From Candidatus Neomarinimicrobiota bacterium (GTDB taxonomy: Bacteria > Fidelibacterota > Marinisomatia > Marinisomatales > S15-B10): 62,150 nt of DNA. The notes beneath the pieces are model-generated. The model had not been told where the DNA came from. It worked only from the letters and a program-made list of their open reading frames with translations, and made no database searches. This document shows positions 1 to 62,150 of the stretch, piece by piece. A program made the position numbers and the translations under genes. Within the stretch, counting starts at the first letter, position 1. Each line of letters opens with the position of its first letter. The stretch covers positions 1 through 62,150 of the forward strand of contig JASLRT010000034.1 of assembly GCA_030743815.1 (NCBI GenBank), in the 5' to 3' direction.

Positions 1-1193
1 ACAGCAAATATTATTGGGAATAATATACGTTTTGGAATTGTAGTTACTTTAATCCATAATCGACTGCCAAAGAATCCAAGAGCTAATAAAATAATATTTG
101 CTAATAATAAGCTTGCAAGTAAACCATAAATAATGTCAGGACTAGAAATAAATAGTTGCGGACCGGGAGTAAGATCGTGAATCATTAACGCTCCGATCAG
201 TACGGCAGTGGAGGCACTGCCCGGTATTCCTAATGTCAATAATGGAATTAATGCACCGCCAACGGAACTACTGTTTGCTCCTTCTGCAGCTGCTACTCCT
301 TCCATGCTACCTTTTCCAAACTCCTCAGGTGTTTTGCTCATTTTTTGAGTCAAATCATAGGATATAAATGCAGCTATTGTTGCCCCCGCTCCCGGGAATA
401 TCCCGATTATTGTACCTATAACAGAAGAGCGCAAAATGGTCAATTTTAACTTCCAATATTCTAAGAAAGTTGGCCATTTTTGTTTACCGGAATCAGCAGC
501 TTTGCTGTCAAATTTTCCGTTTTCCAATTGTTTAAATATTTCGCTTAATGCAAATAAACCAATCAGTGCAGGTATCAAAACGAATCCATCATATAAGAAT
601 GATAGCCCAAATGTAAATCGGCTTACTCCTGAAATCGGATCTATACCTATAGTATTAATCAGTAGTCCAAACATTGCTGCAATAAATGCTTTGATCCAAT
701 TTTTTCCACCAAGTGATGCTACTGTGGTGAGCCCGAATATCGCTAAGGCGAAATACTCAGCCGGATGAAATTTCAAAGCGACTTTTGCAAGCGGACCTGA
801 GAAAAATATTAATATTAGAGTACCTACAATACCTCCAATTGTTGATGCTACTAGAGATACTCCAAGTGCCATACCCGGTTTACCTTTTTTAGTTAATGGG
901 TATCCGTCAAATGATGTAACTACAGATGATGGAGTGCCGGGTGCATTGATTGTTACAGCTGTAATGGAACCGCCATAGTTTGCAGCAATATAAATTGCGA
1001 CAAGTAAAATCAGTGCTAAAGTTGGAGTCATTGCATATGTAAAGGGGACTAGTAATGCCACTCCCATCGAAGGAGAAAGCCCCGGCGTTGCCCCTGCTAT
1101 AATACCCATTGTAACACCCAAAATAATTGTAAGGATAGGTATTACTCCAATTATGTATGAAAGTCCATCACCTAAATTTGAAAGTAATTCCAT
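1..1193 (-). CDS. tctA: TctA, large membrane subunit of tripartite tricarboxylate transporter (3' end cut by window edge)
   Basis: This is the large, many-spanning permease subunit of a TTT-family secondary transporter, which takes up carboxylates delivered by a periplasmic binding protein. The minus-strand frame is open from the ATG at 1193 to the window edge, giving about 397 residues against roughly 500 for a complete TctA. The start MELLSNLGDG is followed by the glycine/proline-rich family signatures GATPGLSPSMGVALL, INAPGTPSSV and FPGAGATIAAFISY, and by GIPGSASTAVLIGAL. The start codon overlaps the stop of the upstream TctC-TctB gene by one base (TAATG), so the two are probably translationally coupled. 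The gene is AT-rich compared with most of the window: 22 of 60 bases are G or C at 601-660. The substrate cannot be read from sequence. The family call is firm; the C-terminus is not visible. Confidence 0.93.
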   Translation of the reverse strand, partial: MELLSNLGDGLSYIIGVIPILTIILGVTMGIIAGATPGLSPSMGVALLVPFTYAMTPTLALILLVAIYIAANYGGSITAVTINAPGTPSSVVTSFDGYPLTKKGKPGMALGVSLVASTIGGIVGTLILIFFSGPLAKVALKFHPAEYFALAIFGLTTVASLGGKNWIKAFIAAMFGLLINTIGIDPISGVSRFTFGLSFLYDGFVLIPALIGLFALSEIFKQLENGKFDSKAADSGKQKWPTFLEYWKLKLTILRSSVIGTIIGIFPGAGATIAAFISYDLTQKMSKTPEEFGKGSMEGVAAAEGANSSSVGGALIPLLTLGIPGSASTAVLIGALMIHDLTPGPQLFISSPDIIYGLLASLLLANIILLALGFFGSRLWIKVTTIPKRILFPIIFA

Positions 1194-2704
1194 TAGAATA
1201 ATCCCTCAAACCACTTACCAAGCGGAAGCGGTACAAATAATATCTTATAGAAAATGATATATGAAAACACAATCCATGTTGCAGATGTAATGAGCATTAC
1301 TTTTATATTCTTATAACCTAAATAAATCATTCCGGTAATCATAAAAACAAAAGTGCTTAGGAAATACCCGACATAATTCATCACTAATAAATAAACTACA
1401 AGGAAGCCAATAAATGTTAGAACAATATCAACTCTCGGTCCTGCGTGCTCTACACCCTCTTTATTCCTTAACGTTTTTACTAATAGTAAAAGAGAAAGTG
1501 GAACTAAGGCAAATATCCATAAACGAGGAACAACAGCTGGTCCAACTTCACCACTCACCGGAAAAATGAAAGATTGTAGATAAAATACTATTGAAATTAA
1601 TAGGAAAAAGCCAATTACCATTATCCTGCCAAAAGTATTTGAGAACGATGATTTATATATCAAGTATCCCGCTAAACCAATGACAGTAATCAAACCTATG
1701 GTTAAAATTAATAAAGGGGTCCCCTCTCCATATTTACTTAACCCGTTATTACTAGAAGTAGAAATAATCTCCGACTTCGTTAGATAATATTCGAATGTTT
1801 CAACATCCTGCTTAACAATATCAGTAAACTCATCACCGCCAATGAATTCAACATCAATACCGCCCTTTTCCCAAAATTCTTTCCAATCAGGATCTACTGT
1901 AACTTGTTGGAATAGGTTAGTATACCATTCAATAACATCAGGTGGTGTTCCTGCTTTTAGGGCAAACCCACGCCACATATATTCATTGTTTAGTGTAGTC
2001 GTACCAAGTTCAGCGAAAGTTGGTGCATTAGGGAAAGCTTCTAACCTCTCATCACTTGAAACTGCAGCAATGTACAAATCAGGGTTACCAAGAGCATCGC
2101 GTGGATTACCAACATAAGCAACTCCCTGCTCACCAAGTAAAGCAGCAATTGCTTTTCCACCACTTTTGTATGGAATCCATTTGGCATACATACCATATTC
2201 ATCCCATATTTTCATAGCGGTTACATGATCTAATCCACCAGCTGCTGGTCCCACCCAATTCTGTTCTCCGGGATTTTGTAATGCATCATTGACAATATCA
2301 TTCCATTCAAAAATATCATTTTCTACATTTGTCAAAACGCATTCGGGATCAGCCATTAACATTGCCGTCCAATGCAGCGCATTTACATAATCGCGACCAC
2401 CTACTTGAATGAATTTGGCAATATTTGATTTTGTACAAGCATAAAGATTGTATCCGTCTTCAGGAGCTTGTAGTACCTTTTTCAATGCAACAATTCCACC
2501 GGCACCGGGTTTATTTTCAACGACAAATGTCGCATCTACGTATTTATCCGCTACACTTGCAAATTTGCGAGCTGTTATGTCGATTAATCCGCCCGGACCT
2601 GTATAGACAACAATTTTGATAGGTTTATCAGGGAAACCCGCAAACACAATACCGAAAAGGAGGAAAAATAAAATACAAAATTTAAGTGTTGATTTAATCA
2701 CCAT
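1193..2704 (-). CDS. TctC-TctB fusion: periplasmic binding protein joined to small membrane subunit of TTT transporter
   Basis: This 503-residue protein combines two subunits that are normally separate. Residues 1-23 are a signal peptide. Residues 24-315 are a TctC/Bug-type binding protein (KPIKIVVYTGPGGLIDITAR, then VVENKPGAGGIVALKKV, and AGTPPDVIEWY near the end of the domain). A single hydrophobic segment lies at about 329-350. Residues 358-503 form a four-helix TctB domain, including FPVSGEVGPAVVPRLWIF and a C-terminal helix ending FVPLPLGKWFEGLF. The added helix at 329-350 would let the periplasmic TctC chain cross the membrane so that TctB can enter from the cytoplasmic side; this is inference. 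The gene lies directly upstream of tctA with a one-base overlap and shares its AT-rich composition. The standard layout has separate tctC, tctB and tctA. No frameshift is needed, as the frame is continuous. Confidence 0.88.
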   Translation of the reverse strand: MVIKSTLKFCILFFLLFGIVFAGFPDKPIKIVVYTGPGGLIDITARKFASVADKYVDATFVVENKPGAGGIVALKKVLQAPEDGYNLYACTKSNIAKFIQVGGRDYVNALHWTAMLMADPECVLTNVENDIFEWNDIVNDALQNPGEQNWVGPAAGGLDHVTAMKIWDEYGMYAKWIPYKSGGKAIAALLGEQGVAYVGNPRDALGNPDLYIAAVSSDERLEAFPNAPTFAELGTTTLNNEYMWRGFALKAGTPPDVIEWYTNLFQQVTVDPDWKEFWEKGGIDVEFIGGDEFTDIVKQDVETFEYYLTKSEIISTSSNNGLSKYGEGTPLLILTIGLITVIGLAGYLIYKSSFSNTFGRIMVIGFFLLISIVFYLQSFIFPVSGEVGPAVVPRLWIFALVPLSLLLLVKTLRNKEGVEHAGPRVDIVLTFIGFLVVYLLVMNYVGYFLSTFVFMITGMIYLGYKNIKVMLITSATWIVFSYIIFYKILFVPLPLGKWFEGLF

Positions 2705-2763
2705 TTTTTAGGTTGATGTTAAATCATTATTCAAACAACCCCGTTATGGATTGTTCTATTTTT

Positions 2764-3240
2764 TTACCAGGTTGTATAAGGATTTTTCAAAAGCATCATA
2801 TTATAATACTTTACCTGCCCGGTCACCTCATCACCCACAAAATCCGGTTTATTGAACTGTTGATCTTCACTTTCCAGCTCAACCTCAGCAATAATTAGAC
2901 CATCATTTACACCGTGAAATTCGTCCACTTCCCAAATAAGCCCACCGTATTCATATTTATATCGTGTCTTTTCAATTAAAGGTTGATCACAGAGTGTCAA
3001 CAGATGATCCGCATCTGATACCGATATCTCCGTCTCAAATTCATAACGGCTGGTGCCGCTCTTATCGCCCATCCCTTTTATGGTTAAAACACCCTTCTTC
3101 CCGGCCGATGTCTCTACAGTCCTGATGCGGACAGCACGTTCCTTCTGCGGCTGGAGATAGCCCTGGCGCAGTGTCGTCCCCTCCATATCTTGAGGTAGAC
3201 TATCCTTTACCAGGAACTTGCGTTCGATCTCTTGCGTCAT
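2764..3240 (-). CDS. CYTH-domain protein (triphosphate tunnel metalloenzyme)
   Basis: This 158-residue protein carries the CYTH signature EIERKFLV at residues 4-11, in which the alternating Glu and Lys residues line the triphosphate tunnel. Further tunnel-type residues follow: VRIRT near 37-41, LTIKG near 52-56, YEFETEI near 66-72, KTRY near 90-93, WEVDEF near 103-108 and IAEVELE near 117-123. Members of this small bacterial branch usually hydrolyse inorganic triphosphate or related substrates, and a few make cyclic AMP. The length is typical of single-domain members. It lies 13 bases downstream of another gene with a CYTH-like pattern and is probably co-transcribed with it. The exact substrate is not determinable here; the family is clear. 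Confidence 0.88.
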   Translation of the reverse strand: MTQEIERKFLVKDSLPQDMEGTTLRQGYLQPQKERAVRIRTVETSAGKKGVLTIKGMGDKSGTSRYEFETEISVSDADHLLTLCDQPLIEKTRYKYEYGGLIWEVDEFHGVNDGLIIAEVELESEDQQFNKPDFVGDEVTGQVKYYNMMLLKNPYTTW

Positions 3241-3253
3241 ATCATAACCCCCT

Positions 3254-3895
3254 TCAATTTGCTAACGGTTTGTCGATCCAACCGATGGTGCGCTTGATGG
3301 CCTGAAGGTAGTTGATGTTTTCCACCCCCTCAAGACCTACATCACTCAACGTTTTCAGTACATCCGGAATTTCAGTCGATTCGGAATTGATGGTTACCAC
3401 AGTGTTACCGTCAATCTCCACATTGGCCACTTCACAAATAGTATCGTTCACCATGTGCCCGAACCGCTCCTTATTTACGGTCACGGCTTGCAGATCTGGA
3501 TGAGCCTTCACGAGGGCAAGAAATTCGTCCCGGGTATACTCCTCTTTTTCGAATGCCGGCATATCCACCTGAAAGGCAGGAAAGACTTCTCCCTCGAGTA
3601 CAGTGCAAGATACAGGAAACTCCGCCTTCATGAGAGGATTCCACTGTTCAAGACCGTCTGTTGTCTGCACATAGGTCTTGATGTCCATTTTACCGCCGCG
3701 GATCTTAGTATTGTTGACGTCATTCGTACGTGACATAATATAGATCTCATCCGAGTGTCTCACTTTAACATGTTCCGGGACCGGCGCTGACAGTTCTGCC
3801 ATCCGTGAGGCCTCCCGTGCGAAGTCAGTTCCGAATGATCGGAACTCGAACCTCGGCTTTGATATTTCACCGATCTTCATCTTTTCTTGTGCCAT
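3254..3895 (-). CDS. CYTH-like protein of unknown function
   Basis: This 213-residue soluble protein has no signal peptide or membrane segment. Its pattern resembles a divergent triphosphate-tunnel fold: an early PRFEFRSFG strand, then EIYIMSR, TKIRGGKMDIKTY, LEQWNPLMKAEFPV, VTVNKERF, CEVANVEIDG and TINSES, ending with NYLQAIKRTIGW. The alternating charged strands and the K/R-rich middle fit CYTH, but the canonical ExExK is replaced by FEFR, so the assignment is inference. It is the first gene of a two-gene unit with the clear CYTH protein 13 bases downstream. The pairing makes a shared or modified triphosphate substrate plausible. A start at 3895 gives MAQEKMKIGE; the codon at residue 6 is another possible start. 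Confidence 0.7.
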   Translation of the reverse strand: MAQEKMKIGEISKPRFEFRSFGTDFAREASRMAELSAPVPEHVKVRHSDEIYIMSRTNDVNNTKIRGGKMDIKTYVQTTDGLEQWNPLMKAEFPVSCTVLEGEVFPAFQVDMPAFEKEEYTRDEFLALVKAHPDLQAVTVNKERFGHMVNDTICEVANVEIDGNTVVTINSESTEIPDVLKTLSDVGLEGVENINYLQAIKRTIGWIDKPLAN

Positions 3896-4054
3896 GATAG
3901 ACCTCTCCTATGCTAAGACTGTTAAGTAATTCACAAATACCGTGCCAAGAGCAGCAAAACGATCTGTCGAGAGATCGAGGATGGAGGAACTTAACGGGAG
4001 ATGCCTCCAATTCGCCAATAAGACGAACTGTTGTCACTTATAGGGTACTTATAC

Positions 4055-5380
4055 TCAACCGGTGAGCCCATATCGCTGCATTTTGCTTCGCAGCGTAGTT
4101 CGAGGAACTTTGAGCATCTCGGCAGCATCTTTCTGACGCCATTTGCACTTCTCAAGGGCTTCCAGAATCATCGATTTTTCCAGCGCCGTTGTGGCTTCTG
4201 TCAGACTCGAAGCATCCGCATCAATCAGAGCCGTTTCAGGTTTGTGGAAATGTGAGGGTAATAGACTGGCCTCCAGCGTTTTTTCTTGGGCAAGGGCGAT
4301 CATCTGGATTATCACGTTCTCGAGTTCACGTACATTCCCAGGCCACTGATACTCCATAAACCTTTCCAACAACGCCGGCGTCATAGTGTAACCATCGCCA
4401 AACTTATCAAGGGAATGTGCGGCTAAGAGAGGAATGTCTGACTGTCTTTCGCGCAGCGGAGGTATCTGGACATTTACCACGTTCAGACGATAAAACAGAT
4501 CGTCCCTGAATTCTCCCTCCTCCATTTTGTGTCTCAGATCGACCTTTGTGGCTGCTACGATCCGCACATCCACAGAAATGGTCTGCTGACCGCCCACCCT
4601 CTCAATTTCGCGCTCCTCGATGGCACGCAACAGCTTCACCTGTAGAGGCTTTGGCAAATCGTCAATATCATCGAGAAAAATGGTGCCTCCATCGGCCCGT
4701 TCAAATCGGCCGATGCTCCGTTTCGCCGCTCCGGTAAAAGCTCCCTTCTCGTGGCCAAACAGTTCACTCTCAAACAGAGATTCAGGCAGAGCCGAACAGC
4801 TTACCTTTATCAGTGGTCCGCCTTTTCTTGCGCTCAGATCGTGGAGTAGATCCGCTATCAATTCTTTGCCTGTTCCGCTCTCACCCTCAAGAAGTACCGT
4901 GTGCTCGCCCGGCGCTGACTGATGAATGCGTTCCAGAGATCGCCGGAAGGACGGTGCGTTGCCGATAATCTCATGCTTCTCAGAAAGACGTCCCTTCAGC
5001 TCTCTGTTTTCGCTCAATAGCGACTGGTAACTATCCAGTTGAGCCATGCGGTGGAGAAGTTCCTCCTGCGAGAATGGTTTAGTCAGGTAATCGTGTGCCC
5101 CCATCTTTAAAGCCTCAACGGCAGATTCAACGGTTGCATAGGCTGTCATAAGAACAACATGCGTCGAGGGCGACCGTTTCTTCACTCGCCTCAGAATTTC
5201 AATGCCGTCATAGCCCGGCAGGCGCAAATCGGTGAGGACCACATCAAACACTTCTTTTCCAAGCGCTTCAGCCCCTTTTTTACCGTCACTGCACGGATGG
5301 ACCGCGTACCCCGCTTTACGCAACGCCTTGTTAAGCGACACTCTCAGAATTTTTTCATCTTCTATTAACAGTATTTTCAT
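4055..5380 (-). CDS. Sigma-54-dependent response regulator, NtrC/AtoC type
   Basis: This 441-residue cytoplasmic transcription activator has three domains. Residues 1-120 are a receiver with acidic pocket EDE at 7-9, phospho-acceptor D51 in VVLTDLRLPG, T84 and K101 (KPF). Residues about 138-365 are the AAA+ domain: Walker A GESGTGKE at 166-173, the sigma-54-contacting GAFTGA loop at 213-218, Walker B GGTIFLDD at 231-238, and the WPGNVRELENV motif. A Fis-type helix-turn-helix ends the protein (KWRQKDAAEMLKVPRTTLRSKM). All catalytic signatures are intact, so it should drive sigma-54 promoters after phosphorylation. It is the last gene of a three-gene unit, and its ATG overlaps the kinase stop by one base (TAATG). 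I searched the operon's upstream region and found no -24/-12 site with correct spacing, so the targets are probably elsewhere. Confidence 0.95.
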   Translation of the reverse strand: MKILLIEDEKILRVSLNKALRKAGYAVHPCSDGKKGAEALGKEVFDVVLTDLRLPGYDGIEILRRVKKRSPSTHVVLMTAYATVESAVEALKMGAHDYLTKPFSQEELLHRMAQLDSYQSLLSENRELKGRLSEKHEIIGNAPSFRRSLERIHQSAPGEHTVLLEGESGTGKELIADLLHDLSARKGGPLIKVSCSALPESLFESELFGHEKGAFTGAAKRSIGRFERADGGTIFLDDIDDLPKPLQVKLLRAIEEREIERVGGQQTISVDVRIVAATKVDLRHKMEEGEFRDDLFYRLNVVNVQIPPLRERQSDIPLLAAHSLDKFGDGYTMTPALLERFMEYQWPGNVRELENVIIQMIALAQEKTLEASLLPSHFHKPETALIDADASSLTEATTALEKSMILEALEKCKWRQKDAAEMLKVPRTTLRSKMQRYGLTG

Positions 5381-6807
5381 TACGATCCCAAAGGCAGCAA
5401 CACGGTAAATTTAGCACCCTTTGTTCCGTTAGAAGATACATCAATCCGACCCCTAAGTCCGTGGACAATCTCCCTTGTCACATAAAGACCCAGTCCTGTC
5501 CCTTCTCCCACCTGCTTTGTGGTGAAAAAAGGCTCAAACAGGTGCAGCATGACGTCTTCTGAGATACCATGACCATCGTCCTCTATCTCCAGGGTGACCA
5601 TACCATCAGCTTCTCCCGTACGGCACACTATATGGCCATTTTCATCCACTGCATCAAGAGCATTAATAATGAGGTTCATACAAATCTCATCCAAGAGATG
5701 GGGATCGCAATAGAGTGCCGGTAGACCGTCTGGATTTTCAAACTTTACATCCGCTTTCTTTGATTGAATAGTGTAGTCCAGGAGCTGGACAGCATTCGTC
5801 ACCGCATCCGCCAGAGAAGCGTCAGTCGTTACATCGCCTCTTCTACGGGAAAAACCGAGCAGTTTTGTGATGACAGATTCAATTTTCTTCAGTGCTTCAT
5901 CGATAAGCGTCAGATACTCTTGACGCTCTTTCTCATCACTCGCATCTGAAAGAATATTGGTGATGGCGTGTCTGATGCCTGTGAGCGGGTTATTAATTTC
6001 ATGAGCAACGCCCGCCGCCAGTCTCCCCACCGAGGCCAGTTTTTCCGCGTGAAAGAGGCTTCGCTCAGAATCGCGCAGTTCCTGACTTGACTGGATGAGT
6101 CGCTCTCTCATTTCATTAAATCGGGTGGCAAGTCTTCCGATCTCATCATCCCCTTCAGGAAGATCGATCTGAGACTCTCCAAAGCTGAACTGATCCACGG
6201 CAACCATCATCCGATTCAACCTCTTGGTGATCTGTTCAGCCATCAGATTGACAACAGCAAGCGTGATCAAAATGACGGTAAAACCTGCGAAACTTATAAG
6301 GATGAGAGCATACCGTACTTCAGTTTGAACCTTGGTGGCGTCGAATCCGAGAACGAGATAACCCCAGACCTTGGATGATATCCCGATGGAGGCGGTTGTC
6401 TGCAGTATCCATTCACTTTTCGACCGATAGATATAATCACCCAGTTGAGAAGGAGGCATCCTCTTGAACCATTCTCCCTCCGTGCTGGATGCCAGCGCTG
6501 AGCTGCCTGCTGCATCCACGAAAACTGCATAGATAATTGCCTGATCCTGATCCGAGCGAAGAGTTCGCAAGGTGCGGTGGAAATAGTCTTCCGGTGGCGA
6601 TTTTCCCATTTCACTAGACAGCATGGCATCGGTCAGCGGGATGGCGCCGATGTGGGCAACACTCTGAGCGGACCGCATATGTTTCTCTAGAACGAGCCGT
6701 TTCATGCGGCCGAATACAAGCACCATAGTCACGGCAACCACACCGATCAACAATGTACCGAAGAGGAGAGTCAGCCGGGCCTTGAGAGTTTGGGGGAGAG
6801 TGAACAT
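5380..6807 (-). CDS. Membrane sensor histidine kinase (HAMP, HisKA, HATPase)
   Basis: This 475-residue inner-membrane kinase has a transmembrane segment at about 12-32, a periplasmic sensing region at about 33-165, and a second transmembrane segment at about 166-188. A HAMP linker follows (IGRLATRFNEMRERL near 223-237). The dimerisation domain carries the phosphorylated His at residue 269 in AAGVAHEINNPLTGI. The ATP-binding domain has an N box (NLIINALDA, 378-386), a G1 box (DDGHGI), the F box (FEPFFTTK) and G2 (GEGTGLGL). The H-box form is typical of NtrB/AtoS-like kinases that pair with NtrC-type regulators, which matches the gene immediately downstream. It overlaps the upstream PhnD-like gene by one base (TGATG). 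The likely signal is the liganded PhnD-like protein, which is inference from gene order. Confidence 0.94.
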   Translation of the reverse strand: MFTLPQTLKARLTLLFGTLLIGVVAVTMVLVFGRMKRLVLEKHMRSAQSVAHIGAIPLTDAMLSSEMGKSPPEDYFHRTLRTLRSDQDQAIIYAVFVDAAGSSALASSTEGEWFKRMPPSQLGDYIYRSKSEWILQTTASIGISSKVWGYLVLGFDATKVQTEVRYALILISFAGFTVILITLAVVNLMAEQITKRLNRMMVAVDQFSFGESQIDLPEGDDEIGRLATRFNEMRERLIQSSQELRDSERSLFHAEKLASVGRLAAGVAHEINNPLTGIRHAITNILSDASDEKERQEYLTLIDEALKKIESVITKLLGFSRRRGDVTTDASLADAVTNAVQLLDYTIQSKKADVKFENPDGLPALYCDPHLLDEICMNLIINALDAVDENGHIVCRTGEADGMVTLEIEDDGHGISEDVMLHLFEPFFTTKQVGEGTGLGLYVTREIVHGLRGRIDVSSNGTKGAKFTVLLPLGS

Positions 6808-7715
6808 CAGCGCGTGCCGCTTCCGATTATATTCCTGATGATGTCGTAATCCTTATTCTGGGCCAACTCAAAACCGTGGGAAAATTCCTCATCCCACGAT
6901 TCAAGACGCTCTCGCATCCCGGGGTCAGCCGGATCGATGGCAAGCAATGCATCGCTGATTGCCTTCTCTATCTCCCGAGGAGTCTGACTGGATACGACAA
7001 TGGGAGTAGACGGGATCGGCGGCGATATGTGGAAAACCTTCAACCCCTTCGCGACGTACTGATCAGCCACCACGCTTTTGACTACGCCAGCGTCAAATTC
7101 CCCACTGAGCACTCTCTCCGCAACAGTCGTATGATAGGGAACAAATTCATATCGTAACAAATCGTCCGGCATGATAGAAGAATGCGCTGAAAGGTAGTGG
7201 GGCATCCACTGCCCCGTTAGAGATTCTTCCGATGGAAACAACAGTCTTTTGCCTCTCAAGTCAGGCAAATCCTCAATGGGACTGTCACTCCGGGTGACAA
7301 AGACGATGTGGAAGTAGTCTTTTCCTTTTGCATTAAGCGGTCTTAGCAGAACGTTGAGACCGTACTCTTTCTGTGAGGTGACATAGATGAGGCTTCCGAG
7401 GGAGGCAGCACATATTTCTCCGGAGCCTAGTTGTTCAGCCGTTCCGGCGTACGATGTGCTAAGTTTCAGTTCAAAAAGATACGGGGTCTTTTCAGACAGA
7501 TAGTCCATGATGGGCTGATAACCGAGATATATCTCGCGGGGAGTATACCGCGACACGACCCCAAAGTACTGCACCGGTTTGTCCACAAACCTGCTCTCTC
7601 TGACCGGTTCTGCAATCGGAATTGAGATATCCGTGGCCCAGCGAAGAGAAAGCCATATAACCGCGGAGGCGGATGCTAAGGCAACGATGAGCGGGAGTCT
7701 GTCACTTCTTTTCAT
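6807..7715 (-). CDS. PhnD-like periplasmic solute-binding protein, probable sensor input for the kinase
   Basis: This 302-residue protein starts with a membrane-targeting segment (residues 7-27) and continues as a PhnD-family (phosphate/phosphonate/phosphite-type) type II binding protein: YFGVVSRYTPREIYLGYQPI near 49-68, AGTAEQLGSGEICAASLGSL, then VFVTRSDSPIEDLPDLRGKR and GEFDAGVVKS. There is no lipobox Cys, so it may be membrane-anchored by its uncleaved N-terminus or released. No ABC permease or ATPase gene lies nearby. Instead its stop codon overlaps the start of a histidine kinase gene, which is followed by an NtrC-type regulator. This suggests that ligand binding is sensed rather than transported. 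The ligand is unknown; phosphate-like oxyanions and other small anions are possible. The family call is good and the sensing role is inferred. Confidence 0.85.
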   Translation of the reverse strand: MKRSDRLPLIVALASASAVIWLSLRWATDISIPIAEPVRESRFVDKPVQYFGVVSRYTPREIYLGYQPIMDYLSEKTPYLFELKLSTSYAGTAEQLGSGEICAASLGSLIYVTSQKEYGLNVLLRPLNAKGKDYFHIVFVTRSDSPIEDLPDLRGKRLLFPSEESLTGQWMPHYLSAHSSIMPDDLLRYEFVPYHTTVAERVLSGEFDAGVVKSVVADQYVAKGLKVFHISPPIPSTPIVVSSQTPREIEKAISDALLAIDPADPGMRERLESWDEEFSHGFELAQNKDYDIIRNIIGSGTR

Positions 7716-7791
7716 GATGGCTGATAGGTCAATGCAGAATTAATCTCGCGAAAACAGTCAAGTGTAATTTACTCCGCAAATCCAATTTACG

Positions 7792-8046
7792 CTACCAGTC
7801 CTGGTGCAGGGCAAAGACCAGACTGATCCTTAAGTCAAGTCTTGGTGAGACTTTGAGTCCAAACCGGAGGTGAAGAGGAGCATAAGGAATCTGCAGTCAG
7901 CGCTGGGAACGGAATACTCCATCTGCAAAAAAACGAGGAAACTCCTCGGCAATCCTCCCTTGCTTCAAATATTCCATTGATATAGATTTGGGAGAGAGCA
8001 ACTCAGACAGATCGTTCTGTGATAAACAATTTCCTGCATCGATCAT
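7792..8046 (-). pseudogene. Possible degenerate short reading frame upstream of the PhnD-like operon
   Basis: The 334-base gap between 7716 and 8049 holds no convincing intact gene. One minus-strand frame runs from an ATG at 8046 for 49 codons to a TGA at 7897-7899, then continues in the same frame for about 34 more codons to a TAG at 7792-7794. The second part (HLRFGLKVSPRLDLRISL) has the alternating pattern of an outer-membrane beta hairpin. This could be a decayed gene with an in-frame stop, or chance. No clear ribosome-binding site, sigma-54 site or terminator was recognised in the gap. Confidence 0.18.
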
Positions 8047-8049
8047 GCC

Positions 8050-8760
8050 GTGATGAAACGAACTTTCGCAAATAAGGTTACCTCGTGCGGCGGGGCCTTT
8101 ATCTTGCTGATTCTCCTTCTGACGCGCGCTGACGGCACGAGACTTTATGATTTCTCTGTTACCGCAGGAACCGCACTGCCGCTAATGGGGCTGAATGACT
8201 GGTACAATCCGACACCTCAACTCGGTATCCAAGCCGTTTTCCCCCGCGATGAATCTCACCAGATTATTGTGGAAGTGCACACTCTAAGATTCGATCACGG
8301 TGCCATCGAGGATAGAGAATTCCGCTGGCTTGTTGACTATCAACTATACAAAAGTCCACAGGCCGCGGCGCAGATGATCTGGAACGACTTCATCGTAAAG
8401 AACAGGACGCTCTTGCCGGAACGTTCAGTCTCTTTCGGCAAGAAGCGGTGGACCCCTTTCTGGAGTTTCGGCGCAGGTTTCTACAACTATGTCCACCGCG
8501 TGAGTGGATTGGTCTATCCCGGCCAGCCGCAGACGCCCCTCGATACAGAGTTCGTGATGAACCCAGTTTCAGATCGAAGGGTCGCCTGGGGCGGCAACCT
8601 GGGGGCCGGAGCAGCTGTACCGCTGGCGGGACGATTCCTAGCTCTAGTGACGGCAGACTATCACGTGGCCATCGGCTATCTGCGCCCGTTCGAGGACTGG
8701 GGGCTCAGTGAAGTGGTTCCCATTCAGTTTCTGTCAATAAACATCGGGGTAACCTTTTAA
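8050..8760 (+). CDS. Predicted outer-membrane beta-barrel protein, unknown function
   Basis: I do not recognise this 236-residue protein by family. It has an N-terminal signal peptide (about residues 1-29, hydrophobic core GGAFILLILLL), then alternating amphipathic strands rich in aromatic and glycine residues (LYDFSVTAGTALPLMG, WTPFWSFGAGFYNYVH, VAWGGNLGAGAAVPL), and ends in FLSINIGVTF. The terminal Phe preceded by alternating hydrophobics is the usual C-terminal strand of a Bam-inserted barrel. The first possible start is a GTG at 8050; the adjacent ATG at 8053 is equally likely. It opens the plus-strand block of surface proteins and lies 56 bases before a sorted secreted protein. The overall size suggests an 8-10-stranded barrel. 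Confidence 0.7.
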   Translation: MMKRTFANKVTSCGGAFILLILLLTRADGTRLYDFSVTAGTALPLMGLNDWYNPTPQLGIQAVFPRDESHQIIVEVHTLRFDHGAIEDREFRWLVDYQLYKSPQAAAQMIWNDFIVKNRTLLPERSVSFGKKRWTPFWSFGAGFYNYVHRVSGLVYPGQPQTPLDTEFVMNPVSDRRVAWGGNLGAGAAVPLAGRFLALVTADYHVAIGYLRPFEDWGLSEVVPIQFLSINIGVTF

Positions 8761-8816
8761 ATCTCCAGACACGAAGTTTAAGGAGAAAAGGTGAAAACTA
8801 ACATGGAGGTAACGAA

Positions 8817-9830
8817 ATGAAGAAGATCACAATGATGCTTACTGTTCTGGGATGTCTGCACGCTCAGGGGTGGCACGAAAGTTTCTCAACGGATGCAACA
8901 GCTGACGCTTCGTTCTTCTTGGACAGCGATAATACCTGGCAGTGGTGGGGTTGGGGGAGCGTTGAGGTGAAGGAGGGCGCCCTCCATATGAAAGCGGCCG
9001 AAGATATTTTCGGACTGAACACATGCTGGCTTCATATAGGAGAAGCGTCAGATCCTAACGCTTTGGTCACACCGCAAGATGCGGAAATATACGTCAAGTT
9101 TAAGATATCCACTGAGGGTCAGCCGAGCGATGACGATCAATTCCATGTTGCTTGTGTGGGCGATCCCAATTTTATTACCAATACTAACGTATATACGGTT
9201 GCGACCGTCCCTTCAGGAAAGGCGGCCGGAGTGTTCTACTTCGCTGAAAATCAGACGAAGGTGGCGGTGCCGAAAGGATTTATCGAATACGAGGAATGGC
9301 TCTGGTTCAAAATTGTGGTTCAAGATTCGGTCATCAACGGCTGGATCATGCCCGAATGGGGAGAGCCTAATTCGGATACGGGTGAGCCTCCAGTGGAGCC
9401 ACATTTTCAGTGGATACAGTCAAACGTGAATGATGAGACGGGATTCGATCCAAGACTGGTTCTGGTGGCAGCCACAGAGGATGACTCGGTAACCGTCATT
9501 GTTGATGAGGTTTACTACAATACAGCCCCCACTCTTTCAGCAGGAGACGGCGCATTAGCGGTCATCGAGCGGCTTAGACTGAGTCAGAACTATCCGAATC
9601 CGTTCAATCCAGTCACCACCATCAGTTATGAGCTGGCCCAATTCAGCAGAGTTACCCTCAATGTCTACAACTTGAAAGGTAAATTGGTAGCAACACTTGT
9701 GAACGGCTGGGCAACTCCCGGACCGCATGAGACGCATTGGGACGCCACCGATGTTCCGTCGGGAATCTACTTTTGCCGTCTGGAGACGGGCGGATTCTCC
9801 GAGACGAGAAAGATGGTGTTGGTAAAATAG
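8817..9830 (+). CDS. Secreted protein with C-terminal type A (NYPNPFNP) sorting domain
   Basis: This 337-residue protein has a short signal peptide (about residues 1-17, ending in HAQG) and an unrecognised beta-rich N-terminal domain of about 215 residues containing several Trp residues (WQWWGWGSVEV). That region resembles a jelly-roll or concanavalin-like sugar-binding fold, which is only a guess. The C-terminal 80 residues are a FlgD-like/type IX secretion sorting domain: LSQNYPNPFNPVTTISYEL, VTLNVYNLKGKLVATL, HWDATDVPSGIYFCRLE and the basic end TRKMVLVK. Such tails direct export through the type IX system and attachment to the surface. The start is well supported by GGAGGT eight bases before the ATG. 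It is followed by a TonB-dependent receptor, so a role in capturing substrate at the surface is plausible. Confidence 0.8.
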   Translation: MKKITMMLTVLGCLHAQGWHESFSTDATADASFFLDSDNTWQWWGWGSVEVKEGALHMKAAEDIFGLNTCWLHIGEASDPNALVTPQDAEIYVKFKISTEGQPSDDDQFHVACVGDPNFITNTNVYTVATVPSGKAAGVFYFAENQTKVAVPKGFIEYEEWLWFKIVVQDSVINGWIMPEWGEPNSDTGEPPVEPHFQWIQSNVNDETGFDPRLVLVAATEDDSVTVIVDEVYYNTAPTLSAGDGALAVIERLRLSQNYPNPFNPVTTISYELAQFSRVTLNVYNLKGKLVATLVNGWATPGPHETHWDATDVPSGIYFCRLETGGFSETRKMVLVK

Positions 9831-9925
9831 CCTCTGCATGACCCCATTCGGGTATTGCGCGGATGACGTCGACTCCCCATCGGAGCAAGAGAAAAGCAGA
9901 TAGTTGTATATGGCGGATCAACTGA

Positions 9926-12900
9926 ATGCGTAAAGCGATCCGCTCCGTCCTTTTCACCTTTAGCCTTCTACTCGCATCAAGAGCTGTAGCCGGTGTCACC
10001 GGTAAGATCCAAGGTCAGGTGACAGACGTGAACAGTGCTCCCTTACCAGGAGCTAACGTGATGCTCGTGGGAGCGAACCGTGGCGCCGCTGCCGACGCAT
10101 TAGGCAATTACATTATCCTCTCCGTCCCTCCGGGAAACTACGACCTGGCTGTGCAGGTCATCGGATACGAAAGGGTGGTACAGCTTGGTGTTCTGGTCAA
10201 CGTTGACCGTACCACCCATGTCGATTTCCAACTGGCGATGGAAGCTGTGGGCCTCGAACAAGTGGAGGTGACAGCAGAAAGATCGAAAGTAGCGGTGGAC
10301 AGGACATTCAGTGAATACATAGTGAACTCAGAAGATATCAACCGTTCGGTGATGTTGAAGAGTGTCGGCGATCTAATCTCCATGGAGCCCGGCATGGACA
10401 TCCAGGGCCGCGGCATGATACGGGGAGGAGATATGAATTCTATCGCCGCCGATGTGGTCTATTACGTGGATGGAATCAAGATGGTCAACAGCGACGGCAT
10501 GAGTCTGCACAATTTTACCGGAGTCGGCAAATACGATATCGAATCGCTTTCCATCATTACGGGTGGACTCAGCGCCGAGTACGGAAATGCCCAGGCAGGT
10601 ATCGTCAATATCGTAACAAAGGAAGGCGCCGACACCTTTCACGGGACGGTTGAGATTGGCAGCTCCCTGCCAGGCAAACACCACTGGGGTCCCAATTACT
10701 TCAATGCTCCCACACACCGGGATCATATGAAATGGGGAGATTCAGAGTGGGAGAACGAAGTAGATTCACTCAGCGGCCGCAAGATTCACGATCGTATCGA
10801 CTATACAGATCTGTGGGGGCAGAACTATCAGGTAAACCTCTCCGGTCCTATCTTCAAAAATCTCTCGTTCTACGTCAGCTCACGGTTTAACCGCTCCGCC
10901 ATAAACGGCATCGCGCCCACCACCCATTCGCCTGATAACCTTGAGAGCACATGGAAACTCTCCCTCGCCCTCACTTCAAACATATTTCTAAAGACTGGCG
11001 GTGTCTATTCGGACCGCTGGTCTTTCAACTCGGGACCATCTGTGGGCGGCCTGCGCAGCATGGGCGATAACGGTAAGAACGTATTCCTCCCCTTGAACGA
11101 ATCAGCGGCCGGAAAAAGCGCCAGCACAGATCATATGGAATACGTTGCCCTGACACATATGCTGACTCCCAGCACGTTTTATGAACTGCGTGTCTCCAAC
11201 TCCGTAACGGGGCAACTGGCTGAAGACATTGCCGATTCAACCACCGAAAACCGTAAGGACGCGGACGGCTGGTTCAATCTTGGTAGAGACGTCATTTACT
11301 TCGATGAAACGGCCAGGACCAGGAGAGGCGTGAAGCTTGATCTGTCGAGTCAGATCAACAGAAATCATCTCATGAAGACGGGAATAGATTATACTGATTA
11401 CGCCCTCTGGGCCGTCCGCTATCAGGACTACTTCAACGACCGCAGTCTCACCTACATCGGCAAAGATCACCGGCTCAGATCTCCCATACGCCCCAGACAG
11501 TTTGCCTGGTATATTCAGGACAAGATGGAATACGAGGGTCTGGTGGTCAACGCGGGCATTCGCCTCGACTGGTTTGATCCCAACATCGAATACCCTATAA
11601 CACCGGCCTTAGCCGCTTCCAAGTATTACTTCAATACATTCACACGATTCGACTTTGATCGCTTGCGAGAATTCGGCCTAATGAGGAAGATCGAGCCGAG
11701 GATGGTCCTGGCGCCGCGCCTTGGTGTGGCTCACCCTATCACTGACCGTTCCATGATTCACTTCTTCTACGGGCATATCTATCAACTCCCCAGTTTCTAC
11801 ACCATGTTCGTGGAACAGTGGCAGAACTACGGTCAGCGCGATAACGATGTAAATGAGGACGGCGCCATAGAAGAGACCGAGGAATACAACACGCTGCAAG
11901 CTATTCGCGGCTTCTTCGGCAATCCGGAGCTGGACTTCGAGAAAACTATCAGTTTCGAATTAGGTTTCGACTGGAACTTCGTGTCGGAGTATGTTCTGTC
12001 CGTTTCATCTTATTACAAGAGTTCCAGTAACCAGGTGTCCAGCCCGGGTGAGGTACAGCTGAACTGGTGGGATCCGGCAAGCCAGATGTTCGATTTTCAG
12101 TTCACGCACAAGGCGGGCAACGGAATTCACGAAGATATTCAAGGGTTTGAACTGAGTCTCAGAAAGAGCTTCAGCGACTACTTCTCCTTCAGTCTTGCTT
12201 ACAATCTTCAGTGGGCAGTAGAAGGAGCATCCGGTGTCGGCAGCCGCTTCTTTTCACCTGACTCTCAATTTGTCATGGACAGTAAATTCTGGACTTCCCA
12301 CAACGCCGGCGAAGACGGTTCTGAGGAACCCGGCTTCGTTATCCCATTTCTGGCACAAAGCTATGCCAACAAGGCCGCCACCTTCCTCGATTCTCTCGCA
12401 TCGCTCGGTATTGTTATGAGTGAACTGGATACGACGGGTATCTGGTCTGTCGATTTCTGGGGCGCCACAGAACAGGATGAACCGAAGCCCGATGCGGACA
12501 TCCGCAGTTTTGGCAAAGCTCAAATATTCATATCGACACCCGATAAGGTGGGTCCGTGGGGACTGTTAGGCAACCTCAACGTGAACCTCATGTACCGCAT
12601 GTCCACGGGGACGCCCTTCCTCTACTCCCCTATCGGCTCGGCGGCCTACTGGCGCAGCGCCCCACTCGTCACGCGTACCGATCTAAGTCTTGAAAAAGCG
12701 GTCTTTCAAAAGGGAGGAGCAAGGGCGACTTTTTACATCGAAGTATTTAACCTATTCAATCAGCAAGACTTGCGCAACGACGGTGGATTCAAGAGCATTT
12801 TTGGGCCTGGCAATTATATCCGCTGGGGAATGGAAAAACCTCGTCCGGACAATGAGGAGTATCTAAAGTACGGCGACTTCAAAGTCTATTCACGCTATTA

Positions 12901-12946
12901 CGGTTCCCCGAGGGAAGTGAAATTGGGAGTACGGGCAACGTTCTGA
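9926..12946 (+). CDS. TonB-dependent outer-membrane receptor with N-terminal carboxypeptidase-like domain
   Basis: This 1006-residue outer-membrane transporter has a signal peptide (residues 1-23) and a carboxypeptidase-D-regulatory-like beta-sandwich at about 27-115 (GKIQGQVTDVNSAPLPGANV). The plug domain at about 120-240 includes DLISMEPGMDIQGRGMIRGG, VYYVDGIKM, IESLSIITGGLSAEYGNA and GIVNIVTKEG. The remaining 750 residues form the 22-stranded barrel, ending in VKLGVRATF with a terminal Phe. The layout is that of SusC/RagA-like and FCB-group receptors, but no SusD-like lipoprotein is present. It sits between a sorted secreted protein and a MOSC gene, upstream of two secreted paralogues and a PorV-like gene, all on the same strand with short gaps. 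The start lacks a strong ribosome-binding site. The substrate is unknown. Confidence 0.93.
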   Translation: MRKAIRSVLFTFSLLLASRAVAGVTGKIQGQVTDVNSAPLPGANVMLVGANRGAAADALGNYIILSVPPGNYDLAVQVIGYERVVQLGVLVNVDRTTHVDFQLAMEAVGLEQVEVTAERSKVAVDRTFSEYIVNSEDINRSVMLKSVGDLISMEPGMDIQGRGMIRGGDMNSIAADVVYYVDGIKMVNSDGMSLHNFTGVGKYDIESLSIITGGLSAEYGNAQAGIVNIVTKEGADTFHGTVEIGSSLPGKHHWGPNYFNAPTHRDHMKWGDSEWENEVDSLSGRKIHDRIDYTDLWGQNYQVNLSGPIFKNLSFYVSSRFNRSAINGIAPTTHSPDNLESTWKLSLALTSNIFLKTGGVYSDRWSFNSGPSVGGLRSMGDNGKNVFLPLNESAAGKSASTDHMEYVALTHMLTPSTFYELRVSNSVTGQLAEDIADSTTENRKDADGWFNLGRDVIYFDETARTRRGVKLDLSSQINRNHLMKTGIDYTDYALWAVRYQDYFNDRSLTYIGKDHRLRSPIRPRQFAWYIQDKMEYEGLVVNAGIRLDWFDPNIEYPITPALAASKYYFNTFTRFDFDRLREFGLMRKIEPRMVLAPRLGVAHPITDRSMIHFFYGHIYQLPSFYTMFVEQWQNYGQRDNDVNEDGAIEETEEYNTLQAIRGFFGNPELDFEKTISFELGFDWNFVSEYVLSVSSYYKSSSNQVSSPGEVQLNWWDPASQMFDFQFTHKAGNGIHEDIQGFELSLRKSFSDYFSFSLAYNLQWAVEGASGVGSRFFSPDSQFVMDSKFWTSHNAGEDGSEEPGFVIPFLAQSYANKAATFLDSLASLGIVMSELDTTGIWSVDFWGATEQDEPKPDADIRSFGKAQIFISTPDKVGPWGLLGNLNVNLMYRMSTGTPFLYSPIGSAAYWRSAPLVTRTDLSLEKAVFQKGGARATFYIEVFNLFNQQDLRNDGGFKSIFGPGNYIRWGMEKPRPDNEEYLKYGDFKVYSRYYGSPREVKLGVRATF

Positions 12947-12980
12947 AGATCCAAGGGTGTGCACCGATGGAAACTGAATC

Positions 12981-13565
12981 ATGAAACTGATTGAACGGAA
13001 GATGGGCAAAGTAACTCAAGTCCTCGTTGGGAAGGATCCTGATACGCTGGAGAAATGGCCCGTCGATTCATGCCAGATAACATACGAAGGATTCGCCGGT
13101 GATACTCACGCCGGTCTTACAATGAAGTCTGGCGGACGCCAGCCGCACTACCCGAAAGGGACCCAGATCCGCAATTATCGGCAGGTCTCCATCGTGTCAG
13201 TGGAAGAATTACAATCCATCGCTGACAGCATGGGCATTGATGAGATTCAGCCGGGTTGGATAGGCGCGAACCTGGCAGTGGAGGGAATTCCTCATCTAAC
13301 TCTGTTGCCGCCGTCAACGAGAATGGAATTTGCTGATGGCGCCGTACTGGTAGTAGATGGTGAAAACCTGCCGTGTATTCATCCGGGAAAGATCATTCAG
13401 CAGCACTTCCCAGATTTGAAGGAAGGAGCTGAGGCATTTCCAAAGCACTCTCTCGGCATACGAGGCGTAGTGGCGTGGGTTGAACGTCCCGGAACAATCC
13501 GCACTGGAAACGAGATCACCTTGCGTATCCCCCATCAGGAGCGGTGGCCTTCGAACGAGGGATGA
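12981..13565 (+). CDS. MOSC-domain protein
   Basis: This 194-residue cytoplasmic protein is a stand-alone MOSC domain, the fold found at the C-terminus of molybdenum cofactor sulfurases and in YiiM/YuaD-like proteins. Visible family features are GFAGDTHAG near residues 36-44, the RNYRQVSIVSVEEL segment near 64-77, GWIGANLAVEGI near 91-102, and the conserved Cys in GENLPCIHPGK near 130-140, which in the family carries persulfide sulfur or binds the pterin cofactor. It ends with RPGTIRTGNEITL. It lies 34 bases after the TonB receptor and about 105 before the next gene, so it may share their transcript. No molybdoenzyme or Moco synthesis gene is present in the window, so its partner is unknown. 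Confidence 0.87.
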   Translation: MKLIERKMGKVTQVLVGKDPDTLEKWPVDSCQITYEGFAGDTHAGLTMKSGGRQPHYPKGTQIRNYRQVSIVSVEELQSIADSMGIDEIQPGWIGANLAVEGIPHLTLLPPSTRMEFADGAVLVVDGENLPCIHPGKIIQQHFPDLKEGAEAFPKHSLGIRGVVAWVERPGTIRTGNEITLRIPHQERWPSNEG

Positions 13566-13670
13566 GCTGAACCCGTATGAACATCGAAAGTGCGAACGAC
13601 TGGAGCACTGCAATAAATCGAAGTGCATTTATTGCGAACGTTTCGTGGTGATTCACGGGGACAATCAGAC

Positions 13671-15980
13671 ATGATGAGACGGAATCTCCGAAGTTCACTG
13701 ACCTTAAGTCTGCTCCTTCTCCCATTATCGGACCTCATGGGACAGCCCGACATGGTAGGCGGTTATCCTCCTCGCCTTATGACGCGTGGCAAACTGTGGT
13801 CTACGTTCCGCAATAACGGTCTCCAAGATGGAGGTAACCGCGCTCACTACTCTAACCATGATCAGACCGGGCTGGAGTACCCGGGGAATGTCGGTAGAGT
13901 GGCGAATGACTTCATGGAATACTGGTTCGATGTCGCGGCCATCGTGGCAGGTGACCCCAATATCCTGGACGTAGCCCGGGTCTGCAATCCCCAGAATACA
14001 AAAGGGTCCGGTATCTGGGTGCTGACAGTCAGGGACGGGGCCGATACGCTTGTCTCCTACAGTGGCCCTCGCGAAGTGACTGAGGACGTAAAGGCAAGAA
14101 TCTACAGTGTTCGTAGCGGTGCTGAAGCATCTCTCGGCGATTCCACGGGCCCCAATCTCGTCCGCTCGAATTATTCACCCTATCACTACTCAGTAGCGAA
14201 CGAACCGATTGAAATCCACAACTACCGCTACGGCCGATACATTCCCGATGATGAATTCCCGGAAGAGATTATAATCTCCCAGTGGACTAATAAAATGGAC
14301 ATGACCGTCACACGGAAGGCTTACAGCTGGAGCTATCCGGATTATGATGACTTCATCCTGGAAGAATTGATCTTTGAGAATACAGGATCGCACGATCTCC
14401 AAGAAACCTTCTTCGTGTTCATGAACAGCTTCTCTGTATCCAGCGCGGGACATCAATGGCCGGGCAGCGGCGGCATGAGCTGGAGTGACTGGCGCGTCAA
14501 CCGGCTCTCGGCCCAGGACGATCGTTTCTGGTACACCGGGGCGCCTAACTATGTGGCCGATAACCCGGAAAGCACTGACGTCTACAAAGAACTGATCTTC
14601 GCTTATCAGAGAGACGATGACTGGCTCGGCTCATCGTGGGACGATTCAGGGCAGCCCTTCAGACAGGATGTTGCCAATATGACCAGTTACAACCAGTTCC
14701 AGGGCCAGGTGGAAGGGCAGTTGATGGGATATCAATACATCGGTTTTGGTCTCATCGATATCTGGCCCCCATTCATCAACGATCCGGCAGAAAGTTACGT
14801 AGCGCCTAAGCAGGAAGATCAACCTTATGCGGAGAAGTGGTGGCACAACGGCAACATAGACGAACACGATTTTGATGAACCGAGTTTTACGCGCCACACC
14901 GACACTGAAATGTACAAGATAATCACCGAGCTCTCAGCGGGCAGTGCCATAGACAATCCGGATTCTTCCGGTCTTGTAACGCACGCGCTGGTGATCGGCC
15001 CTTACGATCTTTCGCCCGGCCAGAAGGCTAAAGTGGTGGTAGCCTACGCCGCCGGTTCAGGCGCAGACTGGCACGACATGGATGAACTTACCTGGTCACA
15101 GACCAAGGGAGCCATGGCGCAGCTCAAGGATGGCGAAAAGTCCATTGTGCGCAACTTCCGCCGCGCCGTCTTTGCCTACGAGATGGGCTTCGACCTGCCT
15201 GATCCTCCTCCTGATGTAGAGGTATCATTCGGCAACAGTGCGCTGGGAGAAGTCCGACTGACGTGGAGCGACGCCGCTGACAGTGCCACCGATCCCGATT
15301 ATTCCGGCGACGAAGCAAGAGACGTGCGCGGCTACAGAGTTTACCGCTCATGGCCGTCTTCGTTTGACTGGCACTACGGACCGTGGGAATTCGTGACAGA
15401 CATACCTGTAGGCGATCCTAACTACTACAGTGCAGAGAATCACACCTATTCGTATTCAGACGACGCCTCTTTCGCCGGATATAACTATTTCTACAGCGTA
15501 CGCAGTTATGATTCTGGTCACGACTCGTGGATCGACCAATTCGGTACTGACCACGGTGCCGTTCCGCCGCTGGAGAGCGGATACGCCTCGCCTGAACAGA
15601 AGAACATGATCGCGATTACTCCCTATCAGCCATCATCGCCCGATTTCGACACCATGGCAGAAAAGATTCGTGTTGTTCCAAATCCCTTCAGGCTCGACTT
15701 TCAGGATGACCTGCACCGATATCCCGACACGGCAGACCCGTACAAGATTCGATTCATCAACCTGCCGCGCCACTGCATGATACGGATTTACTCCACCTCG
15801 GGAGACCTGGTTTATGAGAAGGAGCACAATGTCAAACGATCCGGCGAGACTGCATGGCGACAGGACACCATATCATTCTCAGGACTGGTAGTAAGTGGCA
15901 TCTATTTCTGGTTAGTGGAATCGCTCATGGATGAGAGCAGAGGAGAAATACAGAAAGGAACGCTGGCCGTTGTCAGATAA
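13671..15980 (+). CDS. Large exported protein with fibronectin-like and C-terminal sorting domains, paralogue A
   Basis: This protein of about 769 residues starts at the ATG at 13671 (MMRRNLRSS, then a hydrophobic core LTLSLLLLPL). That start gives a normal signal peptide; the frame extends upstream to 13623 but adds a non-signal-like leader. The mature N-terminus GQPDMVGGYPPRLMTRGK and a long unrecognised domain (EFPEEIIISQW, SYPDYDDFILEELIFEN, GGMSWSDWRVNRL, YQRDDDW) are shared almost line for line with the gene at 16955. A fibronectin-III-like module follows (VRLTWSDAADSA, RGYRVYRSWP). The C-terminal sorting module begins IRVVPNPFRLDF and ends SGIYFWLVES to GTLAVVR. It is probably a type IX cargo or surface-anchored structural protein. 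The stop lies within the start region of the PorV-like gene, so the two are probably co-translated. The function is unknown. Confidence 0.8.
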   Translation: MMRRNLRSSLTLSLLLLPLSDLMGQPDMVGGYPPRLMTRGKLWSTFRNNGLQDGGNRAHYSNHDQTGLEYPGNVGRVANDFMEYWFDVAAIVAGDPNILDVARVCNPQNTKGSGIWVLTVRDGADTLVSYSGPREVTEDVKARIYSVRSGAEASLGDSTGPNLVRSNYSPYHYSVANEPIEIHNYRYGRYIPDDEFPEEIIISQWTNKMDMTVTRKAYSWSYPDYDDFILEELIFENTGSHDLQETFFVFMNSFSVSSAGHQWPGSGGMSWSDWRVNRLSAQDDRFWYTGAPNYVADNPESTDVYKELIFAYQRDDDWLGSSWDDSGQPFRQDVANMTSYNQFQGQVEGQLMGYQYIGFGLIDIWPPFINDPAESYVAPKQEDQPYAEKWWHNGNIDEHDFDEPSFTRHTDTEMYKIITELSAGSAIDNPDSSGLVTHALVIGPYDLSPGQKAKVVVAYAAGSGADWHDMDELTWSQTKGAMAQLKDGEKSIVRNFRRAVFAYEMGFDLPDPPPDVEVSFGNSALGEVRLTWSDAADSATDPDYSGDEARDVRGYRVYRSWPSSFDWHYGPWEFVTDIPVGDPNYYSAENHTYSYSDDASFAGYNYFYSVRSYDSGHDSWIDQFGTDHGAVPPLESGYASPEQKNMIAITPYQPSSPDFDTMAEKIRVVPNPFRLDFQDDLHRYPDTADPYKIRFINLPRHCMIRIYSTSGDLVYEKEHNVKRSGETAWRQDTISFSGLVVSGIYFWLVESLMDESRGEIQKGTLAVVR

Positions 15981-16932
15981 AACAAGAAAACTCTTCACCC
16001 CCACATCCCTACTTCTGAGCATTTTTCTCTCGAGTACCCCTCTTCTCTCTCAGCAGGGTGAAACTTTTAAGCGCCTTGGGAAGGCGGGTTTTACTTTCCT
16101 CAAGATATCACCATCGGCGAGAGCCGCGGGAATGGGCGATGCTTTCACAGCCATAGCTGACGATGCAACGGCCATTTTTTTCAATCCGGCGGGTTTAACC
16201 AACATCGACCGGCTTGAATATTCATTGGGTATCACCAACTGGATCATCGATTCGCAACTGATGTCCGCCGCCGTCGCTCTTCCGCTGGGGAGAGGCACTG
16301 TCGGCGTCAGCGCAGTCTCTTTCGCTCCACCCGGATTTGAAGAGACGACCGTAACGGAACCGGAAGGGACTGGCCGTACGGTACATGTGGGCGACATCGC
16401 CGTGGGCCTCGCCTACGGTCTGAGGCTCACCGATCGACTCTCCTTCGGTTCACGCATTCAATATGTTGAAGAAAATATAGACAGGGATCAGGCGAGTTCC
16501 TGGGTAGTAGATTTTTCAACCTACTACCGCACGGGATTCCGGAATGGCGTTATCGCCATGGCGATGAAGAATTTCGGTCCTGACGTCAAGTATCTGGCGG
16601 AGAAATTCAAGACTCCTCTCTACTTTAACATCAACTTGGCGCTGGATGTCCTTGGATCAGACGGCGCCCCTCTTCATCTTCTGGGATCACTGGAGAGCGC
16701 TTTCGCCACTGATTATCGTGATCGCTACCACGCCGGCGCGGAGCTATGGCTGTTCAATCTGATCGCGCTCAGGGGAGGCTACAAGTTTAACTACGATACT
16801 GAAGATTTCACCGCTGGATTCGGCCTGAAAATGGATCTTGAAGGACGGAAGTTGGCGGTAGATATCTCCTACTCAAACTTCAGCAAGTACTTCCAGCCGC
16901 CGCTGAGGCTTTCCCTCTCCGGCTCGTTCTAA
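15931..16932 (+). CDS. PorV/PorQ-family outer-membrane protein (type IX secretion related)
   Basis: This protein of up to 333 residues belongs to the PorV/PorQ barrel family. PorV escorts type IX cargo to the surface sortase PorU. The signature near the mature N-terminus is AGFTFLKISPSARAAGMGDA, followed by AIADDATAIFFNPAGL, the typical family opening. It continues as an amphipathic barrel and ends LRLSLSGSF with a terminal Phe. The upstream ATG at 15931 overlaps the preceding gene by 50 bases. A TTG at 15970 preceded by AAAGGAA gives an 11-base overlap and a tighter signal peptide, so it is an equally good start. The gene is sandwiched between two paralogous exported proteins that end in sorting domains, which suggests a dedicated secretion or anchoring role for them. 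The other core type IX genes are not in this window. Confidence 0.85.
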   Translation: MRAEEKYRKERWPLSDKTRKLFTPTSLLLSIFLSSTPLLSQQGETFKRLGKAGFTFLKISPSARAAGMGDAFTAIADDATAIFFNPAGLTNIDRLEYSLGITNWIIDSQLMSAAVALPLGRGTVGVSAVSFAPPGFEETTVTEPEGTGRTVHVGDIAVGLAYGLRLTDRLSFGSRIQYVEENIDRDQASSWVVDFSTYYRTGFRNGVIAMAMKNFGPDVKYLAEKFKTPLYFNINLALDVLGSDGAPLHLLGSLESAFATDYRDRYHAGAELWLFNLIALRGGYKFNYDTEDFTAGFGLKMDLEGRKLAVDISYSNFSKYFQPPLRLSLSGSF

Positions 16933-16954
16933 CCGAACTATCTTCAGTTCTGTA

Positions 16955-19252
16955 ATGAGAGAGCGCATCTTAGTCTTTACCGTCGGATTAATTGTCCTTA
17001 CACCCAACGATCTTTACGGGCAACCTGATATGGTGGACGGCTATAAGCCGCGAAATCTAACGCGCGGGAAAATGTGGTCTACTTACCGCAACAACGGCCT
17101 CGACGGTGGGGGAAACCGGAATCAATCCGGAAGCCACAGTCAGGAAAGTCTCACCTACCCCGGAGGCGCCTCGAGAGTGGGGGAAGACTTTGTGGAGTAC
17201 TGGCTCGATGTGGAAGCATACATCAAGGGCGAGCCAAACCTTATCGACATACCGCGCGTGACGCTGGCGCAGAATTCGAAAGGGCAGGGCGTCTGGATTC
17301 TGGCGATAACCGATGGCGGTGATACACTTGTTTCGTACGCCGGTCCGAGAAACGTCACAGAAGATGTGAAAGACAGCCGATACGCTATCGGCGGTTCTCC
17401 TGAGGTGAATTTGGGAGATGCCACCGGTCCCAATCTCACTCGCAGCAATTACTCACCCACGCACAACACTATTGCACGAGAGCCTGTGGAAATCCATAAT
17501 TACCGCTACGGTGACTACATTCCAAACGACGAGTTTCCGGAGGAAATCATCATTAGCCAATGGGAAACAAAGACCGGCATCACCACCACAAAGAAAGCTT
17601 ACGCCTGGAGTTATCCAGAGTACGACGATTTTATCATTGAGGAAGTTATCTTCGAGAACAGAGGCTCGAAGAATCTCGATCCTATCTACTTCGCCCTTAT
17701 GAACAGTTTCAGTATCAATGCCGGGGCTCACGGTTGGGCTGAAGGGGGCGGCATGGGATGGAGCGACTGGCGCGTGAACCGTCTTCAGACGCAGGACGAT
17801 CTGTCCTTCTACACGGGGGCATCCAATTACGAAGCCGACAACCCTGATCTCACTGATTCCTTCCGCGCGGAAACAATGATCTATCAGAGAGATGATGATT
17901 GGGTGGGAACCAACTGGAATGACACCGGTCAACCGTACAGACTGGAAGTGGCCAACACAGGTGCTAATGAATTTCAGGGACAGGAAGAAGGGCAGTTGCT
18001 GGCCTTCCAGTATGTCGGCATGGGAATCCTCGACTTTCATCCTCCCTTCGCAAAAGATTCAGATGCATATGTTGAACCTGTCGACAGCGACCAACCGTTT
18101 GCTGTTAAGTGGTGGCACAGCGGTAACATAGACGAACAGGACTACAGCGAACCCACTTCCACGAGACATACGGACAGCGAAATGTTTCTGATGATGACGG
18201 ATACCACCGACGGCCGTATCATGGACAATCCTGACTATCCTGATCTGACGACTCACTCCATGGTCTTCGGACCCTACTCACTGCAAGCCGGGGAAAAAGC
18301 CAAACTCGTTTTCGCCTTTGTGGGAGGCTCGGGTGCAGACTGGTACAACGAAGATGAATTCTCGTGGTCCAAGACGGACAGCGCCAGACTCCAGCTGCGA
18401 GAAGGCGAGCGATCGCTCTTCAGAAACTATGCTCGGGCCAAGTTTGCCTACAAGAACGGATTCGATGTCCCTGATCCACCCCCCGATGTAGAAATCCGAT
18501 TCGGCAACAGTCACCTGGGGCAGGTCATCGTCCGTTGGTCTGACGCAGCCGACGACGCCATCGACCCGGACTACACAAGTGAAGAAGCGACGGACGTTCG
18601 GGGCTATCGCATCTACCGTTCATGGCCGCCTTCCCACTACTGGCACTGGGGACCGTGGGTACTCGCAGGCGAAATCGAACTTAAAGATCCCAACTACTAC
18701 GACCCTCAAACAGGGACATATTCCTTCACCGATATGGCATCTTTCGCAGGCTACAACTACTACTATAGTGTACGCTCTTTTGATTCCGGTCATGATCACT
18801 GGTACGACATGAACGGTGAAGATCACGGTCCGATACCTTCGTTGGAAAGCGGGCTCGCGGCACCAGAACAGCACAACATGATTGCAGTCTCTCCCTTCCA
18901 GCCATCATCTGATGAATTCAATGCAATGTCGAAACCGATTCGCGTGGTACCCAACCCGTATCGTCTCGACTTCAGCGATAACCAGCACCGCTACCCCGAT
19001 AACGCCGATCCATTCAAGATCAGGTTTATCAATCTGCCAAACCACTGCACGATTCGTATCTATTCCGCGTCGGGTGACCTCGTCTATGAGAAAGAACACC
19101 TTAACCAGAAGTCTGGTGAGGATGCATGGCGACAAGATACTATCTCATTCTCAGGGCTGATCGTGAGCGGAATCTACTTCTGGGTGGTTGAGTCACTTGA
19201 AGAGACAAGCATGGGGCAGATCCAGAGAGGAACGCTGGCGGTTGTCAAATGA
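16955..19252 (+). CDS. Large exported protein with fibronectin-like and C-terminal sorting domains, paralogue B
   Basis: This 765-residue protein is a clear paralogue of the product of 13671-15980. It has a signal peptide (residues 1-22) and mature start GQPDMVDGYKPRNLTRGK. The same middle motifs appear: IEIHNYRYG-like (VEIHNYRYGDYIP), EFPEEIIISQWE, SYPEYDDFIIEEVIFEN, GGMGWSDWRVNRL, YQRDDDWVG and HTDSEMF. The fibronectin-like module is IVRWSDAADDA and RGYRIYRSWPP. The C-terminal module runs from IRVVPNPYRLDF to SGIYFWVVES and GTLAVVK. The two copies can be aligned end to end with few gaps, so they arose by duplication and now flank the PorV-like gene. The stop overlaps the next gene by four bases (ATGA). 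The catalytic or binding role is unknown; the length and lack of recognisable active sites favour a structural or binding surface protein. Confidence 0.8.
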   Translation: MRERILVFTVGLIVLTPNDLYGQPDMVDGYKPRNLTRGKMWSTYRNNGLDGGGNRNQSGSHSQESLTYPGGASRVGEDFVEYWLDVEAYIKGEPNLIDIPRVTLAQNSKGQGVWILAITDGGDTLVSYAGPRNVTEDVKDSRYAIGGSPEVNLGDATGPNLTRSNYSPTHNTIAREPVEIHNYRYGDYIPNDEFPEEIIISQWETKTGITTTKKAYAWSYPEYDDFIIEEVIFENRGSKNLDPIYFALMNSFSINAGAHGWAEGGGMGWSDWRVNRLQTQDDLSFYTGASNYEADNPDLTDSFRAETMIYQRDDDWVGTNWNDTGQPYRLEVANTGANEFQGQEEGQLLAFQYVGMGILDFHPPFAKDSDAYVEPVDSDQPFAVKWWHSGNIDEQDYSEPTSTRHTDSEMFLMMTDTTDGRIMDNPDYPDLTTHSMVFGPYSLQAGEKAKLVFAFVGGSGADWYNEDEFSWSKTDSARLQLREGERSLFRNYARAKFAYKNGFDVPDPPPDVEIRFGNSHLGQVIVRWSDAADDAIDPDYTSEEATDVRGYRIYRSWPPSHYWHWGPWVLAGEIELKDPNYYDPQTGTYSFTDMASFAGYNYYYSVRSFDSGHDHWYDMNGEDHGPIPSLESGLAAPEQHNMIAVSPFQPSSDEFNAMSKPIRVVPNPYRLDFSDNQHRYPDNADPFKIRFINLPNHCTIRIYSASGDLVYEKEHLNQKSGEDAWRQDTISFSGLIVSGIYFWVVESLEETSMGQIQRGTLAVVK

Positions 19253-20616
19253 CATCAGTTATGAGAAGAGGGATAAAAGTGCTGGGAACAAGTGCCGTGG
19301 TTCTGCTTGTTGTTACTGCCTGTGTGATGGAACCGGTGAACCGGACACCTTACAAGAAGATGGATTATTACAGACTTGCACTAAGTAGACTGGACAGTCT
19401 GAAGTCATCACCGTTACCGGAAAAAGGAGCATTGCTGAAAGTGGGCTGGGCCAAGGTGAACATGACGCCTACACGTCACGTACCCCTCTCAGGCTATGGC
19501 GCCAGAAAAGGTGCCCCCTCCATCGGAGTTCACGATTCAGTTTATGTGCGCACGTTCGTGTTCACCAACGAAGTGGATACTTCAGTTCTCATAACCCTCG
19601 ACGCCCTTATTGTCCCCCCTACTGTTACCTATGAACTGCAGGCGCGCCTTCCGGAGATCGGCTATCACTTCAGTCAACTATTTCTCACCGCCACTCACAC
19701 GCATTGTTCCATGGGCGCCTGGGGCGACAGTTGGATAGGAGAGAAGTTTGCCGGTGACTATGATCAGGAGGTTGTTGACAGTATAACCAGCGCAATTCTG
19801 ACGTCGATTCAGGAAGCAGCATCTTCCGTCGAATTGGCCAACCTCGCTTACAGCGAATACAGCGTGCCAGATCTCGTCAGCAACCGACTTGTGGGAGATA
19901 AGGGCATCATCGATCCGTGGTTTCGCGTCGTGAAGATAGCGAAGGCGTCCGGAGCCACCGCCCTAATCACCACCTTCGCTGCTCACGCCACTGTCCTCGG
20001 TCCTGATGAAATGCGCTTCTCCCGCGACTATCCCGGTTCCCTTGTCGACTCGCTGGAAGCCATGGACGAGATCGACTTTGCCGCCTTCTGCGCTGGCGCG
20101 GTGGGAAGCCATCGGCCTCAGAGCGGAGGCTTTCGAGACTACAAACGGATCGGCTGGCTGGCATCTGAACTTGCTTATAATGTGAAAAACGGTACAGTCG
20201 ACCTTCCGGCGCGTGAAATCAGCAAACTGAGGACTGTACAACTTAATCTTCCCCTGAGGGAACCCCACTGGCGCATCGGTCGCAACTGGCGTCTGAGGCC
20301 GTGGCTGTTCCGCTGGCTGACAGAACCGTCACCGGCTTATCTGTCACTTCTTAGACTGGGTGACATTGTCTTCGTGGGAACACCGTGCGACTTCTCCGGT
20401 GAACTGATGCCGCCTATCGTCAGAACCGCCAGAGAGAATGGACAAGAAGTTCTTGTCACCAGCTTCAACGGCGGCTACGTCGGCTATATCACCAAAGATG
20501 ACTGGTACGATCTTAAGGAATACGAGACGTTTTATATGAACTGGTTTGGGCCTTATAACGGGGCGTACTTCGTGGAAATCATTCAGAAGATGTTGGCGTT
20601 AGTCCACCATCTGTAA
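19249..20616 (+). CDS. Neutral/alkaline ceramidase-like lipoprotein
   Basis: This 455-residue protein has a lipoprotein signal with lipobox VTAC near residue 25, so it is probably membrane-anchored and exported. The body matches the N-terminal catalytic domain of neutral/alkaline ceramidases: VGWAKVNMTPTRHVPLSGYG, FLTATHTHCSMGAWG with the first zinc-ligand His pair, FAAHATVLG with the second His, and SRDYPGSLV. The segment that normally holds the nucleophile (an N-A-G-N-L-S-P-N-like run in characterised ceramidases) reads CAGAVGSH, so the aligned Ser position is Gly. The protein is also shorter than typical ceramidases and lacks the C-terminal Ig-like domain. It may therefore hydrolyse a different amide or ester, or be inactive. 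The gene starts with an ATGA overlap on paralogue B and ends 28 bases from a convergent gene. An ATG at 19261 is an alternative start. Confidence 0.78.
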   Translation: MTSVMRRGIKVLGTSAVVLLVVTACVMEPVNRTPYKKMDYYRLALSRLDSLKSSPLPEKGALLKVGWAKVNMTPTRHVPLSGYGARKGAPSIGVHDSVYVRTFVFTNEVDTSVLITLDALIVPPTVTYELQARLPEIGYHFSQLFLTATHTHCSMGAWGDSWIGEKFAGDYDQEVVDSITSAILTSIQEAASSVELANLAYSEYSVPDLVSNRLVGDKGIIDPWFRVVKIAKASGATALITTFAAHATVLGPDEMRFSRDYPGSLVDSLEAMDEIDFAAFCAGAVGSHRPQSGGFRDYKRIGWLASELAYNVKNGTVDLPAREISKLRTVQLNLPLREPHWRIGRNWRLRPWLFRWLTEPSPAYLSLLRLGDIVFVGTPCDFSGELMPPIVRTARENGQEVLVTSFNGGYVGYITKDDWYDLKEYETFYMNWFGPYNGAYFVEIIQKMLALVHHL

Positions 20617-20644
20617 CGTCGCTGGCGATCACCGACACCGGAAC

Positions 20645-22927
20645 CTACCCCGTCACCGCCTCGAGAATCTTCCACAGCCGCCAGTTTGCCCTGCGGGCGA
20701 TATCAGACCACGACTTGCCCGGGAGGATAGGCGGCATGGCGACAGCGTTCGGTTCATCCCAACTGTTGTCGTAGCCTGACAGATCCCACAGCAAATCAGC
20801 ACCGGGAAAGCCCTGTTCAACAAGGAACAGATGGGGGTCTGATCCGTTGCCGCCATAGCTGTTGTCGTGGATCCAACACCGCTCCGGAGCGGGATCTACA
20901 TCAAATCCGTCTTCAGCCTCAAGCACCATTTCCAGACTCACTACGCCAATCCCGTAAGAGTTGTTACCCGTAATCTCATTATCAGTTACTTCCACGTCGT
21001 CGGCTGCCATGATGAGAATGCCAGTACCGGGGGGCACATTGCTGACAATGGCGGTAGGATCGGCGAAATTGACATGATTGTTATCATGCACAAGGTTGTT
21101 GCTGACAAGGCAATTGCGCGAAATTTTAGATGGATTATTGGGCAACAGGAAGACGAGAATCCCACCGCTGTTGTTATAGGTCTCGTTGTTCTTCACCACC
21201 GTGTTGACACAGTTTTCTATTTCGATGCCGGTGACATTGCCGTAGGCGATACAACCACGCACAACGACATCCTTCGACTGACCCGCATAAATGCCCGCAT
21301 CCCTCACCTTGGTCACTTCACAGCGCTCGATGAGGACGCCGACACACTCCACCGAATATACACCATAGAGTCCCGTATCATAGAAGTAGAGGTCGCGGAA
21401 GGTGACATTGCGGCCGCCGTTGATCATGACGCCGTTGGAACTATAATTGCGCACAGCAAATCTCCTGATTTCCACATCACTGGCTGAGCCGACCAGTCCG
21501 TCAGAGAGAGTGTGGTCGCCATCCAGTACCGGCCGCTGGCCGCTCTCTTCCACGCCCAGCAGAGTTACGCCAGAAACGTCCAGGGTAAGGGATTCGTGAT
21601 AGGTGCCCAGCTGCACAAGAACCGTGTCGCCGGACTGTGCCAGATTGATGGCATCCTGAATAGACTGTCCCGCTTCAACTAAGAGGCGACGTCCGCTTCT
21701 CGTGATCTGCGAAGGGAGGCGGCTCTCTTCCAGTCTTTCGTAAACGGCAAGTTCCGGCGACTGGTTTTCAAGCCTCGGCACCAGCGGTAATCCTGAAGGA
21801 ACTGATGGCGGCAATTCAGGTTTCGCTGACTCGTCCGTCAGGGTGTGGAGAAAGGCGATGAGATCAATCTTCTCCCGCGATGTTAGATTAAGCTTCCTGA
21901 TCTTGTCGTCAACGTTAGGTACATGCAGACCTCTTCCGGGGCCGCCTCCGTCTGAATAGAAATCGATCACTTCACTCAGCGTACTGAAGATACCGTTATG
22001 CATGTAGGGCGCCGTGAGAGCGATGTTTCTGAGAGTGGGCACCTTGAATGCCCGATTGTAGACTTCCGTCGTGATCTCTCCCCGGCCCAGATCAGGCTCG
22101 GATGCATCGAGATCGGGTACGCCGACAACCTTGAAATCGCGATTGGCAAAGGTGGGAAAATTGTGGCACTCAAAACAGCGCGTCTTTAGAGAACGAAAGA
22201 GATTCAGTCCTCGGCGTTCCGTGGATGTAAGAACAGTCCTGTCACCGCGGGCATACTGATCGAACCTCGAATTCTGAGACAGTATCGTCTGTTCGAAGGC
22301 AGCGACGGCATAGGTCACATTGCGAAAGGTGACAGGCGAACCGTCCGCGTTACCGAATACGTCTGTAAACAGACGGACGTATCGGGGAATGGCCTTCAGT
22401 TCGCGCACCAATTCGGTTGAATCCTGAGCCATCTCGTTCTTGTCCTGAATGGGGTTCTGTGCCTGATCTTCCAGGTCGAGGGCTCTGCCGTCCCAGAACT
22501 GTCTGTGACTATAGGCGGCATTCCAGATTGTGGGCGATCCACGTCTCAGGACAGCACCTCCCGCTCTTTGACGCCCGATCCCATCGCCACCCTTCCCCAT
22601 GGATTGACCCCTGTTGTCAGAGAATCCCAAGTCAGGATGGTGACAGTGGGCACACGAGATAGTGTTGTCTCCAGAGAGAATGGAATCGAAGAAGAGGAGC
22701 CGTCCCAGCTCCACCTTGGCCGTGGATGTGGGGTTATCGGGGCGAACCAGCATGGCGGGAAAAGGACGCAACAGATTGTGGCTGCGTTCAGGCAGGATGA
22801 ACGAATCTTCTGGCAAAGGAGAACGGCTGTCTCGCGGCGCCGTGGGGACGCCGGGAAACGGTACATACATAAAGACGACGAACAGCAGAATCAATGTACC
22901 AACAAAGCGCGGCATGAACTTCTCCAT
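20645..22927 (-). CDS. Di-haem cytochrome c peroxidase fused to a right-handed parallel beta-helix
   Basis: This roughly 760-residue exported protein has two parts. An N-terminal signal-anchor is followed by a MauG/CcpA-type di-haem peroxidase at about residues 70-375 (numbering from the upstream ATG at 22942): first haem site CAHCH at 97-101, second CFECH at 256-260, FWDGRA near 149-154, and the APYMHNGIFSTLSEVI segment near 311-326 containing a likely axial ligand. From about 420 to 700 there is a beta-helix of short repeats with NVTF, GVMINGG, GIYAG, GIEIENC and NSYGIGV turns, similar to NosD/pectate-lyase-like folds. The ATG at 22927 is preferred as the start: the run GGAGGG lies seven bases before it, inside the extra codons of the upstream ATG. 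The flavoprotein gene upstream on the same strand lies about 40 bases away and could be co-transcribed. Confidence 0.87.
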   Translation of the reverse strand: MEKFMPRFVGTLILLFVVFMYVPFPGVPTAPRDSRSPLPEDSFILPERSHNLLRPFPAMLVRPDNPTSTAKVELGRLLFFDSILSGDNTISCAHCHHPDLGFSDNRGQSMGKGGDGIGRQRAGGAVLRRGSPTIWNAAYSHRQFWDGRALDLEDQAQNPIQDKNEMAQDSTELVRELKAIPRYVRLFTDVFGNADGSPVTFRNVTYAVAAFEQTILSQNSRFDQYARGDRTVLTSTERRGLNLFRSLKTRCFECHNFPTFANRDFKVVGVPDLDASEPDLGRGEITTEVYNRAFKVPTLRNIALTAPYMHNGIFSTLSEVIDFYSDGGGPGRGLHVPNVDDKIRKLNLTSREKIDLIAFLHTLTDESAKPELPPSVPSGLPLVPRLENQSPELAVYERLEESRLPSQITRSGRRLLVEAGQSIQDAINLAQSGDTVLVQLGTYHESLTLDVSGVTLLGVEESGQRPVLDGDHTLSDGLVGSASDVEIRRFAVRNYSSNGVMINGGRNVTFRDLYFYDTGLYGVYSVECVGVLIERCEVTKVRDAGIYAGQSKDVVVRGCIAYGNVTGIEIENCVNTVVKNNETYNNSGGILVFLLPNNPSKISRNCLVSNNLVHDNNHVNFADPTAIVSNVPPGTGILIMAADDVEVTDNEITGNNSYGIGVVSLEMVLEAEDGFDVDPAPERCWIHDNSYGGNGSDPHLFLVEQGFPGADLLWDLSGYDNSWDEPNAVAMPPILPGKSWSDIARRANWRLWKILEAVTG

Positions 22928-22967
22928 CTTACTTCCCTCCATAACAGTTAGTACTCCGTAAAATGTT

Positions 22968-24551
22968 TCAGTCCCTCCGTTTCAAGATGTCCTTGACTAC
23001 ATTGCGGCGCAGAACCGCCGACGTGGTGAGTACACCCGACATGAGGGCGCCCGCTATACCATCGGTGACGATATCCTGTCCTGTGAGATAAAGATCCTTG
23101 ACGGGGGTGTGCGGTCTTAACCACTTCTGACGGAAGCGGCTGGGGGTATGATCTATACCGTATATCTCGCCGCGGGAATATCCGAGAAAATCGCGTGTTG
23201 TCAGGGGCGTGGACAGTTCGAGGTGATCCACATGCCCTTCAACCTGCGGCACATGGGCATATACAAATCGCATGATCCGGCTGGTCAGTTCCTGCTTAAA
23301 GTCTTCGTAATCTTCGCCCCGCTTCTTCCACCCTGTGTTTTCCCATCTCGTGAACATATCATAAGGCGCGATAGAAATGGCCTCCATAGTGGCTGTATCG
23401 CCGTGGTTGCCCTCCCAAGATGGATCTTTGGCGGAAGGGAACGAAACATAGACAACGGGCAGGTGCGAACGAGAATCAGCCAGATATTTATCCACGTTGG
23501 CGTCGTGGTCGTAATCGGGATAGATCCAGAGATTCGTCCCGCCCAGTCCGAGTTTCTCCGCCGTGCCGTTGATACCGATGTAGAGACAGACATGAGAGGA
23601 GGAACGTTCCACTTTTTCCATCTCTATCCCCGGCAATGTTCTATTCTCCAGAAGGTCACCGAATGTATTGAGGACGCCGGCACTGCTGATGACCGTCGGC
23701 GCCTTCAATTCATCACCGTTAGTCAGCTTCACCCCGACGGCGCGATCCCTGTGAGTCAAGATTTTTTCAACCTGCGCATTCACAAGAATCTTGCCTCCTG
23801 CTCTCTCGATGACGGGTGCGATGGTCCCGGCGATACTGCTCGAGCCGCCCACCGGATAGTAGGCACCATACAGATAATGATTGACAACAGCGGCGTGAAT
23901 AGCAAACGAACTCTGCCTCGGCGTCAGGCCGTAATCACCGTATTGCCCGGCAAGGACGCCGATCAGCTTTCTGTCTGATGTGAGACTCGAGAGAACGTCC
24001 CATGTAGTACGATCGGCGTACTTGAGATAATGGCGCGACATGGGACGGTAGGCGATCCTACCCAGCGATTTCGGCAGGGCCCGATTGGAAAAGAACCGCC
24101 GCGACGCCCTGTTGCAGTCGCGCACCAGTTCCAAGTATTGCTCAATGGCACTTCTTTCCTTCGGGAAGTATTCAGTCAGGCGATTGATAAAGTTTTCCCT
24201 GCCGGAAACAAAGTCGTAGGAGGCATCAGGAAAGATCATCCGGTCGTACGTTTCTGGCATTCTGGACCATTGAAGGCTTGACTCAGTGATATCGTCGAAC
24301 AAAATACGCAGAATTCCATCTCTCTTACCGACACCACCGATATAGTGGATGCCGACGTCCCACTCGTAGTTTCCGCGCTTGAATGTATGAGTCCAGCCAC
24401 CCACCTTGAAGTGCCGCTCTAGCACCAATACACGTTTGCCGGCCTTTGAGAGCAGAGCCGCGGTTGCTAGACCGCTCATGCCGGATCCGATCATGATTAC
24501 ATCAAACTTTTCGTCCGAAATGTCAGAGTCGTAGCTGTCACCAAATTTCAT
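22968..24551 (-). CDS. FAD-dependent oxidoreductase, retinol saturase / phytoene desaturase type
   Basis: This 527-residue flavoprotein has the Rossmann dinucleotide motif at residues 15-45 (VIMIGSGMSGLATAALLSKAG, then RVLVLERH), followed by VGGWTHTFKRGNYEWDVGIHYIGG, which is typical of all-trans-retinol 13,14-reductase-like members of the CrtI superfamily. The C-terminal FAD-contact motif is YLTGQDIVTDGIAGALMSGVL near 493-513. Family members reduce, desaturate or isomerise conjugated polyenes such as carotenoids. No other carotenoid gene is nearby, so the substrate is unknown. The gene lies directly upstream of the peroxidase-beta-helix gene on the same strand and is divergent from the second TonB receptor. 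Length and motifs are complete. Confidence 0.85.
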   Translation of the reverse strand: MKFGDSYDSDISDEKFDVIMIGSGMSGLATAALLSKAGKRVLVLERHFKVGGWTHTFKRGNYEWDVGIHYIGGVGKRDGILRILFDDITESSLQWSRMPETYDRMIFPDASYDFVSGRENFINRLTEYFPKERSAIEQYLELVRDCNRASRRFFSNRALPKSLGRIAYRPMSRHYLKYADRTTWDVLSSLTSDRKLIGVLAGQYGDYGLTPRQSSFAIHAAVVNHYLYGAYYPVGGSSSIAGTIAPVIERAGGKILVNAQVEKILTHRDRAVGVKLTNGDELKAPTVISSAGVLNTFGDLLENRTLPGIEMEKVERSSSHVCLYIGINGTAEKLGLGGTNLWIYPDYDHDANVDKYLADSRSHLPVVYVSFPSAKDPSWEGNHGDTATMEAISIAPYDMFTRWENTGWKKRGEDYEDFKQELTSRIMRFVYAHVPQVEGHVDHLELSTPLTTRDFLGYSRGEIYGIDHTPSRFRQKWLRPHTPVKDLYLTGQDIVTDGIAGALMSGVLTTSAVLRRNVVKDILKRRD

Positions 24552-24606
24552 TCCAGTTTCCTCATTCTGCCGCTAAGATCGAGAAACAGAGTAATGACCT
24601 GAGTGC

Positions 24607-24635
24607 TGGCAAATTAACTGGATAAGAAATATATT
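24607..24635 (+). promoter_or_regulatory. Possible promoter of the second TonB receptor gene
   Basis: A TGGCAA hexamer at 24607-24612 and a TATATT hexamer at 24630-24635 are separated by 17 bases, about 50 bases before the TonB receptor start. The -35 match is weak. The region lies in the only gap (24552-24685) between divergent genes, so some promoter must be here or very near. Confidence 0.28.
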
Positions 24636-24685
24636 CCTATTCGGAAATAGTGTTTCAATCTTCGTCCTGAAACTCAAGGGGACTC

Positions 24686-27169
24686 ATGTTGAGAGACAAA
24701 CTTCGCATCATCCTCACATTACTGATTTCTTGCGGTTTTTCCATATATGGGCAGTCAGTTACTGGACTGGTAACTGACGAAAAGGGGATTCGCCTCATCG
24801 GGGCAAATGTCTATATCGAAGGAACTGAGTTCGGCGGCGCCACAGATAGCAAAGGCCGGTTTCACATCGAAAGCATTCCACCGGCCGATTTTGTGCTGGT
24901 GGTCACCTACATCGGTTACCAATCGCAGCGTCTCTCACTTTCACTGTCAGATGATCTCACTGCTCTCACCATCACCCTTATTGCGGGAGAACTGTTCGGA
25001 CAGGAGGTAGTGGTAACCGCCCGCAAACGGGAGGAGACGATTAAGGAAGTGCCCATCTCCATGGTGGCAATCCAGGAGGATATGATCAAGGACCTCGGTG
25101 CAACGTCACTGCACGAACTGGTAGCGCTGGTACCGAACGTGACCATAGTGGAAGGACAATCTTCAATTGACGATTTTAACATAAGGGGTATTGCGGGCGG
25201 AGCGCGGAATCCCGGCTTCGGCTCAGCCGAGGGGGTCTATCTCGACGGCGTCATCATGGGCAGACCAGGTTTCATCAACTTTGATATCGTCGATATGCAG
25301 AGCGTAGAATTCTTGCGCGGGCCGCAGGGAACTCTCTTTGGACGCAACGCTATCTCCGGTGCCATCAACATGGTCTCCGCCAAGCCGAGCCCCGTCAGAA
25401 GAGTGGCCGCCAGCGCCGATCTGGCGCAGAACAACTATCGCAAGATTCGTGCCATGGTCAACCTCCCACTCACTGATTGGATCTATGCGAAATCCACGCT
25501 GTTCTATTCGTACTGGGACGGATACCTCACCAACAGTTACAATGGCAGACAGGAAAAGTACGACAATACTTTCGGCGGCAGGTTCGCTTTGCGAGCCGTT
25601 CCTCTCAGGCGGCTGACTATCGATTTCAGCTACGATTTCAGCAGGGATGACATCATCGGTGCCGGCTATCATGTATCGGACTGGCACCTCACCAGCGACG
25701 CGCCCACTCTGAACGGCACGCTGATAGATTCGCTCTATGAAGCCAGATGGGATTCAATCATTACCGATGAAGGACGGTACTTCTACCGACACGATACGAC
25801 AACCTACTACAAGCGCAATCTGACCGGTGCCACGCTGACGCTTAACTACACACTAAGCAACGACTGGACACTTTCGTCTATCACCGCTACCCGCTCTTCC
25901 GGCCGGGATTATTTCAATGATGAAGACGGTATCGGCTTGCACCTCATCACTGGAAAATGGGACGATACCGGGGACCAGATTTCGCAAGAACTGCGTTTAA
26001 CTTCCGGCTCAGGAGGCAATCTCTCATGGGTAGGAGGACTGTTCTATTTCAGATTGACAAACGATATGACAGGCCCTGTTTACCCCACAACAGAATTTGT
26101 CTATTTCGTCACCGGTCTGCCCCCTTTCCTGACGGAGAATCTGATAGAGGATGTGGCGCCGGAAGGTCACGGCATCACCACCAGTGTTGGTGTTTTCGGC
26201 TCCCTCGACTATTCACTGTTCGACCGACTTACCTTCACATTAGGCGCCAGATATACAAAAGATACCAAGGATATGAAATACCGCCAGGACGGGCTTCCGG
26301 CCTTCGGTTATATTTACATGCCGGAAGATGAAGATGGTGACGGAGAACCCGACGGATTCTACGAGGACACTTTGGATTGGAGCGCGGTTACACCATCAGT
26401 GAGTATCAAATATCGCTTCACTCCTCTCATCAACATCTATTCGACTGTTTCTCAGGGGTTCAAAAGTGGCGGGTATAATTCGGACTATGTATCAAACTTC
26501 GAATCGGTAACCGAACCGTTTGATCCTGAATTTATCACCAACTATGAACTGGGAATCAAGGCAGGCAACCGCACTAACACAGCATTCATTAACGCCGCCT
26601 ATTTCTACATGGATTATGAAGATATGCAGGTGAGCCAATTTGTCGATCTCTTCGAGGGCTATAAAGTATCCAACGCCGCCTCCTCAACTATCCAGGGGAT
26701 CGAGGCCGACTTTACCGCACGACTCTTTCAGAACCGTCTGACCCTCATGGGTGGTTTCGGGTTCACGCAAGCGGTCTTCAACAAATTCAACGATGGACAG
26801 GGTAACGATTTTTCCGGTCAGAACATAAGCTATTATCCCAGGACGTCGTGGAGCCTGGTAGCCGACTACGCGCAACCGCTCAAGAGAGGCCTGCGCCTGA
26901 ATGCCCAATTGCGAAGCGATCATATAGGTGAAGTGGCAGTTGAGTTTACCACCGATCCGCTTCTGAATGAACTCATTGTCGATTCGCGTACGCTCATCAA
27001 CGGTCACGTGGGCATCGATGCAGGCAGATTCGGCTTCTACTTGTGGGGTAACAATCTGCTGGATACAGAATACATCAGATGGCACGGCATCAACGGCTAC
27101 ATCGGCATTCAGATGCAACAGTGGGGGGAGCCCCGCCTGCTTGGCGTCAGGGTATACTATCGTATGTGA
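24686..27169 (+). CDS. TonB-dependent outer-membrane receptor, siderophore/vitamin-receptor-like
   Basis: This 827-residue receptor has a signal peptide (residues 1-22), a carboxypeptidase-like beta-sandwich at about 24-105 (VTGLVTDEKGIRLIGANVYI), and a TonB-box-like start EVVVTARKREETI near 108-120. The plug domain includes ISMVAIQEDMIKDLGATSL, FNIRGIAG, VYLDGVIMGRPG and VEFLRGPQGTLFGRNAISG. A 22-strand barrel follows and ends LGVRVYYRM. This plug form is the one common in Proteobacteria-like (IacA/FecA-type) receptors and differs from the receptor at 9926. The start is supported by AAGGGG before the ATG. It is divergent from the retinol-saturase-type gene and convergent with a small membrane protein gene only 6 bases away. 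The substrate is not readable. Confidence 0.92.
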   Translation: MLRDKLRIILTLLISCGFSIYGQSVTGLVTDEKGIRLIGANVYIEGTEFGGATDSKGRFHIESIPPADFVLVVTYIGYQSQRLSLSLSDDLTALTITLIAGELFGQEVVVTARKREETIKEVPISMVAIQEDMIKDLGATSLHELVALVPNVTIVEGQSSIDDFNIRGIAGGARNPGFGSAEGVYLDGVIMGRPGFINFDIVDMQSVEFLRGPQGTLFGRNAISGAINMVSAKPSPVRRVAASADLAQNNYRKIRAMVNLPLTDWIYAKSTLFYSYWDGYLTNSYNGRQEKYDNTFGGRFALRAVPLRRLTIDFSYDFSRDDIIGAGYHVSDWHLTSDAPTLNGTLIDSLYEARWDSIITDEGRYFYRHDTTTYYKRNLTGATLTLNYTLSNDWTLSSITATRSSGRDYFNDEDGIGLHLITGKWDDTGDQISQELRLTSGSGGNLSWVGGLFYFRLTNDMTGPVYPTTEFVYFVTGLPPFLTENLIEDVAPEGHGITTSVGVFGSLDYSLFDRLTFTLGARYTKDTKDMKYRQDGLPAFGYIYMPEDEDGDGEPDGFYEDTLDWSAVTPSVSIKYRFTPLINIYSTVSQGFKSGGYNSDYVSNFESVTEPFDPEFITNYELGIKAGNRTNTAFINAAYFYMDYEDMQVSQFVDLFEGYKVSNAASSTIQGIEADFTARLFQNRLTLMGGFGFTQAVFNKFNDGQGNDFSGQNISYYPRTSWSLVADYAQPLKRGLRLNAQLRSDHIGEVAVEFTTDPLLNELIVDSRTLINGHVGIDAGRFGFYLWGNNLLDTEYIRWHGINGYIGIQMQQWGEPRLLGVRVYYRM

Positions 27170-27175
27170 AGAGTA

Positions 27176-27844
27176 CTATTTGCGGGAAGACTCTTTCCTC
27201 AACAGGCGACTCATCACAAGAAACCAAGTAATATTGTAATATACAACTATCTTCTGCATGGCAGGGACGGCAGGACCGCTTAGATCCGAGAGCCCCTGAT
27301 AGATATGAGCGGCGAGGATAAAGGCAAAGCCGCCTGTGAAAAGGAGCTCCTTTCTGGCCAGGCTCCTCCCCCAGATTCCGTCGCCAATCGTAGTAATCAT
27401 CACCAGAAAGAGCGGAATCCCCCACAGCCAGACGCCGGCCATGTGCTGCTCCGGGCGGATGTCATCGGGATTCAGTCCTACGCGTATGAGGCCAATGGCG
27501 GAAAGGACACCGGCAAGAGTGACAGCCAGACGAAGAAACTTCTTTTTCGAAAGGAGCGAGGGATAGACGATGTAAAAGTAGATCAGGGTGACCGCGTGAA
27601 TAATGAGAGAGGTGTTAAAAAGGGGTTCAGCCACCCTGTTGGGTACGCCGGCGTAGGAGACCGTTCTTCCGAGGTCGCTGAAGAAGTTGTGCCAGAAAGT
27701 ATAGCCGCTAGCACCAGCATCCCAGGCTGTTCCACCGCCATAGAAGAACATGGCGACAGTTGAGCACAGCAGAAACTGCAGGCAACCAAAGACCGTCACA
27801 CGGCTGGCAATATCAGGGGTCACTTTAAAGAGACCTAACCGCAT
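27176..27844 (-). CDS. Six-helix integral membrane protein (DUF998-like)
   Basis: This 222-residue protein is almost entirely membrane-embedded, with about six hydrophobic segments near residues 15-35, 70-90, 98-118, 132-152, 165-185 and 195-213. The NFFSDLGRTVSY segment in the first loop and the regular spacing resemble the DUF998 family. No catalytic motif is obvious. Its start lies 5 bases after the stop of the ceramidase-like gene 27850-29382 on the same strand, so the two are probably translated from one message. That pairing suggests a role linked to a lipid or amide handled by the hydrolase. The function is unknown. Confidence 0.7.
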   Translation of the reverse strand: MRLGLFKVTPDIASRVTVFGCLQFLLCSTVAMFFYGGGTAWDAGASGYTFWHNFFSDLGRTVSYAGVPNRVAEPLFNTSLIIHAVTLIYFYIVYPSLLSKKKFLRLAVTLAGVLSAIGLIRVGLNPDDIRPEQHMAGVWLWGIPLFLVMITTIGDGIWGRSLARKELLFTGGFAFILAAHIYQGLSDLSGPAVPAMQKIVVYYNITWFLVMSRLLRKESSRK

Positions 27845-27849
27845 GCCCC

Positions 27850-29382
27850 CTACCGTTTGTCCCTCAATCCCAACACAACGTCACTGATTTCTCTGTGTAT
27901 GATGGGCGCTGTCTCAGGACCGATGGAGTTGACCTCCCCATAGGGCGAACTACTTGCATTATACAAATATGGAGCATCTGTGTCCCATTCACTTTTGGGA
28001 ATGATGTAGCCAATCTCATCATTTGCCAGTCCAAAAACGAATTTGAACCGTCCCGGCATCAGCTCCCGCAGCGGGGGCACTTCCATCGGCTGGAGGGTAT
28101 AGTCCTGACCGGGCGGCGCCTCGATGCCACCGTTAATGATTTCAGGATAGATCTCCCCCGGAACGGTCATGAAACTGGCGGGTCCAAGGGTGAAAGCTGC
28201 CACCTCCGTCCGCATCTCCATCCACCGTTCAAAGCCGTGGCTTAAGACACCGAGGGCAAACGCCAGCCGGAAAATCTTGTTATGGAGCGGAACAGCGATA
28301 GTGCGCGCACGCAGGGTGATGCCACCCTCATCTATCTCTACAACACCATCACGCCTGAGGGCGTTGAGCGCCACCGCAGCAATCTGCTGCCCCTGTGCCC
28401 TCGCCTTTGCAAAAGAGACAGACGTGTAGGTAGTGTCCTCAAACAGATCGGGGATGGCAAATCTCGGACTGGTGGTCATAAGACCGCCAATGGCGCCGTT
28501 AATATAGACGGCTGTCCCACCGACACCCTCTTCAATGAACTTGCGGACATAATGAGGATAGTCTGAGGAGATAAGAAGATTGCGGGACCACATCGTCTCC
28601 GGGTGGTTGGCCCACGCAATGAGTATTCCCAACGTTGTGTCCACTTCAGCATCGAGTGCCTGAATAAGTCGCACCCCCGGATCGAGAACGATGGGGTGGC
28701 GGGAGTCTTCCACGAATGGAGCCGCTCCCGTCAAATCTTGAGCAAACCTGAAGACGGCCGGACGAAGGTTTTGCGCCGCCTCTTCTACGGCCTTCACCGA
28801 TTGTGACTTTACATGTGCCATATAGTTCGGGTCAACACCGCTCTTGAACCAGCCGCCGCCCCACAGTCCCAACAGATCCGGCGCCTCGTGGTCATGCGTG
28901 CTGCAGACAATGGCATAGTCGATTTCTAACTGCGGGGGGAGCATTTTCCTGATATCGATAACATCATCATGGAAGAGGCCGACAGCATCAAGGGCGACGA
29001 TGGCCAGGCGTGTCTGTCCGTCATCAATGATCATCACTCTGGCCCAGAGATCGTCATGGATGCCGTTGGCGGGACGGCGGTTGTGGAAACCGGCAATCCA
29101 GACGGGATCGAACATGCCGTTACCGTTTCCATCCTCAAAAATATCGCCGTCAAGCGGCTGATAACGGGCGTCTCCGTTGGCATCTGTCCACGTATCAACT
29201 ACTGTAGGTGTGATGGGGAATGCGGCGAAACCTGCCGACAATGGGCCCTCTGTCTCAGCAGCATCAATCTTCAGATCGACTGAATAGCCGGGATGCCGGT
29301 TGCGGATGTTGGTAATCATCCAGATTGCAGAGATAATAATGATAATCACCAGCACTATTCCTGTCCGCTTAAGCCACTTCAT
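27850..29382 (-). CDS. Membrane-anchored ceramidase-like hydrolase with acidic calcium-binding-type loop
   Basis: This 510-residue protein has an N-terminal signal-anchor (residues 8-26) and a ceramidase-like domain starting GFAAFPITPTVVDTW. An acidic insertion at about 63-90 (TDANGDARYQ, DGDIFEDGNGNGMFD) looks like EF-hand or calcium-binding loops. Zinc-site motifs are IVCSTHDHEAPD and ILIAWANHPETMW with SSDYPHY. The segment aligned to the ceramidase nucleophile reads INGAIGGLM, so the usual Ser is absent, as in the paralogue at 19249. The C-terminal region contains FMTVPGEIYPE, which fits the family. Overall it is longer than the other copy and more divergent. Its operon partner is the six-helix membrane protein 5 bases downstream. 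Whether it is active, and on what, cannot be read from sequence. Confidence 0.75.
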   Translation of the reverse strand: MKWLKRTGIVLVIIIIISAIWMITNIRNRHPGYSVDLKIDAAETEGPLSAGFAAFPITPTVVDTWTDANGDARYQPLDGDIFEDGNGNGMFDPVWIAGFHNRRPANGIHDDLWARVMIIDDGQTRLAIVALDAVGLFHDDVIDIRKMLPPQLEIDYAIVCSTHDHEAPDLLGLWGGGWFKSGVDPNYMAHVKSQSVKAVEEAAQNLRPAVFRFAQDLTGAAPFVEDSRHPIVLDPGVRLIQALDAEVDTTLGILIAWANHPETMWSRNLLISSDYPHYVRKFIEEGVGGTAVYINGAIGGLMTTSPRFAIPDLFEDTTYTSVSFAKARAQGQQIAAVALNALRRDGVVEIDEGGITLRARTIAVPLHNKIFRLAFALGVLSHGFERWMEMRTEVAAFTLGPASFMTVPGEIYPEIINGGIEAPPGQDYTLQPMEVPPLRELMPGRFKFVFGLANDEIGYIIPKSEWDTDAPYLYNASSSPYGEVNSIGPETAPIIHREISDVVLGLRDKR

Positions 29383-29525
29383 GTTGATGCTCCCTTGTTA
29401 AATCGTGTTTCGCTAAGAAAGTGATGACAACAGGGTAATCGCCCTTACCCGCCGACTGTTTCCCCGGCCGGGCCACACTGAAATCGGTTGTCATCTTTGT
29501 TCACACCCGTTAAACTGTAAAGAAT

Positions 29526-30428
29526 ATGTGGCTCGACTGGACAGCTTTTCTCCTTCTGATAATACTCTATGTTGCTTTCTCCGGTACTTGGTTTACCAGT
29601 CCGTTACAATCACTCTGTTCGAGCCGCGGCAGAGCATTGCTGATTACCGCTCTTTTGGCCGTCCCTTTTGTCCTCGCAAACTTATCCACTTTCTCCCATG
29701 ACATCTACAGATTTCTCACAGATTTCGGCAGGCTCTTCCTCTATCTGCTGACTCCTGCGCTGCTGACTCTTTACCGTCCCAAGGATGCTCCCACCTTGAA
29801 TTTTGCTGACGTGGTAGCCATCCTGGCCCTCTGGCTGCCCGTTGAATTCGGCTGGCTGCCGAAAGCGGACGCCCATACCACCTCCGGGGTGAGCTTCCCC
29901 ATCCGTCAGCTGACGGCTGTCAATCTGGGATTTTTTCTATATCTGATTTTGAGGCCTCTGCCGCAAATGGGCTACAATTTCAGAATACGAAGGAGCGATT
30001 TGAGAATCGTACTGCTCAGTTTCAGCGCGTTTCTGATCGTGGGAATTCCTCTCGGGCTCGCTTCTAACTTTCTGGCGCTGCATATCCAGCCGTTTGACCT
30101 GCCGCGCTGGATCCTGATATGGGTGCTCGGTTTCTTCTTCACCGCCCTGCCGGAGGAGATGCTTTTCAGGGGGATCATTCAGCAACAGATGGAAACGCGT
30201 TTCGGCAATAGAAACCTGGCCCTGGGAATCGGAGCCGTCATCTTTGGTCTAGCTCATATCAACAACGCTACAACCGGCTACCCAGAGCCCAACTGGATGT
30301 ACGCCATCATGGCCACGCTGGCGGGTCTCGCTTACGGCTACACCTGGATGAAAACAGGAAAAATCACCGCATCGGCGCTGGTGCACGCATCGGCCAATTT
30401 TGTCTGGGCAACGTTCCTGGAAGCCTAG
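29526..30428 (+). CDS. CPBP-family intramembrane glutamic protease (CAAX prenyl protease 2-like)
   Basis: This 300-residue protein is mostly membrane helices. It carries the three CPBP motifs in its C-terminal half: EEMLFRGII near 211-219 (catalytic Glu pair and Arg), FGLAHINN near 240-247 (His), and SALVHASANFVW near 283-294 (His/Asn). In bacteria these proteins act as membrane proteases, for example in bacteriocin immunity, regulated proteolysis or exported-protein processing. The N-terminal half has further helices and no extra domain. The gene stands alone, divergent from the ceramidase-like gene and convergent with the YdjC-like gene. The target is unknown. Confidence 0.9.
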   Translation: MWLDWTAFLLLIILYVAFSGTWFTSPLQSLCSSRGRALLITALLAVPFVLANLSTFSHDIYRFLTDFGRLFLYLLTPALLTLYRPKDAPTLNFADVVAILALWLPVEFGWLPKADAHTTSGVSFPIRQLTAVNLGFFLYLILRPLPQMGYNFRIRRSDLRIVLLSFSAFLIVGIPLGLASNFLALHIQPFDLPRWILIWVLGFFFTALPEEMLFRGIIQQQMETRFGNRNLALGIGAVIFGLAHINNATTGYPEPNWMYAIMATLAGLAYGYTWMKTGKITASALVHASANFVWATFLEA

Positions 30429-30534
30429 CCGGATGAGCGTAGTGAGAGACAGTGGTCTTTATGGAAGGATAACTGTGAACAGGGATCTCAGAACAAACCG
30501 CGGAGTTGGCCGATAATGTATTAAAATCCGGTCC

Positions 30535-31548
30535 CTATCCACCGTCTGGAGCCCCGGTGTCTGCTCGGGGCTGTTCAGCTTGCCGGCCATCTCGGAACCG
30601 TCCCATCATCTCCTTCCAATTCGTGAATAGTACTCCTTCTTGCTGAAGGAATTCCATCACTTCCGGATCGGAAAACATCTGTGCCTCCCACACCCGCTGC
30701 TGCCACGAGTTGGTGATCCGCTTCAGGGCGGGCGTCTCGATGGACGGGTGAAATATGATCTCCGTAATCCCCGGCTTCAGTGATTGAACCAGTTTATAGA
30801 ATTTTCCTTTTTTCTCAGCGTAAGTATCAGCTTCCGGCGCGGCGTAGAAGTCGTCCAGTTTCGGCAGAGGATAGTTCCGTCCGAGCTCGATCATCCGTTC
30901 ATCGATCGGGTAGCCCTCACCCCGGAACCGCACCACCACCTCCGGTGTAAACTCGATCACCATGGCAGGAATTCCGTATTCTGTCGCCACCTTGAAGTAA
31001 GCCTCCGTGAAAGCGGTGCTGGCGTAGAGGGTCCCCATGTGGGTATCCAGGTGACCGGGGCGTATTCCCCGTGAAATGGACCGCTCCACTTGCGCCCTGA
31101 TCTCTTTCTCGACTTCCGTTCCCGATGCGTGCTTCACCACATCTATTACCTCGCGCCAAAGATAGCCATCGGGATCGATAAGTCCCGGCACATCTGTTGC
31201 GCGTGAGACTGATCCCCAGCGGTAGTAATCCCATTCGCTGGTAAGGGCGAGGTGGAGACCGACATCTTCTTCGGAGTTTTCCCGGTACCAGTCGGCTATT
31301 TCATCGAACCACGGGCACGGCACCATGGCTGAAGCCGACTGGATGAAGTCGCCTATAAGGTAATCCTTTGCGGCAACATTTGCCTCATAGCACATGCCGA
31401 TGTCATCAGCGTGCAGGATCAACACGCGCTTGTCTTTTGCATAACCGAGCCTTTCACCCCATGTGGCGCTGGCTTCCGAATTCTCAGAACTGCCGGTGCA
31501 CGCAATGAAAAGTCCCAAGAGCAGTATACCGGTAAAGTGTCTCGCCAT
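30535..31548 (-). CDS. YdjC/ChbG-like carbohydrate deacetylase, lipoprotein
   Basis: This 337-residue protein has a lipoprotein signal (lipobox IAC near residue 17), so it should be exported and lipid-anchored. The catalytic domain shows the YdjC/ChbG pattern: LILHADDIGMCYEAN near 44-58 (metal-binding Asp pair), VGLHLALTSEW near 96-106 (His) and RPGHLDTHMGTLY near 157-169 (His pair). ChbG removes acetyl groups from chitooligosaccharides, and relatives act on other N-acetyl sugars. It is the last gene of a four-gene minus-strand unit: symporter, small membrane protein, alpha/beta hydrolase and this gene, with gaps of 9-21 bases. A catabolic unit that deacylates a compound outside and then imports it is plausible. 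Confidence 0.87.
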   Translation of the reverse strand: MARHFTGILLLGLFIACTGSSENSEASATWGERLGYAKDKRVLILHADDIGMCYEANVAAKDYLIGDFIQSASAMVPCPWFDEIADWYRENSEEDVGLHLALTSEWDYYRWGSVSRATDVPGLIDPDGYLWREVIDVVKHASGTEVEKEIRAQVERSISRGIRPGHLDTHMGTLYASTAFTEAYFKVATEYGIPAMVIEFTPEVVVRFRGEGYPIDERMIELGRNYPLPKLDDFYAAPEADTYAEKKGKFYKLVQSLKPGITEIIFHPSIETPALKRITNSWQQRVWEAQMFSDPEVMEFLQQEGVLFTNWKEMMGRFRDGRQAEQPRADTGAPDGG

Positions 31549-31557
31549 GACTCCTCC

Positions 31558-32553
31558 TCAGTCAGCGTTTATCAGGAATCGCTGGAAAAAATCGTTCATA
31601 TGATACTGAAAATACTCGTTCACAGAAACCACGGCGTCCATCATGTGCACCCACCCCTTCAGTCGGTGGTATTCATGCGGCACACCAACTTGCTCTAATC
31701 TGGCGGCCAGAATATCACCCTGCCGGATGGGGACAACCTTATCGCTGGTGCCGTGGAAGATTAGCGTAGGCGGATCGTCTGCTGTAACGTGAGTGATGGG
31801 TGATGCTGTCACGAACAGTTGAGGATCTTCAAGATATGACTTGCCCAGAAACTCCCGCACCGCATCACTCTGCTGTCCCACCGGTGTTGTCAGATCGACA
31901 GGGCCGTAAATATCCACAACCGCTTGAACTAAACTGGACTCCGCCCCATTCTTGCTCTCCACAGGCTGGTCCTCTTCTTCTGAATAGGCGACCATAAGGG
32001 CAAGGTGCCCACCCGCCGATCCGCCGATGAGGGCGATCCTTTCGGGATCAACCATCAGACGCCCGGCGTTGGCTTTGATCCACCGCACCGCCTGCCGCAC
32101 GTCTGTTACAGCCGCGGGGAATTGGTAGTCAGGGGAGAAATGGTAGGAGACTGAGGCCGTTACATAGCCCTGTTCCGCGAAATCGAGGAGGTAGACAAGA
32201 TAATCTGACCGCTCCCCGTGGCGCCAACTGCCACCGTGAATAAAGACCAGGCAAGGGGCCGGTTCCGGCTGTCCCTTCATACGATAGAGATCGAGAGCCA
32301 GCTCCCTGCCGCCCACTTCCCTGTAGACGAGATCCTTCTGTTCAACTATATCGGGCGGCACTTCAGGATCGAGATTGACTATATTTTCGACGCCTAGAAA
32401 AACAGCTAGCTCCAAAAACTTAAAGCTGTAATACCCCCGCGGAGGCGCGGGTCCATCTCCGGCCAGTAGAAACGAAGCAGTGACCAAAACAACAAAGGCA
32501 TTCCCTAATCTGTTCCGTATTCCAGTTTTACCTGACATCAGTGAAAAATTCAC
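31558..32553 (-). CDS. Exported alpha/beta hydrolase (BD-FAE/lipase-esterase type)
   Basis: This protein of about 331 residues is exported. The best start is the GTG at 32553, with AGGAA a few bases before it, which gives a normal signal peptide (core NAFVVLVTASFLLAG). The frame extends to a TTG at 32589 with no ribosome-binding site. The catalytic domain shows the HGGSW oxyanion motif, the nucleophile elbow GGSAGG and LALDLYRM-type strand order of the BD-FAE/carboxylesterase subfamily. The acid-His pair is likely in FHGTSDKVVP and WVHMMDAV. It lies 20 bases after the small membrane protein gene and 9 bases before the YdjC-like gene. It probably removes an ester group from the same substrate class. 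Confidence 0.87.
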   Translation of the reverse strand: MNFSLMSGKTGIRNRLGNAFVVLVTASFLLAGDGPAPPRGYYSFKFLELAVFLGVENIVNLDPEVPPDIVEQKDLVYREVGGRELALDLYRMKGQPEPAPCLVFIHGGSWRHGERSDYLVYLLDFAEQGYVTASVSYHFSPDYQFPAAVTDVRQAVRWIKANAGRLMVDPERIALIGGSAGGHLALMVAYSEEEDQPVESKNGAESSLVQAVVDIYGPVDLTTPVGQQSDAVREFLGKSYLEDPQLFVTASPITHVTADDPPTLIFHGTSDKVVPIRQGDILAARLEQVGVPHEYHRLKGWVHMMDAVVSVNEYFQYHMNDFFQRFLINAD

Positions 32554-32609
32554 GTTTTTCCTGCAAGGCAAACATCTGTTGAATTTCAAGCCACGGCATA
32601 GCCGGGGAG

Positions 32610-32891
32610 CTAAAAAAGGAGATAAATAGCGATTTGGGAGACGAGGGCAACGATGGCGAACGGCCGCAGATTGGTAAGCTTGCCAGTTGCTTTGTTCTTA
32701 ATGGTCATTTCAGATTGGGGAATGGTGAAGATCCAGACGAGCAGAATCACAAAGTAGGCAATGAATACGCCACGGGCCACCGTCAGATCAACTGAGATAA
32801 CCAGGTCACGGAAAAAATCTCCCGGACCGCGGAGGATATCGGCCCAGAAATCGGCAAGCGCATTAGAGATCGCTATCAGAACGGCAGTCAT
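32610..32891 (-). CDS. Small membrane protein next to Na+/solute symporter
   Basis: This 93-residue protein has no family I recognise. It has two clear hydrophobic segments at about 39-57 (ARGVFIAYFVILLVWIF) and 78-93 (AIVALVSQIAIYLLF), preceded by an amphipathic start containing FWADILRGPGDFFRDLVIS. It begins 12 bases after the stop of the symporter gene 32904-34685 and is followed at 20 bases by the esterase. Other SSS transporters, such as ActP and PanF, are encoded next to small membrane proteins, so a partner or stabilising subunit is plausible; this is inference from position. It is not a truncated copy of any other gene in the window. Confidence 0.72.
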   Translation of the reverse strand: MTAVLIAISNALADFWADILRGPGDFFRDLVISVDLTVARGVFIAYFVILLVWIFTIPQSEMTIKNKATGKLTNLRPFAIVALVSQIAIYLLF

Positions 32892-32903
32892 ATGATCTCT
32901 CTT

Positions 32904-34685
32904 TTATTCATAACGATATACCATGCCCCTCAGTTTTTCATCAGGTTCCGGGGAGGTTAACAGACTGACAATGACAGTAAACGAGATGGATACAACAAAC
33001 GACCACCACGCAATATAGAGGAACGGTTCCGTGATCTGGAACAGCGGCTGGGTGGCATTATTATTAACCCATACCAGTCCACTGGAAAACGCCACACCGG
33101 TGAGAAGTCCTGCCAAGGCCCCCTTGCCTGTGGTCCGCTTCCACAGGACACCGAGAATGATGATGGCAAGACTCGGTCCCTGAAACAGGGACAGCAGCGT
33201 CTGGCTGAGTTCATAGATGCTACTGAACCGGTTGGCATACTGGGCGAAATAGATGGAGAAGACGATGAAGATAAGTGTAATCCACCTGCCGACGACAAGA
33301 TAGTGGTGGTCGTCGCGGTTGGAACTGATGTAGTTCTGGTAGATATCTCTCGTCCAGATGGTAGCGGCAGAATTAAGCATTGAATCGACGCTGGACATAA
33401 GTCCCGCCAGAAAAGCGGCGAAGAAGATCCCCAGCAGTCCCGTAGGGACGATATCCCTGATAAGTGTGGCCATAGCTTTATCAGCATCAGCAATATTGGG
33501 GTTGTGGGCCAAGGCGATGATTCCCGGGATCACCATGGCAAACGGAATCAGAACCTTCAAGAGCGAGCCAAAAACATACGAAGCTTTGGCATCTGCCATT
33601 GAGCGCGCTCCCATAGACCGTTGCACGATAGCCTGATTACCAATCCAGTAAGCATTGGCCAGAACAAGTCCCAGTCCGAAAAAGATTCCTGACCACGGAT
33701 GGGGCGCTTTGGTGTCCGCGGGAAGTATCAGACTGAAATGATCCTGCGCCCTGTCACCCAATGCGTGCACGGTATCCACAAACTGGCTGACGCCACCAAG
33801 CTTGTAGATGCCGAAGAACAGGACAAAGAGGGAGCCTCCGAGCATTACGACACATTGAATGACATCAGTATAGACCACCGCCCGTAGACCGCCCAAAAGT
33901 GTGTAGATACCGATGATGGCACCCATTAAAACGATGGAGTAGAAAATAGTCCAGCTTGGGCGCCTCGCTTCACCGAGAACTTTCTTGCCCCATTCGGCAC
34001 TGATTTCATCCCGCTGGAAAAAGAGTGTCGATCCCTCTGCGACAGCTCCCTGGGCATCTGTGGTGAGAAGATCCCTGTCTATGAGCACCAGATTGGGATT
34101 GTGTATCTCTTCAAGTTCAGTTGCCTCACCATACGACCCGGTGAAAATAAAGTCATATTTTTTCGCATCTGTCACTTTCGGGATTGCTTCAAACGTATGC
34201 CTTTCCTGACTCACAATCATTATTTTCGGGTTAAGATCGAGGAGGACGTTGAACATGACAGCAGAAGCGTACAGAACAATCCCCAGGGCCATGGCCATAT
34301 AGACGCCCCAGATTAAGGCTGATACCGTCCGGACAGTGTTGTTGTAACGGGCACCGAGCCACTCGGGTATGGTACTCACTTTTGATTTCCAGAACATGGG
34401 GATGAAAAGGAACGCCCCTATAATCATGACAGGTACAGACCCGAGCCAGTCGTAATTACCGAGGACGATACCATAGAGATAGGCCGAACCGGCAACCCCT
34501 ACCATATCCACAGCACCGATATCGGTCACCACCAGCGACATCCCGATTGCCCACCACGGCAGCGACCGGCCGGCGAGGAAGTAATCTTTGCCTGTGCGCA
34601 TGCGACGGCCGAGATAGGCACCGAGAGATACGGTGCCCAAAAGGTAGATGACGATTATAATGTAGTCGATACGTCCAAGAACCAT
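32904..34685 (-). CDS. Na+/solute symporter (SSS family) with a soluble insertion of about 95 residues
   Basis: This 593-residue transporter is of the sodium:solute symporter family. It shows GAYLGRRMRTGKDYFLAGR near 22-40, STIPEWLGARY near 104-114, LLGGLRAVVYTDVIQ near 264-278 and AGLMSSVDSMLNS near the later helices. An unusual polar stretch at about 151-243 (NPKIMIVSQERH, FIFTGSYGEATEL, LVLIDRDLLTTD, TLFFQRDEIS) interrupts the helix order between VMFNVLLDL and TIFYSIVLMGAIIGIYT. Most family members have only a short loop there. Its strand-like pattern suggests a small folded domain. The gene opens a four-gene unit with the small membrane protein, an esterase and a YdjC-like deacetylase, so the imported compound may be a sugar or acid released by them. 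Confidence 0.9.
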   Translation of the reverse strand: MVLGRIDYIIIVIYLLGTVSLGAYLGRRMRTGKDYFLAGRSLPWWAIGMSLVVTDIGAVDMVGVAGSAYLYGIVLGNYDWLGSVPVMIIGAFLFIPMFWKSKVSTIPEWLGARYNNTVRTVSALIWGVYMAMALGIVLYASAVMFNVLLDLNPKIMIVSQERHTFEAIPKVTDAKKYDFIFTGSYGEATELEEIHNPNLVLIDRDLLTTDAQGAVAEGSTLFFQRDEISAEWGKKVLGEARRPSWTIFYSIVLMGAIIGIYTLLGGLRAVVYTDVIQCVVMLGGSLFVLFFGIYKLGGVSQFVDTVHALGDRAQDHFSLILPADTKAPHPWSGIFFGLGLVLANAYWIGNQAIVQRSMGARSMADAKASYVFGSLLKVLIPFAMVIPGIIALAHNPNIADADKAMATLIRDIVPTGLLGIFFAAFLAGLMSSVDSMLNSAATIWTRDIYQNYISSNRDDHHYLVVGRWITLIFIVFSIYFAQYANRFSSIYELSQTLLSLFQGPSLAIIILGVLWKRTTGKGALAGLLTGVAFSSGLVWVNNNATQPLFQITEPFLYIAWWSFVVSISFTVIVSLLTSPEPDEKLRGMVYRYE

Positions 34686-34951
34686 GATGTTTTATGATCC
34701 GCTTCAGAGAAAATCAAAAGAATAGTAAGTATGCCCCGGATGCTGAACTTGAGCTGTCTTCTCAGCGCATTAGACCGTCCGCGATTCTCTAAAGTCAAAT
34801 GCCGGGAATTGGATTTATCTTTGCCGAAAGACCTCATTAGGAAGCGGCAAGATAATACATCGTTCAATAATAAATCCAGCCTTAATTGTACTGGTGATCC
34901 TACCGTGGGATCTGGCGTTCTTACCGAAACCGACCCGCAAGAGAGCGACCG

Positions 34952-36457
34952 GTGACGGAAAAAGATAGTGCCAGAATCCAGCTATTCAATATACATTCTT
35001 TGCAGCTCATGATACGATCCCATCTGCCAAGAGCTATTCTCGTCACTATCATCATTTTACTCGCCACTGCTTTCCACCGATCACCTTACATCGCTGAAGC
35101 CCTCACCGAACAGCAAATAGAAGATTTTTCGGTTGTCGTAGCTCCGGCGAGAATTATCTTCGAACCGTTCTTCGGTCCCCTCCTGTTCTATATGCGAAGC
35201 GTCCGTCCCATTGCTGAACTTTTCGCTTTTGCAGTTTGGATCGCTGTTGTCATGCTCATAGTCATGCTGAGGCGCGGCAAAGGTCTGAAGAACAGCAGTA
35301 CGGGACGCACTCTTCTGAAGTGGTTTGCCAGACTCCCCGCGGCGTTCGCAATGTGGGGCGCAACGCTCCTTATGATCATTTTCGTTCCTCTTCCAAGCAA
35401 TACTATCCGGAACAAATCCGCAAACAAAATTCTGCTGAACATTCACGCTCACTCGTACTTCAGCCACGACGGTCTCTTCTCGCAAGCACAACAGATGGCG
35501 TGGCACAAACGGAACGGCTTTGATGCCTTCTTTATGACGGACCACAATCACCACGCGAAAACGCTCGAACTTATGGAAAGACAGAACAGAGGCGAAATCC
35601 CTGAGGCACCCGTTGTCCTGTGCGGCCAGGAATTCTCCGGCAGCAATCACATGCTGTTGCTGGGGATCAATCACGATTTTACGAGCAGAGGAATGGCTGA
35701 ACCCCAGCTCATCGACTCCGTTCACGCCCAGGGCGGAGCAGTCATTGTGGCTCACTGGTTTGAGAATAGGAAAAATCCCATCGCTCACTACGTGAAGATG
35801 GGCGTGGACGGATTCGAGCTCGAAAATCAGAACAGCCGCGGATATGCCGACAGCCTCAGAACCGCCCTCATCAAGGTGTGTCAGTCCAACAACCTCCTCT
35901 CGTTGGGATCATGCGACTATCACGGTTACGGTTCCGCCGCCTACACCTGGAACGCCCTCACCATCCCAGAGTGGAAAAGACTCTCCCTTGGAGAAAAGCG
36001 GGAGGCTGTGATGGAGATCCTGAGGTCGCGCAGGAGTGCCGAGACCCAACTCCTTATCTATAGTGACCGAAGGGAAGACAGCCGGGAGCTCGTAGCCTTA
36101 AGCCCCCTTTTCACCTGGATGGACTACTTCCGTAGTCTGAGTCTCCTTCAGGCGGTTTCGTGGCTCGTCTGGATGGGGCTGGGACTTTGGATAAGCAAGA
36201 CGAGAAGGGTCGTCTCTTTCAGACAGTGGTTGGAAGGGAAGCCGTTCCGCCTCGAGAACCTGATTTCGTTCATATCCGGCGGCTGGATTCTCTGCATCGG
36301 ATTGTTCAATCTGTCCAGAGCACAGAGCCTCGAAGGGTTCAACGAAATCTTTCTCGAGTTCGGAGCCTACTTCTTGATCCTTGGCGCCTTTTTTGTGCTC
36401 TATCCTTTCACACTTATGCTTGCTGCCCGCTACGGCAACAGGTCAGCAGATTCGTAA
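34952..36457 (+). CDS. Membrane-embedded PHP-domain protein (predicted metallophosphoesterase)
   Basis: This 501-residue protein has about four N-terminal hydrophobic segments (29-42, 68-80, 87-104, 132-147), a soluble PHP domain at about 163-345 and three C-terminal segments at about 402-420, 440-460 and 468-490. The PHP domain shows the metal-ligand series NIHAHSYFSHDG near 166-177, FMTDHNHH near 194-201, GQEF near 224-227, IVAHWF near 267-272 and GSCDYHGYG near 319-327, so most histidines and acids are kept. PHP domains hydrolyse phosphoesters. The GTG at 34952 has a weak GAGAG before it; the ATG at 35009 would also leave all helices intact. It ends three bases before the frame of the glycosidase-like gene, and the two are probably co-transcribed. 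Confidence 0.8.
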   Translation: MTEKDSARIQLFNIHSLQLMIRSHLPRAILVTIIILLATAFHRSPYIAEALTEQQIEDFSVVVAPARIIFEPFFGPLLFYMRSVRPIAELFAFAVWIAVVMLIVMLRRGKGLKNSSTGRTLLKWFARLPAAFAMWGATLLMIIFVPLPSNTIRNKSANKILLNIHAHSYFSHDGLFSQAQQMAWHKRNGFDAFFMTDHNHHAKTLELMERQNRGEIPEAPVVLCGQEFSGSNHMLLLGINHDFTSRGMAEPQLIDSVHAQGGAVIVAHWFENRKNPIAHYVKMGVDGFELENQNSRGYADSLRTALIKVCQSNNLLSLGSCDYHGYGSAAYTWNALTIPEWKRLSLGEKREAVMEILRSRRSAETQLLIYSDRREDSRELVALSPLFTWMDYFRSLSLLQAVSWLVWMGLGLWISKTRRVVSFRQWLEGKPFRLENLISFISGGWILCIGLFNLSRAQSLEGFNEIFLEFGAYFLILGAFFVLYPFTLMLAARYGNRSADS

Positions 36458-36484
36458 ACATTGACTATTATCAGGGAGGAAATC

Positions 36485-38170
36485 ATGGAGAACAACAGGT
36501 GGACGGTTCTTAAAAGATACCGCCATTCCAGCAAGTGGCATCCGTTCCGAAAGACTGCTTTACTTGCTCTGTCTGTCACAATCTTTGGCACCGGAACTGT
36601 AATCGGTCAAACACAGAGAGTAGCCACCCACTATGCATTGAATTCAGCCGAAGTGCCCGCGAAGGTGCTGCAAAATGCCCGGCCGAAGGTTTGGAAGGGA
36701 AATGAGCGGGGCCCCGTAGAAGGCCTCATGCTGTACAGGACGGAGCGGCCAGGCGCCGTCTGGCTCGGGAGTGACGAGGGTGCAGTACGCTTTGACGGCA
36801 AGGCTGCACATCGCTGGGATCGATGGCAGTACTTCCACGGGCGCCGCTGGCTCCAAGATAATGATATTCAGAACATCCACGTGGAAGAGGGGGACGGCTT
36901 GCGGAAGGTCTGGATTCGGACAAAGACGGGAGTGTCGCTCATCGAGTGGCGGCCTATGACACTGGCAGAGAAGGCGGCACATTATGAAAAGATGATTGAT
37001 GACAGACACCTTCGCCACGGCTTTGTCTCCGGCTGCGGGCTCTTCGCCCCGGGAGATACTTCCACGAGTCAGACGAGAGACTCGGATAACGACGGTCTCT
37101 GGACGGCCATGTATCTGGCGGCTGAGGCTTACCGCTACGCCGTGACCGGTTCGGAGGATGCGCTCTGGAAGGCCCGCCGCTCCATGCGCGCCCTCATGAG
37201 GCTTGAGGAGATTACCGGCATTACCGGCTTCTTTGCCCGCTCGTTCAAGTCTGTGGATGAGCCGCCGCACGGAGGCGGCGAATGGCACCCCACTCCCGAT
37301 GGGAAGTGGCTCTGGAAAGGAGATACCAGTTCCGACGAGGCGGTCGGCCATTACTACGCCTATGCCATCTATTTTGACCTCGTAGCCACGGAAGAAGAGA
37401 AGGCGGAGATGGCGGAAGTTCTTTCCCGCATCACTGACCACATCATGGAGAACGACTGGAACCTCATCGATGTTGACGGCAAGCCGACGCGGTGGGGAGT
37501 CTGGGGGACGGAGTACTTTAAGACGCCAGAAGGAGAATACGAAAAGGCGCTCCGGTCGCTGGAACTCCTCTCCATACTGAAGACTGCGCACCACATCACC
37601 GGAAACCAGAAATATGACGACGCCTACCGCGACCGGCTTGATCACGGCTACGGCACGAACACACTCTACTACCGCCGCTGGATCAGCGAAGAGTGGGAGA
37701 TTAACTTTTCCGATGACGAACTCTACTACCTTTCGGCCTTTCCTCTTTTTCTATACGAAGACGATCCGGCACTGCGGGACAATTACCTCGCCAGCGTGCG
37801 GTTCACCTGGAGTCAGATCCGCCCGGATATGAACCCGCTCTGGAACTTCATGTCCGTCGCCTCAGGTGCCGGCGCTATGACCGACGATATACTGAAAGAG
37901 TCGCTCATGACCCTGGATAGAATTCCTCTCGAAATGGTTGAATGGCGCATGGAGAACTCTCACCGCATCGATATACAACTGCGGCCACTGGCGGATCGTT
38001 CCGGCCACCCTCAAACCACCTTTGTCCTGCCGCCGGACGAACGACGGATTCACAAGTGGAATACAAATCCATTCATTCCAGACGGCGGCGGAGATGGATC
38101 GAGCGAAGAAACCCCTACATACTGGCTTCTCCCTTATTGGATGGGGCGGTACTACGGGTGGATTGAGTAG
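36485..38170 (+). CDS. Exported protein with six-hairpin glycosidase-like fold
   Basis: This 561-residue protein starts at the ATG at 36485, preceded by GGAGGA at a good distance; the frame extends to 36461 without a ribosome-binding site. A signal peptide (core TALLALSVTIFGTGTVIG) is followed by a short propeller-like region with YRTERPGAVWLGSDEGAV and KVWIRTKTGVSL, as in Reg_prop repeats. An alpha/alpha-toroid region follows: TRDSDNDGLWTAMYLAAEAY, ALWKARRSMRALMRLEEIT, GITGFFARSF, TSSDEAVGHYYAYAIY and NFSDDELYYLSAFPLF. That pattern fits six-hairpin glycosidases or lyases, but the exact family and catalytic residues are not clear. It is co-directional with and 27 bases after the PHP gene. Its role is probably periplasmic polysaccharide processing. 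Confidence 0.72.
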   Translation: MENNRWTVLKRYRHSSKWHPFRKTALLALSVTIFGTGTVIGQTQRVATHYALNSAEVPAKVLQNARPKVWKGNERGPVEGLMLYRTERPGAVWLGSDEGAVRFDGKAAHRWDRWQYFHGRRWLQDNDIQNIHVEEGDGLRKVWIRTKTGVSLIEWRPMTLAEKAAHYEKMIDDRHLRHGFVSGCGLFAPGDTSTSQTRDSDNDGLWTAMYLAAEAYRYAVTGSEDALWKARRSMRALMRLEEITGITGFFARSFKSVDEPPHGGGEWHPTPDGKWLWKGDTSSDEAVGHYYAYAIYFDLVATEEEKAEMAEVLSRITDHIMENDWNLIDVDGKPTRWGVWGTEYFKTPEGEYEKALRSLELLSILKTAHHITGNQKYDDAYRDRLDHGYGTNTLYYRRWISEEWEINFSDDELYYLSAFPLFLYEDDPALRDNYLASVRFTWSQIRPDMNPLWNFMSVASGAGAMTDDILKESLMTLDRIPLEMVEWRMENSHRIDIQLRPLADRSGHPQTTFVLPPDERRIHKWNTNPFIPDGGGDGSSEETPTYWLLPYWMGRYYGWIE

Positions 38171-38319
38171 AATAGCCATCCTTCTTCACTGGCGCTATAA
38201 AGGACGGGTCTCCGATTGTTCACGTACCGAAAGTCGAATACTTTACCGTAAGCCAGATCAGTAGGAGTTCTGCTCAATAAGCAAAAATTCTTGCCGTTCG
38301 GCCGCTGGCCATAACCTCC

Positions 38320-38934
38320 CTAAAGCCGCAACCCCATATAGATCGAATCCCCACTCCTCTCCAGCTCCACGAATCCGTAGACAGTGTAGAACCGATAGGC
38401 CCTCTCATTGTTGAGCGCAAGTTCGAGATGAACGCCCGCTGAACCTGCTTCCCTGAGATGTTCCATCAGTCGATCCATCATGAGCACACCTTGTCCCTTG
38501 CCTTGAGCCTGCGGCAAAAGATCTATGTGGAGATGGGACTGGTATTTCCGCAATGAGTCAGGATGAGTGACATGGGGGTGATAGTAGAGGTGGTAGAGCT
38601 TCTCGTCCTCCGTCCACTCTGAGCGATCACCGGCAGGCTCACGGTATCTCCGTCTCAGCTGCGGCAGCCACTCGTTCCTGAAGCGGCGGTAGAACAGATC
38701 AGACTCAACAGCTCCGAAGATATAGCCGCAAACGCCGCGGTCATCTTCCAGCACGAAGGCGGACTGAGGTTCGAGGTTTACATACGGCCCTACATAGATG
38801 TGGCCCAGTGCCAAGGGATCGGTGAACAGATGGGAAGCATCCTTGCCCGAGTCGCCGGTCTTGAGGCAAATCTCATAAACGGCAGATTCATCTTTTGGCT
38901 CGAAGGAGCGGATTGTGAATGGACTATCGGGCAC
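38320..38934 (-). CDS. GNAT-family acetyltransferase
   Basis: This 204-residue cytoplasmic enzyme belongs to the GCN5-related acetyltransferases. The first strand is FTIRSFEPKDESAVYEICLKTG. The acetyl-CoA pyrophosphate loop is LPQAQGKGQGVLMMDRL near 136-152, and the C-terminal motif is ALNNERAYRFYTVYGF near 177-192. A middle segment with several Tyr and Arg residues (LYHLYYHPHVTHPDSL) is longer than in minimal members. The acceptor is unknown. The gene lies about 120 bases downstream of the CocE-type hydrolase gene on the same strand and converges with the glycosidase-like gene. Confidence 0.88.
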   Translation of the reverse strand: MPDSPFTIRSFEPKDESAVYEICLKTGDSGKDASHLFTDPLALGHIYVGPYVNLEPQSAFVLEDDRGVCGYIFGAVESDLFYRRFRNEWLPQLRRRYREPAGDRSEWTEDEKLYHLYYHPHVTHPDSLRKYQSHLHIDLLPQAQGKGQGVLMMDRLMEHLREAGSAGVHLELALNNERAYRFYTVYGFVELERSGDSIYMGLRL

Positions 38935-39053
38935 GACCCTTAAGTACTTTGTGATTGGTTAGCGGTAGCTGGTTATTGGTTGCTCGTCACTCGCTGTTTG
39001 TCCGCCCGTCCTCGAACGTCTAACGTGAGGGGCAATCCGCGACAGAGGCATCC

Positions 39054-41078
39054 TCAAGAGGACGGTATGATCGGAAGTTCAATCCGCGAAGGGCGATTGC
39101 CGCCCCAGTGCACAGTGACTGTAGGCACAATATTCTCACCATCATCCGGATCATTATTCGGCGCCAGCTTCGGATGGAGCCTGAAGGTCGGCGCATCGGC
39201 ACAGGCGATGGAAACCTGAATCCGGTGCCCTTTCCTGAATACCCATGACGTGGGGTGAAAATCGAACCTGAGTTCGACCGTCCTCCCATCTGCAAGGATA
39301 CCTTCCACATACTGGTCCTTGCGGTAGCCGTGCCAGGGGAGTTCAGGCAAAACTTCGATACCGCTATTGCCCGGAATGATGTCATCGTTATCGTACAGCC
39401 CGGCGAAGCCTGCCCTGAGCTGCCCCTCTGTCACCAGAACGGATTGACCAGTCTCGTCCACATCTTCCAGATAGATGAAAAAATCGCCGTAGGCCTCAGT
39501 TGAGGAAACCCAGAGATCGACAACAGGGTGGCCGGTGACCTCCGTATCGCGGGACATAGGTGGACTGGTGTACAGCAGTGTCTTCTTGTCCAGTTCAGTT
39601 CTCACCGGAATAGCGTCGGGCTGTCCGCCAGAGAGGCTCATCCATCGATTGCCATTGTTTGAACCGTAAACTGAACTGTGAGAATAGTCAACTGTATAGT
39701 CATCGGTACCTCTGCTTGGCGATGTCTCACTCAGCAACCCCTCCGGTCCGAAGTAGTAACTTCTGACAACCTGGCGTTTCAGCGGCCACTCTTTCTCCTG
39801 CCGCCAACCGTCACCATTCATGACGTAGATCAACACAGGATCTTCACGCTCAATTCCGTTTTCAATCCCCTTAAGATAGCGGTCAAAGAATCTCAAATGT
39901 TCTGTCAGAACCATATCGAGAGCTTCCTCATCGGTATAGCCAAAGTAGTGCCACCAAGGACCGGAGGTAATACTATGATAGGCTGGTGTTATCATTATTC
40001 TTGAAGGATTCTTCTGTCCAAGGGTACAGTAAAGCTCGAAGCTTCCCCGGGTGAATCCGTCGAACCAGCCGCCCACATTATACACGGCGATGCCCGACTC
40101 CATAATGGCCGTCGCCTGAGCGTTGGGACCGACATCTATGGCCGCATATCCCAAGGGGTTCTTGGCGTCAACAAAAAAGAGATCCTCCGCCCATTCTGTA
40201 TAGTCATAGTTTCTCTGATGGTGATCCATGGTAGCGTGATAGTAGATATGTTCCCGCTCGGCACCATTCTCATCACGATAGGCAGGGGGATAGCCGTCAT
40301 CAAGGAACATCCCATTTTCGTTAACATCTATGGGAATCTCATCGGTCAGTTCACCATCACCGTCTTCATCCGTTACGGGGGCAGTCATAGCCTTAATATC
40401 GGGGTGATAGAAATTCCGTTCGGAATAGTACATAAAGCCGGACCAGTCCTTCATGAAGCCTTCCAGGTAGATACCGCCGGGATAGACCTCTCCGGTGTAG
40501 CCGTCCAGAGGAATGACAGCGGGCATAATGCACTTCAGCGCCTCAGGCTTTTGAGAGGCTGTGGCGGTCTGCGACCATCCGACATAGGAACCTCCCATCA
40601 TGCCCACGTTTCCATCGCACCACGGCTGAGCCGCCATCCAGTCGATAAGCTCCTTGCCGTCCCGCCAGATTTCCGGCATGAAATCCATGAGCCAGCCGCT
40701 GGAGATACCTGTTCCGCGGATGTCGGCGCACACCAGGGCATAACCGTGAGACAGAAGAAAAGTAGCCCCATCCTCGTGAGACATATCCCTGATCTCGCCT
40801 GTCTCAGGATTGATCTGCGCACGCTGATAGGGGGTGTACCACAGTACCGTCGGGAAGCTCTCTCTTGGCGGTCCTTCGGCCGGTATGAAAATGTCGATGG
40901 CGATCTTGGTTCCGTCAGACATTTTCACGTATTCTGAACTTTTTGTGAAACCGCTGAACTCCGGTGCAGAAAAACCCGAGTACGCGAACGGTTTGCTCAC
41001 TTTACTAACCCAGCCACTACAACTCATCAGCATGAGACAGCAAACGAGGTATAGATATTTATTCAGCATGAAGCGCAT
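39054..41078 (-). CDS. CocE/NonD-family hydrolase, exported lipoprotein
   Basis: This 674-residue protein has a lipoprotein signal (lipobox LMSC near residue 20). The N-terminal alpha/beta-hydrolase domain of the CocE/S15 type shows GTKIAIDIFIP, TVLWYTPYQRAQ, LVCADIRGTGISSGWL and the nucleophile elbow GGSYVGWSQ near 162-170. The C-terminal jelly-roll of the X-Pro dipeptidyl-peptidase type is visible (GHPVVDLWVSSTEAYGDFFIYLEDVD). An acidic insertion near 235-262 (DEDGDGELTDEI, DVNENGMFLDDG) resembles calcium-binding loops. Family members cleave esters, amides or acyl peptides. It is the first gene of a minus-strand pair with the acetyltransferase and is divergent from the GDPD gene. Confidence 0.9.
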   Translation of the reverse strand: MRFMLNKYLYLVCCLMLMSCSGWVSKVSKPFAYSGFSAPEFSGFTKSSEYVKMSDGTKIAIDIFIPAEGPPRESFPTVLWYTPYQRAQINPETGEIRDMSHEDGATFLLSHGYALVCADIRGTGISSGWLMDFMPEIWRDGKELIDWMAAQPWCDGNVGMMGGSYVGWSQTATASQKPEALKCIMPAVIPLDGYTGEVYPGGIYLEGFMKDWSGFMYYSERNFYHPDIKAMTAPVTDEDGDGELTDEIPIDVNENGMFLDDGYPPAYRDENGAEREHIYYHATMDHHQRNYDYTEWAEDLFFVDAKNPLGYAAIDVGPNAQATAIMESGIAVYNVGGWFDGFTRGSFELYCTLGQKNPSRIMITPAYHSITSGPWWHYFGYTDEEALDMVLTEHLRFFDRYLKGIENGIEREDPVLIYVMNGDGWRQEKEWPLKRQVVRSYYFGPEGLLSETSPSRGTDDYTVDYSHSSVYGSNNGNRWMSLSGGQPDAIPVRTELDKKTLLYTSPPMSRDTEVTGHPVVDLWVSSTEAYGDFFIYLEDVDETGQSVLVTEGQLRAGFAGLYDNDDIIPGNSGIEVLPELPWHGYRKDQYVEGILADGRTVELRFDFHPTSWVFRKGHRIQVSIACADAPTFRLHPKLAPNNDPDDGENIVPTVTVHWGGNRPSRIELPIIPSS

Positions 41079-41181
41079 CTCCTGATTTGGTGATGTGTCA
41101 TAGATTGACTATTAGCGACAGAAGTATTAGACTCTGCAGTCCCATCTAAAGTAAGATTATTCAGAAAGAAAAAGAAGCATC

Positions 41182-42198
41182 ATGTCACTGGTTACAAATC
41201 GAACTATTCATAGTCCCCTGAATATCTTTTTAACGACCGTTTTCTGCTACATTTCGTGCGTTCCCGATCCGGTCTTCGACGTCCAAGGTCATCGGGGAGC
41301 AAGAGGGCTGCTCCCGGAGAATACACTGCCCGGCATTGAACTGGCTATGGAGATCGGCGTCTCCACCATCGAGCTGGATCTCGGCGTCACGAAGGACAGG
41401 CAGGTGGTTGTCGCACACGACCCTTACATCAATCCGCGACTGTGCCTGAATGCCGACGGTTCCCCCATCGAAGTCGATTCCGGAGGGTACGGCCCATTCA
41501 TTATGAACCTCACTCTGAAAGAAGTACAATCATTTGACTGCGGCTCCCTCAATCCTGATCCAGCGCGCTTCCCCGAACCTCCGAGAGTGAACCTTCCAGG
41601 CACACCTATTCCAACCCTCCAAGAGGTATTCGATCTAGCGAAGAAACAAGGACGCAACGTCAGATTCAACCTCGAACTGAAGATCCATCCTCTCTATCCT
41701 GTAACGGTTCCTGATGAAAAATTCGTGACCGCGGTTCTGGAGATAATTCGCCTGAACGGGATGGAAGGGCGCGTGGTGATCCAGTCTTTCTACTGGCCGG
41801 CCCTAGAACGTGTCAGAAATCTCGCACCATCCATACGAACGGCGGCCCTCCTCGGAGACGACACATACAAGTCGATGAACGATTCCACACCGTCACCGTG
41901 GCTGAACGGGATCGACTTCCATAAATCGGGCGGTACGTCTCTGGGACTGCTCAGGGCGGCGGACGCCTACGTCGATATCTTCTCTCCCCACTGGGCACTC
42001 GTGGTAGCAGAAGATTCACTCTTTCTCGGGAGCACCGTGAAAGAAATTCAGAACACCGGGTTTGAGGTGATCCCGTGGACGGTGAACGACACTGAGACAA
42101 TGGCACAGCTCCTTGACCTGGGTGTGGACGGCATCATCACCGACTACCCCGACCGGCTGATGGCGCTCATCAGGGAGAGGCGGGTTAGGGTGAAGTAG
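41182..42198 (+). CDS. Glycerophosphodiester phosphodiesterase, exported
   Basis: This 338-residue enzyme has an N-terminal export signal (residues 13-32, ending YISC, which may be an atypical lipobox). The GDPD domain starts VQGHRGARGLLPENTLPG near 34-51 with the first catalytic His and Arg, then ELDLGVTKDRQVVVAHDP near 65-82 with the metal-binding acids and second His. FNLELKI near 164-170, VIQSFYWPAL and VIPWTVNDTETM near 297-308 complete the family pattern. It hydrolyses glycerophosphodiesters to glycerol 3-phosphate and an alcohol. It stands alone on the plus strand, divergent from the CocE-type gene and convergent with a symporter gene 16 bases away. Confidence 0.92.
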   Translation: MSLVTNRTIHSPLNIFLTTVFCYISCVPDPVFDVQGHRGARGLLPENTLPGIELAMEIGVSTIELDLGVTKDRQVVVAHDPYINPRLCLNADGSPIEVDSGGYGPFIMNLTLKEVQSFDCGSLNPDPARFPEPPRVNLPGTPIPTLQEVFDLAKKQGRNVRFNLELKIHPLYPVTVPDEKFVTAVLEIIRLNGMEGRVVIQSFYWPALERVRNLAPSIRTAALLGDDTYKSMNDSTPSPWLNGIDFHKSGGTSLGLLRAADAYVDIFSPHWALVVAEDSLFLGSTVKEIQNTGFEVIPWTVNDTETMAQLLDLGVDGIITDYPDRLMALIRERRVRVK

Positions 42199-42214
42199 TC
42201 TTACTAACAAACGA

Positions 42215-43987
42215 TCAATTCTCTTCGACCGTTCCCCAAACCAGTCCTCTCTGCCGTTCAGCCGGCTCGGCTTTCGAGAAGAAGGTGACAGCTACGCCGA
42301 AAAGACCGCTCACTGCCACACCGAAACAGGCGCGCATAAACTTGAACTGATTCATCCCCGCGAGGAGGCTGTCGCCGCCCTCCGTCATTGGGACGCCATG
42401 GGCGAAGGGCGTGATGATCTGTGGCACGAACAGAGACAACACGATTGCCCCCATCCCGCCGATGAGCGTAGCGAGGGCGGCCTTCTGGGTGAAGCGTCGC
42501 CAGAAGACGGACAGCATGAGTGTCACCACGAGGGGAGGCGTAACCGCGGCGGTGAAGGCGCCGTGGGCCGCGTAGATGGTCTGGAAAGACATGAACACCG
42601 GCACGAGTAGAATACCAAGGATTGTGACGGCCACTGAACTGAGGCGCGCGGCCACAAGTAACTCCTTCTCCTGAGCTTCCTGGCGGAAGATTGGCCTGTA
42701 AACGTCATTCACAAACACCGCTGCCACAGCGGTGATGAGGGTGTCGACGGTGGACATGAGGGCGGCGGTGAGGGTGGCGAGAATGAGTCCAAAGATTCCC
42801 GGACGGCTCAGGAAGTGGGTTGCCATAAAAAAAGCTTCTGCCGATTCAGTACCCGGTGACAGAACGCCTGCTTGAACCAGCGCCCGCGCTACCCATCCGC
42901 CCGATGCCACCACAACAGCCGCCACAGGCATCAGAACCAGCACCACTGCCACCATGGCCTTGCGGCCATCAGCCACCGATCTCGCCGACAGAAATCGCAT
43001 AATGATCCCTTGATTCAGAAAGTAGAACATGGCCGTGTTGGCGATGCCGTCCTGCCAAAAGATGCCGACACTGGGGAACGAGGGATCGCTGTTGAAGTTC
43101 GGGAATGCCAGCCTGTGACTTCGCGGCAAGTGATGCCAGAAGTCATCAAATCCACCGAAATAGTTGACTCCGAGAAACAGAATCAGGATGCCAGTGACCA
43201 AGAGCATTACGCCCTGCAACAGGTCAGTCATGATGACGCTTGTCTGTCCGCCAGCGGTGACATAGATGGCGGAGATGGTTGCGACAATGATCGCTGCCGT
43301 AGGAATCGGCCAACCGAGAAGGATGTTCAGCACCTTCCCCATGGTGAAAAGATTCACCCCCACGTAGCCGATGAGGTAGATCAATAGATAGAATGTCACC
43401 CAGCGTCGTACCTTCGAATCGAACCGTCGCTCAAAGTACTCCGGAATGGAGGTGATTCGGGAAAAGTAGAGGATCGGCAGCCAGCCGAACAGGAAAAGCG
43501 GTAGCCACATCCAGTCGTTGAGATAGGTCTGCGAACTTCCGAGGCCATACTTGAAGGCTACCTGGCTGTATTTCACAAAGCTGTAAGAGCCCACCGTCGT
43601 CGCCACCAGAGAAAAAGTGATGATGGGCCAGCGGAAGCGCCGCCCGGCGAAAAAAAAGTCAGCCAGTGTCTTCTGGCGTCTGGCGAAGGTCGTCCCGACG
43701 ATGAGGATCAGAATGAAGTACGCGATCATGATGCCGTAGTCGAGGGGTGTGCCCATTGTTCCGACTGGCAACCAGAGTTCCCGGGAAATACCGGTTACTC
43801 CTTGGGACATGGAACCAAATTGAAGATAGCCCTGAAGGAGGGCGTAGAAGGCGAGGGCGAAAAAGAGAATGAGAAGATTACGCACCCCTTTGCCCGACAA
43901 TCCAACATATCCCTGCCGCCAGGCGAAGAAAAGTCCCGCAAAAAAGACTATGCCACCAAGACCATACTGATAGATGTAGGCAGACAT
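42215..43987 (-). CDS. Na+/solute symporter (SSS family) with extra N-terminal helices
   Basis: This 590-residue sodium:solute symporter begins with two additional hydrophobic segments (about 7-25 and 36-54) before the family core, which starts near residue 82 (DYGIMIAYFILILIVGTTFA). Core signatures include LADFFFAGRRFRWP, SITSIPEYFERRF-like RITSIPEYFERRF, TAGGQTSVIMTDLLQG and TAALMSTVDTLITAVAAVF. No soluble insertion is present at the place seen in the other symporter of this window. It is the third gene of a minus-strand unit with an M20 peptidase and an alpha/beta hydrolase upstream, with gaps of 31 and 16 bases. That suggests import linked to amide or ester cleavage products. The substrate is unknown. 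Confidence 0.9.
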   Translation of the reverse strand: MSAYIYQYGLGGIVFFAGLFFAWRQGYVGLSGKGVRNLLILFFALAFYALLQGYLQFGSMSQGVTGISRELWLPVGTMGTPLDYGIMIAYFILILIVGTTFARRQKTLADFFFAGRRFRWPIITFSLVATTVGSYSFVKYSQVAFKYGLGSSQTYLNDWMWLPLFLFGWLPILYFSRITSIPEYFERRFDSKVRRWVTFYLLIYLIGYVGVNLFTMGKVLNILLGWPIPTAAIIVATISAIYVTAGGQTSVIMTDLLQGVMLLVTGILILFLGVNYFGGFDDFWHHLPRSHRLAFPNFNSDPSFPSVGIFWQDGIANTAMFYFLNQGIIMRFLSARSVADGRKAMVAVVLVLMPVAAVVVASGGWVARALVQAGVLSPGTESAEAFFMATHFLSRPGIFGLILATLTAALMSTVDTLITAVAAVFVNDVYRPIFRQEAQEKELLVAARLSSVAVTILGILLVPVFMSFQTIYAAHGAFTAAVTPPLVVTLMLSVFWRRFTQKAALATLIGGMGAIVLSLFVPQIITPFAHGVPMTEGGDSLLAGMNQFKFMRACFGVAVSGLFGVAVTFFSKAEPAERQRGLVWGTVEEN

Positions 43988-44003
43988 CTTCAGAAACTCT
44001 GTC

Positions 44004-44795
44004 CTATCGGTCTAACCTGTTCAGAAAACCGGCCACGGCGTGGTTGAACTCCTCCGGTTTTTCTGCCGGCAGCCCGTGATAAGAATCTTCGATGACTACC
44101 AGTTCAGCGCCGAGCATTTGGGACACGTATGCTTCTTTCACGTTAAGGGGAGTATAATCGTGTTCTGCGGAAAGCACCAGCGTAGGCACATGAAGCTCCC
44201 CAAGCCGATCGCGAACACTCCATCCCGCCATAGACTTGAAAGCACTCAGGTAAGATTGCTTGTTATTCTCCGCCCACCGCTCGATGAAGACGTTCCGCAG
44301 TTCCTCCTGACTGTCCTTCGGAAACAGTCGGCCCGCCAGCACTTTACCCATCTTTCTCATCCCTAAAAGTCTCACGACGGTGTTCCGTTTCCACATTTCC
44401 ATCTTTTCGCTAAAGGTTCGAAAGAGAAGCTCCACAAAACTGTTTACCAGAACGAGACTTCTGACTCGATGGGGATGGTCCAGCGCAAACTGAAGCGCTA
44501 TCACACCGCCGAGTGAAAGCCCAACAACATGCAGAGACTCTATCTCCAACCCGTTTAGGAGAGCTTCAATATCCGCTGAAAACTGAAGAATACTGTATTG
44601 TTCTTTCGGTTTATCTGACTGGCCGTGCCCCCGAAGGTCGATCAGGATTACCCGATAGTCCGCCGAAAAGAATTTCGTCTGTGCCTCCCAGTCCCGCGTG
44701 CTGGAGCCAAGACCGTGAATAAACAACAGCGGCTCCCCAGTCCCGTGAATGTCGTAGTATAGATTGATCCCGCCAACTTCCACCTTTGCCATCAT
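44004..44795 (-). CDS. Cytoplasmic alpha/beta hydrolase
   Basis: This 263-residue protein has no signal peptide and is a standard alpha/beta hydrolase: LLFIHGLGSSTRDWEAQ near 24-40 (oxyanion), VILIDLRGHGQSDKP near 52-66, the nucleophile elbow VVGLSLGG near 91-98, the acid in LSAEHDYTPL near 209-218 and the His in DSYHGLPAE near 237-245. This resembles 3-oxoadipate enol-lactonase-like and related carboxylic ester hydrolases, but substrate cannot be assigned. It lies between the M20 peptidase gene (31 bases upstream) and the symporter gene (16 bases downstream), all on the minus strand. Confidence 0.9.
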   Translation of the reverse strand: MMAKVEVGGINLYYDIHGTGEPLLFIHGLGSSTRDWEAQTKFFSADYRVILIDLRGHGQSDKPKEQYSILQFSADIEALLNGLEIESLHVVGLSLGGVIALQFALDHPHRVRSLVLVNSFVELLFRTFSEKMEMWKRNTVVRLLGMRKMGKVLAGRLFPKDSQEELRNVFIERWAENNKQSYLSAFKSMAGWSVRDRLGELHVPTLVLSAEHDYTPLNVKEAYVSQMLGAELVVIEDSYHGLPAEKPEEFNHAVAGFLNRLDR

Positions 44796-44826
44796 TACCT
44801 CCTGAAGAGGGTCTCGAGCATGCGTA

Positions 44827-45975
44827 TCAATTCACCGATGACTGATCCATGCTGCTGATCAGCTTTTGTAGCGACTCATACACTCTCACTAAGCTGCTGA
44901 GACTCACCCACTCATCGACGGCGTGGGCACCGTGACCGACAGGACCGAAAAGGACTGAAGGAATTCCTGCCGCGGCGGCGAGGGCTGAATCAGCCCAGTA
45001 TGACATCCCTTTCAGCTCCGCCGATGGAGCCACAGACTGAAGGCGAAGGACGATTTCTGCATCGGCATCAAGACTGTGTGACGGACGGTAGAACAGTTCT
45101 TTTGAGTCGACAGAGTGATTTCCAGGGAAAGCGTTCGCAGCGTCCGCAACCCGCTTCAGCTCACGGTTGAGATCTTCCTTCTCCTCCCCCGGCAGTATCC
45201 TCCGCTCCCACGTCAGCCTCGATTCAGCCGCGATCACAGGCAGGGCGGAGCCTCCTTTGACGGTCCCTACGTGCAGTGTCGCGTGTCCCAAAAGAGGGTG
45301 TGGCGCGCGAGCGTGCAGCTCAGACTGGATCTCGGCAATTTCCGCTATGGCAGGACCCAGCGGCTGAGCAGCGTCAACTCCTTCCTCCGGCCGCGATCCG
45401 TGAGCTGACTTACCGGCAATCGTCAGCTCGTACCAGGCAAATCCCTTATGACAGATACCTATCTGCTCTTCTGTCGGCTCCATAAAGATGCCCGCAGACG
45501 GTAGCTGGGGGAGCGTCGGCAGCCAATCATCAATCAGCCGCTCCATGCCGAGACTCAAGTCTTCTTCGTCTACCACGAACGTTAGATGAATATCGCCCGG
45601 AGGTAAATGATCCGAAAAGTGTTCTGCCAGCGCCAGCATGATCGCCGCACTGCCTTTCATATCGTATGCGCCTCGACCGTAGAGTTTATCTCCATCCCGC
45701 CGCAAAGTGAAGGGATCGTCCATATTCTCAGTTCCCACGACATCCATGTGCGCATTCAGGAGAACGGACGGTGCACCGCCCGCTCCCGGGATAGTAGCCA
45801 CCACATTTGCCCGTCCAGAACCGCTATCTTGCACAGCCGGCGTCACTCCCGCGCTGCTCAATTCCGATGCGATGAATTTGGCAGCGCTCTTTTCACCAGG
45901 CCCCTCACTCCACGCCGGATTGACAGAATCACACGCCACTAACTCAGCTAACAGTTGCTCGAGACGGTCTTCCAT
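44827..45975 (-). CDS. M20-family metallopeptidase (ArgE/DapE/CPG2-like)
   Basis: This 382-residue cytoplasmic protein is an M20 di-zinc hydrolase. The metal and catalytic residues appear in order: LLNAHMDVVG near 72-81 (His, catalytic Asp), YGRGAYDMKGSAA near 93-105 (bridging Asp), VVDEEDLSLG near 130-139 (general-base Glu pair), and the late His in GPVGHGAHAVDEWV near 349-362. A dimerisation lid lies between. Family members cleave N-acyl amino acids or C-terminal amino acids. The gene heads a minus-strand unit with an alpha/beta hydrolase and a Na+ symporter, which fits use of acylated amino acids or short peptides. Confidence 0.92.
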   Translation of the reverse strand: MEDRLEQLLAELVACDSVNPAWSEGPGEKSAAKFIASELSSAGVTPAVQDSGSGRANVVATIPGAGGAPSVLLNAHMDVVGTENMDDPFTLRRDGDKLYGRGAYDMKGSAAIMLALAEHFSDHLPPGDIHLTFVVDEEDLSLGMERLIDDWLPTLPQLPSAGIFMEPTEEQIGICHKGFAWYELTIAGKSAHGSRPEEGVDAAQPLGPAIAEIAEIQSELHARAPHPLLGHATLHVGTVKGGSALPVIAAESRLTWERRILPGEEKEDLNRELKRVADAANAFPGNHSVDSKELFYRPSHSLDADAEIVLRLQSVAPSAELKGMSYWADSALAAAAGIPSVLFGPVGHGAHAVDEWVSLSSLVRVYESLQKLISSMDQSSVN

Positions 45976-46247
45976 ACTTTCCTTTTGTGCTCTAAGAGTT
46001 ACGTCTAGAATTGGTTAATACGCGGTAACCTCCTGAACAAGAAACGCAACCGGTCAGTCATCGATTAGATACCACACAATGAGCACTCAGAAAACTACGC
46101 TTGATCAAATAGAACGCAAAGGACAACCTTCACCAGCCGTCTGTGAGCCCGCCTTGGCGGGTCGCTGACGGCAAATCCAGGGTATACCCGCAAACCTGTC
46201 GGCGACCGCCCGCTATCGGGATCGGAATCACCGACGGATTCAAAATC
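45976..46247. other. Intergenic stretch with three hairpin-forming palindromes
   Basis: Between the M20 gene and the genes near 46248 there is no convincing gene. The right part holds three palindromes in about 75 bases: CCCGCC-TT-GGCGGG at 46148-46161, flanked by a further CGTC/GACG pairing; the perfect 10-base GGGTATACCC at 46180-46189; and CCCG-CTAT-CGGG at 46209-46220. None is followed by a clear T run. They may be REP-like intergenic repeats, protein-binding sites or RNA structures ahead of the pspC gene. No other copy was recognised in the window. Confidence 0.45.
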
Positions 46248-46340
46248 ATGCGCAAAAACGAACGGTTCGGCTTAGATTTCCTTACCCCCTTTACGCTGAT
46301 TCTGATGACGACTGGGGAGCTGATTCTACTTGAAACATGA
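46248..46340 (+). CDS. Possible 30-residue small protein overlapping pspC
   Basis: A plus-strand frame from the ATG at 46248 encodes MRKNERFGLDFLTPFTLIL and ends in a TGA at 46338-46340 that overlaps the pspC start by four bases (ATGA). The product would be about 30 residues with a hydrophobic centre. The ATGA coupling, common for real genes in this window, is the main support; no good ribosome-binding site was seen. It may instead be only a leader frame or chance. Confidence 0.32.
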   Translation: MRKNERFGLDFLTPFTLILMTTGELILLET

Positions 46341-46528
46341 AGCGTCTTTACCGAAACAGGCTGGAAGGAAAGATAGCCGGTGTCTGTGCAGGACTGGGTG
46401 AATACTTCGACGTCGATCCTGTCCTCATCAGGCTATTTTTTGTTTTTCTGGTACTTTGGCACGGTGCGGGCATCATCGCCTATATCGCCGCCTGGATCAT
46501 CGTACCGGAAAAACCAGTCTCTTCCTGA
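46337..46528 (+). CDS. PspC-domain small membrane protein
   Basis: This 63-residue protein is a minimal PspC domain: MKRLYRNRLEGKIAGVCAGL, then GEYFDVDPVLIRLFFVFL, and a single membrane segment near 36-57 ending in AAWIIVPEK. PspC belongs to the phage-shock envelope-stress response, where it senses or relays membrane damage. Stand-alone short forms like this are common outside Proteobacteria, often without PspA nearby; none is present here. It starts with an ATGA overlap on a possible 30-residue frame and lies 76 bases before the hydantoinase gene. Confidence 0.92.
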   Translation: MKRLYRNRLEGKIAGVCAGLGEYFDVDPVLIRLFFVFLVLWHGAGIIAYIAAWIIVPEKPVSS

Positions 46529-46604
46529 TCTCCGCCTAACTCCGATTTTCCTTTCGTCTATCGACATGGGGCGCAGTACATTCTGACCTATCACGGAGAA
46601 TTCA

Positions 46605-49600
46605 ATGCCCGCCAACCAGACGCACCGCAAATGGACCTTTTCCATCGATAGGGGCGGCACGTTTACTGACATTATCGGCGTCGGCCCTCAAGGCAAAATT
46701 GAGAGCATAAAAGTGCTTTCCCACTCCGTCGACTACACCGATCCAGCCATAGAAGGCATCCGTCGCATGATGGACCTCAAAACAGGGCAACCCATGCCGC
46801 AAAATCGCGTCTCACGAATAAGAATGGGAACAACCGTGGCTACTAACGCCCTGTTGGAGCGGAAAGGTGCGTCAGTAGCGCTGTTTATCACAAAGGGATT
46901 CCGCGATCTGCTACAGATCGGACATCAGGCCAGACCGGAACTGTTCAAGCTCGCTGTAAAGAAGCCGAAACAGCTATACCGCTGCATTAAGGAGGTGAAC
47001 GAACGGATAGATCACAGCGGCAGAATAATCAGGCAACTTGAAGCCTCCAAAGTGAGGGAGGATCTGAAACGAATCCGCCGCATGAGGATCACTTCGGTCG
47101 CCATTGTTTTGATGCACTCCTGGAAGAACTCTGAGCACGAGGAGTGTGTAGCGCAGATTGCGCGCGAGCTCGGTTTCAGGCAGGTGTCTGTCAGTCATGA
47201 GATCATGCCGCTAATCAAGATCGTCGGCCGGGGACAGACGACTGTGGTTGACGCATACCTGAGTCCTATTCTCATGCGTTACATCGATTCTGTCAGAGCC
47301 TTCACCGGCAGCATTCCACTGGAATTCATGCAAAGCTCCGGCGGCATGACCGACGCCGACTCTTTCACGGGCAAGGATGCCATCATCTCAGGACCGGCGG
47401 GAGGCGTCATCGGAGCGGCGGGCGTGGCGAAGGTGAACGGTCTGGACGAAGTTATCGCCTTCGATATGGGCGGTACTTCCACGGATGTGTCGCGCTCCTG
47501 CGGCCGACTCGAAACGGTCTTCGAGGTAGAAACGGGGGGCATCCAGTTCCAGGCGCCGAGCCTGAACATCAACACCGTAGCCGCCGGCGGCGGATCTATT
47601 CTCTGGTTCGATGGCCAGAAGCTTCGCGTAGGGCCTGAATCATCTGGAGCTGATCCGGGACCTGCCTGCTACGGCCTCGATGGCCCCCTATCACTGACAG
47701 ATGCCAACCTGCTACTCGGCCGGATTGTGCCGCAGTTCTTCCCAACCACCTTTGGCCCCACGCGAGACAGGCCACTGGACAGAACTGCCACTAAGGCAAG
47801 ATTCGATATCCTCACTGATGAAGTGAGCCAGGCCGCCTCTTCTCATCTGACGCCCCAGGAAGTGGCTCTCGGATGTGTCACAATCGCCAACGAAACCATG
47901 GCTAAGGCCATAAAGGAAATCTCTGTCTCTCGAGGATACGACGTGAGGACGCACGCCCTTGTCTGCTTCGGAGGCGCCGCTCCCCAGCACGCCTGCGCCA
48001 TTGCGAGAATTCTCGGAATCGAAACTGTTATAATCCATCCCTTGGCGGGATTGCTGTCAGCCTACGGAATCGCCACGGCCGTTCAACTTCGCTACGGAGT
48101 CAAGTCCGTTGTGGCGCTACTGGATAAGAAGCTCTATGCCACTCTCCAGACACAGTTCGATGATCTTTCAGAACCGTTGAGGCAGGAGTTGACTGAAGGC
48201 GGTACTCCCGAAGATCAAATCGAAATCAACCGCTATCTCGACTTGCGGCCTCTGGGGACCGACTCTTACCTGTCCATTCCCATGATGCCTTTCACAAGAA
48301 TCGCGGACGCTTTCGCCGATGTTCATGAGCAGCACTACGGATTCAGACCGATCGACGTTGAACTTGAACTGGTGAACATTCGCGTAGATGTCACAGGGCG
48401 CAGTGAGAAACTAAGTGAGGCAAAGCACAAAGGGCCGAGAACGTTTGCAGAGGCGAAGCCACTCCAAACATCTACATCCTATTTCACTGAAGGCGCTGTA
48501 AAGACACCTGTTTATCACCGCGATCACCTGCAGAACAACGTGGAAATCGAAGGGCCGGCTATCATAGTTGAGTCCTACTCCACAACTGTTCTTGAGCCGG
48601 GATTCTCGGCTTCAGTCAACGACTACGGTCACCTGATTATTACTCAGCACGAGAGAGAATCTAAGGAAGTCTCCGCCGCCCGCGATCCTGTTATGCTGGA
48701 AGTATTCAATCACCTATTTATGAGCGTGGCTGAACAGATGGGTCACACGCTGTGTAATACAGCCCACTCCGTCAATATCAAGGAGCGTCTCGATTTCTCC
48801 TGTGCTATTTTCGACTCAGACGGAAATCTGGTCGCAAATGCACCTCACATGCCGGTACATCTAGGAGCCATGGGCGAGTCCGTCAAGTCGATTATTGAGG
48901 CCAATACAGGGACGATGCAAGAAGGTGACGTTTACCTAATGAACAATCCTCACCGGGGCGGTTCGCATCTTCCTGATTTGACGACCATTGCTCCCGTCTT
49001 TGTCGACGGCGGAAAGCCGATCTTCTACACTGCCACCCGCGGGCATCACGCCGACATTGGCGGAATCGCGCCGGGCTCCCTGCCGCCCTTTGCAACATCA
49101 ATCGATGAGGAAGGTATAGTCATCGACAACTTCCTGCTCGTCCACTCGGGAAATTTCAGGGAACGTAAACTGCGGCTGATGCTAAGATCTTCCCCGTTTC
49201 CGGCACGCAATCCCGACGAAAGAGTCTCTGATCTGAGAGCCCAGATCGCCGCTGTCAATACGGGCATCCGCGAATTGAACGCTCTCGTTGAAAAATATAC
49301 GCTTGATACAGTACTCGCATACATGGGTCACATCCGCGAGAACGCCGCCGAATCCTTGCGATTGGCACTGGGGAAGTTCCTCGCCAAGGACGATCGGTTT
49401 GAGTCGCAGTTCGAAGATTTCCTCGATGGCGGCTCGCGCATCCGTGTCGCCATCACCATTGAAAGGGGAGACGATCCTCCCCACTCTCATAGCACCACGA
49501 TAGATTTTTCCGGCACGAGCCCCCAGCTGAAAGGCAACCTCAACGCTCCTATCGCCGTAACGAAAGCCGCTGTCCTCTACGTTTTCAGGACGCTCATCGA

Positions 49601-50252
49601 TGCCGAAATTCCCCTGAACTCAGGATGCCTGGAACCGATTGACATTCACATTCCTGAAGGTTCTCTTCTTTCTCCCAGCGACGAAGCGGCTGTTGTCGGC
49701 GGAAATGTGGAAACATCCCAGAGGATTGTTGACGTGTTGCTGGGCGCCCTCGGCGTAGCAGCGGCCTCGCAGGGGACGATGAACAACTTTGTCTTCGGCA
49801 GAATCGACGGTAAAGGAAAACAGTATTATGAAACTATCGCCGGTGGGTCAGGCGCAACCAAGAATCACGCAGGTGCTTCCGCGGTTCAGGTTCATATGAC
49901 TAACACGCGTGCCACCGACCCGGAAGTGCTGGAACACCGCTTTCCGGAGTTGCGATTGGAGCAATTTTCCCTGAGGCGCAGATCGGGCGGAAAGGGAGGA
50001 AACAGGGGCGGTGACGGTACTGTGCGGGAGATACTCTTCCTTGAGCCACGCAAAGTCTCGATCCTGTCTGAAAGAAGAGTGTATCCGCCTTACGGCATGT
50101 CCGAAGGTCGTCCGGGACGGAAGGGCAAAAATCTCCTCGTTACAGCGGAAGGCGCGGTAACTCAACTCAATTCCAAAGCGGAGAAGATCGTCCAGGCGGG
50201 CGAGCGGATTATAATCAAGACACCCGGAGGTGGGGGGTACAGAAGGGAATAG
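46605..50252 (+). CDS. Fused hydantoinase A/B (5-oxoprolinase-type) enzyme
   Basis: This 1215-residue cytoplasmic enzyme joins the HyuA and HyuB halves in one chain, as in 5-oxoprolinase and fused N-methylhydantoinases. These enzymes use ATP to open cyclic amides such as 5-oxoproline. The HyuA half has FSIDRGGTFTDIIGV near 10-24 and GTTVATNALLERKGA near 73-87. It continues with VIAFDMGGTSTDVSR near 284-298 and LVCFGGAAPQHACAIARILG near 452-471. The HyuB half starts near 690 (DPVMLEVFNHLFMSVAEQMG) and contains DFSCAIFDSDGNLVANAPHM, VYLMNNPHRGGSHLPDLT and late GGGGYRRE. Length fits the fused type (about 1200-1300). A GGAG lies ahead of the ATG. The gene appears to be transcribed alone. Substrate choice between oxoproline and other hydantoins is open. 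Confidence 0.92.
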   Translation: MPANQTHRKWTFSIDRGGTFTDIIGVGPQGKIESIKVLSHSVDYTDPAIEGIRRMMDLKTGQPMPQNRVSRIRMGTTVATNALLERKGASVALFITKGFRDLLQIGHQARPELFKLAVKKPKQLYRCIKEVNERIDHSGRIIRQLEASKVREDLKRIRRMRITSVAIVLMHSWKNSEHEECVAQIARELGFRQVSVSHEIMPLIKIVGRGQTTVVDAYLSPILMRYIDSVRAFTGSIPLEFMQSSGGMTDADSFTGKDAIISGPAGGVIGAAGVAKVNGLDEVIAFDMGGTSTDVSRSCGRLETVFEVETGGIQFQAPSLNINTVAAGGGSILWFDGQKLRVGPESSGADPGPACYGLDGPLSLTDANLLLGRIVPQFFPTTFGPTRDRPLDRTATKARFDILTDEVSQAASSHLTPQEVALGCVTIANETMAKAIKEISVSRGYDVRTHALVCFGGAAPQHACAIARILGIETVIIHPLAGLLSAYGIATAVQLRYGVKSVVALLDKKLYATLQTQFDDLSEPLRQELTEGGTPEDQIEINRYLDLRPLGTDSYLSIPMMPFTRIADAFADVHEQHYGFRPIDVELELVNIRVDVTGRSEKLSEAKHKGPRTFAEAKPLQTSTSYFTEGAVKTPVYHRDHLQNNVEIEGPAIIVESYSTTVLEPGFSASVNDYGHLIITQHERESKEVSAARDPVMLEVFNHLFMSVAEQMGHTLCNTAHSVNIKERLDFSCAIFDSDGNLVANAPHMPVHLGAMGESVKSIIEANTGTMQEGDVYLMNNPHRGGSHLPDLTTIAPVFVDGGKPIFYTATRGHHADIGGIAPGSLPPFATSIDEEGIVIDNFLLVHSGNFRERKLRLMLRSSPFPARNPDERVSDLRAQIAAVNTGIRELNALVEKYTLDTVLAYMGHIRENAAESLRLALGKFLAKDDRFESQFEDFLDGGSRIRVAITIERGDDPPHSHSTTIDFSGTSPQLKGNLNAPIAVTKAAVLYVFRTLIDAEIPLNSGCLEPIDIHIPEGSLLSPSDEAAVVGGNVETSQRIVDVLLGALGVAAASQGTMNNFVFGRIDGKGKQYYETIAGGSGATKNHAGASAVQVHMTNTRATDPEVLEHRFPELRLEQFSLRRRSGGKGGNRGGDGTVREILFLEPRKVSILSERRVYPPYGMSEGRPGRKGKNLLVTAEGAVTQLNSKAEKIVQAGERIIIKTPGGGGYRRE

Positions 50253-50374
50253 ACTACTCACGGTTCTGAATCACGTTTAGCTTCTCACCTGCTTTCCCTT
50301 GTCATTACTGAGCACGTTTAGTAATCTTGTCCGCTTGTTCTGAAGCACGACCACATTATGCAGGAGTGAATAAC

Positions 50375-51166
50375 ATGACCAGAGACTATAAGAATAGAGA
50401 GAAGTTCTACAAAGATTTCGATTTCCTCAACAGCTCCGAAGCCAGGCCGTCGCGACTGCTCGCCGAATATTTCGGACCGTTACGGATTTTCCGCAGGCGA
50501 AAGATTAAAGACACCATCGTGTTCTTCGGTTCAGCCAGAATCCCCTCACCTGAGGATGCGAAAAAGCCGGACAAAGGAGCAGAAAAGTCTGACGGCAATC
50601 TGCTCAATCTGGTAGAATATTATGAAGATGCAAGAAAACTGGCCTATCGTCTCACAAAATGGTCCAAGGGGTTGAAGCATTCTAAACATCGCTTTATTGT
50701 CACTTCCGGCGGAGGTGGAGGCATTATGGAAGCTGCCTGCCGCGGAGCAAGCGAGGCGTCCGGCTACGCCATCGGACTCAACATTTCACTGCCGTACGAA
50801 CCTCAGGGCAATCGTTATACCACCGAAGAGTTAGACCTCGAATTCCACTACTTCTTCATGCGCAAATTCTGGTTTCTCTATCTGGCGAAGGCGTTAGTCG
50901 TTTTCCCCGGAGGCTTCGGAACGCTCGATGAAATGATGGAGCTATCGACCCTGATCCAGACCGGCAAGATCAGAAAGAAAGTACCGGTAGTCATCTACGG
51001 CCCCGATTACTGGAACAAGGTGCTGAACTTCGATTACCTGGTAAAAGCAGGTACTATCTCAAAGGAAGATCTGAACCTTTTTCACTTCTCTGATTCCGTG
51101 GACGACGCCTATCAGTTTCTTACCAAGGAGTTGACGAAGACACATCTGAAGGGAAGAAACTTCTGA
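50375..51166 (+). CDS. LOG-family protein (nucleotide 5'-monophosphate phosphoribohydrolase-like)
   Basis: This 263-residue protein starts at the ATG at 50375 (MTRDYKNREKFY), with GGAG about ten bases before; an upstream TTG at 50327 has no such site. The LOG-fold core shows FFGSARI near 51-57, VTSGGGGGIMEAACRGA near 109-125 and the hallmark PGGFGTLDEMMEL near 182-194. In the family these motifs bind the ribose-phosphate and carry the catalytic Glu. Relatives cleave nucleoside monophosphates to base and ribose 5-phosphate, and plant and actinobacterial ones activate cytokinins. The N-terminal 45 residues are an added segment seen in the longer bacterial form. It lies three bases before the CotH-type gene. 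Confidence 0.9.
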   Translation: MTRDYKNREKFYKDFDFLNSSEARPSRLLAEYFGPLRIFRRRKIKDTIVFFGSARIPSPEDAKKPDKGAEKSDGNLLNLVEYYEDARKLAYRLTKWSKGLKHSKHRFIVTSGGGGGIMEAACRGASEASGYAIGLNISLPYEPQGNRYTTEELDLEFHYFFMRKFWFLYLAKALVVFPGGFGTLDEMMELSTLIQTGKIRKKVPVVIYGPDYWNKVLNFDYLVKAGTISKEDLNLFHFSDSVDDAYQFLTKELTKTHLKGRNF

Positions 51167-51169
51167 TTA

Positions 51170-53617
51170 ATGGTTCTAAAGAAGTCTTCAGAAGATCGCC
51201 ATGTCGTTAATCTCTCTTCAATCAAAGTAGTAGTGTGTTTATTAAGCACAATCCTCTTCGGACAGGAGCTTTTCGATCCTTACAAAGTTCATACGCTGGA
51301 AATTGAATTCTATAATGCCGATTATGATTCCGTGCTACAGGCCCAATGGGAGATAGATGATAAGACCTACGAACTGGCCACTATCACTTTTAATGGTGAA
51401 ACAATGGACAGTGTGGGCGTTCGCTATAAAGGCAATTCGACCTTCTGGTGGGCGAGAGAGACTGATAGTCCCAAATTCCCTCTAAACATTGATTTTGATC
51501 TAATTCACGATGACCAGGATCTCATGGGCTACAACAAAATCAAACTGTCTAATTCAATATTCGATGCCACTTTTGTGAGAGAGCAAATTGGTTATATCAC
51601 TGAATCATATTATCTCCCAACATCAGCAACCGGCTATATGAATGTTTTTGTTAATGAAGAACTTTTGGGTCTTTACGTATCGGTAGAGTCGGTAATTAAG
51701 CCCTTTCTGACTAAGCACTTTGGCAACGACGACGGCACTTTTTTCAAGTGTGAACCTCAGTTTCACTATGGTGATCCTTATTATGCTTCTCCTGACCTGC
51801 GCTGGTATGGAAGTGATTCTACCGTTTACGCTTACCAAAAAGGGTATGAATTGAAATCAGAATCCGGCTGGAGCGAACTTCTGGAACTTATCTATACCTT
51901 GAATTTTGACATCGAAAACATTGAAACAATCCTTAATGTAGATAGAGTACTATGGTTTTTTGCCGCATCAACTGTCATGCCTGATCTAGATGCTTATACA
52001 GGTTTGAACACGCACAATTATTATTTGTACCGCAATACAAGCAGCGGTCAGTTTGAAGCGATTCCCTGGGATAAGGATCAAACGTTTGGTGGCGCTCAAA
52101 TCAATGATATTCTCGGCATGGGGGGCGACGCCTCCTGGGTTTATTACTGGGATCCATTCTTATTTGAGGATGATAAGGCGAGGCCCCTCTTCAGTCAATT
52201 GATCAGTATACCATTATATAAAAAGTTGTATACGGCACACATGCGTACCATTATAGAAGATATTTACACCATAGAATATTTTCAGGATCTTGCCTACGAC
52301 ATACAGGATATAATTGAACCTTACGCTAAAAATGATCCCAACCTGTTTCCCTCTTTCGTCAACGGCGACTATTTTCGATACAACGTGGACAATTATCTTG
52401 TGACACCGGACGGAGGCCACTGGTGCGGCATCACTTCAACCGTCGATAAGCGGATTGATTACCTGTTAAACCATAAGGAGATCAAAAAGACTCCACCGGT
52501 CATTGCTAATGTTGTCCAGGAAAATACTAATCCCGGAGAAGGAGAAGATGTGTTCATTCAGGCTCAAGTGACTGGAGCTACCCTGGTAGAGTTAATGGCC
52601 ACGATTAACGAATATAATTCTCACTTTACATCTATTCCCATGTATGATGATGGTGAACATAGAGATGGAGATGCAAATGATTCTATTCATGGAGCTATTA
52701 TCCCTTTTCAAGACAGTGGAAATCATGTGAAGTATTATGTCAGAGCAAGCAACGATGATGCACTAATACTAAGTCCAAGAAAGGCCGAACGTGAATTCTA
52801 TGAATATACAGTAGACCTTGGCGCTTCAGGCTCTACAGTTGTCATCAATGAAATTAATTACAATTCAGCTGATGACTTTGATCCGGAGGATTGGGTCGAA
52901 TTGTACAACCCGACTAACGACCCAATAAATATCGGCAATTGGACATTCAAAGATGAAAATGATGCTCATGTGTTTACCATTCCAGAAAATAGCTCCCTTG
53001 GTCCAGATCAATACTTGGTGTTATGCAAGGATGCTGACGCCTTCTCAGCTTTATTCCCGGATGTGAGTAATTACGTTGGTGATCTCGGTTTTGGATTAGA
53101 CGGCGCAGGTGAATTGACCAGGTTATTTGATGCCAGCGGCGTTTTAGTGGATGTTGTCGAATATGATGATTCTTTTCCATGGCCTATCGGAGCGGACGGG
53201 AATGGGCCGACGCTCGAGTTGGTTGATCCGTATTCGGATAATGCCATAGCGGCAAACTGGTCTGCTTCGCAAGAACACGGTTCACCAGGACAATTCAATA
53301 CGACCTCTTTGACTGTACAAAATGAGATATGGATGCCCACAGAGTTTCAGCTTTTTGACAATTATCCCAATCCTTTCAATCCAGCAACAATAATACGTTA
53401 CATTCTGCCAAGAGATGGAGTAGTGACACTGACCATTTATGATATAATGGGTAGAAACGTCGCAACCGTGATTGACAGGGAACAAACAGCCGGTCTTAAA
53501 TCACTGCAGTGGAATGCCACCAATGATGCTGGAGAAGCCGTCTCCGCGGGAGTCTACTTATATACGGTGCAGGCAGGCGAGTTCAGACAGACTAGGAAAA
53601 TGGTACTGTTGAGATAG
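51170..53617 (+). CDS. CotH-kinase-like surface protein with lamin-tail and sorting domains
   Basis: This 815-residue exported protein has a signal segment with a long basic start (hydrophobic core SSIKVVVCLLSTILFG, about residues 16-31). Residues about 45-400 are CotH-like: GVRYKGNSTFW, KFPLNIDFD, MGYNKIKLSNS, YLYRNTSSGQFEAIPWDKDQ and GTFFKCE. CotH proteins are atypical protein kinases of spore coats and many surface assemblies. A lamin-tail domain lies near 545-660 (VVINEINYNSAD, DWVELYNPTNDPINIGNW). The C-terminal 90 residues are a sorting module (FDNYPNPFNPATIIRYIL to TRKMVLLR). Composition is unusual: 20 of 60 bases are G or C at 51601-51660, much lower than its neighbours, which suggests transfer. 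A terminator-like hairpin follows at 53731. Confidence 0.87.
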   Translation: MVLKKSSEDRHVVNLSSIKVVVCLLSTILFGQELFDPYKVHTLEIEFYNADYDSVLQAQWEIDDKTYELATITFNGETMDSVGVRYKGNSTFWWARETDSPKFPLNIDFDLIHDDQDLMGYNKIKLSNSIFDATFVREQIGYITESYYLPTSATGYMNVFVNEELLGLYVSVESVIKPFLTKHFGNDDGTFFKCEPQFHYGDPYYASPDLRWYGSDSTVYAYQKGYELKSESGWSELLELIYTLNFDIENIETILNVDRVLWFFAASTVMPDLDAYTGLNTHNYYLYRNTSSGQFEAIPWDKDQTFGGAQINDILGMGGDASWVYYWDPFLFEDDKARPLFSQLISIPLYKKLYTAHMRTIIEDIYTIEYFQDLAYDIQDIIEPYAKNDPNLFPSFVNGDYFRYNVDNYLVTPDGGHWCGITSTVDKRIDYLLNHKEIKKTPPVIANVVQENTNPGEGEDVFIQAQVTGATLVELMATINEYNSHFTSIPMYDDGEHRDGDANDSIHGAIIPFQDSGNHVKYYVRASNDDALILSPRKAEREFYEYTVDLGASGSTVVINEINYNSADDFDPEDWVELYNPTNDPINIGNWTFKDENDAHVFTIPENSSLGPDQYLVLCKDADAFSALFPDVSNYVGDLGFGLDGAGELTRLFDASGVLVDVVEYDDSFPWPIGADGNGPTLELVDPYSDNAIAANWSASQEHGSPGQFNTTSLTVQNEIWMPTEFQLFDNYPNPFNPATIIRYILPRDGVVTLTIYDIMGRNVATVIDREQTAGLKSLQWNATNDAGEAVSAGVYLYTVQAGEFRQTRKMVLLR

Positions 53618-53730
53618 TTTCTAACCTCCCCACAGACGCTCATCCAATACAAACCTATTGCAGTATTAGATCAAAGCGGATCCTCTATAGAATTTCTGAG
53701 GTACAAATCAGACGGTCAATAGCGGAAAGA

Positions 53731-53777
53731 GCGGGTGATCCATGGGAGCGCCCGCGGGATACCCGTCTATTTTTATT
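53731..53777 (+). terminator. Rho-independent terminator downstream of the CotH-type gene
   Basis: An imperfect hairpin can form from 53731 to 53766: GCGGGT (53731-53736) with ACCCGT (53761-53766), ATCC (53738-53741) with GGAT (53757-53760), and GGG (53744-53746) with CCC (53751-53753) around an AGCG loop. It is followed by a T-rich run (CTATTTTTATT). It lies 114 bases after the stop at 53617, so it probably ends the LOG-CotH transcript. A second hairpin at 53846-53861 (CCCAC with GTGGG) has its T run on the opposite strand and ends no known gene. Confidence 0.5.
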
Positions 53778-53913
53778 AGCTTAAAAAAATGTCAGAGCAT
53801 AAATATAGCCTTGCGGTAATCATCTGCCTCGGATCAAAAAACTCCCCCACAAAAAGGTGGGTGTAGTTAACTTACCGACTCTCACTCATCCTAACCTAAC
53901 AGATGGAGCAGAT

Positions 53914-56900
53914 ATGAACCGCACGACCTTAGGACACCTCATAATCCTAGCTGTTCTGGCAACTCAAGGAATCGCGCAGGTCGAACCTGTCGATCCCGAC
54001 CAAGGACTGCACTACAACACACCACGCGTGTTTATCCTCAAGGGCGCGGTGGTGGTTACCGAACCCGGAAAATCGATCGATAAGGGTGAGATTGTCATCC
54101 GGGACGGTCTCATCAAATCGGTGGGAAAAGTCGCCAAGTACCCCCGAGACGCGGTGGAGATAGATTTGACAGGCAAGACAATCTATGCCGGATTTGTCGA
54201 GAGCTACCTGACACGTGATAAAAAGAGAAAAGGTGGCCGCGGAGAACGCCCAAGCGAAAGGGAACCGAAAAAGGAAGAGGCAACGGCTACCGCTCACTGG
54301 AATAAGCTGGTCAGACCGGATTACAGGGTTCTTGACGAGTTCGTCCTCGAGGATAAGAAACTGGAGGAGTTGCGGAAACTCGGTTTCACCTCGGCTCACC
54401 TTGTGCCGACTGAAGGCATCTTCAGGGGACGATCTGCCGTGATACATTTAGAAGAATGGTCATCCGGATCTGTCATTAACGAACAGGGGCCAGTTCATCT
54501 GACGGCTTTCGAATACGGCGGCTGGAGAGATCGGTCTTATCCCAATTCACTGCTGGGGTCCATCGCTCTCATGCGTCAGACATTAATCAACTCCGATTGG
54601 TACGCTGATGCATGGAAAACCTACAGCCGTTTCCCGGGTAATAACGAACAACCAGAAGTGGATCGTGCTCTGGAGATCCTCTCTCAACACACCGAAGCTA
54701 ACGGCGCTTTCTGTTTTGAGGCTGGCGATGAACTGGCGGAACTTCGCGCTGGACAGATCGCGAAGGAGTTTGACTTAAAACTGTGGCTACATGGGAATGG
54801 GTACGAGTATCGCCGTCTGAAAGAAATTGCCGGTCTCGACGCATTCGTGATTCTTCCTCTTAATTTTCCGCAGACACCTGACGTTGAGACATGGGAAAAA
54901 TCCCTCCAGCAGACGAATGCGGCACTGCGGCACTGGGATCTGGCTCCCGATAACCCCCGCAAAATGATTGAGGCCGGGATCCCCTTTGCGCTCACAAGTT
55001 CAGAACTTAAAGACGGGACCTCGTTTAGCAAGAATTTGCGCCGGTCTGTGGAGCGGGGTCTGTCCGAAAAAGACGCCCTGGCCAGTCTCACTACAGTACC
55101 AGCCAGATATCTGGGACTTGAAGAACAGCTCGGCATTATCGAGGAGGGAAAGATCGCCAACCTGACAGTGGTTGACGGCAATTATTTCGAGGGCGAGTCT
55201 CAAGTCACAGAAGTCTGGATTCAGGGTAACCGTCACCGTCTTGTTCAGGAGCCAGATGAAGACCTCCGCGGCAAGTGGCTGATGCAGTGGACGTATAATG
55301 ATATGATGCGAGAAGATACGCTGGACGTCTCCGGCAAGAAGACGAAACTGAAGGCGAAACTGGTCTGGAACGAATCGTCAGTCGACTTGAAGAACATCAA
55401 GATTGAGATCAATAACAGTGTCTCTTTCCTCTTTGATGGTGATAGTCTCGAATTAACCGGAATCGTCCGCTTATCAGGGAGTGTGAAAGAAGATTACGCC
55501 GAGGGACAGGGGAGAACTCCAGATGGAAAAACGATTAGATGGTTCGCTCGCCGGACGACCCCATTTGAAGAAAAGCCAGAGCAGGAGAAGCCCAAGAAGC
55601 GAGAGGAAGCAAGTACGCTGGCAGTCCGTTATCCCGAAGGGGCCTTCGGCCTCGAAGCGATGCCCGATCAATCTCCCATCGTACTGGTGAAGAATGCTAC
55701 CATCTGGACCTCGGGCCCGGCGGGCATTGTAGAAGAAAGCGACCTGCTGGTGAAGAAGGGGAAGATCTGGAAAATCGGCAGAAATCTGAAAGTTTCCGGA
55801 AGCGTGAAAGATGCTGTTGTGATCGATGCCAAGGGGAGACATATTACACCCGGCCTCATCGATTGTCACAGTCACACCGCTGCCTCTTCCATCAATGAGG
55901 GAACCCAGGCTGTCACAGCTGAGGTACGCATCCGCGACGTCCTCAACAGCAATGATATCAACCTCTATCGCCAGCTGGCCGGAGGGCTGACCACAGCGAA
56001 TGTTCTTCACGGCTCGGCAAACCCCATCGGCGGGCAGAATGCCGTCATCAAGTTGCGCTGGGGAACAGCGCCCAATGATCTTCTATTGAAGGATGCACCG
56101 CAGGGAATCAAGTTTGCTCTTGGCGAAAATGTGAAACAGAGTAATTGGGGCCAAGATTTCACCACTCGCTATCCCCAGACTCGCATGGGCGTTGAACAGA
56201 TTATCCGTGACGCTTTCACGGCTGCGCGAGAATACCAGAGAAAATTCGATGAGCATGGGGGCGGCAAGTCCAAGTCTCTCAAGAAGATCCCGCCACGGCG
56301 TGATCTGGAGCTGGAAGCGCTGGCAGAAATACTAAGGGGAGAGCGCCTCGTCCACAGTCATTCGTACCGTCAGGATGAGATCCTCATGCTGGTGAGGGTG
56401 GCTGAGGACTTCGGCTTCCGTATCGGTACCTTTCAGCACGTACTTGAGGGCTATAAGATGGCAGAAGCACTGGCAGACCACGGCGCCGGAGGATCGACAT
56501 TCACCGATTGGTGGGGCTATAAATTTGAGGTGATTGACGCCATCCCCTTTAACGGCGCACTCATGCAGAAGGTCGGCGTCACAACCTCCTACAATTCAGA
56601 CGACAGCGAACTGGCACGGCGTATGAATACGGAGGCGGCCAAGGCCGTCAAATATGGAGGAATCTCGGAGGAGGACGCACTGAAATTCGTCACCATCAAT
56701 CCCGCTGTTCAGCTGGGTATAGATGAATGGGTCGGCTCACTGGAAGAGGGCAAAGACGCCGACTTCGTCATCTGGAGTGAAAGCCCTCTCTCCACTTTTG
56801 CCGTCTGTGAACAGACATGGATCGAAGGCAGGAACTACTTCAATCTTGTGAAAGATCAGCAGATGAGAGAGGAAGCGAGCCGTGAGCGAAATGAGTTGAT

Positions 56901-57012
56901 CCAGAAGATTCTTGCTTCCGAGGATAAGTCACCCGGTGGCAAAAAACAAGGCGGTCACTACAGGCCGCATCTGTCACATCCGTACAGCTGCCTTGAGGGG
57001 GTGATCCAATGA
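53914..57012 (+). CDS. Exported double amidohydrolase: dead N-terminal and intact C-terminal domain
   Basis: This protein of about 1032 residues starts at the ATG at 53914 (MNRTTLGHLIILAVLATQG, a clean signal peptide with GGAG before it). The in-frame ATG at 53857 would add a non-signal leader. The first amidohydrolase-like domain (about 20-440) lacks the metal HxH: where family members have PGLIDxHxH it reads AGFVESYLT, and the late Asp is replaced (FALTSSELKDG). The second domain (about 590-1000) is intact: TPGLIDCHSHTA, LVHSHSYR, FQHVLEGYK, YNSDDSELARR and TINPAVQLGIDEWVGSLEEGKDADFVIW. Between them is a charged beta-rich linker. It resembles imidazolonepropionase-like periplasmic amidohydrolases. 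The stop overlaps the next amidohydrolase gene by four bases (ATGA). The substrate is unknown. Confidence 0.87.
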   Translation: MNRTTLGHLIILAVLATQGIAQVEPVDPDQGLHYNTPRVFILKGAVVVTEPGKSIDKGEIVIRDGLIKSVGKVAKYPRDAVEIDLTGKTIYAGFVESYLTRDKKRKGGRGERPSEREPKKEEATATAHWNKLVRPDYRVLDEFVLEDKKLEELRKLGFTSAHLVPTEGIFRGRSAVIHLEEWSSGSVINEQGPVHLTAFEYGGWRDRSYPNSLLGSIALMRQTLINSDWYADAWKTYSRFPGNNEQPEVDRALEILSQHTEANGAFCFEAGDELAELRAGQIAKEFDLKLWLHGNGYEYRRLKEIAGLDAFVILPLNFPQTPDVETWEKSLQQTNAALRHWDLAPDNPRKMIEAGIPFALTSSELKDGTSFSKNLRRSVERGLSEKDALASLTTVPARYLGLEEQLGIIEEGKIANLTVVDGNYFEGESQVTEVWIQGNRHRLVQEPDEDLRGKWLMQWTYNDMMREDTLDVSGKKTKLKAKLVWNESSVDLKNIKIEINNSVSFLFDGDSLELTGIVRLSGSVKEDYAEGQGRTPDGKTIRWFARRTTPFEEKPEQEKPKKREEASTLAVRYPEGAFGLEAMPDQSPIVLVKNATIWTSGPAGIVEESDLLVKKGKIWKIGRNLKVSGSVKDAVVIDAKGRHITPGLIDCHSHTAASSINEGTQAVTAEVRIRDVLNSNDINLYRQLAGGLTTANVLHGSANPIGGQNAVIKLRWGTAPNDLLLKDAPQGIKFALGENVKQSNWGQDFTTRYPQTRMGVEQIIRDAFTAAREYQRKFDEHGGGKSKSLKKIPPRRDLELEALAEILRGERLVHSHSYRQDEILMLVRVAEDFGFRIGTFQHVLEGYKMAEALADHGAGGSTFTDWWGYKFEVIDAIPFNGALMQKVGVTTSYNSDDSELARRMNTEAAKAVKYGGISEEDALKFVTINPAVQLGIDEWVGSLEEGKDADFVIWSESPLSTFAVCEQTWIEGRNYFNLVKDQQMREEASRERNELIQKILASEDKSPGGKKQGGHYRPHLSHPYSCLEGVIQ

Positions 57013-58334
57013 GCAGACTACTAAAAGGTATAACCATACTTCTATCGGTGGCAATCGCCTCCGATCAGATTCCGGCACCTCCTCAGACGCACCCCATTCT
57101 GCTGACAAATGCCACTATCCACCCGGTGACTGCAAAAGTCATTAAGCGTGGCGATATCCTATTCGAGGAAGGCGTCATCACTGCCATAGGGCGCAGACTC
57201 GGTAACCTTCCCGACAACACGGAAACTATCGATCTTGTGGGCAGACACGTCTATCCCGGCCTCATCGCCGCCACTACCACCATGGGGCTGATGGAGATAG
57301 GCGCCGTGAGGGCGACACTGGATTACTCAGAGACGGGTACGGTAAATCCGAACGTCCGTGCCGAAGTGAGCTATAATCCCGATTCGGAACTGATTCCCGT
57401 CACCCGTTCAAACGGCATCGCCATCATACATACGACGCCCATGGGTGGCCTCATTTCAGGAACGTCCGCCGCCATGATGCTGGACGGGTGGACATGGGAA
57501 TCAGCCACTCTCAAGGCTCCAACAGCCATGCATCTCAACTGGCCACGCATGACCGGCGGTGCGTATCCGTACTTCATGCAGAGCGAAGAGGAGCTGAAAA
57601 AACAGAGAGAAGAACGACTCAAGACGTTGGAGAGAGTCTTCAATGAGGCGAAAGGTTATCTTGAAGCCAGCGATGCTTACAAGAGAGGCGATGGTCCGGC
57701 GATCGATACCGATTTGCGCTGGGAAACCATGATACCCGTTCTGAGGCGGGAAGTGTCAATCTTCGTTCACGCTGATGAGGTTCAGCAGATCGAAGCCGCT
57801 GTAGACTGGTCACGCAGAATAGGCGTAGATATAACTATCGTAGGAGGCGATGACGCCTGGCGCGTAGCCGATCTTCTGGCGAGATACAAGATTGCGGTTA
57901 TCTATGACGGTGTCCACTCCCTGCCGTCGCGACGCTGGGAAGATTACGACGTACAGTTTACCGCACCTCTTAGGCTTTATCGAGCGGGAGTCAAGTTTTG
58001 TATCGCAACGAGTACGAGCCAGTTTGCGGCGCCCCACCAGAGAAACGTCCCGTATCAGGCCGCCACGGCGGCAGCTTACGGTCTCCCGCGGGATGAAGCC
58101 CTCAAGACTGTGACGCTATATGCGGCAGAAATCCTGGGAATTGACGATCGCGTGGGCTCGCTCGATACAGGAAAAGATGCCACCCTTATCATTACCGATG
58201 GTGATCCTCTCGATATCAGAACGCAGGTGGTTCAGATGTTCGTCCAAGGAAAGAAGATCGATATGCGCGACAAACACAAAGTGCTCTATGAGAAGTATCA
58301 GGAAAAGTATAGACAGTTGGGGCGGATTGAATAG
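57009..58334 (+). CDS. Exported amidohydrolase-like protein lacking the metal-binding HxH
   Basis: This 441-residue protein has a signal peptide (core GITILLSVAIA) and an amidohydrolase frame: TNATIHPVTAKVIKRGDILF, HVYPGLIAATTTMG and GIDDRVGSLDTGKDATLIITDGDPL. The first metal pair is replaced by AATTT at the HxH place, and the usual late Asp by CIATSTSQ. Only a single His (FVHADE) remains of the other metal ligands. It is therefore probably not catalytic and may act as a partner or regulator of the upstream double amidohydrolase, with which it shares an ATGA overlap. Such large-plus-small amidohydrolase pairs occur in other marine bacteria, a point recalled rather than checked here. It ends 72 bases from the convergent DtxR gene. 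Confidence 0.85.
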   Translation: MSRLLKGITILLSVAIASDQIPAPPQTHPILLTNATIHPVTAKVIKRGDILFEEGVITAIGRRLGNLPDNTETIDLVGRHVYPGLIAATTTMGLMEIGAVRATLDYSETGTVNPNVRAEVSYNPDSELIPVTRSNGIAIIHTTPMGGLISGTSAAMMLDGWTWESATLKAPTAMHLNWPRMTGGAYPYFMQSEEELKKQREERLKTLERVFNEAKGYLEASDAYKRGDGPAIDTDLRWETMIPVLRREVSIFVHADEVQQIEAAVDWSRRIGVDITIVGGDDAWRVADLLARYKIAVIYDGVHSLPSRRWEDYDVQFTAPLRLYRAGVKFCIATSTSQFAAPHQRNVPYQAATAAAYGLPRDEALKTVTLYAAEILGIDDRVGSLDTGKDATLIITDGDPLDIRTQVVQMFVQGKKIDMRDKHKVLYEKYQEKYRQLGRIE

Positions 58335-58406
58335 TTGCGACCGATACGGCCACATTCTGTTGATCAGTCGATTGTCGGTGTCACCTGCCCTTCACGAAAT
58401 TGATAG

Positions 58407-59078
58407 CTATGGCGCTTTTACATAGATCTCCTGCGCAACGACCTTTTCAATAGCCAGTTCTGTCTCGCCAATACGGACAACGAAAGAGGGTTCTCGCTGG
58501 TGTACTTTGATAGGGTTACCGGCAATGACGCCGAGAGCAGTAAGGCGATCGTACCGTTTATGAAATGACGGTGTAATGAAAGCGATTTCAGCATCTTTCC
58601 CAATCTCCAGGTCCGCCAGCCTGATTATAAGAGGTTTGAGTTCTTCCTTGTGATAGGTTTTGCAACAATCGCTGGAGGGGATAGCTTTTCCGTGAGGACA
58701 GAGAGGCGGATGTCCCAGAAAGGCACAGACAGAATCGACAACCTCAGAACTGAGTATATGCTCAAACTGACACGCTGTCAGCTCCACGGCGGCGTCTGAT
58801 ACCTGAAGAACATCTGTAAATAGCCGCTCTGCCAGGCGGTGGCGACGGATCACCCCTTCGGCATGTTTCTCGCCCGATGCCAGGAATTCGACCGTGTCCC
58901 CATGGGACTTCACCATCTCTAACCGTTCGAGTTCACTGAGAGTCCGCTCAACATCGACCTCATCAGTGGCATCACCAGAACAGATAGTTTTTACATTCTT
59001 AATTGAAGTCTTGTTGTCTTCTCTTGCTACCCAGATGGCTTCGAGGACTTCGTCAATCTCTCTCTGATCTACGCTCAC
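58407..59078 (-). CDS. DtxR/MntR-family metal-dependent regulator with C-terminal FeoA domain
   Basis: This 223-residue protein has an N-terminal winged helix (EIDEVLEAIWVARED, then DVERTLSELERLEMVKSHGDTVEF). The DtxR dimer/metal domain shows HRLAERLFTDVLQV, CQFEHILSSEVVDSV and FLGHPPLCPHGKAIP, the family's metal-site motif. The C-terminal FeoA/SH3-like domain (about 145-223) contains RLADLEIGKDAEIAFI and RLTALGVIAGNPIKV. It probably represses iron or manganese uptake genes when metal is plentiful. It uses a GTG start at 59078 with GGAGG just before it, inside the end of the zinc-ribbon gene (26-base overlap). It ends the feoB unit, so it may sense the iron that FeoB imports; the FeoA part may also interact with FeoB. 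Confidence 0.92.
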   Translation of the reverse strand: MSVDQREIDEVLEAIWVAREDNKTSIKNVKTICSGDATDEVDVERTLSELERLEMVKSHGDTVEFLASGEKHAEGVIRRHRLAERLFTDVLQVSDAAVELTACQFEHILSSEVVDSVCAFLGHPPLCPHGKAIPSSDCCKTYHKEELKPLIIRLADLEIGKDAEIAFITPSFHKRYDRLTALGVIAGNPIKVHQREPSFVVRIGETELAIEKVVAQEIYVKAP

Positions 59079-59253
59079 TTTTACCTCCCCGGATAATACG
59101 TTTAAAAAAGTTTACTGTTTTCGATTCAATCACAAATTCGTAACCGCAGTCGGGACATTTGATAAGTGGACATCCGTTACTCATAAAACAGCCGGTGTGG
59201 CAGTTCTCAGAAGTCTCATCGAAACAGTGATTACAGAGTGGGCAGTCCGTCAT
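59053..59253 (-). CDS. Small eight-cysteine zinc-ribbon protein between feoB and the DtxR gene
   Basis: This 66-residue protein has Cys at 4, 7, 10, 18, 22, 28, 33 and 36: CPLCNHC, CHTGC, CPLIKCPDCGYEF. The pattern is that of paired zinc knuckles or a metal-binding ribbon. The C-terminal third is basic (FFKRIIRGGKSERRSERD). AGGAGA lies four bases before the ATG, so the start is firm. It overlaps the DtxR gene by 26 bases and lies 92 bases downstream of feoB, all on the minus strand. Its position suggests a role in iron transfer or in regulating FeoB, similar in place to FeoC, though the sequence is not FeoC-like. The function is unknown. Confidence 0.75.
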   Translation of the reverse strand: MTDCPLCNHCFDETSENCHTGCFMSNGCPLIKCPDCGYEFVIESKTVNFFKRIIRGGKSERRSERD

Positions 59254-59345
59254 CTAATCTCCTGTATTTTCACTTGCTGTCCATCGTTTAGCTACCGACA
59301 TATTATACCTTATTATGTTAAGCAGTCAATCCTCGATAATTGATT

Positions 59346-61331
59346 TCACAACAACACCCAGCGCAGGATGTGATTAACCGCTCCCGCTATCACAAGGGAG
59401 AACGGCAGAATAAAGAGAGACATACCAACGGCTGTCTTCAATCCCTGTTCCTTGATGATCATGAAGAAATTGGCGATACACGGCATGAACAGGGTGATAG
59501 TAATCATACTGACTACCACCTGAATCTGAGTTTCCATAGCGACAGAAGCCTCAGATAGCTGGGAGCTGAAAAGCTTGTAAAGTCCGGCGGCGCCGTAGTC
59601 CCGCCGCAGGAACCCGATGAGAAACGCCTCCATCGCTTTCGATGGCAGACCGAGAAATCCGACGACGACGGGTGAAACAGCCCGTTCGATGGCACCCAGC
59701 AACTTCATTTTGTCAAAAACGAACAGCACAAACGTTCCCAGAAAAAACAGCGGCACCGCCTCCCGCAGATACCACTCTATTCTTGCCATCGTCTTGACGA
59801 GGATATTCGAAAGTTTGGGTAACCTCATGGGAGGTAGTTCCAGAACAAAGTCTGACGATTCGCCAGCAAATATCTTCGAGGAGAGATAACCGACTATAAA
59901 CAGAACGGCCAGCACACACCCAATCCATAGTATTGTCATGACCGGCGACAGTGCCGCCAACATTCCCAGGATGACGCCGAGTTGGGCGGAACACGGAACG
60001 CCGAGCGCCAGCAGAAGAATAACAATCAAGCGTTCCTTGCGGCTTTCAAGAATTCTGGTAGTCATGGTCGCCATGGTGTCGCACCCCAGGCCGAGAACCA
60101 TGGGAAGAACCGCCTTGCCGTTGAGACCCATCAGTTTGAACAACCTGTTCATCATCACCGCCAGCCGGGGCAGATAGCCTGAATCTTCAAGGATACCAAA
60201 GGCAATGAAAAAAGTACCCACGATGGGAAGGACGATAGCGATGGAATAGGACAGCGCCATGCTCAGAAGTCCGTACTCCCCCACTAACATGTCGCGCAGG
60301 AATTGAACCGGCAAGACAGTATCGACGACAGACGCGAGGAGCGGCATCAGCCATGCTGCGAATAATGTTTCTTCCAGAAAGTCTACCAATGTGCCCGCAC
60401 CGAATACACCTACAAATTGATACATGAGATAGAGAATCGCGCCTCCAATGAGAAGCCCCCAGTATCTGTGATGGCTCCACTCACCCAGCTTCCTGAAGAA
60501 GGAAGAGGATACCTCCGCTTCCCTAGAAATCACCTCCTGCGCCATCTGCCTGGCATGACGCAGTCTGGCGGTGGTAATCACATTGTTCACTGAAGTGTGA
60601 AAGTGCGTCTGCGTCTCCCTGAGGTGCTCATTCAGTTCCTCCAGCCTATCCTTTGGTACGGCCTTGTCAACCCAATTCTTCAATGAAAGATCAGAAGCAA
60701 GCAGCATGAGAGAGATACTTCTCTTAAACGGATGACTGGATTCAATAAGGGCCTCAACAGCCATGGCGCCTTCGTTGACGGCTTCGGGATATTGCACACT
60801 GGGAGAACGATTCTCACCACTGTCATTCAACGCGGGAATAAGCTTGTTCAAACCGATGTGTTGTGTCGCCACAGTCTGAATTACGGGGACACCCAGTTTC
60901 TGCGAAAGATCCTGCACATCAATTTCAATGCCCCGCTCCCTCGACTCATCCATCATGTTCAAACATAAGACAAATTTGACGCCCAGCTCCTTTAGTTGCA
61001 GAGAGAGGAGAATTGTACGCTCAAGATTACGGCTGTCGCCTACCTGGATTATGCCGGCTTCAGGATAATCGAGAAGCATGTTCCTGGTGACAACCTCGTC
61101 TTCTGATGTCGGGATGAGATTGTTGATCCCCGGGGTATCGAGTACAAGCGTCTCCTTCTTCCCTATCTGCTTACCGGAAGCGATTTCCACCGTCGTGCCG
61201 GGATAGTTGGAGACGGTCACATACCGCCCCGTAAGATAGCTGAAAATGACGCTCTTGCCTACGTTGGGATTACCCACAAGAATCACCCTATCTTGATGAT
61301 CAGCAAGTTGACTTTGGCTATAATGGTTCAC
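59346..61331 (-). CDS. feoB: FeoB ferrous iron transporter
   Basis: This 661-residue inner-membrane protein imports Fe2+. The N-terminal GTPase domain has G1 GNPNVGKS at about 20-27, the G2 region NYPGTTVE, G3 DTPGINNL and G4 NMMD. A helical linker follows, then the membrane core with its gate motifs (GLGCDTMATMTTRILES and LGVPCSAQLGVILGML) and further helices to the C-terminus. It uses a GTG start without an obvious ribosome-binding site. Downstream on the same strand are the zinc-ribbon and DtxR-FeoA genes, so no separate feoA gene is present; the FeoA fold is attached to the regulator instead. Upstream is the divergent TetR gene. No DtxR-type operator was recognised in the 61332-61510 gap. 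Confidence 0.95.
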   Translation of the reverse strand: MNHYSQSQLADHQDRVILVGNPNVGKSVIFSYLTGRYVTVSNYPGTTVEIASGKQIGKKETLVLDTPGINNLIPTSEDEVVTRNMLLDYPEAGIIQVGDSRNLERTILLSLQLKELGVKFVLCLNMMDESRERGIEIDVQDLSQKLGVPVIQTVATQHIGLNKLIPALNDSGENRSPSVQYPEAVNEGAMAVEALIESSHPFKRSISLMLLASDLSLKNWVDKAVPKDRLEELNEHLRETQTHFHTSVNNVITTARLRHARQMAQEVISREAEVSSSFFRKLGEWSHHRYWGLLIGGAILYLMYQFVGVFGAGTLVDFLEETLFAAWLMPLLASVVDTVLPVQFLRDMLVGEYGLLSMALSYSIAIVLPIVGTFFIAFGILEDSGYLPRLAVMMNRLFKLMGLNGKAVLPMVLGLGCDTMATMTTRILESRKERLIVILLLALGVPCSAQLGVILGMLAALSPVMTILWIGCVLAVLFIVGYLSSKIFAGESSDFVLELPPMRLPKLSNILVKTMARIEWYLREAVPLFFLGTFVLFVFDKMKLLGAIERAVSPVVVGFLGLPSKAMEAFLIGFLRRDYGAAGLYKLFSSQLSEASVAMETQIQVVVSMITITLFMPCIANFFMIIKEQGLKTAVGMSLFILPFSLVIAGAVNHILRWVLL

Positions 61332-61510
61332 TTTTCGTTACAGTTAAACAACGGTGTCATATAGTCTCTTGCCATTTTCCCTGGATTAAGGACAACATCA
61401 CTGAGACTGATTCGCAATTACAATTTAAAGCCATTGCAGGTTGAAACAAAAGTTTTTTCATTACCTCTGAGCAGTATGAAACGGAAACATTTTCACACCG
61501 CATTTTTCTC

Positions 61511-61539
61511 TTGCAACTGAGTCAGAAGGGGTGTAAAAT
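61511..61539 (+). promoter_or_regulatory. Promoter of the TetR-family gene
   Basis: A -35 TTGCAA at 61511-61516 and a -10 TAAAAT at 61534-61539 are exactly 17 bases apart, about 25 bases before the ATG at 61564. Transcription would start near 61546, giving a very short leader without a clear ribosome-binding site. Confidence 0.5.
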
Positions 61540-61547
61540 AGTACTAG

Positions 61548-61561
61548 ACTGACTGGTCGGT
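61548..61561. promoter_or_regulatory. Likely TetR-type operator overlapping the transcription start
   Basis: The 14-base imperfect palindrome ACTGACTGGTCGGT matches its reverse complement at 10 of 14 positions and resembles the ACYGACYRGTCRGT-like sites of many TetR regulators. It sits just downstream of the -10 box and directly before the start codon, the usual place for autorepression. Confidence 0.45.
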
Positions 61562-61563
61562 TT

Positions 61564-62150
61564 ATGACGCAATCAGACAACCAATCTAAAGAAAATAACA
61601 GGAAAATACAGATCTTGGACGCAGCGCTGGATGTTATCGTACAGAAGGGATATTCCGACTGCCGCATGGACGATATCGTGGCAAAGGCAAACCTCAGCAA
61701 GGGTGCCATATACTGGTATTACAAGTCCAAGAAAGATATCTTCCTATCCCTTGTTAATCACTGGGTTAACCGCTGGGGTGTCACCCTTAACCATATTGTT
61801 GAAGAGGATCTTTCTGCCTCTGATCAGCTTAAGGCACTTTTTGATTTTTTCCTGAACGCCTACAATGATAATCCGACTGTTTTCAAGGCTGAACTTGAAT
61901 TCTGGGCTCTTTCCAGCCGCGATGAAGATTTCCGAAAAAAAACACATAAAGTTTATCAGGAATTCCTTGAGCTAATTGAAGGCATCATACAGCGAGGCGT
62001 TGATTCAGGGGATTTCAAGAACCTTGACGTAAAGGTAGCTGCGCTTTCCATCATGGTCAATATTGAGGGCATTGTCTGGTTCGCATTTTTTGATTCCGAT
62101 GGCCTCAGTGCCAAACACTACTTTGAAACGATAACAGATTTCATCCTTTC
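61564..62150 (+). CDS. TetR-family transcriptional regulator (3' end cut by window edge)
   Basis: The frame is open from the ATG at 61564 to the window end, about 195 residues, nearly a full TetR. The N-terminal helix-turn-helix is typical: RKIQILDAALDVIVQKGYSD, then RMDDIVAKANLSKGAIYWYY and KSKKDIFLSLV. The ligand domain follows (FFLNAYNDNPTVFKAELEFW) and continues to SAKHYFETITDF at the edge. TetR proteins of this type often repress efflux or lipid genes; its targets are probably beyond the window or itself, since a matching palindrome lies in its own promoter. It is divergent from feoB. Only a few C-terminal residues are likely missing. Confidence 0.9.
   Translation, partial: MTQSDNQSKENNRKIQILDAALDVIVQKGYSDCRMDDIVAKANLSKGAIYWYYKSKKDIFLSLVNHWVNRWGVTLNHIVEEDLSASDQLKALFDFFLNAYNDNPTVFKAELEFWALSSRDEDFRKKTHKVYQEFLELIEGIIQRGVDSGDFKNLDVKVAALSIMVNIEGIVWFAFFDSDGLSAKHYFETITDFIL

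Follow-up and report, generated by a model that had tools for sequence, protein, structure and literature searches.

A receptor-tethered subfamily of tripartite tricarboxylate transporters encoded beside phosphate and polyphosphate genes

Two subunits of a tripartite tricarboxylate transporter (TTT), the periplasmic receptor TctC and the membrane subunit TctB, are encoded as a single chain in the Candidatus Neomarinimicrobiota DNA analyzed here, and it is nearly certain that the fusion is real. The gene, which we call tctCB, lies in a window of 62,150 nucleotides (the whole stretch of DNA that was analyzed) and belongs to a subfamily with fused and unfused members that is encoded beside genes of phosphate-chain and phosphate-moving families. 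We think it fairly probable that this receptor-tethered subfamily imports a phosphorus oxyanion (phosphate, pyrophosphate, or short polyphosphate).

The open frame of tctCB is on the minus strand, and the plus strand of the same interval is full of stops (Table 1). An earlier note on this DNA had correctly described TctC and TctB as one continuous frame of 503 residues, and had placed it properly at positions 1193 to 2704 while overlooking the strand. Both Pfam domains score over cut-off in the frame, TctC at an E value of 1.3e-25 and TctB at 8.4e-15 over profile positions 4 to 137 of 137, and the best Foldseek match of the TctC domain is Bug27 (2qpq; TM score of 0.86 by target length), with a match also to 25hk (E of 5e-26). 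The stop codon of tctCB and the start of tctA share one base. The tctA gene is cut by the contig end, and its remainder is on a second contig, C63, whose end matches the opening 141 bases of the window's contig exactly; the two pieces match PF01970 at 1.2e-142 and 3.4e-25. By genome search, the window's genome holds only one TctC and one TctB. The three domains of a TTT (TC 2.A.80) are found here, namely, PF03401, PF07331, and an adjacent PF01970, while the usual but not defining trait of three separate polypeptides is replaced by a single frame. The fusion protein had no NCBIfam match, and in a domain search at E values up to 1, only TctC and TctB were matched in the chain, with no DctP or DctQ domain and no ABC permease or ATPase domain.

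Table 1. Features of the window and of a second fused locus
Feature	Position	Strand	Basis or remark
TctC-TctB fusion tctCB, 503 aa	1193..2704	-	PF03401 at 45-299 and PF07331 at 363-494, single frame
N-terminal signal sequence (predicted), residues about 1-22	2639..2704	-	hydrophobic 6-24; helix 2-17
Periplasmic TctC receptor domain, residues about 25-310	1775..2632	-	Foldseek Bug27 2qpq; 25hk
Linker, residues about 311-327	1724..1774	-	low-confidence stretch, pLDDT about 61-67
Extra membrane helix, residues 328-351, predicted out to in	1652..1723	-	hydropathy, basic loop, model helix
TctB membrane part, residues 355-503	1196..1642	-	Pfam match; five predicted helices
tctA, cut by contig end	3..1193	-	PF01970; remainder on L100 (contig C63)
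CYTH-domain protein (inorganic triphosphatase-like), 158 aa	2764..3240	-	PF01928, E 9.8e-17
CL0, 213 aa, predicted triphosphate tunnel metalloenzyme fold	3254..3895	-	no Pfam match; fold comparison
Sigma-54 dependent (NtrC-like) response regulator	4055..5380	-	PF00158, PF00072
HAMP-domain histidine kinase	5380..6807	-	PF02518, PF00512, PF00672
PhnD-like periplasmic binding protein	6807..7715	-	PF12974, E 1.9e-54
TctC-TctB fusion L148, Planctomycete genome G248	4917-6347	+	outside subfamily

A frameshift or a chimeric assembly that joins two genes, the refuting case named by the earlier note, might produce such a chain, and relatives with unfused adjacent genes do exist. Complete fused frames recur across genomes, however, and we reject the artefact, to which we assign next to no probability. 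Among 245 genomes of the phylum, 26 match the fusion protein and 25 carry the fused frame, complete in 22 (21 besides the window's own) and, in 3, cut by a contig edge or gap and continuous where readable (G031, G147, and G204). The sole genome of the 26 with separate TctC and TctB is G185. TctC passes the Pfam cut-off in 24 genomes and is part of a fused frame in 23 of these, and TctB passes it in 25, of which 22 have it in frames of at least 497 residues, two at a contig edge, and one as a separate gene. The search for the architecture across genomes that the earlier note proposed also succeeds beyond the phylum: when contigs of named genomes, a set overlapping that of the phylum, were scanned with a 13-fusion alignment (A1), 48 loci were found, 34 fused and 14 with separate adjacent genes. 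Complete frames are present at 29 of the fused loci, and at five others a contig end or gap interrupts the frame (L055, L065, L076, L081, and L087), fusion at L076 being only implied, as its frame stops at the linker. By record titles, the fused loci come from Neomarinimicrobiota, Cloacimonadota, Planctomycetes, KSB1, Zixiibacteriota, Aminicenantes, and Methylacidiphilales, and the unfused loci come from Spirochaetes, Synergistota, and one member of the Bacteriovoracaceae. We note that L055 (JAGFWP010000027.1) is titled Pelagibacteraceae and that its fusion is 96% identical to that of the window over the part present; the contig is probably misbinned or misnamed.

How receptor and membrane part fit together depends on a helix between them. 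The hydropathy profile has an N-terminal segment at residues 6 to 24, a hydrophobic segment at 331 to 349 (value of 2.49), and then TctB. An AlphaFold2 model of the fusion (mean pLDDT of 83.6, pTM of 0.64) has helices at residues 2 to 17, 328 to 351, 355 to 378, 391 to 413, 425 to 445, 447 to 461, and 467 to 488, and the membrane helices are moderately confident (block pLDDT of 53 to 91). TctB had been described as a four-helix protein, but the model gives five helices after the extra one, that at 447 to 461 being short. Two loops carry basic residues, one following the extra helix and the other joining TctB helices two and three, and their positions suggest that the receptor is outside and the start of TctB is inside. 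We therefore infer, on the predicted model, a periplasmic receptor, a helix running from out to in, a basic loop inside, and a TctB that starts inside. The excerpted text of PMC5812351 also predicts a cytoplasmic N terminus for TctB.

In this subfamily, the extra helix did not originate as a bridge between TctC and TctB, as the unfused TctB already has it. The helix is present in 13 of the 14 unfused subfamily TctB proteins, those from Spirochaetota and Synergistota, L099 being the only one without it, and at L078, for example, the same N-terminal helix is followed by the same basic loop. As controls, we took the other 28 over-cut-off TctB loci in six genomes with a subfamily member of their own. 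One of these, L148, is itself fused and was excluded from the helix count, and none of the 27 ordinary stand-alone TctB proteins, from five genomes, showed a hydrophobic segment ahead of the TctB domain. The start of the Pfam match was placed in two unfused members, at residue 45 (L078) and residue 47 (L090), and the remaining unfused TctB proteins were judged on their first 45 to 75 residues. Thus, as judged from these sequences, the extra helix is a subfamily trait that is independent of fusion and that would have allowed a simple gene fusion on topological grounds. The earlier note was right about a topology-compatible helix between the two parts but took it for a helix added to reconcile them. 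At L099 (positions 5980 to 7327, Bacteriovoracaceae), TctC has 249 residues and TctB has 141, and the receptor is possibly reduced or decaying.

Fusion appears to have occurred more than once. At L148, TctC spans residues 71 to 344, and the TctB match begins at profile position 19; in this one sequence, the hydropathy profile gives four hydrophobic segments after TctC and no extra helix. L148 is apparently an independent fusion without the first TctB helix, which may be another way to fit the topologies. In a quick TctA tree with long branches, 41 subfamily rows were separated from a group made up of 27 controls plus L148. On this tree, the fused label changes four times, whether by fusion or by fission; starred branches force at least three of the changes, and L148 accounts for one. 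TctA scores also separate the subfamily from the control loci.

The genes around the transporter point to phosphorus. In the window, the CYTH gene lies 59 bases upstream of tctCB on the same strand and is followed by CL0, the regulator, the kinase, and the PhnD-like protein, while beyond tctA, on C63 and also on the same strand, are two Na/Pi cotransporter-PhoU proteins, a lipoprotein-like protein, and a porin-like protein, the last two of which had no Pfam match. When neighbors at 28 fused loci were clustered and the representatives were named by Pfam, the clusters were CL0 (25 loci), TctA (25), Na/Pi cotransporter (16), CYTH (16), PhoU_div (15), kinase (13), regulator (13), porin O/P (12), PiT (11), PhnD-like (11), and Ppx/GppA (6). 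At least one of nine phosphate or polyphosphate marker families, searched with one HMM set at E below 1e-8 in flanks of up to about 6 kb, was found at 41 of the 48 subfamily loci (31 of 34 fused and 10 of 14 unfused) versus 0 of the 28 ordinary TctB loci; the Fisher P value of 1e-14 is descriptive, as the loci are interrelated, the HMMs were built from the subfamily's own neighbors, and kinship was uncorrected. The earlier note, right about the fusion itself, had overlooked both this neighborhood and the second fusion at L148.

The partners vary among the 48 loci, with the Na/Pi cotransporter at 23, PiT at 17, Ppx/GppA at 13, porin O/P at 13, and a DHH protein at 3, and these recurrent partners are different, nonhomologous proteins. 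CL0 and Ppx/GppA directly precede tctC at the unfused loci L075, L082, L084, L090, and L098, and Ppx/GppA was confirmed by Pfam for L075, L089, and L090. A DHH/DHHA2 protein is near L077, L078, and L091, and the one tested, that of L077, has the yeast exopolyphosphatase 2qb6 as its nearest PDB sequence (E of 3e-34). Markers were absent at seven loci (L074, L079, L081, L087, L094, L097, and L099), where some of the contigs are short; the neighbors of L079 and L094 are unrelated, and a weak CYTH match (E of 2e-5) lies near tctA at L099. Next to the Planctomycete fusion L074, a 213-residue protein (10317 to 10955, plus strand) has CL0-like motifs at a score that is not significant.

CL0 is the most frequent partner of the transporter, present in 24 of the 25 fusion genomes (G204 being the exception) versus 36 of the 220 others. 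The protein has no Pfam match, CYTH included, at an E of 0.01; its profile is not significantly similar to that of the neighboring CYTH family (probability of 1.3), and against PDB sequences, the profile had only one weak match, to a DnaD-like protein. The tunnel fold is therefore indicated by fold comparison alone, on a predicted model (pLDDT of 91.3), which matches AtTTM3 with tripolyphosphate in Foldseek (E of 3.8e-6) and, by VIA, thiamine triphosphatase 5a64 (Z of 12.9) and YgiF 5a60 with tripolyphosphate (Z of 12.8). In this model, CL0 folds as a triphosphate tunnel metalloenzyme, and it would share the tunnel fold with the CYTH proteins while differing from them in having no Pfam CYTH match. 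Invariant paired charges in the tunnel are a feature of these enzymes; the charged residues E17, R19, E50, K64, R66, K73, E83, K90, K142, R144, E155, and E172, invariant in 28 CL0 sequences, are at most candidates for such pairs. We infer from their family that CL0 and its CYTH neighbor act on phosphate chains. The pair also occurs without the fusion: of the 36 CL0 loci in fusion-less genomes, 20 were examined, and CL0 was next to CYTH in 18 of the 20. In 7 of the 20 (L155, L157, L158, L159, L161, L167, and L168), PiT or the Na/Pi cotransporter adjoined the pair or lay within two genes of it, and several other loci were cut by contig ends. Thus, the fusion takes the transporter place of a tunnel-protein operon.

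How the transporter might work can be outlined from these parts. The TctC domain would sit in the periplasm, with a short linker connecting it to an N-out helix, the same one with which the subfamily's unfused TctB begins, and TctB and the separately encoded TctA would form the membrane part. The receptor would bind the ligand and pass it to TctA, with transport driven by an ion gradient, as is assumed for other TTTs. Tethering would set the receptor-to-transporter ratio and increase the local receptor concentration. We favor a phosphorus ligand because the transporter adjoins triphosphate tunnel proteins, exopolyphosphatases, Na/Pi or PiT transporters, and phosphate porins. A narrower reading, tentative and on the doubtful side, is that the cargo is condensed inorganic phosphate (pyrophosphate, tripolyphosphate, or short polyphosphate), which the cytoplasmic tunnel enzymes and exopolyphosphatases would cut to phosphate. 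Neither PPK1 nor PPK2 was detected in the window's genome (97% complete), and the tunnel proteins there would thus act on imported chains. PPK1 is absent from 243 of the 245 phylum genomes, however, so its absence is not specific to the fusion, and PPK2 is present in 13 of the 25 fusion genomes. Moreover, PstC showed no anticorrelation with the fusion (5 of 25 fusion genomes versus 43 of 220 others), and absence of Pst thus lends no support to the phosphate reading.

The residues of the receptor count against the phosphorus reading. The TctC cations invariant in the subfamily are few (K65, H160, and R245), E121 is acidic, and no polyanion pocket is obvious. The transporter might instead be an ordinary carboxylate carrier that is merely coregulated with phosphate genes, for example, for organic acid uptake under phosphate limitation. 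The TctC fold is nearest to Bug proteins, TphC, and MatC, several of which were solved with carboxylates, the general TctC residues D42, R46, and N64 are kept, and TTTs are treated as carboxylate systems in the excerpted text of PMC5812351. A mere carboxylate carrier does not readily explain why these neighbors are found at none of the 28 ordinary TTT loci of the same six genomes, or why the partners vary by lineage yet all belong to phosphate-chain or phosphate-moving families, and we give this alternative a modest probability. The invariant residues specific to the TctC of the subfamily include P37, E121, Q148, W150, D159, W167, W176, Y197, N200, and W244; they may mark a distinct pocket, but one that does not look like a polyanion site.

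An organic phosphorus compound, either a phosphonate or a phosphorylated carboxylate, would combine the carboxylate recognition of TctC with phosphorus supply. The PhnD-like protein, kinase, and regulator that recur at fused loci, as in the window, are consistent with such a substrate, but no C-P lyase or phosphonatase was found among the named recurrent neighbor clusters, and the recurrent enzymes are of inorganic triphosphate or polyphosphate families. We consider it unlikely. That the chain is a membrane-anchored sensor with no transporter part is suggested by the two-component system upstream of it at some loci, but it is very improbable, as tctA follows the fusion at 25 of the 28 clustered fused loci and overlaps it in the window.

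A fused TTT receptor has both parallels and contrasts among known transporters. In receptor-fused ABC importers such as OpuA and GlnPQ, the receptor is tethered as well; here, the partner is TctA, a secondary transporter, and the chain carries no ATPase domain. The earlier note's comparison with these importers is a reasonable analogy. TctCBA systems have the same three domains in the usual order and in adjacent genes, whereas the subfamily described here has TctC and TctB in one chain, the extra N-out helix, its own set of conserved residues, and a phosphate neighborhood. The TRAP P-Q fusion likewise joins a receptor to the small membrane subunit, but the domains here are TctC and TctB, and TRAP and TTT transporters share no sequence similarity (PMC5812351, excerpted text). 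Moreover, the TRAP SiaQM (DctQM) fusion has an extra helix that bridges parts of opposite topology (PMC5812351, same excerpt), whereas here the bridging helix is already part of the unfused TctB. Rare TctAB fusions are reported among TTTs in that excerpt, which makes no mention of a TctC-TctB fusion. Among the open-licence PMC papers that matched our searches, none was listed with a TctC-TctB fusion, and no title or abstract opening linked TTTs to polyphosphate or phosphate uptake; the match of PMC10356823 to those terms is incidental in the passages concerned.

If the phosphorus reading is true, a phosphate- or polyphosphate-linked branch widens the substrates of TTTs, which are treated as carboxylate importers, and provides an ATP-free uptake route for phosphorus, dependent on a substrate-binding protein, in uncultured marine and sediment bacteria. 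The subfamily shows that a bridging helix can exist without gene fusion, and its fused and unfused members form a natural pair for the effect of receptor tethering. Two other proteins may also be mentioned. The lipoprotein-like protein at L100 (15070 to 15969, minus strand) and its relatives (cluster CL11) look by eye like a secreted CYTH-type protein, with no Pfam match. At 8817 to 9830 of the window, on the plus strand, is a secreted protein with a Por_Secre_tail sorting domain (PF18962), which hints at type IX secretion.
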